Below, in pieces: positions 1 to 64,000 of a DNA stretch of 64,000 bases. The translations under genes were made by a program, and so were the position numbers. The notes under the pieces were generated by a model that saw only the letters and a list, made by a program, of their open reading frames with translations, was not told where the DNA came from and did not search any database. Origin of the DNA: Tautonia plasticadhaerens (lineage in GTDB: Bacteria > Planctomycetota > Planctomycetia > Isosphaerales > Isosphaeraceae); NCBI RefSeq assembly GCF_007752535.1, contig NZ_CP036426.1, positions 7,936,001-8,000,000 on the forward strand, written 5' to 3'. The stretch's first letter is position 1. Each line of letters opens with the position of its first letter.

Positions 1-1
1 C

Positions 2-1759
<1,758 letters not shown>

Positions 1760-2110
1760 CGACCACCGCGATGCCCCCGGCCCGCGGCCTCGACCGGCCC
1801 CGTGGGCCGAACGTCATCGATCGTCTGATACGGAATTGCGTCGAGCCGTAACCATTGCGGACCGGGGTGGCCGGGCGCACGACCGCCGACCGGCCCGATG
1901 CCCGCCGTCCACGCCTTCCGCTTCCGGGCCCAAGACGTGGCGATCGGACAACTCAGGACGAATTGATGACGACGGCTCTGCCGAAAGTCGACAGCCTGGC
2001 CGACCGGACCGCATCCGCTGTGAGAGCATGGCCTGAGGAGCCCATATCGCTCCTGAGCGGTGCGTTATCTGGGGCGGAGGGCGCACCGCAGTCCCGCGCA
2101 GAGGATGCCC
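1760..2110. other. Intergenic region, no gene recognised
   Basis: 351 bp between the 3' ends of the WD40 gene (+) and the lipase gene (-). Open frames here lack recognisable protein features and no clear terminator hairpin was identified. Confidence 0.5.
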
Positions 2111-3874
2111 TCAGGTGCGGACCGGGGGCAGCTCCTCGGTCGTCTCGACGCCACGATCCAGGGCGAGCTGGTAGAGGTCGACCACGTGGTTGAGCAGCAG
2201 CTCGCCGGCGGCGCCGACGAAGGAGACCTGCTGGCCGACGTGCGCGAACGTCTTGCCCATCGTCGAGGCCGGCACGAGCGTGATGCTGTCGGCCAGGTTG
2301 ACGACCCGATAGGCGTTGGGGACCAGCTCGCCGAACGCCTTGACAAAGGCAGGGTCGCCGACCCGAGGGCCTGCGAACGAATAGAGGCGGATTTGCTCCG
2401 ACAGCTCCGGCCGGAGCAGCGCCAGCCTCAAGGCCCAGATCGTCGCCACCGCCGAGCCGAGGCTATGCCCGGCGATGTAGCAGGGCTTCGACGGGTCGAG
2501 CAGCGCGGCCACCTCGACGGGCCTGGGCCGGATCTGGGCGGCCATCGCCAGGAAGCCGCCGTGGATCCAGCCGCAGAACCGGCCCGACTCGGGGTCGGTG
2601 TAGGGGCGTTGGGTGCTGGAGAGGTTGTGCAGCCACTCGGCCGAGGTCTGCGTGCCCCGGAAGACGACCACGTTGGCGCGCTCGGTCTTCAGCACGAAGC
2701 CGACGAAGACCGGGAGGCGGTACTCGTGGCGGACGTAGCGGGGCACCGTCTCATAGAGCGCCGTCTCGACCGGCCGGACGAGGCGCTGCATCGGGCTCTC
2801 GGCCCCTTCCCAGAGGGGAGGGTGCTCCACGTCCAGGTATTGCTCGTAGAACTCCTGCTCGGCCACGAGCGTGGCGACCTGGTCCGAGGTGCCGAAGCGG
2901 TCGCGGAACTGGATGGCCTCGGCGAAGAAGCGGGCCATCATCGGGTCGTCGCCGAAGACCTGCGCGAACTCCCGGACGCGGGTCACATTCCCCGAGTAGT
3001 CGGGAGCCGCCCGGCCGATGCGGTACTGCATCACGGCCATCTTGCAGGCGAAGATCATCCGGCGGGCCTCGTCGCGGTCGTAGGGGACCCTCGGCGGAGG
3101 GATCGCGACCCGTTCGCCGAGGTCCAGGATCGACCGCACCTCCGCCTGCCAGGCCGCCTCCGTCGCGTAAGCGGCGGCGAAGGGGTCCCCGACCGCCCCC
3201 TCGACCGGGGCCCTCCCCCGGGCGACCGAGCGCCGCCAGCGGAAGAAGTCGGCCACGCTGCCCGCCACGAGCCCCAACCCGACGCCGCCCAGCAGGACTC
3301 GGCGCCGGGTCCATCGGGCCGCCTCCCGCTGCTGCTCCGCCCCCCGGCGGGCCCGACGCCGGGCGATCAGCCGGGCGAGCCGATCGCGGTCCACCGTGCG
3401 GGCCCCCTGGAAATACTCGTTGGCCACCCGGCCGACGGCCAGGGTCAGGGCGAAGTAGGCGGCCGCCTCGGCCCAGCTGCGGACCACCGGCACGTACAGG
3501 CTGATCGAGAAGACGACCATGAACGCCATCACCGCCACCGCCACCGCCCCGATCAGCCCCAAAGCAGCGATCGCGATCGTCAGCGGCCCCTGGCCCCGGG
3601 AATTCCCCCAGCGCCGGCCGACCTCGCGGATCATGAACCCGTTGAGGAGCAGGACGACGACGAGCTTCAGCTCGTACATCCAGGAGGCCGACGGCAGGGC
3701 CGTCACCAGGGCGCCGGCCAGCGCGAAGGTCAGGATGAGCCGGTGGGCCTCCGCGTTGACCGCCAAGGCGGCGTCCAGGACCGTCGCCGCCTGCTCGACC
3801 GAGGGTTGTCCGTCCGCCGGGCCCTGCGCCTCGCCGTCCGGCGCGGCGGCCTCGGTTCGCTGATCATGCGCCAT
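2111..3874 (-). CDS. Membrane-anchored class 3 lipase (alpha/beta hydrolase)
   Basis: 587 residues. The C-terminal half is a Lipase_3-type alpha/beta hydrolase: nucleophile elbow GHSLGSA (Ser471), then RVGDPAF, then NLADSITLVP (Asp529) and a late His563, forming a plausible Ser-Asp-His triad, with an FRGTQT oxyanion-type strand before it. The N-terminal quarter has three to four hydrophobic segments (about residues 45-150) and a basic stretch, so the enzyme is probably held in the membrane; a further hydrophobic, glycine-rich segment follows an RRR motif near residue 192. Likely reaction: hydrolysis of acylglycerols or other esters. The ATG at 3874 is preferred over the GTG at 3895 because GAGG sits 7 nt upstream. 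It is convergent with the WD40 gene and has no operon partner. Family assignment is firm, substrate unknown. Confidence 0.85.
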   Translation of the reverse strand: MAHDQRTEAAAPDGEAQGPADGQPSVEQAATVLDAALAVNAEAHRLILTFALAGALVTALPSASWMYELKLVVVLLLNGFMIREVGRRWGNSRGQGPLTIAIAALGLIGAVAVAVMAFMVVFSISLYVPVVRSWAEAAAYFALTLAVGRVANEYFQGARTVDRDRLARLIARRRARRGAEQQREAARWTRRRVLLGGVGLGLVAGSVADFFRWRRSVARGRAPVEGAVGDPFAAAYATEAAWQAEVRSILDLGERVAIPPPRVPYDRDEARRMIFACKMAVMQYRIGRAAPDYSGNVTRVREFAQVFGDDPMMARFFAEAIQFRDRFGTSDQVATLVAEQEFYEQYLDVEHPPLWEGAESPMQRLVRPVETALYETVPRYVRHEYRLPVFVGFVLKTERANVVVFRGTQTSAEWLHNLSSTQRPYTDPESGRFCGWIHGGFLAMAAQIRPRPVEVAALLDPSKPCYIAGHSLGSAVATIWALRLALLRPELSEQIRLYSFAGPRVGDPAFVKAFGELVPNAYRVVNLADSITLVPASTMGKTFAHVGQQVSFVGAAGELLLNHVVDLYQLALDRGVETTEELPPVRT

Positions 3875-4478
3875 GATGGTACCTCGTGTGGTCACACGCT
3901 CGGCGTCACCACGTCCAGGTGGCGATCGCGAGGTCCGAAGGTCGGCCGACGGCGGATGTGGGCACCCTGGGACGATGCCCCGACGACCGGAGGACGTGCT
4001 GGCGGCCCGCGTGAAGGGTGAGATGATCCGGCGACCGCTCGCCGTCGAGGCGATCGATCCCCGGCGATTCCATCCGAGGCGGACCGAATTCTCCAGATGT
4101 CATCATACCGCAGGAATCGACGGACTCCTTCGAAGCCGCCTCGAACGCTCACGGCGAGATTCGGGGGCGAAAAACCTGGACGAGGGCGTCAGTGCGGTTT
4201 TAGACACCTCCCGAGACGGCGTTCCCCACCGGGGTGGCGACGGGGGGGCCGTGAGGCCGATCGACATCACGATGAGGCCCTGACCCTGAAACAACCAGCT
4301 GGAGATCAGAATCCCACTGCCCGGATCCAAGTCGGAACTCGCTTCAAGCCGATGAGATCAGTCAGATACCCGGGCAAACCGTTTCCCGAGGCCCTGGGAC
4401 TCGGGCGTTGGCCGACATTCGGGCATCCGACGGACAGGACGGGGATGCCAGCAACTCCAAATTCCTGAAGGTGGACCG
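3875..4478. other. Intergenic region between divergent genes
   Basis: About 600 bp between the lipase start and the next gene on the plus strand. It must hold both promoters. Several frames are open because of the GC content, but none has recognisable protein features. Confidence 0.5.
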
Positions 4479-5645
4479 ATGGCAGGATGCCGCCCCCTTC
4501 GCCTGCGAGGCCGGTTCGCAGCCGCCCTCACCGTCACTCTGATCGCGTCCGCGGGCGTTGCCCGGGCGCAAGCCCCGCCACCCCCCTTGCCGCCGGCCGG
4601 GATGCCGGCGCCGGGCCTCTCCGACCTCTACGACGGCCTTCCGGCGCCGATGGTGATGACCGGCCCGGTGACCGCACCCGGGCCCGCGTATCCCCCCGGC
4701 TACGGCGCGGCGCCCCCGATGCCCCGGGTCGAGATGGGGGTCCTCGACACGATCGCCGAGTCGATCTTCGGCGACGCCTCCGCCCCGGGCAAATGGCGGC
4801 CGCTCTCGCTCGGCACCTTCTTCAGCGAGGGCTGGCTCGAGCCCTGGGCCGGCGGCCCCGCCGGGCGATCCGGCCTGACGCCGCGCCACGGCTGGCTGGG
4901 GGCGTTCGAGGGCGTCTTCTACCGGCTCTGGCTCGTGGATATGATCTACCAGAACAACCTCAACCGGCCGTACGGCGGGAATGGCTACCGGGGGGACGCC
5001 GCCATCTTCATCCCCTTCAGCCGCCGGTTCGAGCTGTTCCTCAACGTGCCGTTCGTCACCGCCAACGGGACCGAGGACCCGACCCGAGGCTACCGCTCGG
5101 ACTTCGGCGACATCTCCATCGCCGGGTCGTTCCTGCTCTCCGAGACGGAGTCGTTCACGCAGTTGTTCACCCTGGGTGCGATCGTGCCGACGGGCCAGAC
5201 CGAGACGGGGGGGGATCTCATGACCATCTTCCCCCGCTACTCGTTCTGGAGCAACCCGGGCGGCGGCGCGTGGGTGTTCCGCGGCGGGACGGGCATCAAC
5301 GTCCCGCTGAACAAGAACGACCAGCGGCCGGACCCCGTGATCGAGCCCGGGGGGGGACTGGTGTTCGGCGAGTCGACCTCCCAGACGAGTTACAACGCCG
5401 CCCTGGCGCTCGGCCGCTACTTCACGCCCCACGACGTGCCGTTCGGCGACCTCGTGCTCTATGCCAACTGCAACCTCATCGTCCCCCTCGAGGATGACAA
5501 CCTCCCGACCTACGTCGGGGTCGGCCCCGGCACGCGGTTCCACATCGCGAACAACTTCTGGTTCCTGCACTACTGGGAGTTCCCGCTGACGGGCGACAAG
5601 CCCTACGACTACCAGATGTCGACGGCCATCGTGAAGGCGTACTAA
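4479..5645 (+). CDS. Exported protein, probable outer-membrane beta-barrel
   Basis: 388 residues with an N-terminal signal peptide (basic start, hydrophobic core AALTVTLIASAGVARA, cleavage near AQA), then a proline-rich linker of about 60 residues. The rest consists of alternating amphipathic segments rich in aromatic residues and glycine, typical of a beta-barrel, for example the stretches around FELFLNVPFV, SFTQLFTLGAIVPTG and FRGGTGINVPL, and it ends in an aromatic residue (Ala-Tyr). This resembles planctomycete outer-membrane porin or transporter-like proteins of the phenol-degradation MetA type, but I cannot assign a substrate. A ribosome-binding site AAGGTGG precedes the ATG. A very strong inverted repeat follows the stop. 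Confidence 0.65.
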   Translation: MAGCRPLRLRGRFAAALTVTLIASAGVARAQAPPPPLPPAGMPAPGLSDLYDGLPAPMVMTGPVTAPGPAYPPGYGAAPPMPRVEMGVLDTIAESIFGDASAPGKWRPLSLGTFFSEGWLEPWAGGPAGRSGLTPRHGWLGAFEGVFYRLWLVDMIYQNNLNRPYGGNGYRGDAAIFIPFSRRFELFLNVPFVTANGTEDPTRGYRSDFGDISIAGSFLLSETESFTQLFTLGAIVPTGQTETGGDLMTIFPRYSFWSNPGGGAWVFRGGTGINVPLNKNDQRPDPVIEPGGGLVFGESTSQTSYNAALALGRYFTPHDVPFGDLVLYANCNLIVPLEDDNLPTYVGVGPGTRFHIANNFWFLHYWEFPLTGDKPYDYQMSTAIVKAY

Positions 5646-5694
5646 GGAGTCGCGCAAGGATAACCTGGTCAGAGATCTGGAGGGGCACGTGCCG

Positions 5695-5774
5695 GGGTGG
5701 CCGGGGTCTCGTCCGCGAGACCCCGGTGCGATGGCCTCCCGGCCGGGGTCTCGCGGACGAGACCCCGGCCACCC
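5695..5774. repeat. 32-bp perfect inverted repeat (compound hairpin)
   Basis: Arms 5695-5726 and 5743-5774 are exact reverse complements of 32 nt with a 16-nt loop. Each arm is itself a palindrome built on CCGGGGTCTCG with a 4-nt centre. It lies about 50 bp after the stop of the beta-barrel gene, so it may act as a factor-independent terminator without a U tract, or as a mobile palindromic element. Related palindromes occur at 31637-31690 and 31884-31943. Confidence 0.9.
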
Positions 5775-6256
5775 ACCCCCGGAATTTCACCAGTTTCTTC
5801 TTGCGCGACCCCTAATCTCCGGCGCCCGTCGCCGTCGCCGTCGCCGTCGCGTCGGCGGCGGGGGGCGAATCGCCCGAGGCCGGCTCGATACCGGGAAGCG
5901 CGTCATACCTCGGGTCGACCGGCCCCGCCCCGGGGGCAACCAACGCCTCCCGGGCGGTGCGTCATCGTGCGGGGCGGGCGGGCCTCGGGACCGGAGGCCA
6001 CCGACGATGGCAGGATGTTCGACCGTCGACCCTCCCGAGCCGACTGCCGGCCGCGACGCTCGTCGGCGGAGGCGCCAGGGCAAAAGAGCAAACACGATCG
6101 CATGATATCAATCCGCTGGCATGGCAATTTGCCGGGATATCTAGATTCTAGGGATTGGGCACATTATGGTGGCCCGTGCGGGACCGATGCGACGTCGCGT
6201 GGCACCGCGATCGTGCGAGTACCTTCGTGATTGCCGCGGGCCCCGTGGGAGAATCG
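5775..6256. other. Intergenic region, no gene recognised
   Basis: Very GC-rich up to about 6090, then a short AT-richer stretch (6090-6170) that may hold the promoter of the next gene. No convincing coding frame was seen. Confidence 0.45.
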
Positions 6257-6697
6257 ATGATGACGCGCACCTTGAGGTGGAGCCTCCTGATTGCCCCGAC
6301 CTTGATCGTCGCGTTGGCGACGACGTCCGAGGCGTGCCATCGGCGTCGGGCCCGCGCGACCGCCACGACCTGCTACGCGGGGTATAACTCCGCGGGGTAC
6401 ACCTACGCGGGCACCACGGGCTACTACGACGCCGGGGGCGGCTACGCCATGGCCGGCGGGGGATACGACTACGGCGGGTATGCCGGCGGCACGGCTGGCT
6501 ATCCCGGCGGGTACGGATACGGCTACAACCCGGGCGGCCTCGGCGGGCCGTACTCCGGGCTGGGCGTCCGGCCCGGCCTGGGCTTCGGCGCACCGGGCCT
6601 GGGCATGGGCGGCAATCCGGGCGGCCTCGGCGGGCCGGCCTCCGGGCTGGGGGTGCGGCCCGGCCTGGGCTTCGGCGGCTTCGGCCCGGGTCGCTGA
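6257..6697 (+). CDS. Small secreted Gly/Tyr-rich protein
   Basis: 146 residues. An N-terminal signal peptide (basic start, hydrophobic core LLIAPTLIVALATTSEA) is followed by a basic patch and a low-complexity mature part: first Tyr/Gly repeats of the YAGG/YGGY type, then two imperfect copies of an NPGGLGGP-SGLGVRPGLGFG module. No catalytic motif is present. Such Gly/Tyr-rich exported proteins are common in planctomycetes and are presumed structural or surface proteins. The ATG at 6257 is chosen because it starts the signal peptide; a second ATG follows immediately at 6260. A longer upstream frame exists but encodes no sensible leader. Confidence 0.65.
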   Translation: MMTRTLRWSLLIAPTLIVALATTSEACHRRRARATATTCYAGYNSAGYTYAGTTGYYDAGGGYAMAGGGYDYGGYAGGTAGYPGGYGYGYNPGGLGGPYSGLGVRPGLGFGAPGLGMGGNPGGLGGPASGLGVRPGLGFGGFGPGR

Positions 6698-6942
6698 CCG
6701 TCCCCCGGTCCTCCGATCCCCCCGCGGGGGCGCCCCGGCCTGGGCCGACGGGCCCACCCGGGGCGATGTCGGCGGCGGCCCGTTGATGGTCGCCGCGCCC
6801 GGTCCCCGCGCGGCCGGCGGCCGGCGAGGGCGCTCGCACGCCGGCGGCTGCGGCCGGGCGTCACCGCGGTGGCGACCCGGCCCTCCGCTCAGGCCGCACG
6901 GGCGGGCGTTGGCGGCGGACAGCCCCTCCGCCGGGCTGGCCC

Positions 6943-7180
6943 TCGGGCCGGCTGGAGGGGCCCGAGGCCAAGCGGTTGCTCAGCGACGTCCTGGTCGGCC
7001 TGGTCGAGCGGCGGGAACGCCACGACGGCGACTCCGCCGTCGTCCGTCGCCAGGAGCGGGTAGGGGGCCGGTTGCTCCCCGAGCAGACCCCGCGGATGAA
7101 GGTGCGGCACCGGCCGGCGTCGATCTACGTGAAGCACATCGGCGGGCCGGACGGCTGCGAGATCAACCACGTCGAGGGCC
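6943..7180 (+). pseudogene. DUF1571-like gene relic
   Basis: This frame encodes a recognisable but incomplete match to the planctomycete DUF1571 family: a VERRERHDGD-like segment, a KVRHRPASIYVK segment (family pattern KVRHxPFSVYxK) and a CEINHVEG segment (family pattern xEVIYVEG). There is no start codon with a ribosome-binding site, no signal peptide, and the matching region is only about 80 residues where the family has well over 200. It reads as a decayed fragment. The identification rests on motif recollection, not on a search. Confidence 0.4.
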
Positions 7181-7393
7181 TGCGGGCGTACCGAGCTGAA
7201 ATGAGGGGTCGCAGCGTATTCGCCGCGATCGGGCCCGCCGGCCGGGCGTTGCCCCTAATCGACGCCCGGGGCTCCCCGATCGGGCTCTCGCCGGGCACTC
7301 CACCCCGGCCGCCTCGCCGATCGGGTTGCGAGGCCCGCTCCGGACCCCGGATAATGGCCCTCGGAGCGAGCCGAACGACCCCCGGGGGATCCC

Positions 7394-8740
7394 ATGACGC
7401 AGGCCAGCGCCTCGACCAGTGCCCGACCGACCGGCCCCGGAGGCCCGGCCGACGCCGTGCCGGAGGTGGCGATCGTCGCCCAGCACGCCTCGCTGGAGTT
7501 CGGGGGGGAGGCCGCCCTGCCCTTCCACTTCTTCCGGGTGCTCCGCAAGCGGGGCGTCGGCGCCCGGCTGGTCGTCCACGAGCGCTGCCGGGACGCCGTG
7601 GCCGGGGCCTTCCCCGACGACCTCGACCGCGTCGTCTTCGTCCCCGACCGGGCCATCCACCGCCTGCTCTGGCGGGTCGGCTCGGTGCTGCCGGGTCGGG
7701 TCGCCGCCATGACGACCGACACGCTGTTGACCCTGGTCACCCAGTGGCAGCTCCGCCGGGCCGCCCGGGATCTGATCCGGGACCACGGCGTCGGCCTCGT
7801 GCACCAGCCGATCCCGGTCTCGCCGAAGGCCCCCTCGCTGATCGGCGGCCTGGGGGTGCCGGTCATCATCGGGCCGATGAACGGCGGCATGGACTTCCCC
7901 GACGCCTTCCGCGGCTACGACGGCGCGGCCACCCGGCTGCTCTACCAGGTCGGCCGACGCGCCTCCTGGCTCGCCCACCGGCTGATCCCCGGCAAGCTCC
8001 GGGCCGACGCCCTGCTCGTCGCCAACCGGCGGACCGCCCTCGCGCTGCCCTCCGGGGCCAGGGGGGAGGTGATCGAACTGGTCGAGAACGGCGTCGACCT
8101 CGACGTCTGGGACGCCCCCGACGACCCCCGGCCCGACTCCGACCGGGACGGCCTCCCCCGCTTCGCCTTCCTCGGCCGCCTGGTGGACTGGAAGGCCGTC
8201 GACCTGCTGCTGGAGGCCTTCGCCCGGGTCGTCGCGCAGGCCCCCGCCCTCCTGGAGATCCTCGGCGACGGCCCGATGCGCCCCTCCCTGGAAGAAAAGG
8301 CCCGGGGACTCGGCCTGATCGGCGGCGACGGCCCCGACCGCGTCGAGTTCCTCGGCTGGCAGCCCCAGGCCGAGTGCTCCCGGCGGCTCTCCCGGGCCGA
8401 CGCCCTGGTGCTCCCCAGCCTCTACGAATGCGGCGGCGCCGTCGTCCTGGAGGCGATGGCGATGGCCCGACCCGTCGTCGCCACCGACTGGGGGGGCCCG
8501 GCCGACTACCTCGACCCGAGTTGCGGGATCCTCGTCCCGCCCGACTCCCGGGAGGGCTTCGTCTCGGGCCTCGCCTCGGCCATGCTCCGGCTGGCCGGCG
8601 ACCCGGACCTCCGCCGCCGGATGGGAGCGGCCGGGCGCCGGAAGGTCGTCGATCAGTACGCCTGGGACCGCAAGGCCGAGGCGATCCTCGCCATCTACGC
8701 CCGGGTCGCCTCCCGGGCCCCCGGCCGGCCCGTCGGCTGA
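7394..8740 (+). CDS. Glycosyltransferase family 4 (GT-B fold)
   Basis: 448 residues. The N-terminal Rossmann-like half begins after a short Pro/Ala-rich leader; the C-terminal half carries the GT4 hallmarks: FAFLGRLVDWKAVDLLLEAF, EILGDGPMRPSLE, VEFLGWQP and the nucleotide-sugar binding loop YECGGAVVLEAMAMARPVVATDWGG (EX7E-like). It transfers a sugar from a nucleotide donor in the cytoplasm, probably for polysaccharide or glycolipid synthesis; donor and acceptor cannot be read from sequence. GGGGGA precedes the ATG. It stands alone and is followed by a strong hairpin. Confidence 0.9.
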   Translation: MTQASASTSARPTGPGGPADAVPEVAIVAQHASLEFGGEAALPFHFFRVLRKRGVGARLVVHERCRDAVAGAFPDDLDRVVFVPDRAIHRLLWRVGSVLPGRVAAMTTDTLLTLVTQWQLRRAARDLIRDHGVGLVHQPIPVSPKAPSLIGGLGVPVIIGPMNGGMDFPDAFRGYDGAATRLLYQVGRRASWLAHRLIPGKLRADALLVANRRTALALPSGARGEVIELVENGVDLDVWDAPDDPRPDSDRDGLPRFAFLGRLVDWKAVDLLLEAFARVVAQAPALLEILGDGPMRPSLEEKARGLGLIGGDGPDRVEFLGWQPQAECSRRLSRADALVLPSLYECGGAVVLEAMAMARPVVATDWGGPADYLDPSCGILVPPDSREGFVSGLASAMLRLAGDPDLRRRMGAAGRRKVVDQYAWDRKAEAILAIYARVASRAPGRPVG

Positions 8741-8769
8741 CCCCCGCCCTCCCTCGACGGGGGCGGGGG
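8741..8769. terminator. GC-rich bidirectional hairpin
   Basis: CCCCCGCCC (8741-8749) pairs with GGGCGGGGG (8761-8769) around an 11-nt loop, directly after the glycosyltransferase stop and before the stop of the convergent DinB gene. There is no U tract. Confidence 0.5.
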
Positions 8770-8783
8770 CGGCCTCGCCCCGA

Positions 8784-9272
8784 TCAAATGGTGATCGGCT
8801 TGCCCAGCTTGCGGCGGACGGCGACGAACTGGCCGACGTGCATGATCGGGTGGCTGCCCACCATGTTCATGATGGCGCCGACGGTGGGGGCGAACGACGG
8901 GAACGTCTCGTCGGTGCGGTCGAGGTCCTCGTCGGAGAGGCTCTCGAGCAGGGCGAGGGTGGCCCGGCGTTGGGCCCCCCAGAGTTCCTGGTATCGCTCC
9001 CGGGGGTAGAACTTCGAGGGGTCGTCCTCGGCGTGCGTGCCCTTGGCGTGTGCCTCCTGGAAGCCGGGCGGCAGGGCGGGCGAGGTGCCGGGCTTGATCA
9101 ACTCGACGAAGTGCCGCTCGGACCCGATCAGGTGCCCGAGCTGCCAGGCGATGTGGTTCATCCCCTCCACCGGCCGGATGAGCAGGTCGGCGTCGGAGAG
9201 GTCCTTCAGGTAGGTGTCGACGAACATCGCGCTCATGTCGATGGTGCTGCGGATCACGTCCGTGGCGTTCAT
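8784..9272 (-). CDS. DinB-like four-helix protein
   Basis: 162 residues of the DinB/YfiT-like superfamily: a four-helix bundle with the characteristic HIAWQLGHLI histidine motif near residue 45 and a C-terminal HVGQF motif that normally complete a three-histidine metal site. Family members are often thiol-dependent transferases or have no known function. The ATG at 9272 starts the conserved first helix; a longer upstream frame runs back into the neighbouring gene and is not used. It lies 77 bp downstream of the TolB-like gene on the same strand and may be cotranscribed. Confidence 0.85.
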   Translation of the reverse strand: MNATDVIRSTIDMSAMFVDTYLKDLSDADLLIRPVEGMNHIAWQLGHLIGSERHFVELIKPGTSPALPPGFQEAHAKGTHAEDDPSKFYPRERYQELWGAQRRATLALLESLSDEDLDRTDETFPSFAPTVGAIMNMVGSHPIMHVGQFVAVRRKLGKPITI

Positions 9273-9349
9273 GGGGGGGGCGGGCTCCGGGGGGGAGGGG
9301 GGAATCGGGTCCCCGGGGCCGTCCCGACCCCGGGGATCGAGGCCCCCGG

Positions 9350-10486
9350 TCAGGGGGCCTCGTCGGCGTCGGCCGCATCGCCCTCGGGGTCGAGCACGAA
9401 GTCGGCGATGAACAACTGGCTCGTCTCGTCGGCGGTGCGGCCCTTGGAGGTCCACATCATCTTGGTCCCGTCGGGGCTGAAGACGGGGAGGCCGTCGAAG
9501 CCGGGGTAGTAGGTGATCCGCTCCCTCGCGCCGGTCTCCGCGTCGAGCAGGTAGACCTCGTAGTTGAAGTGCCCCTGCTCGCTGGTGGCGTAGGCGAGGT
9601 GTCGGCCGTCGGGGTGGAAGTAGGGGCCCCAGTTGACGTGCTCGTTGTCGGTGAGCTGCCGCTCGTCGTCCCCCTCGACGCTATTGACGAAGATCTGGAG
9701 CAGGTCGTTCTGCTCCCGGTCGCTCCGGTAGATGAGGGACTTGCCGTCGGGGGAGAAGAAGGGGCCGCCGTCGTAACCGGGGGCGTTGGTGATCTGCCGG
9801 ACGTCGGAGCCGTCGGCGTCCATGACGTAGATGTCGGCGTCGCCGTCCCGGAAGCTGGTGAAGACGATCTTCGAGCCGTCGGGCGAGTAGCTCCCCTCGG
9901 CGTCGTAGCCGGGGGCCTCGGTGATCCGGACGAGGCCCGAGCCGTCGGGCTCGGCCCGGAAGATGTCCATGTGCGGGTCGAAGTCCCAGGCGTAGCGCTC
10001 CGACCGGCTGTAGGCCGGGGCCTTCTGGCCGTCGGACTCGGCCGACCCGTCCTCGAGGGCGGGGTCGAGGTGCGAGGAGGCGAAGAGGATCGATTTGCCG
10101 TCGGGGTGGAAGAAGGCGCAGGTGCACTTGCCCTCCCCTGTGCTGACGAGCTTCGGCTCTGCGCCCGGGATCAGCTCGGCGGTGTAGATCTGGTACGCAT
10201 CCCACCCCTCCGGGGGGGCCTGCAACGTGGTCGGCTCGGGCCAGCGGGCGGCCTGGAAGATGATCGACGTGCCGTCGGGGCTGAAGTACCCCTCGCCGGC
10301 CTTGGCGAAGCCGAAGGTGACCTGGCGGATGTCCTTGAGGTGCCGGGCCTCGTTCGCCGCGACCTCCTCCATCGACATCTGTTCGGCGCCGGGGGGCCCG
10401 CCGTAGGGGGACGGCCGCCCCCCTTGCTGCTGCGGGGCGATCGTCGCCGGCAGCAGGGCCGAGAGCATCGCGAGGGTGAGCGTCAT
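9350..10486 (-). CDS. Exported TolB-like PD40 propeller protein
   Basis: 378 residues. A signal peptide (MTLTLAMLSALLPATIA) is followed by at least six PD40 repeats, each centred on (Y/F)(S/H)PDGxx(I/L)xFxS, giving a six-bladed TolB-like propeller in the periplasm. The C-terminus is acidic. Proteins of this type bind partners or peptides, and no peptidase domain is present. GGGAGG lies 9 nt upstream of the ATG, and a good sigma-70-type promoter lies at 10550-10578. Confidence 0.85.
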   Translation of the reverse strand: MTLTLAMLSALLPATIAPQQQGGRPSPYGGPPGAEQMSMEEVAANEARHLKDIRQVTFGFAKAGEGYFSPDGTSIIFQAARWPEPTTLQAPPEGWDAYQIYTAELIPGAEPKLVSTGEGKCTCAFFHPDGKSILFASSHLDPALEDGSAESDGQKAPAYSRSERYAWDFDPHMDIFRAEPDGSGLVRITEAPGYDAEGSYSPDGSKIVFTSFRDGDADIYVMDADGSDVRQITNAPGYDGGPFFSPDGKSLIYRSDREQNDLLQIFVNSVEGDDERQLTDNEHVNWGPYFHPDGRHLAYATSEQGHFNYEVYLLDAETGARERITYYPGFDGLPVFSPDGTKMMWTSKGRTADETSQLFIADFVLDPEGDAADADEAP

Positions 10487-10549
10487 CGTCGAGGGCCTCC
10501 CAGGTGATCGGGCCCGGGGCGTCCCTGTTCGACCCCCGGCGGCGGGACT

Positions 10550-10578
10550 AGTATAGGGGCTGCGTCCCGCCCCGCCAA
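10550..10578 (-). promoter_or_regulatory. Sigma-70-like promoter for the PD40 gene
   Basis: On the minus strand, TTGGCG (10578-10573) and TATACT (10555-10550) are separated by exactly 17 nt, about 64 nt upstream of the ATG at 10486. The AT-rich box stands out in this GC-rich background. Confidence 0.5.
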
Positions 10579-10641
10579 TCGGCCCGAAGCCGCACACCGA
10601 GACGAGCCCGCGGGCGCCTCCCGCCCGGAGGAACTGGTTCC

Positions 10642-11196
10642 TTGGCAAAGATTTATACGAAAACCGGCGACGACGGCACCACCGGCCTGCTCGGGCCCGG
10701 CCGGGTCCCGAAGGACGACCGGAGGATCGAAGCGTACGGCACGGTCGACGAGCTGAACGCCGTGCTCGGCGTCGCCCGGGCCGACCGGGAGATCGGCCTG
10801 GACCTGGACCGCAAGCTCGGCCTGGTGCAGGAGGAGCTGTTCGCCGTCGGCGCCGCCCTGGCCGACCCGGATCCGGAGGGGCCCTTCCACGGGGCCGTCC
10901 CCGGGCACTTCGCCGATCGGCTGGAGCGAGAGATCGACGCCCTCGACGCCGAATTGCCGAGGCTGGAGCACTTCATCCTCCCCGGCGGGACCCCGATCGC
11001 CGCGAGGCTGCACCTGGCCCGGACCGTCTGCCGACGGGCCGAGCGGGCCGTCGTCTCCCTGGCCCAGGCACCGGGGCAGCACGTCCCCGAGCCGATCATC
11101 GTTTATTTGAACCGCCTGAGCGACTACCTGTTCGTGCTCGCCCGATCGGCCAACGCCCGATCCGGCGTGGCCGACGTGCCCTGGAGGGGCCTGTGA
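10642..11196 (+). CDS. ATP:cob(I)alamin adenosyltransferase, PduO type
   Basis: 184 residues, full length for the PduO family. The N-terminal KIYTKTGDDGTTGLL ATP-binding motif, the RIEAYGTVDELNAVLG motif and the C-terminal helix ARLHLARTVCRRAERAVV with VYLNRLSDYLFVLAR are all present. It transfers the adenosyl group of ATP to reduced cobalamin, making adenosylcobalamin. The start is a TTG with GGAGG 10 nt upstream, which decides the start. It overlaps the next gene by 4 bp (GTGA), so the two are translationally coupled. The product is the cofactor of the B12-dependent ribonucleotide reductase encoded at 49214-52363. Confidence 0.93.
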   Translation: MAKIYTKTGDDGTTGLLGPGRVPKDDRRIEAYGTVDELNAVLGVARADREIGLDLDRKLGLVQEELFAVGAALADPDPEGPFHGAVPGHFADRLEREIDALDAELPRLEHFILPGGTPIAARLHLARTVCRRAERAVVSLAQAPGQHVPEPIIVYLNRLSDYLFVLARSANARSGVADVPWRGL

Positions 11197-11966
11197 ACCT
11201 GCCCGGCAAGGCCGTGCTCATCACCGGGGGCCGCCGGGTCGGCGGCGAGCTGGCGAGGCTCCTCGCCGACCGGGGGGCGAAGCTCGCCATGACCTACCGG
11301 ACCAGCCGGGAGGCGATCGAGTCCACCCTGGCCGACTGCCGGGCCCGGGGGGCCGAGACCCTGGCCGTCGAGGCCGACCTGGCCGACCCCGAGCAGGCGG
11401 ATCGGGCCGTGGCCGAGGTCGTCGATCGGTTCGGCAGGATCGACGCCTTGGTCAACATGGCGAGCATCTACGAGCGGACCCCCTTCCGGGAGCTGACCCC
11501 CGAGCACTACCACCGGATGATCGCCGCCAACCTGAGCGCCCCCTACTTCGCCGCCGTGGCCGCCGGCAAGGCGATGCTCGGGCAGCCGGGGATGGACGGC
11601 CCCCCGGGCCTCAAGGGGAAGATCGTCACCGTCGGCGACTGGTCGACCGAACGCCCCCGGTCCGGCTACCTGCCCTACATCGTGGCCAAGGGGGGCCTGA
11701 CCACCATGACCCTGGCCCTGGCCAAGGAGCTCGCCCCCCACGTCGCCGTCACCATGGTGCAGCCGGGGACGATCGAGCCGCCGCCGGACCTGGACGACGC
11801 CGAGCGGTCGGCCATCCTCCGGGCCACCCCGCTCGGCCGGATCGGCTCACCCGACGACGCCAACGCCCTGATCCTCTGCCTGCTGGAGGGGACCGACTTC
11901 GCCACCGGCGCCTGCTACCGGGTCGACGGCGGCCGGTTCCTCGGCACCGACGACGAGCCGACCTGA
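11193..11966 (+). CDS. Short-chain dehydrogenase/reductase, pteridine-reductase-like
   Basis: 257 residues of the classical SDR family. The cofactor motif is TGGRRVGGELA, whose double arginine favours NADPH and resembles pteridine reductases; NMASIYE replaces the usual NNAG; the catalytic YIVAK (YxxxK) is present, and the C-terminal substrate region ends with CYRVDGGRFLG. A role in reducing a pteridine or a similar substrate is inferred only from the RR motif. The GTG start overlaps the stop of the adenosyltransferase gene, indicating an operon. Confidence 0.85.
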   Translation: MNLPGKAVLITGGRRVGGELARLLADRGAKLAMTYRTSREAIESTLADCRARGAETLAVEADLADPEQADRAVAEVVDRFGRIDALVNMASIYERTPFRELTPEHYHRMIAANLSAPYFAAVAAGKAMLGQPGMDGPPGLKGKIVTVGDWSTERPRSGYLPYIVAKGGLTTMTLALAKELAPHVAVTMVQPGTIEPPPDLDDAERSAILRATPLGRIGSPDDANALILCLLEGTDFATGACYRVDGGRFLGTDDEPT

Positions 11967-12170
11967 CCCCTCCCCCCGGGCCGGGGGACGCATCGGGAAA
12001 CGCGTCCCGCCCCCGCCCCCGCCCCCGGGGAACGCCTCCGGGGACACGGCCGGGGGTTTGGCCCGGGAATCGCATGGCCACGCATCCCTCCCGAATCCCC
12101 CCTTGAGGGGGGACGGGCCCGTCGAGGAGACTGGATCATGACGCGATGATCGCCGAAACCGACCGGACGG

Positions 12171-12201
12171 TTGCCGCACCGCGGGGGGAAGCCGCTATAA
12201 T
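12171..12201 (+). promoter_or_regulatory. Candidate promoter of the Kai-like cluster
   Basis: TTGCCG (12171-12176) and a perfect TATAAT (12196-12201) separated by 19 nt, 84 nt upstream of the first gene of the cluster. The spacing is longer than ideal. A consensus -10 box is rare in this GC-rich sequence. Confidence 0.45.
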
Positions 12202-12285
12202 TTCGCGGTGCCGCCCGCGACTCACCGAACCGTCAGCCGGCCTCCCGGCGATGATCACGAGGCCCTTCGGGACTGCGACCGGACG

Positions 12286-13539
12286 ATGACGGGAGACCTC
12301 CGCACGATCCTGAACGTCCACGGCGACGGCGAGACGAGGGCGGCCGTCTCGAACCTGCTCAGGGCCGAGGGGATGCGTCCCCGAGACCTGGCCTCGGCCG
12401 ACGAGGTCCTCGCCGTGCTCCGGAGGCCCGGGGCCGAGGGGGCGGGGCTGGCCCTGGTCGACGCCTCGCTCGACGAGGCCGAGCCGCTCTGCCGGGCGTT
12501 GAAGGGCGGTCCGGGCCACTGGCTGCCGCTGCTGCTGACCCGATCGGCCGACGCCGACCCGCCCCCCTCCCTCTCGGCCCTGGCCGACGACGTGCTGCAA
12601 CGGCCGCCCGACCCCGGCCCCTGGATGGCGGCCGTCCGGGCCTGGCTCCGGGTCGGCGCCCGGCTTTCCGAGTCCCGGGCCGAGGCCGGCCGCTGGCGGG
12701 AGATGCTCGAGGCGATGGAGGAGGGCCTGGCGATGGTCGGCCCCGACGGGGCGATCCGCTGGTGCAACCCCGCCCTGGCCGAGCTGCTGGGGGCCGAGCC
12801 CCGGGACCTGGTCGGCCACCGCCTGGCCGACCGGGCCTCCCACCTCATCCCCCCCGGCCGCCCCTGGCCGCTCGACCGCACCCTCCGGGGCGGCGGCCGC
12901 CTGCGGGACGAGTGGGAGCTGGGCCGCCGCTGGCTCCGCTCCACCTCGGCCCCCCTGCGGGACGACCGGGGGGCGATCGGCGGCGCCGTCGCCTCGCTGG
13001 AGGACGTCTCGGCCGAGGTCCACCTCCGCCAGCGGGTCGCCCGGGTCGAGGGCGAGGCCGCCGCCCGGGAGCAGCAGATCGAGCAGCTGGAGCGCGACGC
13101 CCGGCTCTACCAGGCGCTGGCCGGCATCGACGGCCGCCCGGGGGACCGGGCACGCCACCGGCCGTCGATGAGCCAGGCCCTGCCGGGGTTCTTCTGCGAC
13201 GCGGTCGAGCAGTACGGCCGGGTGCTCGACCTGCGGCTCCGGCGCCGCGGCTACCTCGTGGAGGACGAGCCCGACGGCTCGGCCGAGCTGACGACGCTGG
13301 CCGAGCGGCTCGCCGACGCCGGCGCCGGCCCCCGGGACGTCGTCGAGCTGCACGCCCTGGCCCTCCGTCAGCGCTCCTCGGGGGCGCAGTCGGCCAAGGC
13401 GAGGGCCTTCGCGGAGGAGGCCAAGGTCGCCGTCCTCGAACTGATGGGCCGGCTCGCCGAGCACTACCGCGCCGGCCGGGGCGCGGCGGCTCGGCCCGTG
13501 ACGGCCCCCCCGGGGCCGTCCCCGGGACCGTCGGAGTGA
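12286..13539 (+). CDS. Receiver-PAS-coiled-coil protein with C-terminal KaiA/RsbU-N-like domain
   Basis: 417 residues in four parts. Residues 5-122 resemble a response-regulator receiver (LALVDASL with Asp59 in the phosphoacceptor position, although the acidic pocket and Lys are not clear). Residues about 136-244 form a PAS domain ([20 protein letters not shown] and following). Residues 244-276 are a coiled coil. Residues about 297-396 form an all-helical domain whose pattern, with [12 protein letters not shown] followed by a last helix ending [10 protein letters not shown], matches the C-terminal domain of KaiA (VVEIHMxLM ... LxxLxEMYR) and the related RsbU N-terminal domain. The stop lies 7 bp before kaiB. 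In cyanobacteria KaiA binds the KaiC tail and promotes autophosphorylation. The domain call is an inference from pattern similarity. The ATG at 12286 begins the receiver-like part. Confidence 0.6.
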
Positions 13540-13546
13540 CCGCTTC

Positions 13547-13858
13547 ATGGACCGCTATCTCCTCAAGCTATATGTGACCGGGCTGACCTCCCGGTCGCAG
13601 CGCGCCATGGCCACGCTCCGCCGCCTCTGCGAGGCCGAGCTGGCCGGGCATTACGAGCTGCTGGTGGTCGACGTCCTGGAGCGCCCGGAGCTGGCCGAGC
13701 GGGACAAGGTCCTGGCCACCCCCACCCTGATCAAGGAGCTCCCCGAGCCCGAGCGGCGGATCATCGGCGACCTGTCCGACCCGGCCCGCGTGCTCGCGGC
13801 ACTGGAGTTGCAAGCCGCCACCCGCCCTTCGGAGCCCACCGCCGCGGAGGCCGATTGA
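13547..13858 (+). CDS. kaiB: Circadian clock protein KaiB homologue
   Basis: 103 residues, the usual KaiB length. The thioredoxin-like start LKLYVTGLT, the helix with [13 protein letters not shown], the strand [14 protein letters not shown], and [26 protein letters not shown] align along the whole family. KaiB switches fold and binds the KaiC CI ring, opposing phosphorylation and releasing output kinases. It is encoded 7 bp after the receiver-PAS gene and 7 bp before kaiC, so the three are almost certainly cotranscribed. Confidence 0.95.
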
Positions 13859-13865
13859 CCCGACC

Positions 13866-15383
13866 ATGTCGATTTCCAAGCTGCCCACCGAGATCCACGG
13901 CTTCGACCTGATCGCCTGCGGCGGCCTGCCCGAGGGGCGCGCCACGCTGATCGCCGGCTCCTCCGGCAGCGCCAAGACGGTCTTCGCCGCCCAGTTCCTC
14001 GCCGCCGGCATCATGGAGCGGCGGGAGCCCGGGGTGTTCGTCACCTTCGAGGAGACGCCGGAGGACCTCCGCAGCAACTTCCTCGGCCTGGGATGGGACA
14101 TCGCCTCCTGGGAGGCGGCCGGCCTCTGGGCCTTCGTCGACGTCTCCCCGGAGCCGGGAGAGCCCCCCATCTTCGCCGGCGGCTACGACCTGGGGGCCCT
14201 GATGGCCCGGGTCCAGTACGCCGTCAAGAAGGTCGGCGCCAGGAGGCTGGTCCTCGACGCCCTGGGGGGCGTCTTCAGCCAGTTCCCCGACGAGACCACC
14301 GTCCGGGCCGAGCTGTTCCGCCTGACCCGGTCCCTCCGGGGCCTGGGCGTCACCGCCCTGATCACCGCCGAGCGCGGCGAGGAGTACGGCGCGGTCTCCC
14401 GGTACGGCGTCGAGGAGTTCGTCTCCGACAACGTGATGATCCTCCGCAACGTCCTGGACGAGGAGGTCCGGCGCCGGACCCTGGAGATCCTCAAGTTCCG
14501 CGGCACCGACCACCTCAAGGGGGAATGGCCCTTCACCATCGTCCCCGGCCGGGGGATCGTCGCCATCCCCCTGGCCGCCCTGCAGCTGAAGCAGAAGTCC
14601 TCCGACGTCCGGATCTCCTCCGGCAACCCCCTGCTGGACCAGATGTGCGGCGGCGGCTTCTTCCGGGACTCGATCATCCTGGTCAGCGGCGCCACCGGCA
14701 CGGGCAAGACCCTGCTCTCCACCGAGTTCATCGGCGGCGGCGCCCGCTCCGGCGAGCGCTGCCTGCTCTTCGCCTTCGAGGAGAGCCGGGAGCAGCTCTT
14801 CCGCAACGCCTCGGGCTGGGGCACCGACTTCGCCACCATGGAGGCCGACGGCCTGCTGAAGGTCGTCTGCACCTACCCCGAGTCGACCACCCTGGAAGAC
14901 GCCCTGATCCTGATCAAGGAGACGATCGACACGTTCCGGCCCCACCGGATCGCCATCGACAGCCTCTCGGCCCTGGAGCGGGTGGCCCCCGTCAAGAGCT
15001 TCCGCGAGTTCGTCATCGGCCTGACCTCCACGATCAAGGACCAGGAGGTCCCCGCCCTGTTCACCGCCACCACCGACAGCCTGATGGGCGGCTCGTCGAT
15101 CACCGAGGCGCACATCTCCACGATCACCGACTCGATCATCCTGCTCCGCTACGTCGAGCTCTTCGGCGAGATCCGGCGCGGCCTGACCGTGCTGAAGATG
15201 CGCGGCTCCTGGCACGAGAAGGTGATCCGGGAGTTCACCATCGACGGCTCCGGCCTGCACGTCGGCTCGCCGTTCCGCAACGTCTCCGGCATCCTCTCCG
15301 GCGTGCTCTCCCACGCCGGGGCTTCCGACCAGGAACGCCTCGAGAACCTGTTCCGGGACGACCTCCCCCCCCGTCCCGGCTGA
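13866..15383 (+). CDS. kaiC: KaiC, two-domain RecA-like ATPase/kinase
   Basis: 505 residues with tandem CI and CII domains. CI has Walker A GSSGSAKT (31-38) and the Glu pair E62/E63; CII has Walker A GATGTGKT (275-282) and E305/E306. The phosphorylation segment SITEAHISTITDSIILL keeps Ser418 and Thr419 (equivalents of Ser431/Thr432 of the cyanobacterial protein) and Thr413 with the same spacing. After KMRGSWHEKVIREF comes RNVSGILSG, corresponding to the A-loop, and a short C-terminal tail. The protein should therefore autophosphorylate and autodephosphorylate rather than act only as an ATPase. It is preceded by the KaiA-like gene and kaiB and followed 118 bp later by a SasA-like kinase gene. 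Confidence 0.95.
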   Translation: MSISKLPTEIHGFDLIACGGLPEGRATLIAGSSGSAKTVFAAQFLAAGIMERREPGVFVTFEETPEDLRSNFLGLGWDIASWEAAGLWAFVDVSPEPGEPPIFAGGYDLGALMARVQYAVKKVGARRLVLDALGGVFSQFPDETTVRAELFRLTRSLRGLGVTALITAERGEEYGAVSRYGVEEFVSDNVMILRNVLDEEVRRRTLEILKFRGTDHLKGEWPFTIVPGRGIVAIPLAALQLKQKSSDVRISSGNPLLDQMCGGGFFRDSIILVSGATGTGKTLLSTEFIGGGARSGERCLLFAFEESREQLFRNASGWGTDFATMEADGLLKVVCTYPESTTLEDALILIKETIDTFRPHRIAIDSLSALERVAPVKSFREFVIGLTSTIKDQEVPALFTATTDSLMGGSSITEAHISTITDSIILLRYVELFGEIRRGLTVLKMRGSWHEKVIREFTIDGSGLHVGSPFRNVSGILSGVLSHAGASDQERLENLFRDDLPPRPG

Positions 15384-15501
15384 GCCGCATCGGCCGGCGG
15401 GGCGAGGCGAGGACCTTCGGGATCTCCACCCCCGAGCACGAGGGCAGGCGAGACGAGACGACGACCGCCCCTCTCCCCACCGCGATCGGGGTTCCCGACG
15501 G

Positions 15502-17556
15502 ATGGACGGACCGACCGAGCGGACAGGAGCCGCCGCCGCGATGCAGGACCACCAACCCGCCGAGGGTGGCGACCCCCCATTCCGGCGGATCGTCGAGAAC
15601 GGGGCCGACGGCGTGGTCGTCCTCGACCCCGAGGGCGCGATCGTCTACGCCAATCCCGCCGCCGCCGCCCTGCTCGGCCGGCCGATCGAGTCCCTGAAGG
15701 GCCGTCCCCTGGGCCTGCCCGTCTTCGCCGGCCAGTCGGCCGAGATCGACGTGCCCGGCCCCGGCGACACCCCCCGGGTCGTCGAGCTCCGCCCCATCCG
15801 GGCCGACTGGTCCGGCCGGCCGGCGCTGCTGGTCGGGCTGAGGGACGTGACCGCCTATCGCAAGCTGGCCGACGGCCAGCGCTTCCTCGCCCGGGCCGGG
15901 GCCGAGCTGGCCCGGTCGCTCGACCTGCCCGAGACGCTCGACCGGATCGCCCGGCTCGCCCTGGAGCACCTGGCCGACGGCTGCCTGATCGACCTGGTCC
16001 GGCCCGACGGCAAGATCTGCCGGGAGCGGGCCCGCCACGACTCCCCCGACCTCGACGCCGCGATGGCCCCGCTCCGGGACGGCGACTGCGTCCCTTCCGG
16101 CGGCCCCTCCGGGCTCCCCCGGGTCCTCCGGACCGGCCGGCCGAAGCTGTTCAACCGGGCCACCTTCCCGGCGATCGACTCGCTGACCGGATCCCCCGCC
16201 AGGAGGGAGGTCGTCCGGGCCCTGGGGGTCAACTCGCTGCTGATCCTGCCGCTGGTCGCCCGGGGCCGGACCCTGGGCGCCCTGACCCTGCTGGCCACCC
16301 GCCCCGGCCGCTGCTTCTCGGCCGCCGACCTGCCGGCCACCACCGAGCTGGCCCAGCTCGCCGCCCTCGCCCTGGATGACGCCCGGCTCTACGAGGAGGC
16401 CTGCGAGGCGGTCCGCCGCCGGGACGAGTTCCTGGCCATGCTCTCCCACGAGCTGCGCAACCCCCTGGCCTCGATCGTCCACGCCTCGGCCCTGCTCCGG
16501 GACGCCTCGGCCCTCGGGGCGGGGCAGCGCCAGGCCGTCGAGGTGGTGGCCAAGCAGTCCGAGCAGATGTCCCGGCTGCTCGACGACCTGCTGGACGTCT
16601 CCCGGGTGACCCGGGGAATCATCCGGGTCGACCGCCGTCGGGCCGACCTGCTCGACGTGGTCGACCGCGCCCTGCAGGCCGCCCGCCCGGCGATCGAGTC
16701 GGCCGGCCACCGGCTGCACTTCGACCGCCCCTCCGGCCCCATCCCGATCGACGGCGACCCGGCCCGGCTCTCCCAGGTGCTGGTCAACCTGCTGACCAAC
16801 GCCGCGCGATACACCCCCCCGGGGGGGAACGTCTGGCTCGAGGTCGACGCCGGGGGGGGGCAGGCCCAGGTCGTCGTCCGGGACGACGGGCTGGGGATCG
16901 AGCCCGAGCTGCTGCCCCGCATCTTCGACCCCTTCATCCAGGGCCGACGGGACCTGGATCGGTCCCAGGGCGGGCTGGGGATCGGCCTGACCCTGGTCAA
17001 GACGATCGTCGACCTGCACGGCGGCGCGATCTCCGCCTCCAGCCCCGGGCCCGGCCGGGGCAGCTCCTTCCGGCTCCGGCTGCGGACCGCCCCCCCCTCC
17101 CCCGACGGGGACGGCGTCCCCGCCTCGGGGGCCCCCCCGGGCGGCCCGATCCCCGAGGCCGGCCGGCCGCTCCGGATCCTGATCGTCGAGGACCACGAGG
17201 ACAACCGGGAGATGCTCCGCACCCTGCTGGAGATGTCCGGCCACCGGGTCGAGACGGCGGCCGACGGCATCGAGGCCCTGGACGCCCTCCGGAGGAAGCC
17301 GGACCTGGCCCTGCTCGACGTGGGGCTGCCGGGCATGGACGGCATGACGCTCGCCCGGGCCGTCCGGGCCGACCCCGATCTCTGCGGCCTCCGCATGGTC
17401 GCCATCACCGGCTACGCCCGGCCCGAGGACCGGGAGGAGGCACTCTCCGCCGGCTTCGACGCCCACCTCCCCAAGCCCGTCCCCATCGAGGAGCTGGACC
17501 GACTGATCGCCCTGCTCCCCGACGGGCACCCTCGCCTGCCCCCCCCGAGCCCCTGA
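15502..17556 (+). CDS. Hybrid histidine kinase PAS-GAF-HisKA-HATPase-REC (SasA-like output candidate)
   Basis: 684 residues: PAS domain (about 25-120), GAF domain (about 130-298), dimerisation domain with phosphoacceptor His316 ([10 protein letters not shown]), HATPase with N433 in the N-box, DDGLGIEP and [11 protein letters not shown], then a C-terminal receiver with acidic residues E563/D564, phosphoacceptor Asp606 ([11 protein letters not shown]) and Lys658. It is a cytoplasmic sensor with no membrane segments. Its place 118 bp after kaiC suggests it reads out the Kai oscillator, as SasA does in cyanobacteria, but it lacks SasA's KaiB-like N-terminal domain, so direct KaiC binding is uncertain. 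The ATG at 15541 is an alternative start with AGGAG 11 nt upstream. A strong hairpin follows the stop. Confidence 0.9.
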
Positions 17557-17558
17557 CA

Positions 17559-17586
17559 GGCCGGCCCCCGCCGACGGGGGCCGGCC
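17559..17586. terminator. 12-bp perfect hairpin between convergent genes
   Basis: GGCCGGCCCCCG (17559-17570) and its exact complement (17575-17586) enclose a 4-nt loop CCGA, just after the histidine kinase stop and before the stop of the convergent oxidoreductase gene. It probably ends both transcripts. Confidence 0.7.
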
Positions 17587-17599
17587 CGTCCCATCGCCG

Positions 17600-18985
17600 T
17601 CAGAGCGACCAGCCCTCCCGGTACGTCGGCCGGATCAGCCGGTCGGCCTCGGGCCTGCCGGGCACGGTCATCGCCTCGGCGTCGTAGTCGATCGCCTCGC
17701 CGAGGCGGACGGCCACGTTGCCCAGCAGCATCGACTCGGTCAGCACCGCCGCGTAGTCGAAGTTCGACAGCGGGCTCGGGCCGCCGTCGACGATGGCGCG
17801 GACCCATTCGCGTTTGTTGTTCAGATCCCGGTCGTCCTCGCCTCCCAGCCGTTCGAGCGTGCGGGGGATCTCCAGCGCGATCGCGGTGTCGTTGGCGTCG
17901 TCGGCACGGGTCGGCCAGAGTTCCTGCTCCATGCCGTAGTCGCTGGGGGAGTAGAGCGTCAGCGCCTCTCCCACCAGCAGCGAGCCGCTGTCGACCGCCG
18001 TCCGGCCCCGGAACAGGGCCGGGTCGGGCAGGTTCCGCTCGCCGTCCTTCGCGCCTTCATACCAGGTTAGTTTGACGGGGGGCAGCTCGCCCCGGGCGGG
18101 GAACTCGTAGGTGATCGTCGCCCAGGCGGGGTAGGTCTCGGGGTTGATCGCGCCGCTGACGGCCGAGACCCGGGTCGGGTAGCCGAGCATGAGCCCCATG
18201 AAGGGCAGGTTCGCCGTGTGGCAGGCCATGTCGCCGAGCGACCCGGTGCCGAAGTCCCACCAGCCCCTCCAGTCGTGGGGGTGGTAGACCGGGTGGTACG
18301 GCCGCATCGGGGCCGGGCCGACGAACAGGTCCCAGTGGACGTGCTCGGGGACCGGCGGCGTCTCCTCGGGACGGGCCACGAGGTCGGGCGCCTGCTTCCA
18401 GTACTTGAACGGGCGGTTGGTCCAGACGTGGACCTCCCGGACGGGCCCGAGGGCGCCGGACCGGATCAGCTCGACCCCGGTCCGGAAGCCGTCGGAGGCC
18501 GTGCCCTGGTTGCCCATCTGGGTCTGCACGCCGTGGGCCCGGGCGGCCTCCAGCATGGCCCTCGCCTCGAAGGGCGAGTGCGCCAGCGGCTTCTGGCAAT
18601 AGACATGCTTGCCGCGCTTCATGGCGTCGATCGAGGCGGCGGCGTGGGTGTGGTCGGGGGTGCTGACGACGACGGCGTCGAGGGTGTCCCCCAGGGCGTC
18701 GAGCAGCTCCCGGTAGTCGTGGAAGGTCTTCGCGTCCGGGTACTGCTCGGCCTTCTGCTTCAGCCGCCGGTCGTCGATGTCGCAGAGGGCGACGACCTGC
18801 CCGCAGGCGGCGGCGTGGTCGGTGTCGCTGCTCCCCTTGCCGCCGACGCCGATGCAGGCGATCGCCACCCGATCGTTCGGCGACTGGCCGAAGGCCCGAT
18901 TCGGGTCCCGGCCCAGGATCAGGAACCCGGCGCCGAAGGCGGCCGACGACCGGAGGAACTGGCGGCGGTGGAGGCGGTGGGGCAT
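17600..18985 (-). CDS. Tat-exported Gfo/Idh/MocA family oxidoreductase
   Basis: 461 residues. The N-terminus is a twin-arginine signal (RRQFLRSSAAFGAGFLI). It is followed by an NAD(P)-binding Rossmann domain (VAIACIGVGGKG), TPDHTHAAASIDAMKRGKHVY and CQKPLAHS, where Gln replaces the usual Glu of EKP but the catalytic Lys remains. The C-terminal domain is of the planctomycete exported type, with DWRGWWDFGTGSLGDMACH. It is presumably a periplasmic sugar or inositol dehydrogenase. AGGAA sits 8 nt upstream of the ATG; the frame continues further upstream into a repeat region but lacks a start there. It is similar in type to the gene at 19910-21271. Confidence 0.92.
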   Translation of the reverse strand: MPHRLHRRQFLRSSAAFGAGFLILGRDPNRAFGQSPNDRVAIACIGVGGKGSSDTDHAAACGQVVALCDIDDRRLKQKAEQYPDAKTFHDYRELLDALGDTLDAVVVSTPDHTHAAASIDAMKRGKHVYCQKPLAHSPFEARAMLEAARAHGVQTQMGNQGTASDGFRTGVELIRSGALGPVREVHVWTNRPFKYWKQAPDLVARPEETPPVPEHVHWDLFVGPAPMRPYHPVYHPHDWRGWWDFGTGSLGDMACHTANLPFMGLMLGYPTRVSAVSGAINPETYPAWATITYEFPARGELPPVKLTWYEGAKDGERNLPDPALFRGRTAVDSGSLLVGEALTLYSPSDYGMEQELWPTRADDANDTAIALEIPRTLERLGGEDDRDLNNKREWVRAIVDGGPSPLSNFDYAAVLTESMLLGNVAVRLGEAIDYDAEAMTVPGRPEADRLIRPTYREGWSL

Positions 18986-19060
18986 CTCGGGGATTCCTGG
19001 GGGCGAAGGCTGATCTCGGGAGGGTATGGTTCGATTCGAGGGATCCGAGGGTATGATCCG

Positions 19061-19193
19061 GACCCTCGCCCCCGTCCTCGGGGGAGAGGGTGGGCGAAGC
19101 CCGGGTGAGGGGGCTCGGACGACTCGCAAGGCTTCAGGGCGAACGCCGGGACCCCTCACCCCGGCCCTCTCCCCGCGAGCGGGGAGAGGGGGA
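19061..19193 (+). repeat. Long direct repeat, copy 1
   Basis: About 133 bp nearly identical to 19696-19830 (a few substitutions and indels). Both copies contain CTCTCCCC-GCGAGC-GGGGAGAG, a hairpin-forming motif. The two copies bracket the DUF559 gene, and this copy encodes the last codons of that gene. Shorter related fragments follow at about 19202-19240 and 19850-19885. Confidence 0.85.
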
Positions 19194-19634
19194 GGGACTC
19201 CGACCCTCGCCCCCTCGGGTGGGGGAACGGGGAGGGGGTTGGATGAAGACCGGGTCGAGATCGGGGTCGATCCCGACCGCCTTGAGGATGCCGAGGACCA
19301 CCGACTCGGGATCATCCAGGACCTCGTCATTGCCGACCCGATGAACCACCAGCCCTCGGCTCTCCAAGTCACGCTGGCGGCTGATGTCCTGGTCGGCTCG
19401 ATCGTCGTGGGTTCGGCCGTCGACCTCGATGACAAGCCGGTAGGCCGCACAGTAGAAGTCGACGAAGTAGGGGCCGATGGGGTGCTGCCTCCGGAACTTG
19501 AGGCTGGAGAGACGGCGATCCCTCAGCAGGTACCAGAGCGATCGTTCGGGGAAGGTCGACTCCCGCCGGAGTCGTCGGGCTCGGGCCCTCCGGTACCCGG
19601 CCGATCGAACGTCATCGGGATCCGGTTGGCTCAT
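19134..19634 (-). CDS. DUF559 (Vsr-like) endonuclease-fold protein
   Basis: 166 residues. Residues 12-125 match the DUF559 family: an RARRLRRESTFPERSLW leader, LKFRRQHPIGPYFVDFYC, and LVIEVDGRTHDDRADQDISRQRDL, which contains the PD-(D/E)XK-like acidic residues of the very-short-patch-repair nuclease fold. The last 30 residues (Ser/Arg/Gly/Glu-rich) are encoded by the direct repeat and are probably not part of the fold. Flanking long repeats on both sides suggest that gene and repeats move or duplicate as a unit. There is no obvious ribosome-binding site. The DNA target is unknown. Confidence 0.75.
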   Translation of the reverse strand: MSQPDPDDVRSAGYRRARARRLRRESTFPERSLWYLLRDRRLSSLKFRRQHPIGPYFVDFYCAAYRLVIEVDGRTHDDRADQDISRQRDLESRGLVVHRVGNDEVLDDPESVVLGILKAVGIDPDLDPVFIQPPPRSPTRGGEGRSPSPSPRSRGEGRGEGSRRSP

Positions 19635-19695
19635 GGTACATCTCGATGCCAGGATAGCAAGCCAAGCGAGCGTGTTCGGACCTTCGAGGCGTTCC

Positions 19696-19830
19696 GACCC
19701 TCGCCCCCGTCCTCGGGGGAGCGGGTGGGAGAAGCCCGGGTGAGGGGGGCTCCGACGACTCGCAAGGCTTCAGGGCGAACGCCGGGACCCCTCACCCCGG
19801 CCCTCTCCCCGCGAGCGGGGAGAGGGGGAC
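19696..19830 (+). repeat. Long direct repeat, copy 2
   Basis: Second copy of the 19061-19193 repeat, upstream of the DUF559 start codon. Same orientation, about 635 bp apart. Confidence 0.85.
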
Positions 19831-19909
19831 GGAGGCCGACTCGACGAGCCTCGCCCGCTCCCGCCTTCGGGGAGCGGGCGAGGGGCGGGGGGCCCGCGTC
19901 GGGGCCGGC

Positions 19910-21271
<1,362 letters not shown>

Positions 21272-21539
21272 GGGGTGCCTCGTCTCTGGTTCCGAGTCGG
21301 GAGAAGTGGGTCGCCCGGGGCCGAGGCCCGGGGAGCGAGGGGACGTACCCCCGATCCTACCCCCGGCGCCGGCGGGAGGCCAGCGACCGCCGGCCCCGGG
21401 CCGAGGGCGGGCGGCACCGCAATTGCTCGCTCATCCCGGCCAACCGCCCAGGGCGGCGCGGTCGGGCGGGGCACCCGGATCGGGACCGGGGGCCTCGGCA
21501 CGCGTCGCCGTCGGACCATCTCGAAGGGAGGATCAACTC

Positions 21540-22313
21540 ATGAATTCGGCAGGATCGATCCGGCAGGGCCAGCAGGCCGGCCGGGAGTTGTGGCAGGCCC
21601 AGGGCGATCGACGCCGGGTGAACGTGGGGCAGACCGAGCGGCTCGTCTCGCAGGTCGGCGGCGGGGCGCTCATCGTGGTCGGCCTGGCCCGGGGGGGCCT
21701 GAAGGGCCTGCTGGCCGCCGGCATGGGGGCCGCGCTGCTCGCCCGGGGGACCACCGGGCACTGCTCGCTCTACGAGGCGATCGGCATGGACACCTCGGAG
21801 CCCGAGCAGGGCCCCTATGGCGCCGTCCCGGCGCAGCAGGGCGTGCGGGTCGAGGAGTCGATCATCATCGACCGCGTCCCGGACGACATCTACCTCTTCT
21901 GGCGCGACCACGCCAACCTCTCGAAGTTCATGACCGACGTGGTCGAGGTCACCTCGGCCGACGGCATCCACTCGCACTGGGTGGTCGGCGGGCCGATGGG
22001 GCTGACGCTGGAGTACGACGCCGAGATCCACAACGACGAGCCCGGCCGGCTGATCTCCTGGCGGTCGCTGCCCGGCGCCCAGCTCGCCACGGCGGGCACC
22101 GTCCGCTTCTCCCCCGCCGCCGGGGGGAGGGGCACGGAGGTCCGGGTGAACCAGAAGTTCGACCCGCCCGGCGGCAAGCTGACCGTCGGCCTGGCGAAGC
22201 TCCTCGGCCACGACCCGACCAGCGTGACCCGGGAGAACCTCCGCCGCCTGAAGCAGCTGATGGAGGCCGGCGAGGTCGCCACCATCTCCGGCCAGCCCTC
22301 CGGCCGGGCCTGA
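21540..22313 (+). CDS. SRPBCC (polyketide cyclase-like) protein with hydrophobic N-terminal segment
   Basis: 257 residues. The first 90 hold an amphipathic leader and a hydrophobic Gly/Ala-rich segment (GGGALIVVGLARGGLKGLLAAGMGAALL) similar to the YgaP-type membrane domain. Residues about 100-250 form a helix-grip SRPBCC domain (SIIIDRVPDDIYLFWRDHANL, then the NDEPGRLISWRSLPG strand pair). The substrate is unknown; this fold binds hydrophobic ligands. AGGGAGG lies 8 nt upstream of the ATG. It is followed 97 bp later by a zinc alcohol dehydrogenase gene on the same strand, a pairing seen in many high-GC bacteria, which suggests a shared, possibly stress-related function. Confidence 0.8.
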   Translation: MNSAGSIRQGQQAGRELWQAQGDRRRVNVGQTERLVSQVGGGALIVVGLARGGLKGLLAAGMGAALLARGTTGHCSLYEAIGMDTSEPEQGPYGAVPAQQGVRVEESIIIDRVPDDIYLFWRDHANLSKFMTDVVEVTSADGIHSHWVVGGPMGLTLEYDAEIHNDEPGRLISWRSLPGAQLATAGTVRFSPAAGGRGTEVRVNQKFDPPGGKLTVGLAKLLGHDPTSVTRENLRRLKQLMEAGEVATISGQPSGRA

Positions 22314-22321
22314 CGCCGCCG

Positions 22322-22364
22322 GGATGGCGGATGGCCGATGACCCACATCCCCCATCCGCCATCC
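22322..22364. repeat. 13-bp inverted repeat between SRPBCC and alcohol dehydrogenase genes
   Basis: GGATGGCGGATGG (22322-22334) and its exact complement (22352-22364) with a 17-nt loop. It could be an attenuating hairpin inside the two-gene unit. Confidence 0.6.
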
Positions 22365-22410
22365 GGCGATCCCCACCCCCGATTTCCCCCGTCGAGAAGG
22401 TCGTCGAACG

Positions 22411-23595
22411 ATGAAGGCCCTCTGCTGGTACGGCAAGCAGGATGTCCGCGTGGTGAACGTGCCGGACCCGAAGATCCTCAACCCGAGGGACGCGATCATC
22501 CGGGTCACGTCCACGGCGATCTGCGGGTCGGACCTCCACCTCTACGACGGCTACATCCCGACGATGCAGCCGGGGGACATCCTCGGCCACGAGTTCATGG
22601 GGGAAGTCGTCGAGCTCGGCCCCGGCGTGAACGCCAACGGCGGCCCGAAGCTCGGCGTGGGAGACCGCGTGGTCGTCCCCTTCCCGATCGCCTGCGGCCG
22701 GTGCTCCTTCTGCAAGGGCGACCAATTCTCCCTCTGCGACAACTCCAACCCCAACGCCTCGCTCACCGAGACCGCCTACGGCCACGCCCCGGCCGGCATC
22801 TTCGGCTACTCGCACCTGATGGGCGGCTACGCCGGCGGCCAGGCCGAGTACGTCCGCGTCCCCTACGCCGACACCGGCGCCTTCAAGGTGCCCGACGCCC
22901 TGACCGACGAGCAGGTCCTCTTCCTCACCGACATCCTCCCCACGGGCTACCAGGCCGCCGAGAACGCCGGCATCAAGGCCGGCGACACCGTGGCCGTCTG
23001 GGGATGCGGCCCGGTCGGCCTCTTCGCCATCAAGAGCGCCTACCTGCTGGGCGCCGGCCGCGTCATCGCCATCGACCACTACGAGTCCCGCCTCCGGATG
23101 GCCCGCGAGCACTGCGGCGCCGACGCGATCAACTACCAGGACGTCGACGTCTTCTGGTACCTCAAGGACACCACCGGCGGCCGAGGGCCAGACGCCTGCA
23201 TCGACGCCGTCGGCCTGGAGGCCCACGGCCACAGCGTCGACGCCCTGTACGACTACGCCAAGGCCGCCATGTACCTGACCACCGACCGCGCCCGGGTCCT
23301 CCGCCAGGCGATCACCTCCTGCCGCAAGGGGGGCACCGTGTCGATCCCCGGCGTCTACGGCGGCCTCGTCGACAAGTTCCCCATCGGTGCCGCCTTCAAC
23401 AAGGGCCTGACCCTGAAGATGGGCCAGACCCACGTCCACCGCTACCTCCGGCCCCTGACCGACCGCATCGAGAAGGGGGAGATCGACACCACCTTCCTCA
23501 TCACCCACCGCCTCCCCCTCTCCTCCGCCGCCGAGGGCTACTCCACCTTCCGCTTCCAGCCCGACGAGTGCGTCAAGGTCGTGCTCTCCCCCTGA
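22411..23595 (+). CDS. Zinc-dependent alcohol dehydrogenase, formaldehyde dehydrogenase-like
   Basis: 394 residues of the MDR superfamily. Catalytic zinc region [12 protein letters not shown] and [12 protein letters not shown]; structural zinc ligands in [15 protein letters not shown]; Rossmann motif [14 protein letters not shown]. Length and the insert around 240-300 fit the glutathione-independent formaldehyde dehydrogenase-like subgroup. It oxidises an alcohol or aldehyde with NAD(P) in the cytoplasm; the true substrate is not readable from sequence. It lies 97 bp after the SRPBCC gene and is probably cotranscribed. Confidence 0.92.
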
Positions 23596-23719
23596 ACCCC
23601 GGCCGAGGGCATCAGGCGCGGCGAGCCGAGGGCGGATGCCGCATGACGGCGGGTGGCCTCGGCGAACGGCCGACCCCGGCTGCCACGGGCTCCTCCGGTG
23701 CCGGGCCGGCCGCCGCCGT

Positions 23720-23775
23720 CCTCACGCCTCGCGTCGCGACGAGGCCGGGACGACCCGCCGTCCCGGCCACCCGCG
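23720..23775 (-). repeat. REP-like element, family 1, copy A
   Basis: Palindrome GGCCGGGACG (23743-23752) / CGTCCCGGCC (23759-23768), preceded by GTCGCGAC. Same family as the elements flanking the RAYT gene, in the orientation of copy F. Confidence 0.7.
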
Positions 23776-23797
23776 GCTCGCCCAGAGGACGGTGACG

Positions 23798-24607
23798 CTA
23801 CCCCGAGTCGCGGAGGAACGGCCGCCTCTCGTAATTAGCGGGGATGGAGACGATCGGCTCCTCCAGGGGGACATCCGCACGGCGACGGCCGACGGCGCGG
23901 ACATAGCCGAGATAGCGGCCACGGTCCTCCTCCAGCGCCCCGATCTCGGCCGCGTTCTCCGGCGCGACCACCTCGTGCCAGTCGCGCCACAATTGCCAGC
24001 CGTCGGGCAGGGTGTCGGCCGACTGGATGTCGAGGATGCCCGTCCGCTCCCAGTGCCGACGCCACCAGGCCGCCGAGTGCAGGCACCAGAGGTCCGGCGT
24101 CCACCACCCGCGGAGGTGGTCGGGGAGCGGCCCGTCGATCTCCCGGACCAGCCCGGCCCCGGCGATCGCCACCAGGCCGCCCGGCTTCACGAACCGGGCG
24201 AGGGAGCCCAAATAGAGGTCATCGGTGCCGTAGTAGACGAATGAGTCGATGGACACGATGGCGTCGAAGAAGTCGGCGGCGAACGGCAGCGCCCGGGCGT
24301 CGCAGCGGATCGGGAAGACGCCATCCCCGACGCCGGCGTCCTGCACGCGCCTGAGGTTTTCCGAGGGGCTGAACCAGAGGTCGGCGGCCCAGACCTGCAC
24401 GCCGAACTCGCGGCGGAGGAAGATGGACGAGACGGCCCGCCCACAGCCGAGGTCGAGCACGCGCATCCCCGCTCGGAGGTCGAGCGCCTCGCAGAGCCAC
24501 TCCGTCATCCACAACGGATTGGCCCCGCCGCTGACGCCCGCGAGAAGCCATTCGGGGTGATATGCCGAGGAGCGGGGGAACCGCGGGGAGTTGAGGCGAT
24601 CATCCAT
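23798..24607 (-). CDS. Class I SAM-dependent methyltransferase
   Basis: 269 residues. Motif I VLDLGCGRAVSSIFL with the following acidic WAADLWF, then CDARALPFAADFFDAIVSIDSFVYYG, then KPGGLVAIAGAGL: a complete Rossmann-fold methyltransferase core. Substrate not assignable; small-molecule methyltransferase is most likely. The ATG at 24607 begins the natural N-terminus; the upstream part of the open frame is REP sequence (copy B) and is excluded. No operon partner. Confidence 0.85.
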   Translation of the reverse strand: MDDRLNSPRFPRSSAYHPEWLLAGVSGGANPLWMTEWLCEALDLRAGMRVLDLGCGRAVSSIFLRREFGVQVWAADLWFSPSENLRRVQDAGVGDGVFPIRCDARALPFAADFFDAIVSIDSFVYYGTDDLYLGSLARFVKPGGLVAIAGAGLVREIDGPLPDHLRGWWTPDLWCLHSAAWWRRHWERTGILDIQSADTLPDGWQLWRDWHEVVAPENAAEIGALEEDRGRYLGYVRAVGRRRADVPLEEPIVSIPANYERRPFLRDSG

Positions 24608-24623
24608 TTCGACGAGTCCCCTC

Positions 24624-24692
24624 CGCGGGGTGGCCGGGACGACGGGTCGTCCCGGTCGAGAAGCGACACGAGGTCGATCGAGCCAGGCGGGC
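24624..24692 (+). repeat. REP-like element, family 1, copy B
   Basis: GGTGGCCGGGACGAC...TCGTCCCGG palindrome (arms 24634-24642 and 24647-24655) followed by GAAGCGACACGAGGTC and a conserved tail. It sits immediately upstream of the methyltransferase start codon. Another GTGCCACCC-type repeat follows at about 24707-24752. Confidence 0.75.
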
Positions 24693-24793
24693 CGGGTGGC
24701 GGTGGCGGCGTGCAGTGCCACCCAGAAATCGCCTTCGAACGGTGCCACCCGCCGTCGACGGTACGCCCATGACAGGAGAGGCCGCGAGGGCGG

Positions 24794-25336
24794 TCATGCG
24801 GTCTCCCCGACCTTGACACGGGCCCTCGGGAATTCCTCCAGCAGCCTCGCGTAGATCGGGACGGTGCGGAGCCAGCGTTTCAACGCCCGCTGGCCGGACC
24901 GCCGGAGCTTGGGATGATAGCACGAGGCGACCCGCAGGGGGGTCGGTACGATGGTCTCGCGGCCGACATCCGGCCGGGGTTCCTGGAAGAGGCCCAGCAG
25001 CAAGATCGGCGACACGAGCAGGCCGAGCCAGGCATACGCCCGGTGGTCGCCGCCCGGGTAGATCCGCTCGGCCTCGACGGAGAGGTCGGCGACGTCGTCG
25101 GTCGATTCGCCGCTGATCGCGCAGCGATCCCCGGCGGGCAACTCGCCCCGCCACAGCATCCCGCGGATGACGTCGATCGTCCCGGCCTCGTAGGCGAGTC
25201 GGCCCGCCAGTTCGCGGAGCCTGCCGACGCTCGGGACATCGACCTCGGCCCCGCAGGGGCAACGCAGCGTCGTGCCGGCCTGCGCGGCCTGCACGGCGAG
25301 CGATCGACCGCACGAACATTCAAGCGAGAAGCTCAT
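24794..25336 (-). CDS. Hypothetical protein with N-terminal zinc-ribbon-like motif and one membrane segment
   Basis: 180 residues. The first 35 contain two Cys pairs, CSCG and CPCG, spaced like a small zinc ribbon. A hydrophobic segment LGLLVSPILLLGLF lies near residues 104-117, followed by a basic C-terminal region (KLRRSGQRALKRWLR). Planctomycetes have many such zinc-ribbon plus membrane proteins of unknown role. Not recognised beyond that. It lies 186 bp upstream of the methyltransferase start, separated from it by repeats. Confidence 0.6.
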   Translation of the reverse strand: MSFSLECSCGRSLAVQAAQAGTTLRCPCGAEVDVPSVGRLRELAGRLAYEAGTIDVIRGMLWRGELPAGDRCAISGESTDDVADLSVEAERIYPGGDHRAYAWLGLLVSPILLLGLFQEPRPDVGRETIVPTPLRVASCYHPKLRRSGQRALKRWLRTVPIYARLLEEFPRARVKVGETA

Positions 25337-25419
25337 CGACGACGCGGCCTCCGTACGTGCGACGCGGGACGGCCGGGCGGGCGGCCGGAGCCGGGGGGGG
25401 CGTACCCCGGATTCGGCGC

Positions 25420-25986
25420 CTACGCCCCCGGGGGACGCCCCGCGTCGCCCCGGCCGCCCTCGGGCTCCTGCTCAACAGCGTATTCGAGCGCCACGGTCCC
25501 GGTCGCGGGGTACGGCTTGCTCTCGACCAACTTCATCCGGGTGCGTGCCGCCCCGGCCGGCAGCAACGGCACGCCGCCGCCCAGGAGGACGGGGGCGATC
25601 GCGACCTCGATGCGATCCACCAGCCCCAGGTCGAGCAAGCTCCGGAACAGGCCGCCGCCGCCGAACAGCCAGATGTCCCGTCCCGGCCCGGCTCGCATCT
25701 GCGAGAGCGCAGGGCCGAGCCCGTCCCCGAGGATGGTGTGGCCCGGGTAGTCCTCGGGGTTGAGCGTCCGCGACACGACCACCGACCGGACGCCCGGCAT
25801 CTCCATCCCCTGGCCTTGCGCCCGGGCGATCTCGAACGTGCGGCGACCCATGAGGACGGTATCGAACCGGGCGAACAGGGCGCCGAAGTCGAACTCCGGG
25901 TCCATCGGGATCCAGTCGAATTCGCCGTTCGGCCCGGCAATGTACCCGTCCAGGCTCATGGCAACCGAGTAGACGATGGTTCTCAT
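25420..25986 (-). CDS. Dihydrofolate reductase-like family protein (RibD C-terminal domain)
   Basis: 188 residues. MRTIVYSVAMSLDGYIAGPNGEFDW at the N-terminus, VLMGRRTFE, VVVSRTL, and WLFGGGGLFRSLLDLGLVDRIEVAIAPVLLGGGVPLLP are the family signature of NADPH-dependent RibD/DHFR-like reductases of unknown substrate. The ATG at 25986 starts the first strand; REP copy C lies right upstream. It ends 83 bp before the zinc-ribbon gene on the same strand. The final 15 residues (EGGRGDAGRPPGA-like) are low complexity. Confidence 0.88.
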   Translation of the reverse strand: MRTIVYSVAMSLDGYIAGPNGEFDWIPMDPEFDFGALFARFDTVLMGRRTFEIARAQGQGMEMPGVRSVVVSRTLNPEDYPGHTILGDGLGPALSQMRAGPGRDIWLFGGGGLFRSLLDLGLVDRIEVAIAPVLLGGGVPLLPAGAARTRMKLVESKPYPATGTVALEYAVEQEPEGGRGDAGRPPGA

Positions 25987-25989
25987 CGG

Positions 25990-26060
25990 TCCCCCCGCCG
26001 GGTGACCGGGACGACGGGTCGTCCCGCTCGCGAAGCGACATGAGGTCAATCGAGACAGGC
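25990..26060 (+). repeat. REP-like element, family 1, copy C
   Basis: CCGGGACGAC/GTCGTCCCG palindrome followed by GCGAAGCGACATGAGGTC and a tail shared with copy B (AATCGAGAC AGGCGG). It lies directly upstream of the DHFR-like gene start. Confidence 0.75.
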
Positions 26061-26258
26061 GGCCGGGGCCGGGCGGGGCGTGCCCCGAATTCAGCCGCCA
26101 ACGATCCCGGGGCACGCCCCGCCCGGCCCCGGCCGTCCGCCGCACCCAGGACCCGGAATCCATCATCCCCACGAGCCACCCTGAGTACAACGCACGCCTT
26201 CGTCCCAGGCTCGGTCTGGCGAAAGGATTCTCAGCCTCGCAAGTCCAAAAAGAAAAAG

Positions 26259-26299
26259 AGTGACTGCGAGGGCCGATTCCCTGATCTCAAGGGTGTACG
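26259..26299 (+). repeat. 41-bp dispersed direct repeat, copy 1
   Basis: Nearly identical to 29766-29807: AGTGACTG, then GAGGG..CCGATT, then CCTGATCT and AAGGGTGTACG. The two copies lie about 3.5 kb apart in the same orientation and bracket the RAYT and cassette block. Confidence 0.75.
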
Positions 26300-26479
26300 C
26301 CTGGTGCCAGTGTCTCCGCCGGTGCCGGCCCGACCGGGTGGCAATGACCGCTCGTCGGCCAGTGTCATCGACCGGCCCAGCTCACGGGCGGGCAAGCGGC
26401 CAGTGCCATCCGGAAGCGGTCTCCGATCAGCGCCACCTTCCCGCCCGTGACTTCGACCGGCGGTCAGGGAGACTCGCAA

Positions 26480-27124
26480 TCAGATCAAGCACCCAACCGC
26501 CGCCCCGGCCGAGCGGCTTGCGAACGCTTCGGCCGGATACAAGACGAAGGCCAGAGCGATGAAGACGGCGAAAGTCACGACCAGGAACAACACGAACAAC
26601 CCGATCGCCGCGACGAGGCTCGTCCCTCCCCGCCGAGCAAGCGCTCCGGCGACCGCCTGCTCTCCCAGTCCCTGCGCCCGGACATCCGAGATCACCCTGC
26701 GTGCGTGCGAGTAATACCAACGATTCCCATAAGATCCGCAGACAATCGCCGCCACCAGCCCGACCACCAGACCCCGGCCGGCCGGGACCGCCTCGTTCCC
26801 GAGGACGACCACGAAGATCACTTCCTCGACGACGGATTCCAGGAGGATGACGGCGAAGAAAATCGCGGTCACCCTGTACATCTTGCGATAAACAAGCCAG
26901 AAGCCGGACAGGAGGAACGCAGCCAGGTTGAACCCAGCCCCGGCCGACTCCCGCTCCAAAAGGTGAGTCCACCGCCTGAGGTAGTAATCCGCATTCGAGC
27001 CAACAAAAGCCCGAAGATCTCGCTGTTCGGGTGTCTCGGCAGGGACCGATCGCGCCCCGATCGATCCCGACTCGGGCGCCGCATAGGGGTTCTCGGGCAG
27101 CGAACGATCATCATTAGCAGACAT
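26480..27124 (-). CDS. DUF2628-like membrane protein
   Basis: 214 residues. The N-terminal 45 are polar (NPYAAPE motif, common in planctomycete membrane proteins), then RAFVGSNADYYLRRWTHLL and hydrophobic segments near FNLAAFLLSGFWLVYRKMYR, IFFAVILLESVVEEVIFVVVL, LVVGLVAAIVCG and a C-terminal LVAAIGLFVLFLVVTFAVFIALAFVL. The motif AFLLSGFWLVYRKMY is the DUF2628 signature. It is an inner-membrane protein of unknown function. GAGG is 9 nt upstream of the ATG. It is less GC-rich than its neighbours and lies inside the block bracketed by 41-bp direct repeats. Confidence 0.75.
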   Translation of the reverse strand: MSANDDRSLPENPYAAPESGSIGARSVPAETPEQRDLRAFVGSNADYYLRRWTHLLERESAGAGFNLAAFLLSGFWLVYRKMYRVTAIFFAVILLESVVEEVIFVVVLGNEAVPAGRGLVVGLVAAIVCGSYGNRWYYSHARRVISDVRAQGLGEQAVAGALARRGGTSLVAAIGLFVLFLVVTFAVFIALAFVLYPAEAFASRSAGAAVGCLI

Positions 27125-27202
27125 CGCATGGTGCCTCGCTGAGGAGATTGCCCTCAAGGGGCCTACGCCATCTGGACACAGGAGACCGGGGCTGGGCAAC
27201 CG

Positions 27203-27306
27203 CGCGGTGGCCGGGACGACACAACGTGTTGTCCCGATCTCGAAGCGACAACAAGCCAATCGAGCCGGGCGACCAGAGCCCCAACCGATCGGCCCGTCTC
27301 ATCCTA
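27203..27306 (+). repeat. REP-like element, family 1, copy D with RAYT 3'-end-like tail
   Basis: GGTGGCCGGGACGACACAACGTGTTGTCCCG hairpin, GAAGCGACA motif and a tail ending in CCGATCGGCCCGTCTC, which repeats the 3' end of the RAYT coding sequence found next to copy E. Confidence 0.75.
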
Positions 27307-27311
27307 TCGCG

Positions 27312-27372
27312 CGGGGTGGCCGGGACAACGTGTCGGCCCGGTCGCGAAGCGACACGAGGTCAGCAGGGCCAG
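27312..27372 (+). repeat. REP-like element, family 1, copy E (3' of RAYT)
   Basis: GGTGGCCGGGACAACGTG, then GTCGCGAAGCGAC (a second small hairpin) and the conserved tail. It overlaps the RAYT stop codon and is inverted relative to copy F on the other side of the gene. Confidence 0.8.
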
Positions 27373-27872
27373 GCGACGGGGACGCCCACCGATCGGCCCG
27401 TCTCGTAGGATCGGGCAGAACTCCACGGCCAATCACACGGCCTCTCGACGAGCCCGGCCCGCACCGGGTTCAGGTGCATGGAGATCAGCTTCTCCTCGGT
27501 CTTCCGCTCGGTGAACAGATTGAACTCATTAGACCCGGCCTGCCAGACCGGCTGTGTCAGGTCGATCGTCCCGGCATACCCGAGCAGGCAGCAGCGGACC
27601 AGGCGCCTGATCTGGACGGAACGACGCTGCTTCCACTGCGTCATGAAGTGGCTGATCTGGTCGGGGCGGGGGAACCACACGATGGCATGGACGTGATCGG
27701 GCACGACCACGAACCCGACGCACCGCCCGTCCTGCCGGCTGAGTTGGGAATTGAGGACTCCCAGCACGACCTGCTTGGCTCGGTCGTGATCGAGCAGCCT
27801 GTGACGCCGATCGCACGAGAAGGTCACGAAGTGGGCGTGGCCCTCCCGGTCGAACGTCCGCTTCCTGACCAT
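27360..27872 (-). CDS. REP-associated tyrosine transposase (Y1/HUH family, RAYT)
   Basis: 170 residues. Features of the Y1 transposase family: TFSCDRRHRLLDHDRAK near the N-terminus, the HUH-type motif in VVPDHVHAIVWF (the two His that bind metal), a basic helix QWKQRRSVQIRR, then the catalytic Tyr region and the C-terminal motif NPVRAGLVERPCDWPWSSARSY typical of RAYTs. Such proteins cut single-stranded REP hairpins. Inverted REP copies lie immediately outside both ends, as expected for an active REP-RAYT unit. The ATG at 27872 is chosen because it opens the conserved domain. The gene appears intact. Confidence 0.9.
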   Translation of the reverse strand: MVRKRTFDREGHAHFVTFSCDRRHRLLDHDRAKQVVLGVLNSQLSRQDGRCVGFVVVPDHVHAIVWFPRPDQISHFMTQWKQRRSVQIRRLVRCCLLGYAGTIDLTQPVWQAGSNEFNLFTERKTEEKLISMHLNPVRAGLVERPCDWPWSSARSYETGRSVGVPVAWPC

Positions 27873-27902
27873 GCATCGAGCCTGGTGCCCGCGATGACTG
27901 AC

Positions 27903-27958
27903 CTCAAGCCTCCTGTCGCTTCGCGACCGGGACAACACGTTGTCCCGGCCACCCGCGG
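27903..27958 (-). repeat. REP-like element, family 1, copy F (5' of RAYT)
   Basis: CCGGGACAAC (27927-27936) / GTTGTCCCGG (27939-27948) hairpin with a 2-nt loop, next to GTCGCTTCGCGAC, a second hairpin. On the minus strand it lies 31 nt upstream of the RAYT start codon, in the same orientation as the gene. Confidence 0.85.
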
Positions 27959-28056
27959 GTGCCACTGGCTCCGCCCGTGTCGGGACGGACCGGAGCACTG
28001 GCGGGGCCAGTGTCACCCAGACATGAGCACCCATCGTCCGCCAGTGCCACCCGCTC
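27957..28056. repeat. GCCAGTG(G/T)CACCC repeat cluster
   Basis: Several inverted copies of a short motif: GGGTGCCACTGGC, GCACTGGCGGGGCCAGTGTCACCC and CGCCAGTGCCACCCG. Related copies occur at about 24707-24752, 26296-26440, 44030-44060 and 45025-45132, all in gene-poor stretches, so this is a second REP-like family. Confidence 0.65.
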
Positions 28057-28061
28057 GCAAG

Positions 28062-28068
28062 GTTAGGC
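28062..28068 (-). other. attC-type R'' half site at the end of the DUF2306 gene
   Basis: On the minus strand GCCTAAC, matching RYYYAAC, contains the stop codon of the DUF2306 gene. No matching GTTRRRY box was found within 150 nt; the site appears cut off by the repeat cluster and REP copy F. Confidence 0.45.
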
Positions 28069-28770
28069 GGGACCCCCAATCCGAGGCTCGAAGGCCCTGC
28101 TCCAGTCACCTGTCGGAGCCGCCCTCCTTCCCAGGAATACTGGCCTCGCCTGGAAAGCAATTTCAGTGAAGAGGAGCGGGACGGCCCAGCAGGCCCAGCT
28201 CATAACGGACAGGCGATCCGCCTTCGTGCCGATGCCCCAGTAGGCCAAGACGTCCTCCCCGAGCCTGAAGGAGACGAATGCCAATGTCACCACATAGCTG
28301 CGGATCATCCATTGCTTGTGCTGATCGACGTTCCGATTGAGGATCGCTGCGAACGCCATCCCGGAGGTCGTCAGCCAAGCGACGGAGAGGAAGGCCAGGC
28401 CGGCAGCGTAGGTCGGTGTCACGCGGCTGGTTGTGGCGAGAAAGAGGCCCGTGGCCCCGCCGAGCACGACGCTGGAGAGATACACGCGCCCGACGACACG
28501 ATGCACTTTGACGTGGTCCCTCCGAAGTCGCGGCCAGAACTGCGGCAAGCCGGTGCCGATGGCGACCAGACCGGCCAAAACGTGAAGCAAGAGCCAGCTC
28601 GCGCGCGGCCAGAAATAGAGGCCGTATGCCTGGGGAGTAACCACAAGAAATCTGAGGGCCCGAGTGCTTACGTAGTGAGTCGTGAGGCAGAGCACGACGA
28701 CCCAAGATGCGGTGACAACTAAATGCGAGAATCCGCCGCCGGTTCTTTGCGATGGTGATGCCGGAGTCAC
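28063..28770 (-). CDS. DUF2306-like membrane protein (cassette gene)
   Basis: 235 residues with about six or seven hydrophobic segments (for example LVVTASWVVVLCLTTHYV, SWLLLHVLAGLVAIGTGL, VYLSSVVLGGATGLFLAT). PQFWPRLRRDHVKVHRVVGRVYL, with its His residues, and NVDQHKQWMIRSY are the signature of the DUF2306 family of integral membrane proteins of unknown function. The GTG at 28770, with GGGGGAGGG just upstream, is preferred; the longer frame up to 28872 runs through the attC-like site. Its TAA stop lies inside a GCCTAAC box, as expected of an integron cassette gene. Confidence 0.75.
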   Translation of the reverse strand: MTPASPSQRTGGGFSHLVVTASWVVVLCLTTHYVSTRALRFLVVTPQAYGLYFWPRASWLLLHVLAGLVAIGTGLPQFWPRLRRDHVKVHRVVGRVYLSSVVLGGATGLFLATTSRVTPTYAAGLAFLSVAWLTTSGMAFAAILNRNVDQHKQWMIRSYVVTLAFVSFRLGEDVLAYWGIGTKADRLSVMSWACWAVPLLFTEIAFQARPVFLGRRAAPTGDWSRAFEPRIGGPA

Positions 28771-28860
28771 GGGTGCCCTCCCCCCGCTTCGGGAGACACG
28801 ACCATAGAGTTGGTCGATCTCATCCCATCCCACTCCGCTCCGACAACGCGCGAATTCGCC

Positions 28861-28960
28861 GCCTAACGCCAAAGCTCAGCGGACCGGCCGCCGACCAGTG
28901 GCCCTGATGATACCGGAGAGCGCCCGCGGCGGCCGGGTCCGCCGCAGCGCGAGGTTAGGC
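28861..28960 (-). other. Candidate integron attC site (complete)
   Basis: On the minus strand GCCTAAC (28960-28954, R'') and GTTAGGC (28867-28861, R') lie at the ends of a 100-nt imperfect palindrome. Inside them, TGCGGCGGACCCGGCCGCC pairs with GGCGGCCGGTCCGCTGA except for unpaired extra bases, matching the L''/L' boxes with extrahelical bases of attC sites. It separates the SnoaL-like and DUF2306 genes and is oriented with them. Confidence 0.65.
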
Positions 28961-29015
28961 GGTCCGACCAAGGTATGGACATACCCACGAAGACCTGATC
29001 GTGTCCCGCTGTTAA

Positions 29016-29516
29016 CTAACGCCCGGCGTTGGTCGGCGGCGTCATGACGAGCCGGACACAACAGGTCATCCACCGATCGTCTCCGCGGAGGGAGACGACC
29101 GTGCCCCGGCCCCGGCTCGGGCGGTCGGTCCGCGTCGAGTTGGTGACGGACCACGTGAGGTCGCTGACGAGGACGTCCGGCGTCACGAACCGGGCATGCT
29201 CCGTGGTGAGTTGGGCCCGGATCTGCGGCGAGTTCGCGAAGGTCTCCCTGTAAAATTGCTCGATCGCCGCACGTCCCTCATGGTGCGTGATGACTTCGTC
29301 CCCGAGCGAGGAAATCCAGTCGGCGTCAGGGGTGTACCTCGTGGCGAGAGCGGCGACGTCGTGGGCGTTGTAGGCCGCGACGTAGGACTCGGTCTGTTCT
29401 CGGGCCAGTTGCATCGCCTCCTCGCCCGATCCGGTCTCCTGCTGTTGCGCCGCCACCGGAGCGACCAGCAACGACAGGGCGACGATCGGAGCGATCAGCG
29501 TCGTGAAGGTGCGCAT
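29016..29516 (-). CDS. Secreted SnoaL/DUF4440-like protein (cassette gene)
   Basis: 166 residues. Signal peptide MRTFTTLIAPIVALSLLVAPVAA followed by a nuclear transport factor 2-like domain: VAAYNAHDVAALATRYTPDADWISSLGDEVITHHEGRAAIEQFYRETF is typical of the SnoaL/DUF4440 fold, and the C-terminal strands (DLTWSVTNSTRTDRPSRGRGTVVSLR) complete it. It probably binds or converts a small ligand outside the cytoplasm. It lies between an upstream GTTAGGC half site and the complete attC-like site. Confidence 0.8.
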   Translation of the reverse strand: MRTFTTLIAPIVALSLLVAPVAAQQQETGSGEEAMQLAREQTESYVAAYNAHDVAALATRYTPDADWISSLGDEVITHHEGRAAIEQFYRETFANSPQIRAQLTTEHARFVTPDVLVSDLTWSVTNSTRTDRPSRGRGTVVSLRGDDRWMTCCVRLVMTPPTNAGR

Positions 29517-29547
29517 CGCATCGTCTCCTGGAGAAGGTTCTTGAGCC

Positions 29548-29554
29548 GCCTAAC
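29548..29554 (-). other. attC/attI-type R' half site upstream of the SnoaL-like gene
   Basis: On the minus strand GTTAGGCGGC preceded by AAACAAA and CGTCCGGCT; the same GTTAGGCGGC junction occurs at the R' end of the complete site 28861-28960. No matching GCCTAAC box lies upstream in the next 130 nt. Confidence 0.4.
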
Positions 29555-29667
29555 TTTGTTTAGCCGGACGAACTTTCGTGAAAAATCATGCCTATTCGTC
29601 CGTATGATCCCGATCCACGTCTCGATCATCCCTTGATGCCTAAGACGATAGCAAGTGAAATCCCGGT

Positions 29668-29695
29668 ATTATACAGACGAACAGGAAGCGACAAA
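29668..29695 (-). promoter_or_regulatory. Candidate promoter of the cassette genes
   Basis: Minus-strand TTTGTC (29695-29690) and a perfect TATAAT (29673-29668) with 16 nt between, about 150 nt upstream of the SnoaL-like gene. The surrounding 120 nt are AT-richer than the rest of the region. Confidence 0.4.
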
Positions 29696-29765
29696 CGTGC
29701 CCCGCCCCTCCCCGCCAAGATCGGGCCGGGGCCGAGGGAGGATTCTCGGCCCGCCCGCCGGATAA

Positions 29766-29807
29766 AGTGACTGAGGGGGCCCGATTTCCTGATCTTAAGG
29801 GTGTACG
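29766..29807 (+). repeat. 41-bp dispersed direct repeat, copy 2
   Basis: Matches 26259-26299 with a few differences. See that entry. Confidence 0.75.
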
Positions 29808-29892
29808 GCCGACGCCGATCGGGCGGGACGATGGGGTCCCGGGGCGCGGCGGCCGGGGCGAGATGCGCCGGGCACCCTTGAGACATCGACCC

Positions 29893-31398
29893 ATGAAGAC
29901 GCCGTCGGAGAAGCAGGTCGAGGCCAATCGTCGGAACGCGATGCGGTCCACCGGGCCGAGGACCGAGGCGGGCAAGGCCCGGAGCCGGATGAACGGGCTG
30001 GTCCACGGCATGGCCGCCGAGGTCGTCGTCCGCGAGGAGGACCGGCCCCGGTACCAGGCCGAGCTGGACCGCTGGGATCGGGACGCCGGGCCCTGCAACG
30101 CGGTCGAACGCCACCTGATCCGCCGGGCCGCCGTCGGCGCCGTGCGGGCCGACCGCATCGAGCGGGCCCGGGAGGAGAACCGGGGCACGGCCGCCCATGA
30201 CGCCGCCGAGCGCTGGCGGAAGCGGCGGCAGGCCAGGGCCCGGAAACTCGCCCAGACCCTCGCCCTGGACCCGAGCAACGTCCTGCCCGACCTGGAATCC
30301 TCCGCCTTCGGCTGCGACTGGCTGATCGGCCGCTGGCAGGCCCTCGACGCCCTGCTCCGGGTCGGCGCCCCCTGGGACCAGCTCCGGCTGACCCGCACCC
30401 AGCACCTGCTCGGCCTGCCCGAGGGGACGCCTGCTCCCGACGCCGACCCCGCCCTCCGCGCCCTCTGGATCCTCGCCGAGGCCTGCTCGCCCGGCAGGAT
30501 CACCCGGCTCCCCCGCGTCTCCGAGGCCGAGGCCCGGCTCCCCGCCGAGCCGGGGGCCGCCCGCCAGGCGCTCCGGGCGATGGTCGCCGGACAGCTCGAC
30601 CGGGTGGAGCGGCTCCGCGACGACGCGTGGCAGGCCGTCGAAGGGCCCGAGTGCCGCTCGGTCGCCGTCGCCGCCGCCGCCGCCGACACCGCCCCCGACG
30701 CCCAGCTCCACCACCGCTACGAGGTCGCCTCCGACCGGTCGGCCAACGCGGCCGTCCGCCTCTACCTCAACATCCGGGACCGCCGCCGCCGCGAGCAGAT
30801 CGAGCTGGCCAAGGCCGCCCAGGGCTGCACCCTGCTGCGCGTCCCCGTCGGCGGCGGCTGGTGGTGCGAGGTCGACGCCGCCCCCGCCCCCCCCGGCTTC
30901 TCCCCCCTCGACCCGCTCCCCGACCCGAAGCCCCCGACGCCCGCCCCCGACGGCGACGGCGACGGCGACGGCGATCGGGGAGGGCCCTTTGCCCCGGCTC
31001 CCCGGGTCGACCGGGCCCTCGACCTCGGGCCCCCTCCCTCCCCCGGGCCCTCGACCTCGGGCCCCCTCCCTCCCCCGAGCCCTCGGCCCCCGATCCGTCC
31101 CCGGCCTTCGACGGCCCCCCCGGCCCGGCCGCCCCGACGCCTCCCCCTCCCTCGACGATCGCCCCCGCCCCGCCCCCCCGGGCCGTCCTCCCCCCGACGG
31201 TCCCCCACCTCGACCCGACGCCCCCGACCCGGCCGTCTGCCCCCGCCCTCCCCGGGGCGACGGCCGCCGACGATCCCGCCCCGACCGCCGATCGGCCCGC
31301 CCCGACCGCCGGCCGGCCCCCCGGCGAGCGGCACTCCCGACCCGGTGCGCCGGAGCGGAACGAACCCATTTCGGCCCCCTCGCGACCGGACTTCCTGA
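29893..31398 (+). CDS. Planctomycete hypothetical protein with NRRNAxRSTGPRT N-terminus and proline-rich tail
   Basis: 501 residues. The N-terminus (KQVEANRRNAMRSTGPRTEAGKARSRMNGLVHG) is the signature of a large family found in planctomycetes and acidobacteria, whose function is unknown. Residues about 45-330 are helical, charged and rich in Arg/Ala/Leu. From about residue 345 the protein is proline-rich low complexity with a (DG)n run. A 32-bp tandem duplication at 31013-31076 changes the frame; with one unit the protein would instead continue in a frame ending at 31616, which encodes a more ordinary Ala/Pro/Asp/Glu-containing tail. So the true C-terminus is uncertain. The ATG at 29893 opens the family signature. 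Confidence 0.7.
   Translation: MKTPSEKQVEANRRNAMRSTGPRTEAGKARSRMNGLVHGMAAEVVVREEDRPRYQAELDRWDRDAGPCNAVERHLIRRAAVGAVRADRIERAREENRGTAAHDAAERWRKRRQARARKLAQTLALDPSNVLPDLESSAFGCDWLIGRWQALDALLRVGAPWDQLRLTRTQHLLGLPEGTPAPDADPALRALWILAEACSPGRITRLPRVSEAEARLPAEPGAARQALRAMVAGQLDRVERLRDDAWQAVEGPECRSVAVAAAAADTAPDAQLHHRYEVASDRSANAAVRLYLNIRDRRRREQIELAKAAQGCTLLRVPVGGGWWCEVDAAPAPPGFSPLDPLPDPKPPTPAPDGDGDGDGDRGGPFAPAPRVDRALDLGPPPSPGPSTSGPLPPPSPRPPIRPRPSTAPPARPPRRLPLPRRSPPPRPPGPSSPRRSPTSTRRPRPGRLPPPSPGRRPPTIPPRPPIGPPRPPAGPPASGTPDPVRRSGTNPFRPPRDRTS
31013..31076 (+). repeat. 32-bp tandem duplication inside a coding region
   Basis: Two exact 32-nt units (31013-31044, 31045-31076) plus a partial third. Unit length is not a multiple of three, so copy number sets the reading frame of the host gene. 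Confidence 0.9.
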
Positions 31399-31636
31399 CC
31401 CGCAAGTCGTTCAAGGATTTTGAATTGCGACGCGACTCCCGGATCCACCCGCCCCGGCCCGTTTCGCGCACCGGGTCGTCACCGGGCCCCTCCCTCCGGC
31501 CCCCCGACGGTTTCCAGGGCCCCGAGCCTCCCCCGTCCGCCCCGGGCGTCCTCGACCCGACCCGGAGCCTCCGGGGCTCCGCGCGGCCAGGCCCCGACTC
31601 CCCTCGATCGGGGTAATCCCGCATCGGCTGGGTGAC

Positions 31637-31690
31637 TCGCCTTCGGGGCGCCGGGGCCTTGTCCGCGAGGCCCCGGCGCCCCGAAGGCGA
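31637..31690. repeat. 23-bp perfect inverted repeat
   Basis: TCGCCTTCGGGGCGCCGGGG... (31637-31659) and its exact complement (31668-31690) with an 8-nt loop TGTCCGCG. It lies downstream of the alternative stop of the proline-rich gene and may terminate it. Related in composition to the palindrome at 5695. Confidence 0.85.
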
Positions 31691-31883
31691 CTGATGATAA
31701 AGTCAATCCCGCAGATGAGGAACGGATTGCCCGGATTACGGATCGTTGGGGTGGCCGGGGTCCGCGCAGCGGCCCCCGGCCGACGGCCTCGGGCACCGGG
31801 CGCCCGGCCAGGCCCCGGCTCCCCCGGATCGGACCGAGGAAGCCCGCCGAGAGGACCCGTTCGACGGTGTTGATGGGACGACT

Positions 31884-31943
31884 GGGGTCTCGCCTTCGAG
31901 AACCCGGCTCGCCCGGAAACCGGGATCTCGAAGGCGAGACCCC
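31884..31943. repeat. 18-bp perfect inverted repeat with inner arms
   Basis: GGGGTCTCGCCTTCGAGA (31884-31901) and its complement (31926-31943); the inner region can pair further (ACCCGG / CCGGG). The GGGGTCTCG core is shared with the hairpin at 5695-5774. A weaker relative lies at about 31749-31787. Confidence 0.8.
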
Positions 31944-32174
31944 GGTCACCCTTCACATGAGGCTGCGGAAATGGGTCAGGTGAACGTGTCGCTCGGCCCG
32001 ACGTCCGAGGGGCGGGATGACCGATGGGCCTCGGCCCGGGTCCGTCGGCCGCCCGGGGTTGACCGACCGGGGGGGGCGGCGGCCGAGGCGGGGGGAGATC
32101 GGCCAGCCCGACCCGGCCCGGGGGTCCGGGCCGGGGTCGGGAGGCCGTGGGAGAGGAGGATTCGTCGGGGACCG

Positions 32175-32744
32175 TCAGCGGGACGGGCGGCGTCGGCGAC
32201 GCAGCCCGGCCGCCAGGCCACCGGCCAGGCCGAGGCCGCAGAGGGCGATCGAGGAGGGCTCGGGGATGGCGACCGCCGTCGGGGTGAAGAGGACCGTCAC
32301 GAGGCTCCCGGCGCCGAAGGTGGCGTCCGGGTCGACCGAGCCGTCGTCGAAGAACTCGTAGAGGGTCAGGTAGACCACGCCGTTGGACGAGAACGAGTTG
32401 GCGGCGATCGAGCCGCTGGCCGCGAAGGTGCCGGGGGAATCCGGGGCGCCGTAGTCGAACATGTCGAGGTCGGCGTCGAGCGACAGGTCGTCGTCGGTGT
32501 CGACGGCGATCAGGACCTCGCTGACCCAGCTCGGGTCGAACGACTCGTAGTTGACGTCGAACTCGACGCCGACCACCGTGCCCTCGACGCCGAAGTCGTG
32601 GGTCAGGGTGGGGAAGGCGTCGTCGAAGGAGTCGGTGAAGGTGGACAGGCCGCTGATGTCAAAGGTGTAGGACTCGGCCGATGCGGCCGAGGCCGTCGAC
32701 GCGGCGATCGCGGCGCAAAGCGCGAGCGTGCGGGAACTCGTCAT
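32175..32744 (-). CDS. PEP-CTERM exported protein
   Basis: 189 residues. An N-terminal signal peptide (LALCAAIAASTASAASA) and a C-terminal PEP-CTERM sorting signal: IPEPSSIALCGLGLAGGLAAGLRRRRR, that is a PEP motif, hydrophobic segment and Arg cluster. Exosortase recognises this signal; no exosortase gene is in the window. The mature part is acidic, Ser/Asp-rich and beta-strand-like, with no known domain, so it is probably a surface or matrix protein. No operon partner. Confidence 0.9.
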   Translation of the reverse strand: MTSSRTLALCAAIAASTASAASAESYTFDISGLSTFTDSFDDAFPTLTHDFGVEGTVVGVEFDVNYESFDPSWVSEVLIAVDTDDDLSLDADLDMFDYGAPDSPGTFAASGSIAANSFSSNGVVYLTLYEFFDDGSVDPDATFGAGSLVTVLFTPTAVAIPEPSSIALCGLGLAGGLAAGLRRRRRPSR

Positions 32745-33194
32745 CGAGTCTTCTCCGTGAATGAGGATCGAGGGATGCGGGCCACGATCATCGGGCGGGG
32801 AGGGGAGACCGCGAACAGGTCATCACCCGTGATGGGGCTCGGCACATGAGACCGACCCAACCGCGCATGTGCAAGCGGGTGATGCATTTTTCCATCACCC
32901 CCGCACCGGCCTCCATCCCGGCGTCGCCCGACGAGGGGCGGCCCGGCCCCGCCGGCCTCGGCCCCCGGCCGGGCATCGGGGCGGACGCCGGTCGGGAGCC
33001 GGGGCCGCCAGGTCGTCGATCCGGCCCCGCTCGCGGCCCGCTCGCGGTTGACCATGCGGGCGGATCGGCTTATGATCCGCCGCGCCGGGGGCCGGCCGGG
33101 GACGGCCTGGCCCTCGGCACCCGGACAGTCGGGTCGGATCGGACCGAGTCGCCCGCTCGGCCCGGGCCCGGAATCGACAGGGGAGGGATTCCCG
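32745..33194. other. Intergenic region between divergent genes
   Basis: 450 bp. Open frames on both strands lack credible protein features. It should contain promoters for both flanking genes; none is clear. Confidence 0.45.
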
Positions 33195-34208
33195 ATGCTC
33201 TTCGCGATCGTCCTGGCGGCCTCGCTCCCGGCGTCGCCGTGGGGCCCGGCCCCGTTGCAGACGCCCTTGCAGTTGCCGACGGCCCCCGTGCCCTCGACCG
33301 ACCCGGCGGCCCCGGCGGTGGTGCCGGCCGGGCCGGGGGGAACCGCCGTCGGCGGGGGGCCCCGCTACGCCTTCGAGGTGAAGGACATCCAGGTCGAGGG
33401 CCTGGACTGGCGGGGGACCCTGCGGGGCAAGGCCCGGCGGCTGGGCTGGGAGGCGGGGGTGACCACCTGGGCCGTCGACGAATTGACCGTCGAGGCCCTG
33501 ATGGCGCACGTCCAGGGGTCGAACCGGTCGCTGCTGATGCAGGCCCCCCCGGCGATGGCCGGGGCGGGGGAGTCGGCCCGGACCTTGACCGGGTCGACCG
33601 TGCAGCTGGTCGTCGACATGGAGCGATCCCCCGTCGGGGCCGGCGGCCCGGGGCAGCCGCAGCAGGACGTCTCCTACTCGCCGGTGCTGGAGCAGATGCA
33701 CAACGGGGTGGATCTGGCCGTCTCGGCCAGCCCCTCGGCCGGGGGCGGCCTGATGCTGGGCCTGAACCTGGACGAATCGAGCATCCAGCAGGTGCACACC
33801 GGCACCTTCGAGGACGCGATCGACGGCAATGCCTCGGGGGACGACCGGCCGATCCTCGGCCTCTTCCGGCGACGGGGCGGCGAGCCGGACGACCCGAGCG
33901 TCTCCAAGGCCGGCGCGATGAGCCTCCAGGCCAGCTTCAAGGTGCCGGAGGTGATCCGGTCCCACGTCGAAGGGTCCTGGGAACTGAAGCGGGGGGAGAG
34001 CCTGCTGGTGAGCCTGGGGGCGCGCTCCGGCGCCGAGAAGTGGGGGCGGCCGTCGGTCGTCGAGCGGCTGGTGCTGATCACCGCGAAGCCGGAGTCGGGC
34101 CTCTCGCCCCGGTCCCTCGAGGCGATCCCCGAGGTCAACCCCGCCCCCACGGCCCCCCCGCCGGTCCCGGGATCTCCCCCCCTGCCCTCGGCGACCCCGC
34201 CGCGCTGA
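33195..34208 (+). CDS. Exported hypothetical protein
   Basis: 337 residues. A short signal peptide (MLFAIVLAASLPASPWG) is followed by a Pro/Ala-rich linker (to about residue 55) and a beta-rich domain beginning YAFEVKDIQVEGLDWRG. Recognisable elements such as STVQLVVDMERSPVG and SWELKRGESLLVSLGARSG suggest an outer-membrane or secretin-associated beta-structure, but no family is assigned. The C-terminal 30 residues are proline-rich. GGGAGGG lies 7 nt before the ATG at 33195, which decides the start over an earlier in-frame ATG at 33048. It is convergent with the GT-C operon. Confidence 0.65.
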   Translation: MLFAIVLAASLPASPWGPAPLQTPLQLPTAPVPSTDPAAPAVVPAGPGGTAVGGGPRYAFEVKDIQVEGLDWRGTLRGKARRLGWEAGVTTWAVDELTVEALMAHVQGSNRSLLMQAPPAMAGAGESARTLTGSTVQLVVDMERSPVGAGGPGQPQQDVSYSPVLEQMHNGVDLAVSASPSAGGGLMLGLNLDESSIQQVHTGTFEDAIDGNASGDDRPILGLFRRRGGEPDDPSVSKAGAMSLQASFKVPEVIRSHVEGSWELKRGESLLVSLGARSGAEKWGRPSVVERLVLITAKPESGLSPRSLEAIPEVNPAPTAPPPVPGSPPLPSATPPR

Positions 34209-34249
34209 TCGAGGGGCCGTCGGCTTCAGGATGGGGCCTTCGGCGTCGG

Positions 34250-35959
34250 TCACCGACCCGGCCCCCTCGGCTCGTAGAGGAACAGGCCCCCGGCGGTGCC
34301 GACGAGGCGGTAGTGGCGCCGGGCGGCCTCGGCCAGCCCGGGGGGGAGGCCGAAGTCGTAGGTGTCGTAGGGATCCCGGGCGTCGAAGAGGTCCTTGGTG
34401 GTGACGATCGCGTCGTACTCGGCGGCCTCCAGGCGGCGTCGGATCTCGGCGGGGTCGATCCGGCCGGTGGTGACCATGACGCGGAAGAGCCAGGGGTCGA
34501 CGAAGGGGGCGCGGGCCCCCATGCGGAGCTGGACCTCCCCGCAGTCGGAGAGGATGGCGAGGCCGGGGTCGGCCGCCTGGTCGCAGAGTTCCCGGCGGAT
34601 GTCCAGCCCGGCCCGCCCCGGCCCGGAGATGAAGGCGACGAGGCGTCGGGCGGTCTGCATCTGCTCGAAGGCGTGCAGGGAGCCGGGGATCATCGCGTAG
34701 CAGAGCAGGGCGACCGCCGCCGTCGCGGCCAGGCCCCGGGCGGCCCGGAGCCGGCCGGGCCCGGGGGCGGGGGCGGGCGAGGAGCAGAAGCGCCGGGCGG
34801 CCCCCCAGGCCGAGCCCCCGGCCAGGGCGGCGACGAGGCGGAGGCCGAGGAAGTAGTTCAGGTCGGCCCCGAGCTTGGCGGCGGCCAGGGTCGAGCCGAC
34901 CAGCTGCACGGCGGCCAGGGTGGCCAGGGGGAGGTCCCGGGGGCGTCGGGGGTCGATCGTCGCCCAGAGCCCGGCGGAGCCGACCGGGATGAGGGCGACG
35001 GCGAGCACGATCAGGGGGTTGGGGTCGACCGGCCAGATCAGGACGGCGGCGCTGCTGCCGACGAGGATCGCCGCCGGGGCCAGCAGCGCCGGCCAGTCCC
35101 GGGGCTTCCGGGCGGCCCAGAGGCCGAAGCCGACGGCGGGCAGGACGATCAGCTCCCGGGAGAGGGTCCAGAGCCTCCAGAGGACGTGGCGCCAGCCCTC
35201 GGCCGAGGAGGGGGTGCCGGCCTCGCCGAGCAGGTCGGCGGCGAACCTGGGCTCGACCGCGAGCGTCACCCCGAGCACGACCAGGGCGGAGGCCAGGGCC
35301 GAGCCGACCGCCAGGGCGATCGCCTGCTTCCTGGATCCCGAGATCGCCAGGGCCAGCACCGCCGCCAGCAGGTAGAGGGCGGTCGTCTGCTTGGCGAAGG
35401 TCGCCGACACCAGCAAGGCCCCCCCCAGGGCCAGCCGACGACGGCCCGGGGGGGTCCTCCCCCCGCCGGCCGCCAGGAGGAAGCCGAGGAACCCGAGCAG
35501 GTCCGCCACCACGTCGGGCCGGACCATGACGCCGAAGCCGATCATCGGCGCCGGGCCGATCGCCAGCAGCCCGGCGAAGATCCCGGCGAGGACCCCCTCC
35601 CGACGGCCCGAGGCCACCCCCACGGCCAGGCCCGCGGCCGCCCCGGCGGCGACCGTCACCAGGCGGCCGATCCGGGTCAGGGCGTCGAGGTCGGCGTCGA
35701 CGAGCCGGCCCAGCCCGCCGACGAGCAGGAAGTAGAGCGGGCCGAAGAAGTTCGAGACGTGGACGGGCCCCGATCGCCAGTCGGGGTAGAGCGGCTCGCC
35801 GTGCTGGGCCCTCCAGGAGAGGTGGACGGACTTCGCCTCCAGGTGGTACGCCTCCAGGGGGGAGACGACCAGGGCGGCGGCGTAGGAGACGAAGAGCCCG
35901 GCCCGGGCCAGGGCCATGACGAGCAGCAGCGCCAGGAGCGGCCGGAGCAGGGTCCGCAT
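34250..35959 (-). CDS. GT-C type membrane glycosyltransferase-like protein (paralogue 2)
   Basis: 569 residues with 11-12 hydrophobic segments and a C-terminal soluble domain of about 130 residues. N-terminal AYHLEAKSVHLSWRAQHGEPLYPDW, then SNFFGPLYFLLVGGLGRLVDADLDALTRIGRL and NYFLGLRLVAAL follow the layout of PMT/ArnT-like GT-C enzymes that use polyprenyl-phosphate sugars. It is clearly paralogous to the gene just upstream (same motifs in the same order, about one third identity by eye). Its ATG directly follows the TGA of that gene, so translation is coupled. It likely glycosylates an envelope component. Confidence 0.75.
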   Translation of the reverse strand: MRTLLRPLLALLLVMALARAGLFVSYAAALVVSPLEAYHLEAKSVHLSWRAQHGEPLYPDWRSGPVHVSNFFGPLYFLLVGGLGRLVDADLDALTRIGRLVTVAAGAAAGLAVGVASGRREGVLAGIFAGLLAIGPAPMIGFGVMVRPDVVADLLGFLGFLLAAGGGRTPPGRRRLALGGALLVSATFAKQTTALYLLAAVLALAISGSRKQAIALAVGSALASALVVLGVTLAVEPRFAADLLGEAGTPSSAEGWRHVLWRLWTLSRELIVLPAVGFGLWAARKPRDWPALLAPAAILVGSSAAVLIWPVDPNPLIVLAVALIPVGSAGLWATIDPRRPRDLPLATLAAVQLVGSTLAAAKLGADLNYFLGLRLVAALAGGSAWGAARRFCSSPAPAPGPGRLRAARGLAATAAVALLCYAMIPGSLHAFEQMQTARRLVAFISGPGRAGLDIRRELCDQAADPGLAILSDCGEVQLRMGARAPFVDPWLFRVMVTTGRIDPAEIRRRLEAAEYDAIVTTKDLFDARDPYDTYDFGLPPGLAEAARRHYRLVGTAGGLFLYEPRGPGR

Positions 35960-37585
35960 TCAGCGACCCTCCTCCCCCGGGCCGGGGCCCGGGTCGACGG
36001 TCCTGGGGGCGAGGCGGGAGGCGGCGACGACCTGGGGGGGCGGCGGGCCGACCCGGACCCGGGGCAGGTCGACGTACAGCGCATGGCGGTCGTCGCCCGG
36101 GTCGATCGCGAAGGCCGGCAGGTAGCTCGCCCTCACCGGCACGATCAACCCCGGCGGCAGCAGGAACTGGTGGTTCAGGGCGATCGGGGCCCGCAGGTCC
36201 CCGGTGGAGATGACGGCCTCGAACTCGCCCCGGACGACCCGGCGCCTCAGGTCGTCGGGCCGGAGCCGGCCGTCGATCGCCAGGCTCCGGAACAGCCAGG
36301 GGTCGGCGAAGGGGGCCCGCCCCCTCATCCGGAGCAGGATCGGCCCGCTGTCGGTGAGGATCGGGCGGTCGGGATCCTCGGCCAGGTCGAAGAAGAGGCG
36401 GTAGGCCTCCAGGACCGCCCGGCCCCGGTCGGAGGAGTAGAAGCGGGCCTCGGCCCTCGACTCGCCGAAGACCCGGGCCGCGTCCCGGAGGCCCGGCACC
36501 ATCGCGAGCGTCCCCACCAGCGCGACCGCCAGCCATCCCCACCGGGGCCGGGGCCGGGGGCGGGCCGGCCCGCCCTGCTCCCCCCCCTCGGGGCGTCGGA
36601 GCTCGGCCCCCCAGGCCGCCCCCGCCCCCATCGCCGAGACGAGCCGGAGGCCGAGGAAGTAGTTCAGGTCCGAGCCGATCTTGGCCGAGGTGACCACGGC
36701 GGCCGCCGGCACCAGGACGGCCAGGGCCGCCAGGGCGGGCTCCCTCGGCCTCCGCGCGACCCAGAGCACCAGGCCGACCGCCGCGAAGTAGGGCAGTTCC
36801 GGGGCCCGCTCCACGATCGCCCGGTTCGCCATGACCCAGAAGACCGGGTCCCAGCCCATCTCCCGCTCCCCCAGCAGGGACAGGACGAACATCGGGCCGT
36901 CGCGCACCGTCGCCACGCCGACGATCGCCCCGACCGCCAGGAGGGGTCCGAGGCCGACCGCCGCCGACGCCTTCCAGCGGCCCGAGGCCAGCAGCCCGGC
37001 CGAGGCGGCGAGCAGGTAGACGCCGCTGGTCTGCTTGGTCAGGATCGCCGCCCCCAGCAGGGCGGCGCCGATCCACTGCCGGCGGGGTCGGGCCGAGATC
37101 GCGGCCAGGAACCCGGCGAAACCGAGGGTGTCGGCCAGCAGGTCCGGCCGGGCCATCGCGCCGAAGGGCATCAAGGGGGCGGAGCTGAGGCCGATCAACC
37201 CCGAGAGCACCCCCGCCCGCCGGCCGTACCTCCGGCCGCTGGCCAGGCCGACGACCAGGGCCGCCGCCAGGCTCGGCCCCACCGAGCCGAGCCGGCCGAT
37301 CCGGGTCAGGGCGTCGAGGTCGGCGTCGGCGAGCCGGCCCAGCCCGCCGACGAGCAGGAAGTAGAGCGGCGAGAAGAAGTTCGCCACGTGGGGCTCGATC
37401 CGGTAGTCGGGATAGAGCGCCTCGCCGGCCTGGGCCCGCCAGCAGAGGTGGACGAACTTCGATTCGAGGTAGAACGCCTCCAGCGGGTCTCCGTAGAGGA
37501 CCGCCGCGTTGGCGAGGAAGAACGCCGACCGCGAGGCCGCCAGGGCGATCGTCAGCGCGAAGGCGACCGGGACCAGACGCTTCAT
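35960..37585 (-). CDS. GT-C type membrane glycosyltransferase-like protein (paralogue 1)
   Basis: 541 residues, multi-spanning. AFYLESKFVHLCWRAQAGEALYPDYR, ANFFSPLYFLLVGGLGRLADADLDALTRIGRL, a long hydrophobic core with ILTKQTSGVYLLAA, and NYFLGLRLVSAMGAGAAWG match the neighbouring paralogue. The C-terminal domain (FFDLAEDPDRPILTDSGPILLRMRGRAPFADPWLFR) is soluble and probably faces the periplasm. It lies 36 bp after the DUF2064 gene, giving a four-gene operon for envelope sugar metabolism. Confidence 0.75.
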   Translation of the reverse strand: MKRLVPVAFALTIALAASRSAFFLANAAVLYGDPLEAFYLESKFVHLCWRAQAGEALYPDYRIEPHVANFFSPLYFLLVGGLGRLADADLDALTRIGRLGSVGPSLAAALVVGLASGRRYGRRAGVLSGLIGLSSAPLMPFGAMARPDLLADTLGFAGFLAAISARPRRQWIGAALLGAAILTKQTSGVYLLAASAGLLASGRWKASAAVGLGPLLAVGAIVGVATVRDGPMFVLSLLGEREMGWDPVFWVMANRAIVERAPELPYFAAVGLVLWVARRPREPALAALAVLVPAAAVVTSAKIGSDLNYFLGLRLVSAMGAGAAWGAELRRPEGGEQGGPARPRPRPRWGWLAVALVGTLAMVPGLRDAARVFGESRAEARFYSSDRGRAVLEAYRLFFDLAEDPDRPILTDSGPILLRMRGRAPFADPWLFRSLAIDGRLRPDDLRRRVVRGEFEAVISTGDLRAPIALNHQFLLPPGLIVPVRASYLPAFAIDPGDDRHALYVDLPRVRVGPPPPQVVAASRLAPRTVDPGPGPGEEGR

Positions 37586-37621
37586 CGGGCGAGGGGCTCC
37601 GCTCGACTGACTCGACCCCGA

Positions 37622-38341
37622 TCAGGGCGTCCCCGGGGCCGGCAGGACCCGGGGCAGGAGGGACTCGACCCGGGGGAGGCCGGGGTCCATGCCGGAGAGC
37701 CGCATCGCCCTGACGTGGGAGCCGAGCAGCCTCCAGTCGTCGGGCGCGTCGACATCGTACCACGGCGGCAGCACCGCCAGCGACCGGCCGGCACCCCGGA
37801 GGCGGTCGAGCGTCTGGCCGAGGACGGCCGACGTGCCCCAGGCCACCCCCTCGAAGATCGGGGGGACCGGCGGCCGGCAGCCGACGAGGTAGTACCCGCC
37901 GTCGGTCGCCGGGCCGAGCACCACGTCCTTCGACTCCAGGCAGAGGAAGGCGCCGATGACGATCGAGGGGTCCAGCGTCGGGCTGTCGGAGCCGATCAGG
38001 ACGACCCGGTCGGCCCCGTCCCCGAACTCCCCCTCGAAAAAGGCCCGCATCCGGGCGCCCAGGTCCCCCCCGGCCTGGGGCTGCATGACCAGGCCGGGGG
38101 GCACGACGGGGTCGAACCAGGGGCCGGCGTCCCCGGGGGAGTAGACGAAGACCCGCCGGCCCCCGGGGGCGAGGAAGCGGTCGGAGGCCCAGGCGTCGAG
38201 GGTGTCCAGGAGCATCGCCTCGTGCGCCTCGCAGGCGAACCCGTCGCCGAAGCCCGCGGCCAGCCTCGTCTTCACCTTGCCCGGCTCCGGCTTCTTGCCG
38301 AAGATCCCCAGCACCGCCCCTCCCGGCATCGGCCACGCCAC
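37622..38341 (-). CDS. DUF2064 / TIGR04282 nucleotidyltransferase-like glycosyltransferase
   Basis: 239 residues. GIFGKKPEPGKVKTRLA (nucleotide-binding loop), DRVVLIGSDSPTLDPS and GPATDGGYYLVG are the TIGR04282 signature; this family has a GT-A-like fold and is sometimes found with arsenosugar biosynthesis genes, but no arsenic genes are present here. It could activate or transfer a sugar for the downstream GT-C enzymes. It lies 9 bp after the glutaredoxin-like gene. Confidence 0.88.
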   Translation of the reverse strand: MAWPMPGGAVLGIFGKKPEPGKVKTRLAAGFGDGFACEAHEAMLLDTLDAWASDRFLAPGGRRVFVYSPGDAGPWFDPVVPPGLVMQPQAGGDLGARMRAFFEGEFGDGADRVVLIGSDSPTLDPSIVIGAFLCLESKDVVLGPATDGGYYLVGCRPPVPPIFEGVAWGTSAVLGQTLDRLRGAGRSLAVLPPWYDVDAPDDWRLLGSHVRAMRLSGMDPGLPRVESLLPRVLPAPGTP

Positions 38342-38350
38342 GCGATCACC

Positions 38351-38674
38351 TCAACTCGACGCTTGAATGTGTGTCTTCCTGTCCGCCTCGGCCTCGAGCA
38401 GCCGGTCGAGCAGGGCCGGGTCGACCTCGCCCCGGAACCGGACCTTGCCGTCGACGCTGACCACCGGGACGAGGCCCCCGTAGGCCTCGGCCAGCGCCGG
38501 GTCGGCGTCCACGTCCACCACCTCGACCCGGAACCCGTGCCGGAGGCGTCGGGGCTCGATCACCGCCCTGGCCCGATCGCAGCAGGAGCACTCGGCCCGG
38601 GAGTAGACGGTGACGACCAGGTGATCGGCCCTCGCCCGGGGGGCGAGCAGGCGGCTCAATAGCGGCAGTCGCAT
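38351..38674 (-). CDS. Glutaredoxin-like protein
   Basis: 107 residues with a thioredoxin fold: VVTVYSRAECSCCDRARAVIE (CxxC within CSCC), EVVDVDADPALAEAYGGLVPVVSVDGKVRFRGEVD including the cis-Pro segment VPVV. Probably a thiol-disulfide reductase. The ATG at 38674 is preferred because GGAGG precedes it, at a rather long spacing; an ATG at 38707 is possible. First gene of the operon with DUF2064 and the two GT-C genes. Confidence 0.8.
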   Translation of the reverse strand: MRLPLLSRLLAPRARADHLVVTVYSRAECSCCDRARAVIEPRRLRHGFRVEVVDVDADPALAEAYGGLVPVVSVDGKVRFRGEVDPALLDRLLEAEADRKTHIQASS

Positions 38675-38729
38675 CGGTTCCGGAGACCTCCCGAACAGGG
38701 CACTCATCCCAGCGAACCGGGCACCGGCT

Positions 38730-39023
38730 TCAAACTCGTCCCTTCCAGTATCCCGGCGCTCGATGCGAGTGGGCCACGGCAACGACGACGATTCGATCCG
38801 GTAGGACCCGGTAAACCACGCCATACGGGAATCGTCGGAGCATCACGAAGCGGTGCTGGTCATCGTACAGGGGAAACATCGCGGCGCTCTTCGCGATCAT
38901 CCCGAGGGCTCGTTCGAACTCCACCTCGAACCGATTCGCCGCCTGGGGGCTGCGGCCCCGGTACCAGATCAGAGAAGCCTGATACTCGGCCTGGGCCTCC
39001 GGGTGAAGCCGGAGGTCATCCAC
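38730..39023 (-). CDS. RelE/ParE-family toxin
   Basis: 97 residues. LHPEAQAEYQASLIWYRGRSPQAANRFEVEFERALGMI, then RRFPYGVVYRVLPDRIVVVAVAHSHRAPGYW is the ParE/RelE fold: an N-terminal helical hairpin and a beta-sheet ending in AHSHRxPxYW. Its start overlaps the antitoxin stop by 8 bp. ParE types poison gyrase and RelE types cleave mRNA; the subgroup is not decided here. Confidence 0.88.
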   Translation of the reverse strand: MDDLRLHPEAQAEYQASLIWYRGRSPQAANRFEVEFERALGMIAKSAAMFPLYDDQHRFVMLRRFPYGVVYRVLPDRIVVVAVAHSHRAPGYWKGRV

Positions 39024-39249
39024 CAGCCGCCTCCCGGGCTCGACGCTTCACCTCCGACCAGGGCACCGGTTCTACCTCGCCGGAGTCCAGTTCGGCCGAT
39101 CGACGGCGAATGACCTCGCGCCAGGAATCGTCGAAGGGGGGAGCCTCGGAGGATTGGAACGAGACGATCAGCGCCTCGACGAGTTCCAGGCGATCCCCCT
39201 CGGGCAGCTTCAGCGCGTCGGCCAGCACGTGTTCGGCGTCCTCTGTCAT
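39016..39249 (-). CDS. Antitoxin of the addiction-module (TIGR02574) type
   Basis: 77 residues. LPEGDRLELVEALIVSF and DDSWREVIRRRSAELDSGEVEPVPWSEVKRRARE match the family of small antitoxins paired with RelE/ParE toxins (helical N-terminus, C-terminal toxin-binding part with EVEPVPWSEV). It lies upstream of and overlaps the toxin gene, the normal order, and probably represses the operon. Confidence 0.88.
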   Translation of the reverse strand: MTEDAEHVLADALKLPEGDRLELVEALIVSFQSSEAPPFDDSWREVIRRRSAELDSGEVEPVPWSEVKRRAREAAGG

Positions 39250-39419
39250 GGAGGCGGTCTCCCGGGTGCGTCTCGCGTTCGATCATAGCGGTCGGTCGAC
39301 CGCGGTGCGACCCTCCGCGAATCCGAGGACTCGCCGATCCGCGTGAATTCCCCGAGGAGGGCCGCCCGGGACGGCCGGTTCGGCTTGAGCGTCGGCGGGC
39401 GATTTGCGATCGTGTTCCG

Positions 39420-40784
39420 ATGAGCACGACAGCAACCCCCCCCGCCCCTCCTCTCCCCCGCCCTCCCTACCCCGCCCTCGACACCCCCCGGGCCGAGCCC
39501 CTCCCGAAGTCTCCGACACCGGGACGTCGGCGATACTATTACGGCTGGGTCATCCTGGGCGTCGCCGCGACGGCGATGTTCATGTCCGGGCCGGGGCAGT
39601 CGTATTCGATGGCGGCGTTCATCGACCCCATGCTGGCCGACCTCGGCCTGGCCCGGAGCCAGTACTCCCTGGCGTACCTCGTGGCGACGCTGATCAGCGG
39701 GTCGCTGCTACCGGTGATCGGCCGGCTGCTCGACCGCAAGGGGGCGAGGCTGGTGCTGCCGGTCGTGGCCGCCCTGCTGGGCCTGGCCTGCCTGGGGATG
39801 TCCGGGGTGGGGGCGTTGCTGGGGCTGTACCTGGGCCTGACCTGCGTCCGGTCGCTCGGCCAGGGGGCGCTGACGCTGGTGGGCACCTGGATGGTCAGCC
39901 AGTGGTTCGAGCGGCGGAGGGGCCTGGCGATGGGCCTGCTCGGGCTGGGCTCGACCCTCTCCTTCATGGCCTTCCCCGCCGGGAACCTGGCGATGATCGA
40001 GGGCCTGGGCTGGCGGGGGGCCTGGGTCGGCCTGGGACTGGGGGTCTGGGCCTTGCTGATGCTCCCGGCCCTGCTGCTGGTGCGGAACCGTCCGGAGGAC
40101 CTCGGCCTGGAGCCCGACCGCATCGCCCCGCCGGAGGGCGCCGGGGGGTCGGCGGCGGGCGGCTCGTATGCGTCGTGGACCTCGGGACAGGCGATCCGGA
40201 CGGCGTCGTTCTGGAAGGTGGTGGCGGCGCTGAGCACCAGCGCGATGGTCTCGACCGGGCTGGTGTTCCACCAGGTGTCGATCCTGGGCGAACGCGGGCT
40301 CTCCGGCGGCGCGGCCCTCTCGCTGCTGACGATCCAGGCCGCCTTCGCCTGCGTGATGAGCCTGGTCGGCGGGGCCCTGGCCGACCGGGTCGCCCCCCGC
40401 CGGCTGCTGGCGACGAGCATGGCCCTGATGGCCGTGGCGATGACCTTCCTGCTGGTGCCGGTCACCCCGGGCACGGCCCTGATCTACTCGGCGCTGCTCG
40501 GCCTGCACACGGGCATCCAGCGCTGCTGCGGGGCGGTGACGCTGGCCGGCTTCTTCGGCCGGGGTCACTTCGGGTCGATCAAGGGGATCGCCATGTCGCT
40601 GGTCATCGGCGCCTCGGCGCTGGGGCCCTTGCCGCTGGCCCTGGCCAAGGACCTGCTCGGCCGGTACGACCTGGCGCTGATGGCCCTGATGGCCTTCCCC
40701 GTGCTCGCCGGGATTGCCGTCTGGTCGGCCCGGCCCCCGGTGCTCCCCCGGGAGCCCGCGGGGACGGCGGCGGCGTCGGCCTGA
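39420..40784 (+). CDS. MFS transporter
   Basis: 454 residues with 12 predicted membrane segments after a 45-residue cytoplasmic Pro-rich leader. YGWVILGVAATAMFMSGPGQSYSMAAFIDPML, and GRLLDRKGARLVLP (the MFS loop 2-3 motif) are clear; a second copy of that loop motif occurs as GGALADRVAPRRLL. The first segment resembles the oxalate/formate antiporter and monocarboxylate group. Substrate not assignable. No operon partner. Confidence 0.88.
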   Translation: MSTTATPPAPPLPRPPYPALDTPRAEPLPKSPTPGRRRYYYGWVILGVAATAMFMSGPGQSYSMAAFIDPMLADLGLARSQYSLAYLVATLISGSLLPVIGRLLDRKGARLVLPVVAALLGLACLGMSGVGALLGLYLGLTCVRSLGQGALTLVGTWMVSQWFERRRGLAMGLLGLGSTLSFMAFPAGNLAMIEGLGWRGAWVGLGLGVWALLMLPALLLVRNRPEDLGLEPDRIAPPEGAGGSAAGGSYASWTSGQAIRTASFWKVVAALSTSAMVSTGLVFHQVSILGERGLSGGAALSLLTIQAAFACVMSLVGGALADRVAPRRLLATSMALMAVAMTFLLVPVTPGTALIYSALLGLHTGIQRCCGAVTLAGFFGRGHFGSIKGIAMSLVIGASALGPLPLALAKDLLGRYDLALMALMAFPVLAGIAVWSARPPVLPREPAGTAAASA

Positions 40785-40793
40785 CCGGGCCCC

Positions 40794-40822
40794 GGCGGGG
40801 GCGGGGCGGGCCGACCCCCGCC
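40794..40822. terminator. GC-rich hairpin between convergent genes
   Basis: GGCGGGGG (40794-40801) pairs with CCCCCGCC (40815-40822) with a 13-nt loop, between the MFS stop and the DUF1801 stop. No U tract. Confidence 0.4.
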
Positions 40823-40829
40823 CGTTCGC

Positions 40830-41246
40830 TCACGAGGGCGTCCGGCTCGTGTGCTCGACCGACCGCCTCACCAGCTCGCGGAGGACCTGCGGGTCGACGT
40901 CGTCGAGCCGCTTGAGGTACAGGCAGGACTTGCCGGTCTTGTATTTGCCGAGGGATTGCATCAGCTCCGCCTCGCGATCGAAGCCGGACATGATGTAGAG
41001 CGTCAGGTTCTGCTTGCGGGGCGAGAAGCCGGCGAGGAACCAGTCCCCCTCCCGGCCGCTCTCGTATTTGTAGCGGAACGAGCCGAAGCCGACGATGCTG
41101 TCGCCCCACATCCTCGGCTCCAGGCCGGTGGCCTCCTGCATGAGGTCGAGCACCGCGAGGGCGTCGGCCCTCCTCCGCTCGTCGGGCACGCCCTCCAGGA
41201 ACTCCGCGACGCTGCGGTCGTTGGGCCCCGTCTTCAGCTCGGCCAT
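40830..41246 (-). CDS. DUF1801-family protein
   Basis: 138 residues. Family features: VAEFLEGVPDERRRADALAVLDLMQEATG, PRMWGDSIVGFGSFRYKYESGREGDWFLAGFSPRKQNLTLYIM and the C-terminal KSCLYLKRLDDVDPQVLRELVRRSV. The fold is an iron-chaperone-like (Fra) alpha/beta domain; function unclear. The ATG at 41246 opens the conserved domain. Confidence 0.85.
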   Translation of the reverse strand: MAELKTGPNDRSVAEFLEGVPDERRRADALAVLDLMQEATGLEPRMWGDSIVGFGSFRYKYESGREGDWFLAGFSPRKQNLTLYIMSGFDREAELMQSLGKYKTGKSCLYLKRLDDVDPQVLRELVRRSVEHTSRTPS

Positions 41247-41349
41247 GCTCGCGGTCCCTCCTCGGGGTCGCCCGGGGCCATCGCGTCGGGCCCGGAGAAC
41301 CCGGGGCATGATCGGCCGGGGGCCCGACGCCGACGGGCCCTCCGGGTCG

Positions 41350-41919
41350 TCATTTCTTCCAGATCAGGAGATAGCGCGGGGCGCCTCCCCACTGGCCGAA
41401 GTCCTCATATCGGACCCGCTCTCGCAGGGCGTCCTCTTCCCAGGGGGCGTTCGGGTCCATGTAGAAGACCCGGCTGTGGTCGGCCCCGTAGACGACGACG
41501 GTGTGCGCCGGGTCGGCCTGGTCGGCCGGGGGCAGGACGACGAGGACGTGGCTCGACTGCAACTTCTCGGCGAAATGGGACAGCGCCAGGTCCTTCGTCC
41601 TGGTGTGCGACACCCCCCTCGACGGCGTGGCCGAGCGATACACCCACCGGCCGCCCTCCTCGACGAGCTGCTGGATGAGGATCTCCTCGATCTCCAGGTC
41701 GTACTCGTCGGCAAACTGGATCCACCCCTGCGGGGTCTTCAGCGCCCGGTCGGCCATCACCGGGTCCGGCGTCCAGGAGCGGAACTCGTCGACCACGTCG
41801 TCGACCTTCATCCAGTTCGGGATCCCGCCCGTCACCCGGCTCCACGACGCCACCGCGGCGGCCCAGCACGTGTTCTCCGATTGCCGCACGTTCGGCGGCC
41901 TCATTCGCCAGACAGCCAT
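41350..41919 (-). CDS. Papain-like cysteine peptidase family protein
   Basis: 189 residues, cytoplasmic (no signal peptide). NVRQSENTCWAAAVASWS holds the catalytic Cys18; PAHTVVVYGAD supplies His139, and FYMDPN an Asp155: the C-H-D order of papain-like (C39/C70-type) peptidases. The domain is about the size of the catalytic core alone. Natural substrate unknown; similar small enzymes may process peptides or act as effectors. The ATG at 41919 begins just before the catalytic segment. Confidence 0.8.
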   Translation of the reverse strand: MAVWRMRPPNVRQSENTCWAAAVASWSRVTGGIPNWMKVDDVVDEFRSWTPDPVMADRALKTPQGWIQFADEYDLEIEEILIQQLVEEGGRWVYRSATPSRGVSHTRTKDLALSHFAEKLQSSHVLVVLPPADQADPAHTVVVYGADHSRVFYMDPNAPWEEDALRERVRYEDFGQWGGAPRYLLIWKK

Positions 41920-42186
41920 GGCTCTGACCTCCGGTCCCGGGCCTTCATCATGTGTCGGGACGACGGCCCTGTCAATCTGGAGTCGGATCCCCGGATCGGG
42001 CGGCGACAGGCGGGCCTCCCTGCGTCGATCGGACGCCACCTCGCCCGCCGGGCGGTGCCGCCGGGGCGGGGGCCGTGTCGCCGACGGGTGCTCGAACCCG
42101 AGTGCTTTGATGACTCGCCGTCGCGGCGAGCCCGACCCGATCCCCCCGACGGGGCGGGGGGGTCCCCCCGAGCCGAGGAGCGTCCC

Positions 42187-42441
42187 ATGGCCTCAACGCG
42201 CTTCCGCCGGGCCCGCTTCGGGGCCCGGCCTGCCCTGCGACCCGGCGTCGAGCCGCTGGACGGCCGGGTCCTGCTGAGCGTCGGGCTCGGGCCCCTGCCC
42301 CGGCCCGATCCGGGGCCTCCGGTCGCGGCCGTCGGCGACTCGACCGCCTTCACGCCCCCGATCGGCTCCGACAAGGGCTCGATCACCGCCCCGGGGCTCC
42401 CCCGGCTGGGCGAGGAGCCGATCGATTACCCGGGCCACTGA
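42187..42441 (+). CDS. Small planctomycete protein with VEPLDGRVLLS motif
   Basis: 84 residues. The N-terminal basic stretch (RFRRARFGARPALRPG) is followed by VEPLDGRVLLS, a variant of the LEPLEGRxLLS motif that marks many exported or surface proteins of planctomycetes. The rest is Pro/Gly-rich without a domain. Such a short motif protein may be a truncated or stand-alone member. Similar small gene downstream at 42607. Confidence 0.6.
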   Translation: MASTRFRRARFGARPALRPGVEPLDGRVLLSVGLGPLPRPDPGPPVAAVGDSTAFTPPIGSDKGSITAPGLPRLGEEPIDYPGH

Positions 42442-42606
42442 CCCGGGCCCCCTGCCGGGGGCCGAGGCGGACGAGCGGGGCCCCGGCCTCCGGTCGTCCT
42501 TCGCCCCGGGCCGGGTCGCAGGCGCGTCGGCATTCGAACCGGGTCCTGGACGGGGGGAGGGCCTCGGCCCTCGGGAACTCGTCCCCATCATGGGAGGATC
42601 GTGACG

Positions 42607-42819
42607 ATGAGACGTCCGAAAGATCGTCGGGTGGCGCCGGTGCTGGAAGGCCTCGAAGGGCGCCACCTCCAGTCGGGCCTGGCCGCCTCGACCCAGGGCG
42701 CCCCGGCCTCGCTCCTGCTCCCCCACGTCGAGCAGGGAAACCCCCAACCGACCGACCCGGGACGGGCCCCGGGGTCCGGCGGCGAGTCCCGGATCATCGC
42801 CATCCTGATCGGCCTGTAG
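42607..42819 (+). CDS. Small planctomycete protein with LEGLEGRHLQSG motif
   Basis: 70 residues, a second small protein with the LExLEGRxLxS motif (VLEGLEGRHLQSGL). The C-terminus ends in a hydrophobic IIAILIGL. GGGAGG lies 9 nt upstream of the ATG at 42607 and decides the start over a GTG at 42601. Together with the 42187 gene this looks like a pair of related mini-proteins. Confidence 0.55.
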   Translation: MRRPKDRRVAPVLEGLEGRHLQSGLAASTQGAPASLLLPHVEQGNPQPTDPGRAPGSGGESRIIAILIGL

Positions 42820-42927
42820 GGTCGGCCATCGCCCCGGGGCCCCGGCCCGGGGCCGCCGGGAGGGCGACGGGTGCGCCGGGCCCGAGTCAGCCGGCTGCCG
42901 GTGCCTGGAGACGTCGGCGGGCGGGCG

Positions 42928-43383
42928 TCAGCTCTTGGTCGTGTCGAGGGCGCGAGCGGCCCGAGCGGCGGACGGCCCCTCGTCGACCCCCCGGAAGTCG
43001 CCCCGGAGGGCCATCAGGGCATAGCGCTCGGCGTCGATCTCGGACTGCGTGCGGACCCCCAGCCTCCGGAACAGGGGGAGCGGCGGGCACCAGCCCTGCA
43101 ACGCATGCTGGAGCAGGAAGCCGCCGACCACCAGCGGGATGGCCGCGAACCGGCGATCGACCCCCAGCGCCAGCGCGGCCCCGGCGGCGGAGAGGGTGGC
43201 GGCGTTGGCCTCCAGGGTCCGCTCGATGTCCCACTCCCGGTCCAGCTCCCGGAGCCGGCGCCGGACGGCCAGCGGCCCCCGGGCCGCGATCCGCTCGGCC
43301 TGCCACCGGGTCTCCCGGCGGATCCGCTCGTTGACGTGCGCGGCGGTGTTCTCGGACACCCGATCGGCGGTCGTCGGGAACAT
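42928..43383 (-). CDS. YgaP-like (DUF2892) membrane protein
   Basis: 151 residues. A 70-residue charged helical N-terminus, then AAGAALALGVDRRFAAIPLVVGGFLLQHALQGWCPPLPLFRRLG, which carries the (G)WCPP/GxCPL signature of the DUF2892/YgaP membrane domain with two short hydrophobic segments. Unknown role. Convergent with the 42607 gene. Confidence 0.75.
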   Translation of the reverse strand: MFPTTADRVSENTAAHVNERIRRETRWQAERIAARGPLAVRRRLRELDREWDIERTLEANAATLSAAGAALALGVDRRFAAIPLVVGGFLLQHALQGWCPPLPLFRRLGVRTQSEIDAERYALMALRGDFRGVDEGPSAARAARALDTTKS

Positions 43384-43636
43384 GGCCGGTCCTCCCGGTC
43401 TGGGGGTGAAGGCGGCCTGAGCCGCCCGGTGATCGGGGGGCCAACGCGGCAAATCGGATGCCCTGGCCGCCGGGGCGGTTCGGCTCGGCGGGCCGGGGAC
43501 CACCGACCGGCCCCGGGGACCCGGGGGTCGGGGCGACCCCGGCCGCCCGTCCGGGTGGCATGCCCCTTGCATCGCCCGAGCCGGAGGACAAACCCTCGGA
43601 TCAGCGGAAGCATCCCGGAGCTGCAAGGAGCGAGCC

Positions 43637-43921
43637 ATGGCGAACGAGCATCCCGACAAGACCGCCGCGTCCCTCTCGGAGAGCACGGGCGCGGTCGGGT
43701 CCCCCGCCGACATCCGCGAGCACATGGAGGTCTATGCCTCCTGCGGCACGAAGGTCGGCAAGGTCGACCACGTCGAGGGGGACACGATCAAGCTCACCAA
43801 GAACGACAGCCCCGACGGCCAGCACCATCGGATCCCGATGGCCTGGGTCGCGAAGGTCCACGACCACATCCACCTGGACCGCGACCACAACGAGGTCCAC
43901 GCCCAGTGGCAGCCGGCCTGA
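43637..43921 (+). CDS. DUF2171-family small protein
   Basis: 94 residues. IREHMEVYASCGTKVGKVDHVEGDTIKLTKNDSPDG and HHRIPMAWVAKVHDHIHLD are the beta-barrel-like DUF2171/PRC-like signature; a soluble small protein of unknown function, frequently linked with stress in planctomycetes and deinococci. A ribosome-binding site (AAGGAG) precedes the ATG. The 3' half and downstream sequence are duplicated at 45136-45321. Confidence 0.85.
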   Translation: MANEHPDKTAASLSESTGAVGSPADIREHMEVYASCGTKVGKVDHVEGDTIKLTKNDSPDGQHHRIPMAWVAKVHDHIHLDRDHNEVHAQWQPA

Positions 43922-43997
43922 TCGATCGGGCCCGGAGTCGGGACACGGGCCCCGATCTCGGACAAGGGCGTTCAAGGGCTGGGGTCGGGACGACCCC
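43812..43997 (+). repeat. 186-bp segmental duplication, source copy
   Basis: The 3' half of the DUF2171 gene plus 76 bp of downstream sequence, almost identical to 45136-45321 (offset 1,324 bp). Confidence 0.9.
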
Positions 43998-44212
43998 ACC
44001 CCCACCGCCGAAGTCATGCCCACGCCTCGCCCGGGTGGTACTGGTGTCCTCAGCAGTGTCATCCGTCGGCCGACGTGACCGAGGGGGGGACGCCCGGACG
44101 GCGTCGGGTCCTCCCCCGGGCTGGTGCCGGGCCCGGTCACGTCAGCCGGGACGCAGGCCTCGGCCTCGGCCGGGCCTCGTGACCACTGGGGAGGACGCCG
44201 GTGGCACCCAAT

Positions 44213-44905
44213 TCATCGCCTCCTGTCGGGGGAGGGGCCACCCGGGCCACCCGCCGTGTCGTCAGGGGCCTCGGGCTCGGGGGGCGGCGGCTGCGTCCCC
44301 TCTTCTTCCCACGGGACGACCCAGAGATAGACCAGGCGATCGGGCCCGCGCTCGTCCTCGACCGAGAAGATGCGTTTGGGCTTGGCCCCCTTCATGTCGA
44401 AGTTGTGCGACACGATGCGTGAGCCGGGCTTGAGCTTGCGGAGTTGCGGCATGAGCTTGACGTTGAGGCTCGGCAGCAGGTAGAGCGTCACGACGCTCGC
44501 CTCGCTGAGGTCCTCCCGGAAGATGTCCGCCTGCCGGATCGTGACGAGGTCCCCCACGCCGTTCTCCTCGACGTTCGCCCGCGCCTCCTCGACGCGCTTC
44601 GGGTCGATGTCGAGCCCCACGGCCTTGACCCCGTACTTCCTGGCCGCCGTGACCACGATGCGGCCGTCGCCGCAGCCGAGGTCGTAGACCACGTCCCCCT
44701 CCTTGACCCCGGCCGCCTCCAGCATCGCCTCGACGACCGGCTGGGGCGTCGGGTCGTAGATGACATCCGGGTTCCGCGTCTCCTGGGCCTCGCCCGCCCC
44801 CTCCTGCCGCGCCGCGGCGGACGGCGACGGCCCACAAAGGCAGCAGATCAGGAGCACCATCCAGAGCGACCGACCGGCGACGGAGACTCGCGACGCGAAG
44901 CGCAT
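44213..44905 (-). CDS. Exported class I SAM-dependent methyltransferase
   Basis: 230 residues. A signal peptide (WMVLLICCLCGPSPSAAA, near residues 15-32) precedes a small methyltransferase core: DVIYDPTPQPVVEAMLEAAGVK, DVVYDLGCGDGRIVVTAARKYG, VKAVGLDIDPKRVEEA and VVTLYLLPSLN. This exported type is common in planctomycetes and myxobacteria. It is unusual because SAM is cytoplasmic; the signal may be uncleaved so that the domain stays on the membrane. It lies between the two copies of the 186-bp duplication. Confidence 0.85.
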   Translation of the reverse strand: MRFASRVSVAGRSLWMVLLICCLCGPSPSAAARQEGAGEAQETRNPDVIYDPTPQPVVEAMLEAAGVKEGDVVYDLGCGDGRIVVTAARKYGVKAVGLDIDPKRVEEARANVEENGVGDLVTIRQADIFREDLSEASVVTLYLLPSLNVKLMPQLRKLKPGSRIVSHNFDMKGAKPKRIFSVEDERGPDRLVYLWVVPWEEEGTQPPPPEPEAPDDTAGGPGGPSPDRRR

Positions 44906-45135
44906 GGCTTGGGACCTCCCGTGCCTATCCCCCGCTCCTCGACTCCGCCCCCATCCCCCGGAGGCGTCCCCGACGCTCGGGTCGATTCGCCCGCAAGAGC
45001 CGCCTCGCCGGCCTCGCCGGGTGTCGGCGGCTGGATGGGACTGGCGGCTTGCCCGCCCGTGTCTTCTAACGCCCGGAACCCGCGCGGGCAAGTCGCCAGT
45101 TCCACCCAGAAACGGACTCCTACAAGTCCCACCCG

Positions 45136-45245
45136 CCGACGGCCAGCACCATCGGATCCCGATGGCCTGGGTCGCGAAGGTCCACGACCACATCGACCTG
45201 GACCGCGACCACAACGAGGTCCACGCCCAGTGGCAGCCGGCCTGA
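45136..45245 (+). pseudogene. Truncated DUF2171 copy
   Basis: Encodes the last about 36 residues of the DUF2171 protein (from DGQHHRIPMAWVAKVHDHI; His-to-Asp is the only visible residue change) up to the stop, without a start codon. It is part of a 186-bp duplication ending at 45321. Confidence 0.85.
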
Positions 45246-45339
45246 TCGATCGGGCCCGGAGTCGGGACACGGGCCCCGATCTCGGACAAGGGCGTTCAAG
45301 GGCTGGGGTCGGGACGACCCCGGCCGTCCCGCCGACCCA

Positions 45340-45588
45340 TCAGCTGATCCTGGGGAGCGGGCGGACGGCCAGGATCTCGTCCGCTCGAAGCGACTCGATC
45401 TCTGACTCCTTGACCGTCACGATTGCAGTCGACTCCCCGATCGCGTTGAACACTTCAAGGATGACGCCATCCTCGCCGCCCAAGGGGTGGGGCACGAAAT
45501 CGACGAGGGTCGCGACGTCTTCTCGCTTGAGGCCATGCTCGTCGAGGTCGCGGCGGAGGGTTACGCGGTCGTAGAGGGCGGGTTTCAT
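45340..45588 (-). CDS. DUF4926-family small protein
   Basis: 82 residues: VTLRRDLDEHGLKREDVATLVDFVPHP and GVILEVFNAIGESTAIVTVKESEIESLRADEILAVRPLP follow the DUF4926 pattern (LxxDLPExGLxxGxxGTIV ... LRxxQL). These small beta-rich proteins often accompany a DUF6883-like partner or act as antitoxins; no partner is seen here. The ATG at 45588 begins the domain; REP family 2 copies lie upstream. Confidence 0.8.
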   Translation of the reverse strand: MKPALYDRVTLRRDLDEHGLKREDVATLVDFVPHPLGGEDGVILEVFNAIGESTAIVTVKESEIESLRADEILAVRPLPRIS

Positions 45589-45611
45589 GGGTGCTGGCTC
45601 GTCTCGGCCGG

Positions 45612-45735
45612 TCGGCCGGGGTGGCTGGGGTCGTCCTCGACCCCGGCGCCGCGGGGCTCGGACCATCCGGCAACCCGGGGACAATCTGCCCTGCCCTGGC
45701 GAACTGGGGCGAGGACGACCCCGGCCACCAGTCGC
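45612..45735. repeat. REP-like family 2, inverted pair
   Basis: GGTGGCTGGGGTCGTCCTCG (from about 45618) and, inverted, CGAGGACGACCCCGGCCACC (to about 45733). The pair forms a BIME-like unit. Other copies lie at 47128-47248, 47512-47703 and 48736-48767. Confidence 0.75.
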
Positions 45736-45824
45736 CCAGCCTCCCGGATCGCCTCCGCGTGGTTGACGTGAATCGGAAGCAACGGCCTGAGTCTCGTGCA
45801 ACGATCAAGCCGGGGCACGTTCGG

Positions 45825-46643
45825 TCAGATCTGCGAAGTGGTCTGGGCCGTCGTTGGATCCAGGCTCAAGAAGCGAGAGCTCAACAGTGAGGTCACGCGA
45901 GCGTAGCAACGAGACGCCTCATCCATGCGCGCCGCATCGATGATCGGAGCATCGTCATATCGAATCGCACGGTCGATGTATCCCTTCTTGATGTTCGGGG
46001 AGGTATCCCCGCTGACGTATCGGCCCGTCATGCGCGTTTGGTGATAATTCTCCGAGAGTTGCGTACGCAGTCCCAGGAAATGCTCGATCATTCCAAACGA
46101 ATCATAAGTTCGATTGATTAATTGATCGTACGTCAAAAAAGACGCTCGATGCTGATCGCGGATCGCCCGGGCTTCCTGTTCGATCCCGCGAAGCCTCAAC
46201 GTGTAATGTCCCCAAGCATCCGAGAGGACTGCGTCCGCATCGACCTCGGGGTCGCCGTGCCATTCCGGGATGGCGCGGACCAGGCTTCGCAGCGTGCCCT
46301 CGGGCTCTCTGACGAGAAACAGGAACATGCAATCCTGAGAAAAGAAGAGACACTCTTCGAGATAATCGTTGTGGAGCACCTTATCCATGGTGAATCGCGT
46401 GACCCTGACCTGCCTGAGATCCTTGTAGACCGTCCAGACCAGGCGGTCGAGGTCCTGACGCGAAGAATAGCGCAGGTGCGTCTCGCCGTATCCTGAGATC
46501 TCGGCGTTCGTGTTCAGAATATGCGTCAGCAAGGAGGACCCCGAGCGCATGTGCCCGACCACGAACAGGAATCGAGTCGGGCAAAGCACTTGCTGGATCT
46601 TGTATGCCGACGCCAGGCCCATCTTCGCGAGGAGTCGTTTCAT
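45825..46643 (-). CDS. Sulfotransferase-family protein
   Basis: 272 residues. 5'-PAPS loop FLFVVGHMRSGSSLLTHIL, 3'-phosphate region FLFLVREPEGTLRSLVRAIPEW, and Rossmann-like elements around FLTYDQLINRTYD identify a cytoplasmic PAPS-dependent sulfotransferase, the kind that modifies exopolysaccharide or other small acceptors. Its base composition is markedly less GC-rich than the neighbours and codon choice is less biased, which suggests horizontal acquisition. It lies amid REP family 2 elements. The ATG at 46643 gives a complete domain. Confidence 0.85.
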   Translation of the reverse strand: MKRLLAKMGLASAYKIQQVLCPTRFLFVVGHMRSGSSLLTHILNTNAEISGYGETHLRYSSRQDLDRLVWTVYKDLRQVRVTRFTMDKVLHNDYLEECLFFSQDCMFLFLVREPEGTLRSLVRAIPEWHGDPEVDADAVLSDAWGHYTLRLRGIEQEARAIRDQHRASFLTYDQLINRTYDSFGMIEHFLGLRTQLSENYHQTRMTGRYVSGDTSPNIKKGYIDRAIRYDDAPIIDAARMDEASRCYARVTSLLSSRFLSLDPTTAQTTSQI

Positions 46644-46715
46644 ATCTGGTCTCGCCCCCGGGTTCTCCTTGGTTTTCGAGGGGGCGGCCCGGTGAGGAAA
46701 CAGCCTCCAGGGATT

Positions 46716-46953
46716 TCATCGTGGAGCCGACTCGCGACCGGAAGGAGGCCGCGCGATCGGCGTATTCCGCCGCGTACGCCTTGCCGGGGGCTCCGTGTCG
46801 AGTGCCGGCGGTGGCATGGACGTGTCATCGTCGAAGCTCTCCGACAGGGTCCGACCCTCATCCACTCCGGCGGTGAAGGAGGACCCGACCGGCCCAGCCC
46901 ACGCGACCGCCCCCCACCAGCAGCAACACCGTCGCGACGAGACCATGCCGCAT
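46716..46953 (-). pseudogene. Small secreted-protein gene with frameshift in a six-G tract
   Basis: The ATG at 46953 is preceded by GGAGGG at 8 nt and opens MRHGLVATVLLLVGG, which runs out of frame after the G6 tract (C6 at 46910-46915 on the plus strand) and soon stops. Removing one G gives a perfect signal peptide, MRHGLVATVLLLVGAVAWA, and continues in the other frame as GPVGSSFTAGVDEGRTLSE and so on to 46716 (about 78 residues). Either an indel in a homopolymer, a phase-variable tract, or a sequencing error. The mature part is unassigned. Confidence 0.5.
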
Positions 46954-47127
46954 CACCAGGACCCTCCGATGCTGGCATCCCCCGACGCGACAGACAACGC
47001 CATGCATGTACAACCTCCGCGTCTGCTCATGGCCGACTGTAGGATCGGGTCGTCGTTGGCGACAACAGCCCGTGAGGACCATGTTGACCGAAATCAACAC
47101 GGCCGGGGGGTTGGCCGCGTCCACTCG

Positions 47128-47248
47128 GGCGATGGGGTGGCTGGGGTCGTACCCGACCCATTGACGCAGGGCTTGACTCACCCGGCATCCCATGGACGAC
47201 CCTGAACTTCCATGGAGATCTGGGGTCGAGGATGACCCAAACCACCCA
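47128..47248. repeat. REP-like family 2, inverted pair
   Basis: GATGGGGTGGCTGGGGTCGT (forward, about 47130-47150) and TGGGGTCGAGGATGACCCAA (reverse, about 47221-47240). Confidence 0.65.
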
Positions 47249-47348
47249 TCAATGACCACACGTGCATACCAATGCGCTTTGGCATGAAAAAATAAGCCGA
47301 AATGCTGGGCGCGAGTCGTGCCCGAGCCTCCTCGATCGCCCCGGCCAG

Positions 47349-47465
47349 TCAGAGGCAGGTCCGCTCCGCACGGAGGAACGGATATCTGCGATCGCAAGAG
47401 AACGTCATCTCGTGGGCGTGGCCGGGCTCGTTGTCGGACCGGCGATGGACGCGGAGGTGCCCCAT
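47349..47465 (-). pseudogene. RAYT (Y1 transposase) remnant
   Basis: Encodes only the N-terminal part of a RAYT: RSDNEPGHAHEMTFSCDRRYPFLRAERT, matching GHAHFVTFSCDRRHRLLDHDRAK of the intact RAYT at 27360-27872. It then stops, and HUH and Tyr motifs are gone. It lies within the family 2 REP cluster, which was probably its substrate. Confidence 0.75.
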
Positions 47466-47511
47466 GATGGGCCGAGCATAATGCGGAGCGGCATCCTGCT
47501 CAAGCGCCCTG

Positions 47512-47703
47512 GGAACTGGGGCCGCGGACGACCCCAGCCACCCCGGTGTGCGGTCCCTCTTTAAGAGATGCTTGTCCGTCGTCGATGGGGTGGCTGGAGT
47601 CGTCCGCGAACCCAGAGACGCATCGCTCGGCTCATCCGGCAACTGGGGGGTGATCTGAACAGCCCCGAGGAACGGGATCGAGGACGACCCCCAGCCATCC
47701 CGC
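47512..47703. repeat. REP-like family 2, three copies
   Basis: Copies at about 47515-47546 (reverse), 47585-47612 (forward) and 47665-47702 (reverse), all built on GGGTGGCTGG(G/A)GTCGTCC. Alternating orientation as in BIMEs. Confidence 0.7.
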
Positions 47704-47721
47704 CCGCCATGAAGTAGAGGC

Positions 47722-47934
47722 TCATTCCGACGGCTTGACTGGGGCTTGAGGGGTCTGGGGTGGTTGCGGCAATGGAGGGGTCGGCAGCGTATTTGTGGGA
47801 GGGATCGAGCCGGCGCCGGGCTTGATATCCGGAACAGCCATCAAGGGCTTCGGAAGCGAGCAATTCGGGGGCACGGTCCCTTTAATTTCGCCCTGAGGGT
47901 TGTGCGACTCCGGGGTCTCGCGAGGGCCTGCCAT
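47722..47934 (-). CDS. Small proline-rich protein
   Basis: 70 residues, unstructured: polar N-terminus, then PTNTLPTPPLPQPPQTPQAPVKPSE with about a quarter prolines. No signal peptide. Its ATG follows the TAA of the upstream membrane protein gene with no spacing, so the two are translationally coupled. Not recognised; possibly a ligand or tail for the membrane partner. Confidence 0.5.
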   Translation of the reverse strand: MAGPRETPESHNPQGEIKGTVPPNCSLPKPLMAVPDIKPGAGSIPPTNTLPTPPLPQPPQTPQAPVKPSE

Positions 47935-48501
47935 TTATCCAACTCCTGTGAAATTGACTGTGCTGAACCAGACGAAAGCCAACACGCCGGTCGCGAAGGC
48001 GACCAGGCACGATATGTTTAGGATCTTGGTAGCACCGGCCCAAGCGTTGCCGCTTTCGGGCGGGACACCACCATTGGTGAACGCCTCGTCCTCACGGTCC
48101 ATCGCCCGCTGCCAAGAGTACTGGCTGGTCAAGAATGACGAGAGGATGAGCACGAGCGCTAGACCAAACAGGCCCCAAGCGATGTGTAGCCCCCAGATCG
48201 TCTCGGGTGCCGGGGCCGGTGCAACCTCCTTGACGAATACGACCGACAAGCCCAACGCGCCCGCCGAAAGCGTGATCATAGTCTTGTCGAAGCTTCTATA
48301 GGCGTCGAGCAGAGCGTCGAGATATCCCTTGCGTTGCTCATAAAATGCATGATGATATTCTTGCAAAAGCGGTCCCACCGAACCTGACGAGGAGTGTGGC
48401 GCCGTCACAGCGTGCACTTCGTGTTGAATCTCCGCCTTCGGCTCCCCTATGAATGGGAGTGGAAGCGTCTGGGGAGAAACCTTGCTTTTCCTACGTCCCA
48501 T
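47935..48501 (-). CDS. Unclassified three-segment membrane protein
   Basis: 188 residues. A polar N-terminal region with an amphipathic helix (LLQEYHHAFYEQRKGYLDALLDAY), then hydrophobic segments near MITLSAGALGLSVVFV, GLHIAWGLFGLALVLILSSFLT and ISCLVAFATGVLAFVWFSTV. Composition is less GC-rich than the surroundings. A TTG at 48516 is in frame, but the ATG at 48501 is preferred. No family recognised. The gene sits behind a perfect palindrome (48543-48561) that could be an operator, and is coupled to the proline-rich gene. Confidence 0.6.
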   Translation of the reverse strand: MGRRKSKVSPQTLPLPFIGEPKAEIQHEVHAVTAPHSSSGSVGPLLQEYHHAFYEQRKGYLDALLDAYRSFDKTMITLSAGALGLSVVFVKEVAPAPAPETIWGLHIAWGLFGLALVLILSSFLTSQYSWQRAMDREDEAFTNGGVPPESGNAWAGATKILNISCLVAFATGVLAFVWFSTVNFTGVG

Positions 48502-48542
48502 AGCTGCTCTACCCAAATGGGCCTAACCAATACAGCCATTAA

Positions 48543-48561
48543 TACTACCAAATTGGTAGTA
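48543..48561. promoter_or_regulatory. Perfect 19-nt palindrome, operator candidate
   Basis: TACTACCAA-A-TTGGTAGTA: 9-nt arms with a single central base, 42 nt upstream of the start of the membrane protein gene. It lies in an AT-rich patch of otherwise GC-rich DNA and resembles a repressor operator of the GntR size class. No regulator gene is adjacent. Confidence 0.5.
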
Positions 48562-48735
48562 CTCCAGGGGAGAATAGCCGAGAGGCCATCGATTGGATCG
48601 GGGTGATGCACCCAGCGTCTGGGCGGCTAAGGCCGTGTCGATCCTAATTCGTGAGGCCTTGAGTGGCGGCTTCAGGAGAGGGCTTCGGGGAGCGATGACC
48701 TTGGGATTGTAGTGGGGGCAGTGGCTCCCTGAATG

Positions 48736-48767
48736 GGATCGTGCAGACCCCAGCCACCCATCCGAAA
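48736..48767 (-). repeat. REP-like family 2 copy abutting a stop codon
   Basis: GAATGGGATCGTGCAGACCCCAGCCACCC, the reverse orientation of the family, ending just before the stop of the 48768 gene. Confidence 0.55.
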
Positions 48768-49022
48768 TCACAATAATGTTGTGCAGGAGCGTTTACGGAC
48801 GTTGTTGAGTTGTCTCAGTATGAAGTCGCGTGGCAATTTCACGCCGACGCGGAGGCATACCGCTTGGCAGTAGCGATCTGCTTCATCACGGGTGTAGGAC
48901 AAGGCCTCATCCGACCAATCGGGGAAGAGCTCTTCCTTGATGGCGACGAGATCTTTCCGGAAGTCGGACGGGGGAGTGTCACACCCCAGAGACCGCAACT
49001 GGATGGAAAGGCGCTGAGCCAT
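48768..49022 (-). CDS. Small hypothetical protein
   Basis: 84 residues, soluble, mixed charge: QRLSIQLRSLGCDTPPSDFRKDLVAIKEELFPDWSDEALSYTRDEADRYC and KLPRDFILRQLNNVRKR. No known domain, but the composition is that of a real folded protein and it is less GC-rich than its neighbours. ATG at 49022. Lies downstream of the ribonucleotide reductase terminator. Confidence 0.5.
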   Translation of the reverse strand: MAQRLSIQLRSLGCDTPPSDFRKDLVAIKEELFPDWSDEALSYTRDEADRYCQAVCLRVGVKLPRDFILRQLNNVRKRSCTTLL

Positions 49023-49142
49023 TGACGCTTCTCTCCGTGATGGTGTCAATCAAGGTGGTTCAGACTTGAAGCTGTCGTCGCCGTCAGCGACGGGAAATCG
49101 ACCCGCGGGGCTCGCTCGATGGGAAGTCTCATGAGGCCGCGT

Positions 49143-49168
49143 GCGGGGCACGCTTGGGCGTGCCCCGC
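49143..49168 (-). terminator. Hairpin downstream of nrdJ
   Basis: GCGGGGCACGC (49143-49153) / GCGTGCCCCGC (49158-49168), 11-bp perfect arms and a TTGG loop, 46 nt beyond the reductase stop on the minus strand. No U tract. Confidence 0.55.
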
Positions 49169-49213
49169 GGGTCGCATTGCGGGGGGATGGGCGGCTAGCC
49201 CCTGACGATCAGG

Positions 49214-52200
49214 TCAGGAGCAGCCCATCGAGTTGCCGCAGTTGAAGCAGCGGTAGCAGGTGCCGCAGCGGACGGTGAGGGCTCCGCAGTTGTCGCAGGA
49301 GGGGGCGTCGGACTGGAAGCGGGCGAACTCCTGCTGCTGGACGCCGAGGCCGACCTCGTGGGAGGGGACGGCGGCGTCGGTGCCGGCGGGGGAAGGGTGG
49401 TGGTGGCCGGCGGCCTCGGCTTCCTCCAGGTCCTTCATCGAGGCGGTGCGGTGGCCGTTGGTCTTGACCATCGGGGCGACGGGCCGGGTGGGGTCGTCGA
49501 GGTCGGCCTTGCCGGGGGACGGGCCGGTGAGGGCGGCGGGGGCGGGGGCCGAGACGGGGATGGGGGCGGTCGGCTCGACGCCGTCCCGGCGCGGGGTGTT
49601 CGCCTCGCGGTAGCCGGGGATGAACTGGATGCCCAGCCAGCGGAAGATGTAGTCCGTCACGCTCTTGGCGATCGGGATGTCCGGGTTCTTGGTGAACCCG
49701 GCGGGCTCGAACCGGCTGTGGGCGAACTTGTTGACGAAGACTTCGAGCGGGACGCCGTACTGGAGGCCCATCGACACCAGCGTGCCGACCACGTCCATCA
49801 GGCCGCCGACGGTGGAACCCTCCTTGGCCATCGTGATGAACAGCTCGCCGGGGCGGCCGTCGTCGTAGAAGCCGACGTTGATGTAGCCCTCGTGCCCCTG
49901 GATGTCGAACTTGTGGGTCATGCTCCGCCGGGTGTCGGGCAGGCGCTCGCGGCGGGGCGGGCCGACCTCGGCCGGGCGGCCGCCGACCTTCGCGGGGGCC
50001 TGGGGCGCGGCGGCGGCGGGGGCGACCCCGGCCTTCTCGCGTTCGAGGCGGGCGGCCTCGGCTTCCAGGGCGGCCTTGGCGGCGTTGATCTCGTTCCAGG
50101 CCTTTTCGACGTCGGACTTCGCCTTCGCCAGCTCGGCGGCGACCTTCTGCTCCTCGCTGGAGGTGTTCACCGGCTGCGACTCCTTGGAGCCGTCCCGGTA
50201 GATCGCCAATGCCTTCAGGCCGACCCGCCAGCCTTCGAGGTAGGCCTCGCGGATGTCGGCGACGGTGGCCTCGCGGGGCATGTTCACCGTCTTGGAGATG
50301 GCGCCGGAGAGGAACGGCTGGGCGGCGGCCATCATGCCGACGTGCCCCCGCCAGGCGATCGCCCGGCTGCCGTTGCGGGGCGGGAAGGCGCAATCGAAGA
50401 CGGCGAGGTGGTCGTCGGCCAGGCCGGGGGCGCCCTCGATCGTGTCGTGCTCGTCGATGTAGTCGAGCACGCCGCGGATGGACGGCTCGTCGTAGCCGAG
50501 GGTCTTGAGCGCCATCGGCACGGTGCGGTTGACGATCTTGAGCATGCCGCCGCCGGCCAGGCTCTTGTACTTCACCAGGGCGATGTCGGGCTCGATCCCG
50601 GTGGTGTCGCAGTCCATCATGAAGGCGATGGTGCCGGTGGGGGCGAGCACCGTGACCTGGCTGTTGCGGTAGCCGTGGGCCCGGCCCAGTTCCAGGCACT
50701 CGTCCCAGACCTTGCGGGCCTCGGCCAGCAGGGCGTCGGGGCAGCTCGGGTCGATGGCCTCGACGGCATCCCGGTGCATCTCCATCACCCGGAGCATCGG
50801 CTCGCGGTTGAGGGGGAAGCCGTCGAAGGGGCCGAGGCGGCCGGCGTGCTCGGCGCTGGTGCGGTAGGCCTCGCCGTGCATGATCGCCGTGACCGCCCCG
50901 GCCAGGGCCCGGCCCTCGGGCGAGTCGTACGGGCGGCCGGTCGACATGATCAGGGCGCCGAGGTTGGCGTAGCCGAGGCCCAGCGGGCGGAACTTGTGGC
51001 TGTTGGCGGTGATCGTGTCGGTCGGGTAGCTGACGTGGTCGACCAGGATCTCCTGGGCGGTGATGAAGATCCGGCAGGCGGCGCGGAAGCCTTCGGCGTC
51101 GAAGGTGCCGTCGTCGCGGCGGAACTTCATCAGGTTGATCGAGGAGAGGTTGCAGGCGCTGTCATCGAGGAACATGTACTCCGAGCACGGGTTGGACGAG
51201 TTGATCGGCGCCGTGTTCGGGCAGGTGTGCCACTTCTGGATGGTGTCCTCGTACTGGACGCCGGGGTCGCCGCAGATCCAGGTGCCCTCGGCCACCTTGT
51301 CGAGCAGATCCTTGGCCCGGTAGGTGTCCATCGGCCGGCCGGTGGTGACGGAGCGGGTGGTCCACTCCTCGTCGTTGACGCCGGCGCGGAGGAAGGCGTC
51401 GGTGACGCGGACGGAGAGGTTCGCGTTCTGGAAGAGGACGGAGGAGTAGGCCTCGCCGTTGAAGTTGGCGTCGTAGCCCTGCCGGATGAGGGCCTGGGCC
51501 TTCTGCTCCTCGTTGGTCTTGGCGGTGATGAATTCGAGGATGTCGGGGTGCCAGCACTTGAGGGTCTGCATCTTGGCGGCGCGCCGGGTCTTGCCGCCGC
51601 TCTTCACGACGCTGGCGACGGCGTCGTAGACCCTCATGAAGCTGACCGGGCCGGAGGGCTTGCCGCCGCCGGAGAGCTTCTCCCGGCTGGAGCGGAGGGT
51701 GGAGAGGTCCGTGCCGGTGCCGGAGCCGAACTTGAAGAGCATGGCCTCGGCGTGGGCGAGCTTCATGATCCCCTCCATGTCGTCGGACACGGACTGGATG
51801 AAGCAGGCGGAGCCCTGGGGATACTTGTAGGCGTCGTCGACGCCGACGACCGAGCGGGTCTCCTCGTCCCAGCGGTAGTTGTTGGCCGCGCCCCTCACCC
51901 CGTTCTGGTGGTAGAGGCCGACGTTGAACCAGACGGGGGAGTTGAAGGAGCCGTACTGGTTGACGCAGAGGGCCGACAGCTCGTCGTAGAAGGTCTCGGC
52001 GTCGGCGTCGGAGGCGAAGTAGCCGTCGGCCTTGCCCCAGTCGGCGATGGTCCGGGTGACCCGGTGCACCAGGTCCCGGACGCTGGACTCGCGCTCGGGG
52101 GTGTTTACTTCGCCGTAGAAGTACTTGCTGACGACGACGTTGGTCGCCAGCTGGCTCCAGCCCCGGGGGACCTCGCAGCCGGTCTGCTCGAAGATGACCT

Positions 52201-52363
52201 TCCCGCGCTCGTCCTTGATGGCGGCCGTCCGCTCCTCCCACTCGACCTGGTCGAACGGGCTGACGCCCTCGGTGCTGAAGACCCGGGGCACGACCATGCC
52301 CCGACCGGCCCCCGCCGTGTTGCGCTGCTGCCCGGTCGCTTCCCGATGATCAACGGTCGCCAT
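49214..52363 (-). CDS. nrdJ: Vitamin B12-dependent (class II) ribonucleotide reductase
   Basis: 1,049 residues. It reduces ribonucleoside diphosphates or triphosphates to deoxyribonucleotides with an adenosylcobalamin-generated thiyl radical. The barrel motifs are present: GSFNSPVWFNVGLY, GSGTGTDLSTLRSS, KTRRAAKMQTLKCWHPDILEFI, the active-site loop INSSNPCSEYMFLDDSACNLSSINL (N-C-E), and VTVLAPTGTIAFMMDCDTTGIEPD. A coiled-coil linker rich in Ala/Glu/Lys near residues 750-800 precedes a conserved ATP-cone-less C-terminal domain, and the last 30 residues hold a CxxC...CxxC zinc-ribbon (CDNCGALTVRCGTCYRCFNCG) involved in re-reduction. The ATG at 52363 is used. Needs the product of the adenosyltransferase at 10642-11196. 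Confidence 0.96.
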   Translation of the reverse strand: MATVDHREATGQQRNTAGAGRGMVVPRVFSTEGVSPFDQVEWEERTAAIKDERGKVIFEQTGCEVPRGWSQLATNVVVSKYFYGEVNTPERESSVRDLVHRVTRTIADWGKADGYFASDADAETFYDELSALCVNQYGSFNSPVWFNVGLYHQNGVRGAANNYRWDEETRSVVGVDDAYKYPQGSACFIQSVSDDMEGIMKLAHAEAMLFKFGSGTGTDLSTLRSSREKLSGGGKPSGPVSFMRVYDAVASVVKSGGKTRRAAKMQTLKCWHPDILEFITAKTNEEQKAQALIRQGYDANFNGEAYSSVLFQNANLSVRVTDAFLRAGVNDEEWTTRSVTTGRPMDTYRAKDLLDKVAEGTWICGDPGVQYEDTIQKWHTCPNTAPINSSNPCSEYMFLDDSACNLSSINLMKFRRDDGTFDAEGFRAACRIFITAQEILVDHVSYPTDTITANSHKFRPLGLGYANLGALIMSTGRPYDSPEGRALAGAVTAIMHGEAYRTSAEHAGRLGPFDGFPLNREPMLRVMEMHRDAVEAIDPSCPDALLAEARKVWDECLELGRAHGYRNSQVTVLAPTGTIAFMMDCDTTGIEPDIALVKYKSLAGGGMLKIVNRTVPMALKTLGYDEPSIRGVLDYIDEHDTIEGAPGLADDHLAVFDCAFPPRNGSRAIAWRGHVGMMAAAQPFLSGAISKTVNMPREATVADIREAYLEGWRVGLKALAIYRDGSKESQPVNTSSEEQKVAAELAKAKSDVEKAWNEINAAKAALEAEAARLEREKAGVAPAAAAPQAPAKVGGRPAEVGPPRRERLPDTRRSMTHKFDIQGHEGYINVGFYDDGRPGELFITMAKEGSTVGGLMDVVGTLVSMGLQYGVPLEVFVNKFAHSRFEPAGFTKNPDIPIAKSVTDYIFRWLGIQFIPGYREANTPRRDGVEPTAPIPVSAPAPAALTGPSPGKADLDDPTRPVAPMVKTNGHRTASMKDLEEAEAAGHHHPSPAGTDAAVPSHEVGLGVQQQEFARFQSDAPSCDNCGALTVRCGTCYRCFNCGNSMGCS

Positions 52364-52758
52364 CGCCGGCCTCCGCCTGTGATCTCTCGATCGGCTAATC
52401 GTGTGGTTTACCCTGCCCCAGATCGGCCAGTCAAGAAAAAATCGTGACCAAAAGTTCATCGTGATCGCTTGGCGACCAGATGACTACGACTGGCCGGGTG
52501 AATAATTCCGAATGGGGCCCGGCCGGGGAGGGCCGGACTTACGCCATGGGCCAACGGTGCGGCCTCCAGGACGTGAATTTGGCGACTCTGTAAGTGCCGC
52601 CGAAAGATAATTGTGGCGCGCGAATTCTAGGTATCCAGGTTATGTGAGGGAAGTGAGTAAGCACCGATGCCATCCTGGGGCGATTGGGCGACATGCGCGC
52701 TCCCAAGGAGCCGATTGGGAGAGTATCGGCCGGTCCTGAATCCGGCTTGACGCGCAGC
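52364..52758. other. Intergenic region upstream of nrdJ
   Basis: Roughly 395 bp, less GC-rich than average. No cobalamin riboswitch (no B12 box) and no clear NrdR box was seen by eye. No gene recognised. Confidence 0.45.
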
Positions 52759-52796
52759 AAAAAACCGTTTGGAGCGGCATAGTCCACCCCAAACGG
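52759..52796 (-). terminator. Factor-independent terminator of rplU
   Basis: On the minus strand CCGTTTGG (52796-52789) / CCAAACGG (52772-52765), then TTTTTT (52764-52759), 33 nt after the L21 stop. The only textbook stem plus U-tract terminator seen in the window. Confidence 0.85.
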
Positions 52797-52829
52797 CCTG
52801 ATTTGGCGAGAATTGCGATCCAAGGCGAT

Positions 52830-53147
52830 TCAAGAGGCCTGGATGCTGGTGATCTGAACGGTCGTGTAGTACTGCCGATGGCCGCGCTTGCGGCGATAGC
52901 CTTTCCGACGGCGAAATTTTCTGATGACGATCTTCTTCGCGCGGAACTGGCGGACGACCTTGGCGACGACCTTGGCGCCGGCGACCAGGGGGGTGCCGAT
53001 GGTCGGCTCGCCGTCGGTGCCGGCGAGGAGCAGGACCTTGTCGAAGATGATATCGTCGCCGTCCTCGCCGTCGCGGCGGTCAACGGTGACGACGTCCCCC
53101 TCGCTGGCGCGGAACTGGTGGCTACCGTCCTCGAAGATGGCGTACAT
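52830..53147 (-). CDS. rplU: 50S ribosomal protein L21
   Basis: 105 residues, full length: MYAIFEDGSHQFRASEGDVVTVD, GAKVVAKVVRQFRAKKIVIRKFRRRKGYRRKRGHRQYYTTVQI is the L21 signature with its basic loop. It binds 23S rRNA in the large subunit. L27 (rpmA) normally follows rplU, but here a terminator and no rpmA follow. The stop is followed by a strong terminator at 52759-52796. Confidence 0.97.
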   Translation of the reverse strand: MYAIFEDGSHQFRASEGDVVTVDRRDGEDGDDIIFDKVLLLAGTDGEPTIGTPLVAGAKVVAKVVRQFRAKKIVIRKFRRRKGYRRKRGHRQYYTTVQITSIQAS

Positions 53148-53682
53148 GGTTCGGAATGGGTCTCTCGACCCGGGCCGTCGGGGGGACTGACGCGCCCGGC
53201 CTGGGGGGGCGGGGGGTCGCCTCGCGGTCGGCCCGGTCTGGACAGCTCGCCGGTGGCCGGGACCGGGTCACGAAGCCCGGTGCTTTCGATCCGGGGTTCC
53301 TGGCGAAGGGGAAATCGTATCACGAGGGGGGTCGGGCGCGAAGGGAGGAATACCGGCGGGGCCCGGGGCCGTCGGGGACGGTCGCCGGAAAAATCGGCCC
53401 GCCGGGGAGCCGGGGCGGTGCCGACCGGGGCCGGACCCCCTATACTTGAATTTCATGGGCTGTGGTCGTCCTCGGGTGGGCGGGACGCGCAAGAGATCGG
53501 GATATGGGCGGTCCGACCTTTGCGGTAGGATGGATCCGACCCGAGGGATCGGGCCCGAGTTCCCCGCGTCGTCGCGCGAGGGATCGATCCGACGTATTTC
53601 GCCGCCTTCACGGCAAGCATCGGGGCCGGGCCGCGTCGCGCGCCGTCGCGAGCGCCGCTCCCCGAAGGTGGGACACGCTGCG
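53148..53682. other. Intergenic region between rplU and sucA
   Basis: Divergent promoters expected. A TATACT box on the plus strand at 53441-53446 is the best -10 candidate for sucA, without a clear -35 box. Otherwise no feature was recognised. Confidence 0.4.
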
Positions 53683-56541
53683 ATGAATCGCTCGACGGTC
53701 GCGAATCGGTGGAACCAGGACCTGATCGAGGAACATTACCTGCAATGGCAGCAGGACCCCGCGACGCTCGACGCGTCGTGGCGGCACTTCTTCGAGGGGT
53801 TCGAGCTGGGCCGGGTCGACGGCTCTCCGCCGGGAGGCGAGCCCCCCGGCGCCGCGCGGCCCCCGGCCTCCTCCGCCGTCGCGCCCGTCGACGCCGAGGC
53901 GCTGGAGAACGCCCAGGCGCAGGCGGCCGTCACCCGGCTGGTCGACGCCTACCGCGAGGTCGGCCACTACCTGGCCGACCTCGACCCGCTCCGGCTGGCC
54001 GGCCGCAAGGAGACGTACGACCCGCTGGACCTGGCCGAGTTCGGCCTCTCCGACGCCCACCTCGGCCGCCCCTTCTTCACCCGGATGTTCGAGCCGCCGC
54101 AGGCCAGCCTCGGGGAGCTGATCGAGGCGCTCCGCACGACGTATTGCGGGTCGATCGGCGTTGAGTACATGCACATCCGCGACCGCCGGGTCCGCTCCTG
54201 GCTGCAGGAGCGGATGGAGCCGGTGCGGAACAACCCGGGCTTCGAGCTGAAGAAGAAGCGGCGGATCCTCTGGAAGCTCAACGCCGCCAGCCTCTTCGAG
54301 ACGTTCCTGCACCTGCGCTACGTGGGGCAGAAGCGGTTCTCGCTGGAAGGCGGCGAGATGCTGATCCCGCTGCTGGACGCGATCATCGAGCAGGCGGCGG
54401 GGTTCGGGGTCCGGGAGATCGTGCTCGGGATGCCGCACCGGGGCCGGCTGAACGTCCTGGCGAACATCCTGAACAAGCCGTACAGCCAGATCTTCCACGA
54501 GTTCGAGGGGAACATGCCCAAGACCGTCGGCGGTGACGGCGACGTGAAGTACCACCTGGGCTTCTCCGCCGACCACGTCGCCGCCGACGGCCACTCGGTC
54601 CACCTCTCGCTGACGGCCAACCCGAGCCACCTGGAGGCGGTCAACCCGGTCGTCGAGGGCCGGATGCGGGCCAAGCAGCGGATGTTCCTGGACCGCGACC
54701 GCAAGCTCGGCGTGCCGATCCTCATCCACGGCGACGCCGCCTTCGCCGGCCAGGGCCTGGTGGCCGAGACGCTGAATCTCTCGCAATTACCCGGCTACCG
54801 GACCGGCGGGACGATCCACATCGTCGTGAACAACCAGATCGGCTTCACCACGGCGCCCATGGAAGGTCGATCGAGCCGGTACTGCACCGACGTGGCGAAG
54901 ATGATCGAGGTGCCGATCTTCCACGTCAACGGGGACGACCCCGAGGCGGTCGTCTACGTCGGCGAGCTGGCCCTGGAGTTCCGGGAGACCTTCGGCCAGG
55001 ACGTCGTCATCGACATGGTCTGCTACCGCAAGCACGGCCACAACGAGAGCGACGAGCCGGCCTTCACCCAGCCGGTGATGTACGAGGCGATCCGCCGGAA
55101 GCGGCCGGTGCTGGAGATCTACACGAAGCAGCTGATCGACTCCGGCGACCTGACCCAGGAGGAGGCCGACACGCTGGAGGAGACCTTCCGGGAGAAGCTG
55201 GAGTCGATCTACAAGGAGGTCCACGACGCCACCGAGGCCCCCGAGCCGATCCAGCCCGGCTTCAAGGGGCCCTGGGAAGGGCTCCGGTCGGAGTTCGACT
55301 GGACCCCCGTGGACACCGGGGTGCCCCGGGACCGGCTCGCGCTGATCGGCGACCGCATGGGGTCGCTGCCCGAGGGGTTCACCCGCAACCGGAAGCTCGA
55401 CCGCATTCTCTCCGCCCGGGTCCAGGCCGTGCAGGAGGGCGGGCCGATCGACTGGGCCCTGGCCGAGGGCCTGGCCTTCGGCTCCCTGCTGCTGGAGGGG
55501 ACCCCGGTGCGCCTGAGCGGCCAGGACAGCCGACGCGGCACCTTCAGCCAGCGGCACGCCTCGGTGGTCGACGTGCAGACCGGGGAGCGGTTCTACCCGT
55601 TGCAGCACCTGGCCCCCCGCGAGCAGGCCGAGTTCTGCGTCTATGACAGCATGCTTTCCGAGGCCGCCGTGCTCGGCTTCGACTACGGCTACTCGCTCGA
55701 CTCCCCCCACATGCTCATCTGCTGGGAGGCCCAGTTCGGCGACTTCGGCAACGGGGCCCAGGTGATCATCGACCAGTTCATCGCCTCCGGCGAATCCAAG
55801 TGGGGCCGGGGCTCGGGGATCGTGCTCCTGCTGCCGCACGGCTACGAGGGCCAGGGGCCGGAGCACTCCAGCGCCCGGCTGGAGCGGTTCCTGCAGCTCT
55901 GCGCCGAGGAGAACATGCAGGTGGTCAACTGCACCACCCCCGCGCAGTACTTCCACCTGCTCCGACGCCAGATCCGCCGGTCGTTCCGCAAGCCCCTGGT
56001 CGTGATGACGCCCAAGAGCCTGCTGCGGCACAAGCGGTGCGTCTCCTCGATCGACGAGCTGACCACCGGCGGCTTCGAGGAGGTGATCGACGACGGCGCC
56101 GCCGACCCGGGGAAGGTCCGCCGCGTCGTGCTCAGCGCCGGCAAGGTCTACTACGACCTGCTCGCCCGCCGCGAGGCGGCCGAGAAGGACGACGTGGCGC
56201 TGGTCCGCCTGGAGCAGCTCTACCCGTTCCCGGCCGAGGCCCTCGCCTCGATCCTGGCCCGGTACGAGAACGCCCGGGAGCTGGTCTGGGCGCAGGAGGA
56301 ATCCCAGAACATGGGCGGCTGGGGCTTCGTCGCCCCCCGCCTGGAGGAGCTGGCCGGCCGCCCCTTCCAGTACGTCGGCCGGGACGCCAGCGCCAGCCCC
56401 GCCACCGGCTCCAACGCCGTGCACACCCGGGAGCAGGAGGAGCTGGTCGACGCGGCGCTCGGCTCCGCCTCGCTGCCGCACCTGGTCACCGCCTCGGCGG
56501 CGCGGAAGGCGGTCGCGGCGGCGTCCAACGGGCAGCGGTGA
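53683..56541 (+). CDS. sucA: 2-oxoglutarate dehydrogenase E1 component
   Basis: 952 residues. It decarboxylates 2-oxoglutarate with ThDP and transfers the succinyl group to the E2 lipoate in the TCA cycle. The N-terminal WNQDLIEEHYLQWQQDPATLDASWRHFF is the E2-binding peptide; GMPHRGRLNVLANI, HLSLTANPSHLEAVNPVVEG, GDAAFAGQGLVAETLNLSQL, NNQIGFTT, and HGHNESDEPAFTQPVMY are conserved active-site and ThDP motifs; LLPHGYEGQGPEHSSARLERFL and AQEESQNMGGW lie in the C-terminal half. The ATG at 53683 is chosen because the E2-binding helix starts there; AAGGTGG lies 12 nt upstream. Confidence 0.97.
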   Translation: MNRSTVANRWNQDLIEEHYLQWQQDPATLDASWRHFFEGFELGRVDGSPPGGEPPGAARPPASSAVAPVDAEALENAQAQAAVTRLVDAYREVGHYLADLDPLRLAGRKETYDPLDLAEFGLSDAHLGRPFFTRMFEPPQASLGELIEALRTTYCGSIGVEYMHIRDRRVRSWLQERMEPVRNNPGFELKKKRRILWKLNAASLFETFLHLRYVGQKRFSLEGGEMLIPLLDAIIEQAAGFGVREIVLGMPHRGRLNVLANILNKPYSQIFHEFEGNMPKTVGGDGDVKYHLGFSADHVAADGHSVHLSLTANPSHLEAVNPVVEGRMRAKQRMFLDRDRKLGVPILIHGDAAFAGQGLVAETLNLSQLPGYRTGGTIHIVVNNQIGFTTAPMEGRSSRYCTDVAKMIEVPIFHVNGDDPEAVVYVGELALEFRETFGQDVVIDMVCYRKHGHNESDEPAFTQPVMYEAIRRKRPVLEIYTKQLIDSGDLTQEEADTLEETFREKLESIYKEVHDATEAPEPIQPGFKGPWEGLRSEFDWTPVDTGVPRDRLALIGDRMGSLPEGFTRNRKLDRILSARVQAVQEGGPIDWALAEGLAFGSLLLEGTPVRLSGQDSRRGTFSQRHASVVDVQTGERFYPLQHLAPREQAEFCVYDSMLSEAAVLGFDYGYSLDSPHMLICWEAQFGDFGNGAQVIIDQFIASGESKWGRGSGIVLLLPHGYEGQGPEHSSARLERFLQLCAEENMQVVNCTTPAQYFHLLRRQIRRSFRKPLVVMTPKSLLRHKRCVSSIDELTTGGFEEVIDDGAADPGKVRRVVLSAGKVYYDLLARREAAEKDDVALVRLEQLYPFPAEALASILARYENARELVWAQEESQNMGGWGFVAPRLEELAGRPFQYVGRDASASPATGSNAVHTREQEELVDAALGSASLPHLVTASAARKAVAAASNGQR

Positions 56542-56701
56542 GCACCGGCACGGCGCGACGACTCGACCCCCGGGCGGCCGTCGGGATGCCCCTGAATCGG
56601 ATTCGCCGGCTGCCGGGGCGGCCCCAGCCGCCCCGCCGTCGAGCGGGAGGCGCCGGATCGCCGAATCCCCCTGCTGATCGCCCTGCCCGAGGACGCCGGG
56701 A

Positions 56702-57868
56702 ATGCTTCGAGCGCCACTGCTCAAGGGCCGGGCCCTGCTCGCCTCGGCCCGATACAAGGGCCGGAGGTCGCTGGGTCGGCCCGCGGCCGACCTCGCCGGG
56801 GCCGCCCGGCGGTCCTGGGTGGTCTGCCCGGGGGGTGAGGTCGAGACGATCCCGATCCTCGTGGCCGAGGGGCACCTGGGGAGGATCCGAGACGGCATCG
56901 GCGGGGAGTCGGCCGGGGAGGTGGTCGAGGCGATCGGGGGGGCCAGGCATCCGCTGAGGCCGGCCACGGCGTACGAGCTGGACGAGGCCGTGCTGCTGGA
57001 CGCGAGCGTCTACTCGGGGGCGTACAAGCACGACCTCTGGAGGCAGTACCCCCGGCTCGACTGGCTGCTCGGCGGTCCGGTGGCCGAGCTGGGCGAGGCG
57101 GCGCTGGCCACCTCGTTCTCGGGCTCGAAGTGGTTCGGCCACTGGCTCGTCGACGAGCTGCCGATGCAGGTGCTGGCGAGTCGGCTGGCGCCCCCGGTCG
57201 GGCACGTGAGGCCGGGATACGCCCATGAGCCGGGGTATCGGTCGGCGTTCGGGATCCCGGCCCCGCCGTCGTACCGGGCCTTCCTCGCCAGGAAGCTGAT
57301 CGTCGTCCACGAGTTGGCCCACAACGCCGACAAGGTGGCCCGGCATCTCGCCATGAGGGAGGCGATCGCCCCCCTGCCCGACGGCCACGACCGCATCTTC
57401 CTCCGGCGGGGGAGCGCCTGGGGCCAGCGTCGGAGGCTCGTCAACGAGGACGAGATCGCCCGCCGCCTGGAGCCCGAGGGCTTCGTCCCGCTGGACCCGA
57501 CCGCGATGACCGCCGAGGAGATCCTCCGCAGGTGCAAGGGGGCTTCGATGCTGGTCAGCCTGGAGGGGTCGCACACCTGGCCGGGCTACTTCTTCATGAA
57601 GGAGGGCGGCCAGCACGTCACGATCCACCCGCCGGACCGGGTCAGCGTCCAGACCTGCGGCGTAGCCCCGTACTTCGGCCTCTTCGGCGCCCTGTTCGTC
57701 GGCGAGGACCGACCGGGTGGGGCCAGCCTGGAGATCTCGGCCGACCCGGAGGAACTCGCCCGGTTCATCGACCGGGTCCGCCTCGGCGCCGAACGCGACC
57801 CCGACGCCCCCCGGCGGTTCCTCGACGCCGTCCGGGCGACCGGATCGCCGTCGACGGTCAGCCCCTGA
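56702..57868 (+). CDS. Glycosyltransferase family 61 (DUF563)
   Basis: 388 residues. FSGSKWFGHWLVDELPMQVLASRL, SYRAFLARKLIVVHELAHNADKVARHLAMREAI, DRIFLRRGSAWGQRRRLVNEDEIARRLEPEGF, and CKGASMLVSLEGSHTWPGYFFMKEGGQHVTIHPP are the GT61/DUF563 pattern, used by polysaccharide and protein O-glycosylation systems. Donor and acceptor unknown. It is odd to find it between sucA and sucB, in the same direction, 160 bp from sucA and 327 bp from sucB, so it may share the sucA transcript. Confidence 0.85.
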   Translation: MLRAPLLKGRALLASARYKGRRSLGRPAADLAGAARRSWVVCPGGEVETIPILVAEGHLGRIRDGIGGESAGEVVEAIGGARHPLRPATAYELDEAVLLDASVYSGAYKHDLWRQYPRLDWLLGGPVAELGEAALATSFSGSKWFGHWLVDELPMQVLASRLAPPVGHVRPGYAHEPGYRSAFGIPAPPSYRAFLARKLIVVHELAHNADKVARHLAMREAIAPLPDGHDRIFLRRGSAWGQRRRLVNEDEIARRLEPEGFVPLDPTAMTAEEILRRCKGASMLVSLEGSHTWPGYFFMKEGGQHVTIHPPDRVSVQTCGVAPYFGLFGALFVGEDRPGGASLEISADPEELARFIDRVRLGAERDPDAPRRFLDAVRATGSPSTVSP

Positions 57869-58195
57869 GGGCCGGGCCGATGGTCGGCCGACGGGCCCGA
57901 GGTGGGGGCGAAATCGGCGGCCGATGGCCTCGGTGCCCGGGGAATTTGGTATGCTGGGAGGGGCCCGACGTCGGCCGCCCGCTCGCCGAGCGCGCCGGGA
58001 GACGCCCGGCCGACGGCCCGTCGGTCGTTCGCCCGGTTCGGGCCTCCCGAGGGCCGACCGAGCCGATCGGATCGAACCGAATTCCCCCTGAACCGAACCG
58101 GACCGGACGCCCCCACCCCGCCGCGACCTCGCCCCGGCCCGGCGATCGGCGACGGCCTCGGGGTCGGGACGGCCCTCGAATCGAGTCACCCCGAG
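57869..58195. other. Intergenic region upstream of sucB
   Basis: 327 bp of GC-rich sequence; no gene. A promoter for sucB might lie around GGTATGCTGGGAGG (57948-57961), but this is weak. Confidence 0.4.
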
Positions 58196-59491
58196 ATGGC
58201 AGCAGTCGAGATCAAAGTGCCCAGCGCCGGCGAGTCCGTCACCGAGGGGATCCTCTCTCGCTGGATGAAGCCCGACGGTGCGCGGATCAAGTCGGGCGAG
58301 CCGCTCTTCGAGGTCGAGACCGACAAGGCGAGCACCGAGGTCCCCGCCCCGGCCGACGGCGTCCTGAAGATCGGCGTGGCCGAGGGGGAGACCGTCGAGG
58401 TGGGCGCCACCGTCGGCACGATCGACCCCTCCGGCTCTCCCGCCGGGGCCCCGGAAGCCCCGAAAGAGACGGCGGGGAAGGCCGAGCCGGCCCCCGCCGA
58501 GGCGCCCTCGACCTCGACTTCGGCCGCGCCCCAGGCCCCGCCGACCCCCGCCCCGACGGCCGGGGGCGACGGCCCGATGGCCGGCGAGCCGTCGCCGTCG
58601 GCCCGGAGGCTGGCCGAGGAGGAGCAAGTCGACCTCAAGTCCGTGGAGGGCTCCGGCCGGGGAGGCCGGATCACCAAGGAAGACGTGATCGGGGCCGTCG
58701 AGGCCCGCGGGACCTCCCCCGCCCCCTCGGCACCGGCCGCCCCCCCCTCCCCCGCCCCGACCCCGACCCCGACCGACGGCGCCTCCCGGACGGGCCGTCA
58801 GACCCGGCAGCGGCTGCCGTTGATCCGCCAGAAGATCGCCCAGCGGCTGGTGCAGGCCCAGCAGACGGCCGCCATCCTGACGACCTTTAACGAGGCCGAC
58901 ATGTCGGCCGTGATGGCGCTCCGGGGCAAGTACAAGGACGCCTACAAGGAGAAGCACGGGGTGAACCTCGGCTTCATGTCCTTCTTCGTCAAGGCGGCGG
59001 TCGAGGCGCTGAAGGCCTTCCCGGCGGTGAACGCCCAGATCGACGGGACCGAGATCGTCTATAACAACTACTACGACGTCGGCGTGGCCGTCAGCACCGA
59101 GCGGGGGCTGATGGTGCCGGTGATCCGGGACTGCGACTCCCTGACGTTCGCCGGCATCGAGAAGACGATCGTCGGCTTCGCCAAGAAGGCGAGGGACAAC
59201 AAGATCGGCGTGGACGACCTGCAGGGGGGCACGTTCACGATCACCAACGGCGGCGTCTTCGGCTCCTTGCTGTCGACGCCGATCCTCAACCCCCCGCAGA
59301 GCGCCATCCTCGGGATGCACTCGATCCAGAAGCGGCCGGTGGTCGTGGACGACGAGATCGTCGTCCGACCGATGATGTACCTGGCCCTCTCGTATGATCA
59401 CCGGATCATCGACGGCCGGGAGGCGGTCAGCTGCCTGGTCCGGATCAAGGAATGCGTCGAGGACCCCGAGCGGATGATGCTCGAGATCTGA
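58196..59491 (+). CDS. sucB: Dihydrolipoyllysine succinyltransferase, E2 of 2-oxoglutarate dehydrogenase
   Basis: 431 residues. One lipoyl domain with Lys44 in ETDKASTEV, a Pro/Ala-rich linker, the peripheral subunit-binding domain ([33 protein letters not shown], near 130-170), a second Pro-rich linker, then the catalytic core with [12 protein letters not shown] (His402, Asp406). It transfers the succinyl group from lipoate to CoA. The ATG at 58196 begins the lipoyl domain. It precedes lpd by 127 bp. Confidence 0.97.
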
Positions 59492-59618
59492 GCCGAGCGG
59501 GAGGCGGGCCGAGGGCAGTCCGGATCGGCACCGGCCCCGACTGCCGCCGCCCTCCCCCCGACTCGCCCCCCGTCCCGCCTACCGCCTCCTGGCGACTCCA
59601 CACTCGAAAGGACCAGCA

Positions 59619-61025
<1,407 letters not shown>

Positions 61026-61101
61026 TTGGTCGTCGACCGGACGGTCCCGATGGCCCGGGGCAGCACCTCGCCCCCCGGGCCTCCCCGACGGAGGCCGACC
61101 C

Positions 61102-61893
61102 ATGCCCTCGCCGTTCCCCGGGATGGACCCGTACCTGGAATCACCGGCCTTCTGGTCGGACTTCCACGCAGGGTTCCTGGTCTGTCTGCGAAACGCAATT
61201 TTCGATCGCCTGCCACCGGGCTATGAGGCCCGGATCGACGAGCGGCTGAGCCTCGCCGGCCCGTCGGGGGATAGCCCGAAGCGGGTGGAGCCGGACGTGG
61301 CCGTGCTCCGGGATCCGGACCGTCCGGTCCCGGGGGAGGGGCCGGCCGTCGCCGTGGCGCCGCCAGAATTGACCCTGGTGCCTGTGGCGGTCCCACTGCG
61401 GGTCGGCCGGAGGCGACAGCGCCTCATTAAAATCCTCAAGCGGCCCGATCGGACGCTGGTCACGGTGATCGAGCTCCTCTCCCCCTCGAACAAGGCGGGT
61501 GACGACCGGGGCGCCTACCTGCTCAACCGGCAGGCGATCCTTGCGCAGCCGGTCCACCTGCTGGAGCTAGACCTGCTGCGCAAGGGCCGGCGCCTGCCGG
61601 CGGCCGCCCCCCTGCCGAAGGGCGATTATTACGCGATGCTCTCCCGGGCCGGGCGTAGGCCGATCTGCGAGGTCTTCGCCTGGCCGATCCGATGGCCCTT
61701 GCCAAGGCTCCCCGTGCCTCTACTGGCCCCCGACCCCGACGTGGTCCTCGACCTCCAGGCGGCCTTCACGACCGCCTTCGAGCAGGGCCGGTACGAGTCG
61801 GCCCTGCCGTACGATGATCCGCCGCCGGCCCCCCCCTCGGAGGCTGACCGCGGCTGGTTCGACGAGCGTCGGGCGGCCGCCCGAAGGGCCTGA
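61102..61893 (+). CDS. DUF4058-family protein
   Basis: 263 residues. MPSPFPGMDPYLESPAFWSDFHAGFLVCLRNAIFDRLPPGYEARIDERL is the DUF4058 hallmark; the rest contains a beta-rich PD-(D/E)XK-like core (VTVIELLSPSNKAGDDRGAYLLNRQAIL and HLLELDLLRKGRRLP), a nuclease-like fold. No function established; typical of planctomycetes, cyanobacteria and Chloroflexi. Follows lpd on the same strand after 76 bp. Confidence 0.9.
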   Translation: MPSPFPGMDPYLESPAFWSDFHAGFLVCLRNAIFDRLPPGYEARIDERLSLAGPSGDSPKRVEPDVAVLRDPDRPVPGEGPAVAVAPPELTLVPVAVPLRVGRRRQRLIKILKRPDRTLVTVIELLSPSNKAGDDRGAYLLNRQAILAQPVHLLELDLLRKGRRLPAAAPLPKGDYYAMLSRAGRRPICEVFAWPIRWPLPRLPVPLLAPDPDVVLDLQAAFTTAFEQGRYESALPYDDPPPAPPSEADRGWFDERRAAARRA

Positions 61894-61929
61894 GGCCGGC
61901 CGACGGCCCCGGTGATCGGAATGGGCCGA

Positions 61930-63318
61930 TCAGAGGTGGACCGACTCCCCCAGCCCCTGCCCGGCGGCCTCCATGACGGCCTCGGAGAAGGTGGGGTGGG
62001 GGTGCATGGCGTGGAGGATCTCCTCCTGGGTCGCCTCCAGCTTGCGGGCCATGACCAGCTCGGCGATCAGCTCGGTGGCGTTGGCGCCGATGATGTGGGC
62101 GCCGAGGAGCTCCCCCAGCTCCTTGTCGAAGATCAGCTTGACGAACCCCTCCGGCTCGTCGGCCGCCACGGCCCGGCCGCTGGCGATGAAGGGGAACTTG
62201 CCGATCCGGATGGGCCGGCCCGACTCCCTGGCCTGCTTCTCCGTCAGGCCGACGCTGGCCACGCCCGGCTCGGTGTAGGTGCAGCCGGGGACGTTGTCGT
62301 AGTCGACCGTGCGGTCGGAGACGCCGCAGAGCCGCTCGACGCAGCAGGTCGCCTCGTGGTGGGCCACGTGGGCCAGCCAGGGGGGGCCGATCACGTCGCC
62401 GACGGCATAGATGCTCGGCACGCTGGTGACGTAGCCGTCCTTGGGGTCGGCCTTGATGTGGCCCTTGAAGGTCTCGATCTTGACCCTGGACTCGTCCCAG
62501 AGGCCCTGGATGTTCCCCTCGACGCCGATGGCGACGAGCATCACCTCGGCCTCGACCTGCTGCGTGCCCTTGGGGGTCTCGATCGTCGCCTTCACGCCGG
62601 CATCGGTCTTCTCGACCTTGGCGGTCTTGGAGCCGGTGAGGACGGTCATCCCGCGCTTCTCGAAGCTCTTGCGGAGGGTCTGGGAGACCTCCTCGTCCTC
62701 GATCGGCAGGAGGCGGTCGAGCATCTCGACGATCGTGACCTTGGTGCCGATCGCGTTGTAGAAGTAGGCGAATTCGCAGCCGATCGCCCCGGCGCCGACG
62801 ATCAGCATCGACTTCGGCTGGGCCTGCGGGGCCATCGCCTCCTTCGACGAGATGATCGCCTTGCCGTCGAACGGGGCCCCGGGGAGGGCCTTCGGGTGGA
62901 CGCCCGTGGCGAGGATGATCGAGTCGGCCGTGATCGTCTTGCCGTCGACCTGCACGGCGTTCGGGCCGACGACCTTGGCGGTCCCCTGCTGGTGGCCGAC
63001 CTTGTACTTGCGGAAGAGGCCCTCGATCCCCTTGTTCATCTTGGTGGTCACGTCTCGGCTGCGCTTGACCATCTGGGAGAAGTCCCAGCCGGCCTGCCCG
63101 GTGAAGCCGAAGCTCGGGCCGTGGTTGCTGATCAGCTCGACGACGTGGGCGTTGGTGAGCAGGGCCTTGGTCGGGATGCAGCCCCAGTTCAGGCAGATGC
63201 CGCCGAGCTTGTCCTGCTCGACGCAGAGGACCTTCTTGCCGAGCTGGGCGGCCCGGATGGCTCCGGCGTAGCCGGCGGGGCCGCCGCCGATGACGAGGAT
63301 CTCGTAGTCATTGGCCAT
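61930..63318 (-). CDS. lpdA: Dihydrolipoyl dehydrogenase (copy 2)
   Basis: 462 residues. FAD motif LVIGGGPAGYAGAI, disulfide C42/C47 in GICLNWGCIPTKALL, NAD motif LIVGAGAIGCEFAYF, and the HPTFSE pair (His441/Glu446). It diverges clearly from copy 1 (GICLNWGC versus GTCLNVGC), so the two are ancient paralogues, probably serving different complexes (pyruvate or branched-chain dehydrogenase, or glycine cleavage). It is convergent with the DUF4058 gene. Confidence 0.95.
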   Translation of the reverse strand: MANDYEILVIGGGPAGYAGAIRAAQLGKKVLCVEQDKLGGICLNWGCIPTKALLTNAHVVELISNHGPSFGFTGQAGWDFSQMVKRSRDVTTKMNKGIEGLFRKYKVGHQQGTAKVVGPNAVQVDGKTITADSIILATGVHPKALPGAPFDGKAIISSKEAMAPQAQPKSMLIVGAGAIGCEFAYFYNAIGTKVTIVEMLDRLLPIEDEEVSQTLRKSFEKRGMTVLTGSKTAKVEKTDAGVKATIETPKGTQQVEAEVMLVAIGVEGNIQGLWDESRVKIETFKGHIKADPKDGYVTSVPSIYAVGDVIGPPWLAHVAHHEATCCVERLCGVSDRTVDYDNVPGCTYTEPGVASVGLTEKQARESGRPIRIGKFPFIASGRAVAADEPEGFVKLIFDKELGELLGAHIIGANATELIAELVMARKLEATQEEILHAMHPHPTFSEAVMEAAGQGLGESVHL

Positions 63319-63819
63319 GAATGCACGTCTCAGTCGGTTCGGTGGGAGGTCGTTGATCGCGGGGAGGGGACGGGGGCCGATCGCCCCCTCCCCGTCGGCT
63401 CGGGCCGGGACGCGAGGCGGGGGTGGGGCGGGGCCGGCAGGCGCCGGGGATCGACGCTCGGGCCCCCGCGCCGCCCGCCGTCCTCGGGGCGATCGGCCGG
63501 GGGCCGCTCGATTCGTCTCAGTGCGCCGGGGCCGTGCGTCGCCTCCCCCCGGCCGCGTCCTCCCCTCCCATTGTGACGATCGGGGCCGCCGCCGTACAGA
63601 CGACGCCCCGTCCCGGCCGGAGGGCGGAGTCGTCCGTTCCCGGCGACGAGGCCGGGCGCCCGGATCGTGGACTACGCTTCAGGGAGTCGGGCGCCCCGGG
63701 CCGATTCGAGGCCCGACGTCCCCCCCGGGCGACATGGCCGGGCGGGGCCGCAAGGCCAGGCCGGGGCCCGTCGAGTTCCGTTCAATCACCCCCAGGAAGG
63801 GCGGCGACGCAGCCGACCG
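63319..63819. other. Intergenic region, no gene recognised
   Basis: About 500 bp of very GC-rich sequence between divergent genes. No promoter or RNA recognised. Confidence 0.4.
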
Positions 63820-64000
63820 ATGCCGATGGACGCGACCCGAATCCTCCTCGAACCGAGCCAGGCCCGGCCGACGACCCGGGAGTCGAGCCCGCCGAAGGCG
63901 ATCAGCCCGGCGTCGGCCCCCTCCCCGAGCGCCCCCCCCCGGGGCAGGGGGTGGAGCCGGCTGCTCCGCTGGTCGATCGGCGGGGCGATGCTCGCCGAGG
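63820..64000 (+). CDS. Start of a gene cut by the window end
   Basis: From the ATG at 63820 (or 63826) the frame stays open to the end of the window. It encodes a Pro/Ser/Ala-rich leader, a basic patch (RGRGWSRLLRW) and the start of a possible hydrophobic segment (SIGGAMLAE). This resembles the cytoplasmic leader and first membrane segment of a planctomycete membrane or secretion protein, but with about 60 codons visible no assignment is possible. The Shine-Dalgarno region is weak. Confidence 0.4.
   Translation, partial: MPMDATRILLEPSQARPTTRESSPPKAISPASAPSPSAPPRGRGWSRLLRWSIGGAMLAE

Follow-up and report, generated by a model that had tools for sequence, protein, structure and literature searches.

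The kaiC gene of Tautonia plasticadhaerens, analyzed within a DNA stretch of 64,000 nucleotides (the window), most probably encodes a KaiC3-type clock kinase and stands third in a kaiA3-kaiB3-kaiC3 module, in which KaiA3 would stimulate the kinase cycle and KaiB would antagonize it. We put the probability of this reading at roughly 0.7. The sequence features, the clade, the synteny, the KaiA-like predicted fold and the co-occurrence of a KaiC tail motif with KaiA3 were established directly. Because all residues for two-site phosphorylation are kept and the KaiC tail tracks the presence of the activator, the system probably belongs to the recently described KaiA3-KaiB3-KaiC3 type and works as a KaiA-driven timer.

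Catalytic residues and phosphosites of KaiC

The gene and its catalytic features were located as follows.
13866..15383, + strand: kaiC, KaiC3 type, 505 aa, ATG start (open reading frame, Pfam, alignment, tree)
13956..13979, + strand: CI Walker A motif GSSGSAKT, residues 31-38 (motif, alignment)
14049..14054, + strand: CI Glu pair E62-E63 (alignment)
14688..14711, + strand: CII Walker A motif GATGTGKT, residues 275-282 (motif, alignment)
14778..14783, + strand: CII Glu pair E305-E306 (alignment)
15102..15122, + strand: phosphosite segment T413-E-A-H-I-S418-T419 (motif, alignment)

The kaiC product matched PF06745 in two copies (Pfam, E=6e-109). Alignment with Synechococcus elongatus KaiC, for which the reference sequence was identical to PDB 1u9i, showed 274 of 503 residues (54%) to be identical. 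T426, S431 and T432 of S. elongatus KaiC corresponded to T413, S418 and T419, the Walker A lysines K52 and K294 to K37 and K281, and the Glu pairs E77/E78 and E318/E319 to E62/E63 and E305/E306. R226, R385, R393 and K457 were all kept, as R212, R372, R380 and K444. The features that mark a KaiC3 protein, namely two RecA-like ATPase domains, Walker A motifs with Glu pairs, and S/T phosphosites in CII, were thus found in the window KaiC. The alignment bore out the preliminary description, which had reported a T-E-A-H-I-S-T segment with the spacing of Thr426/Ser431/Thr432 and had taken both Walker A motifs and both Glu pairs to be intact; its coordinates and residue numbers were correct. The best PDB match of the window KaiC was 8zn5 (690 bits), which may be a reconstructed ancestor.

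The phosphosites were compared among 85 distinct KaiC3-type proteins, collected by a scan of species genomes and further genome searches and including one, the second KaiC copy of locus L133, that falls outside the main clade. The triplet was T/S/T in 68 proteins, T/S/S in 12 and S/S/S in 5, and loss of any of the three sites was seen in none of the 85. The preliminary description had set the retention of the sites against their loss in other KaiC proteins. The sites are retained here, but this is not unusual among KaiC3-type proteins, and loss was seen in three other KaiC-like paralogues of the same genome, which carry Q/S/Y, A/S/Y and H/S/H. Since retention is ordinary within the KaiC3 group, it gives no argument for the ordered two-site phosphorylation with a KaiA-type activator that the preliminary description had built on it. 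These phosphosite-less, double-domain paralogues lie at G000:C1:2006626-2008008, G000:C4:24873-26243 and G000:C4:116769-118151 (G000 being the window's genome and C4 a small contig).

It is very improbable that the gene encodes an ordinary KaiC-like ATPase without kinase function, in which the phosphosite residues are retained for structure. Although the identity of the site residues alone is no proof of phosphorylation, all 85 KaiC3-type proteins have S or T at each of the three sites and exchange one for the other, which would be expected were the hydroxyl the conserved feature, and the distant paralogues of the same genome lost the sites.

KaiC clade and distribution

A tree of 107 KaiC proteins was built by a quick method; its inner forks were often weak, and the split between KaiC1 and KaiC3 is the part relied on. 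The window KaiC and its genus-mates were grouped with a support of 100, and sequences of Isosphaeraceae, Planctomycetales and Chloroflexota stood near them. The window KaiC belonged to a group of 83 that included cyanobacterial KaiC3 and was split from cyanobacterial KaiC1 with an SH-aLRT of 95. The cyanobacterial KaiC1 clade itself had a support of 100, and the window KaiC lay outside it. Identity was 66% to cyanobacterial KaiC3 versus 52-55% to KaiC1. The phylogeny proposed in the preliminary description therefore placed the window KaiC with KaiC3 and apart from KaiC1; the clustering with KaiC-like ATPases lacking clock function, named there as a refuting outcome, was absent from the tree. 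A KaiC of the window type was present in 5 of 294 planctomycete genomes, a patchy distribution across the phylum, and all five carried a KaiA3-type gene.

The A-loop

15273..15317, + strand: A-loop equivalent FRNVSGILSGVLSHA, residues 470-484, KaiC3 type (alignment)

The RNVSGILSG segment (residues 471-479) and the C-terminal tail (about residues 484-505) had been interpreted as an A-loop and a KaiA-binding tail. Both align in place, but E487-R488 of the KaiC1 A-loop is replaced by S474-G475, and the A-loop gives no evidence of KaiA. The segment resembled that of KaiC3 (FRNISGILSG), not that of KaiC1 (FRNYERIISGSPTR), and the window KaiC had neither of the marks of KaiC1, placement in the KaiC1 clade and E487/R488 in the A-loop. 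An earlier paper took the absence of E487/R488 to point to phosphorylation that does not depend on KaiA (PMC5520375), yet Synechocystis KaiC3, with an A-loop of the window type, responds to KaiA3 (PMC11372060). Because KaiC3 proteins without E487/R488 include a KaiA3-responsive one, the A-loop is uninformative on KaiA control either way. Its use as proof of such control was dropped, as these residues are missing in KaiC3 proteins generally.

The same residues bear on the alternative of an hourglass timer over which KaiA has no real control; in it KaiC would phosphorylate itself according to ATP/ADP, KaiB would reset it, and the upstream PAS protein would be a separate adaptor or output. In KaiC1, E487/R488 hold the A-loop buried, and their loss speaks for such an hourglass, as do the KaiBC system of Rhodobacter sphaeroides (PDB 8dba, 8fwi), which has no KaiA and acts as an hourglass (according to PMC11372060), and the weak KaiA homology of the upstream C-domain at the sequence level. 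The Rhodobacter system likewise consists of a non-cyanobacterial double-domain KaiC and a KaiB. However, its KaiC is of the KaiC2 type with a long C-terminal extension, which the window KaiC lacks (505 versus 568 aa), and the window KaiC scored 317 bits to it versus 575 bits to Synechococcus KaiC. In view of these differences, the response of Synechocystis KaiC3 to KaiA3 and the strong co-occurrence of the KaiC tail motif with KaiA3 described below, we consider such an hourglass improbable.

A KaiA3-like gene upstream of kaiB

The genes upstream of kaiC and their domains were located as follows.
12286..13539, + strand: kaiA3-like gene, 417 aa, receiver-like domain, PAS domain and KaiA-type C-domain
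12304..12657, + strand: degenerate receiver-like domain (AlphaFold model, Foldseek matches to CheY-type receivers, alignment columns)
12706..13017, + strand: PAS domain, PF08448, E=1.1e-12 (Pfam)
13183..13488, + strand: KaiA-type four-helix C-terminal domain (AlphaFold model, structural alignment, KaiA3 family profile)
13547..13858, + strand: kaiB, 103 aa (PF07689, E=2.8e-26; PDB KaiB, E=2.5e-26)

The start of the kaiA3-like gene was set at the ATG at 12286, which matches the N-termini of the genus-mates; the open reading frame list has a GTG at 12208. The receiver-like domain did not match Pfam Response_reg at E<=1. It kept the phospho-Asp equivalent D85, lost a residue of the acidic pair (G39) and had Arg in place of Lys (numbering from 12208). 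Because one acidic residue and the Lys are lost, phosphorylation of the receiver is doubtful even though the Asp is kept, and a ligand bound to the PAS domain may be the signal instead.

The C-terminal domain fell into no clear Pfam family, and the Pfam profile of canonical KaiA, PF07688, had no match in the window's genome at E<=10. In a structure search with the whole protein the receiver matches dominated, and the C-domain was therefore modelled alone. AlphaFold predicted a four-helix bundle, with pLDDT of about 90-98 for most of residues 321-420. KaiA C-domains made up 8 of the top 9 chains aligned to this model (VIA-align Z 10.2-11.2, rmsd 2.2-3.6, about 90-100 residues). The RsbR-type stressosome domain 3zta reached a Z of 10.4, a near tie with KaiA, and other helical bundles reached 8-10. 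Because of this near tie the fold alone cannot settle the family of the C-domain, which synteny and the sequence profile do settle. At the sequence level the resemblance to canonical KaiA was faint (PDB profile E=0.15; hhalign probability 24%). The profile-profile score between KaiA3 and KaiA was 26.1, versus a mean of 12.4 and a maximum of 23.5 in 60 column-shuffled controls and 20.2 in a reversed control, which is supportive, not decisive.

A profile was built from planctomycete C-domains alone, and an enlarged version of it matched an open reading frame in 66 of 80 KaiC3 loci, nearly always immediately upstream of kaiB-kaiC. The matched loci span Chloroflexota, Pseudomonadota, Myxococcota, Bacteroidota, Acidobacteriota, a Helarchaeote and others. 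They include Roseiflexus and Chloroflexus, genera for which KaiA3 is already published (PMC11372060). The profile also matched an open reading frame beside kaiB in a Synechocystis-like genome (G045, locus L140), where the kaiA3-kaiB3 pair is separate from kaiC3. Because its profile recognizes these kaiA3 loci as well, the open reading frame upstream of kaiB is best read as a KaiA3 orthologue. It has the traits of KaiA3, a predicted KaiA-like four-helix C-domain, membership of the KaiA3 sequence family and a position upstream of kaiB.

Judging from the domain matches, the N-terminus of the KaiA3 family appears to be an exchangeable sensor (receiver, PAS or protoglobin). At loci L064, L069, L073, L088, L097, L107 and L115 the KaiA3-type protein carried one to several PAS domains or, in L115, a receiver and PAS as in the window. 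In a Methylobacter sp. MAG (L109:4600-5718), a KaiA3-type protein upstream of kaiB-kaiC carried a protoglobin domain at its N-terminus (PF11563, E 1.7e-33) and is possibly an oxygen-sensing KaiA.

Kai homologues in Legionella and Pseudomonas act in stress response, and the window genes might likewise form a stress-response module and not a clock, with PAS/receiver sensing gating KaiC and no daily rhythm. The exchangeable sensors, the occurrence of the C-domain fold in the stress-signalling proteins RsbU/RsbR, and a host genome in which a profile search for the photosynthetic reaction-centre protein PF00124 gave no match are consistent with this alternative. A search for rhodopsins also gave no match, but its controls gave none either, which deprives it of weight. 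The closest characterised relative, however, oscillates (PMC11372060), and we regard a stress module as somewhat unlikely. The stress and clock readings are compatible, because sensing could feed a timer, and the probabilities that we attach to them overlap.

Co-occurrence of the KaiC tail motif with KaiA3

15333..15362, + strand: C-terminal tail motif ERLENLFRDD, residues 490-499, predicted KaiA3 docking segment (tail comparison, co-occurrence)

The tails of KaiC3 proteins followed the pattern E-(I/L)-(D/E)-R-(L/I/M)-x-x-(M/L)-F, defined post hoc after the tails had been inspected. The window version is E490-R491-L492-E-N-L495-F496, and the motif occupies the position of SELSRIV in KaiC1. A first count found it in 67 of 70 KaiC3 proteins with a KaiA3-type gene and in one of ten at loci without one nearby. 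A whole-genome search of all ten showed that in L070, the one exception, a KaiA3 gene lies at another place in the genome. The final count was therefore 68/71 in genomes with KaiA3 versus 0/9 in genomes without (Fisher p about 1e-9, a value that ignores kinship, the nine KaiA3-less cases representing about four lineages). The tails of two Anaerolineae, one planctomycete and one Halomonadaceae without KaiA3 were clearly degenerate or missing, and five KaiA3-less Gemmatimonadota retained a related form, E-R-(I/V/A)-W-x-x-F. With a looser pattern, the counts were 71/71 with KaiA3 versus 5/9 without (p 8e-5). The KaiA-type activator supposed in the preliminary description is supported by the KaiA3-type gene directly upstream of kaiB and by this co-occurring tail motif. 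In an uncultured Isosphaeraceae MAG (L062) the motif was present and KaiA3 was not found; the contig stops just upstream of kaiB, the expected place of kaiA3.

Operon structure and neighbouring genes

KaiB retains LATPTL and RRIIGDLSD. The stop-to-start gaps are 7 bases between kaiA3 and kaiB and 7 bases between kaiB and kaiC, which suggests that kaiA3-kaiB-kaiC may be co-transcribed as one unit. A TATAAT lies at about 12197, before the kaiA3-like gene; a promoter scan gave no candidate better than chance. Two genus-mates share the gene order, with KaiB and KaiC 81-87% identical, and in both a hybrid histidine kinase gene follows kaiC, as in the window.
15502..17556, + strand: hybrid histidine kinase PAS-GAF-HisKA-HATPase-REC, downstream of kaiC (Pfam)

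This kinase is a possible input or output partner of the Kai module. In Roseiflexus and a sister planctomycete genus a histidine kinase gene lies directly upstream of kaiA3. The cognate kinase of KaiA3 is still to be found (PMC11372060), and the histidine kinases adjoining kaiA3 are candidates.

Other arrangements were also observed. Five loci of genus g13 in the same family (L045-L049) have histidine kinase - kaiA3 - kaiC with no adjoining kaiB and S/S/S phosphosites; kaiB was found elsewhere in 4 of the 5 genomes. A Candidatus Helarchaeota archaeon MAG (L100:4604-9366) carries a tandem kaiA3-kaiB-kaiC-kaiB-kaiC, for which contamination is possible, and a Thiotrichales MAG (L133) carries two tandem kaiA3-kaiB-kaiC sets, the second with a highly divergent KaiC. 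Weak KaiB-profile matches were seen at L040-L042.

Comparison with known systems and proposed mechanism

The Synechocystis sp. PCC 6803 KaiA3-KaiB3-KaiC3 system (PMC11372060) shares with the window a KaiC3-clade kinase, T/S/T sites, the same A-loop type, a KaiB, and an upstream protein with a receiver-like N-terminus and a KaiA-type C-domain. The gene order kaiA3-kaiB3-kaiC3 of most published cases (PMC11372060) is also that of the window. Unlike Synechocystis, the host is a planctomycete without PF00124 proteins, its KaiA3-like protein adds a PAS domain and has a degenerate receiver, and a hybrid histidine kinase gene follows kaiC. With the KaiABC system of S. elongatus (KaiC1) the window shares all catalytic and phosphosite residues, the tail location and a well-conserved KaiB. 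It differs in the clade of KaiC, in S-G at E487-R488, in the tail motif (ERLENLF versus SELSRIV) and in having no PF07688 KaiA.

From these homologues we infer how KaiC would cycle as a kinase, how KaiA3 would bind it and how KaiB would sequester KaiA3. KaiC would form an ATP-bound double-ring hexamer, the CII ring of which would autophosphorylate at S418 and T419 with T413 assisting; stimulation of this two-site autophosphorylation by KaiA3 is likely. The KaiA3-like protein would grip the KaiC tail (ERLENLF) through its KaiA-type C-domain and shift KaiC towards its kinase state. Once phosphorylated, KaiC would recruit fold-switched KaiB onto the CI ring, where KaiB would sequester KaiA3, and KaiC would then dephosphorylate, so that the module would work as a timer or as a damped oscillator. 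Input probably enters through the PAS/receiver-like N-terminus of KaiA3 and through the hybrid kinase encoded next to kaiC.

No biochemistry on planctomycete Kai proteins turned up in the literature searched. The Synechocystis proteins gave a damped oscillation in vitro (PMC11372060), and a review (PMC12378183, citing Mukaiyama 2025) states that sustained oscillation in vitro was not obtained with any Kai set from other bacteria or archaea. On that account we consider a damped oscillator or an hourglass no less likely than a genuine circadian clock.

Significance

In 2017, KaiA was regarded as exclusive to cyanobacteria, and other bacteria were credited with no more than KaiBC timers (PMC5520375); in 2024 KaiA3 was described, and five non-cyanobacterial genera were reported to have it (PMC11372060). 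The related Synechocystis system is already published, and what is described here is a planctomycete KaiA3-KaiB3-KaiC3 module. The set is now seen in planctomycetes and about ten further phyla (phyla as deposited, mostly MAGs). A bolder reading, to which we give less than even odds, is that a non-phototrophic planctomycete has a complete KaiA-driven oscillator cued through a PAS-bearing KaiA3 and not through photosynthesis, and that KaiA3 is a large family in which sensors of exchangeable kinds are joined to a single type of C-domain that grips KaiC and has coevolved with the KaiC tail motif. The short tail motif indicates which KaiC3 proteins likely own a KaiA partner, and the module offers a cheap, direct way to ask whether non-photosynthetic bacteria have clocks with a KaiA-type activator.
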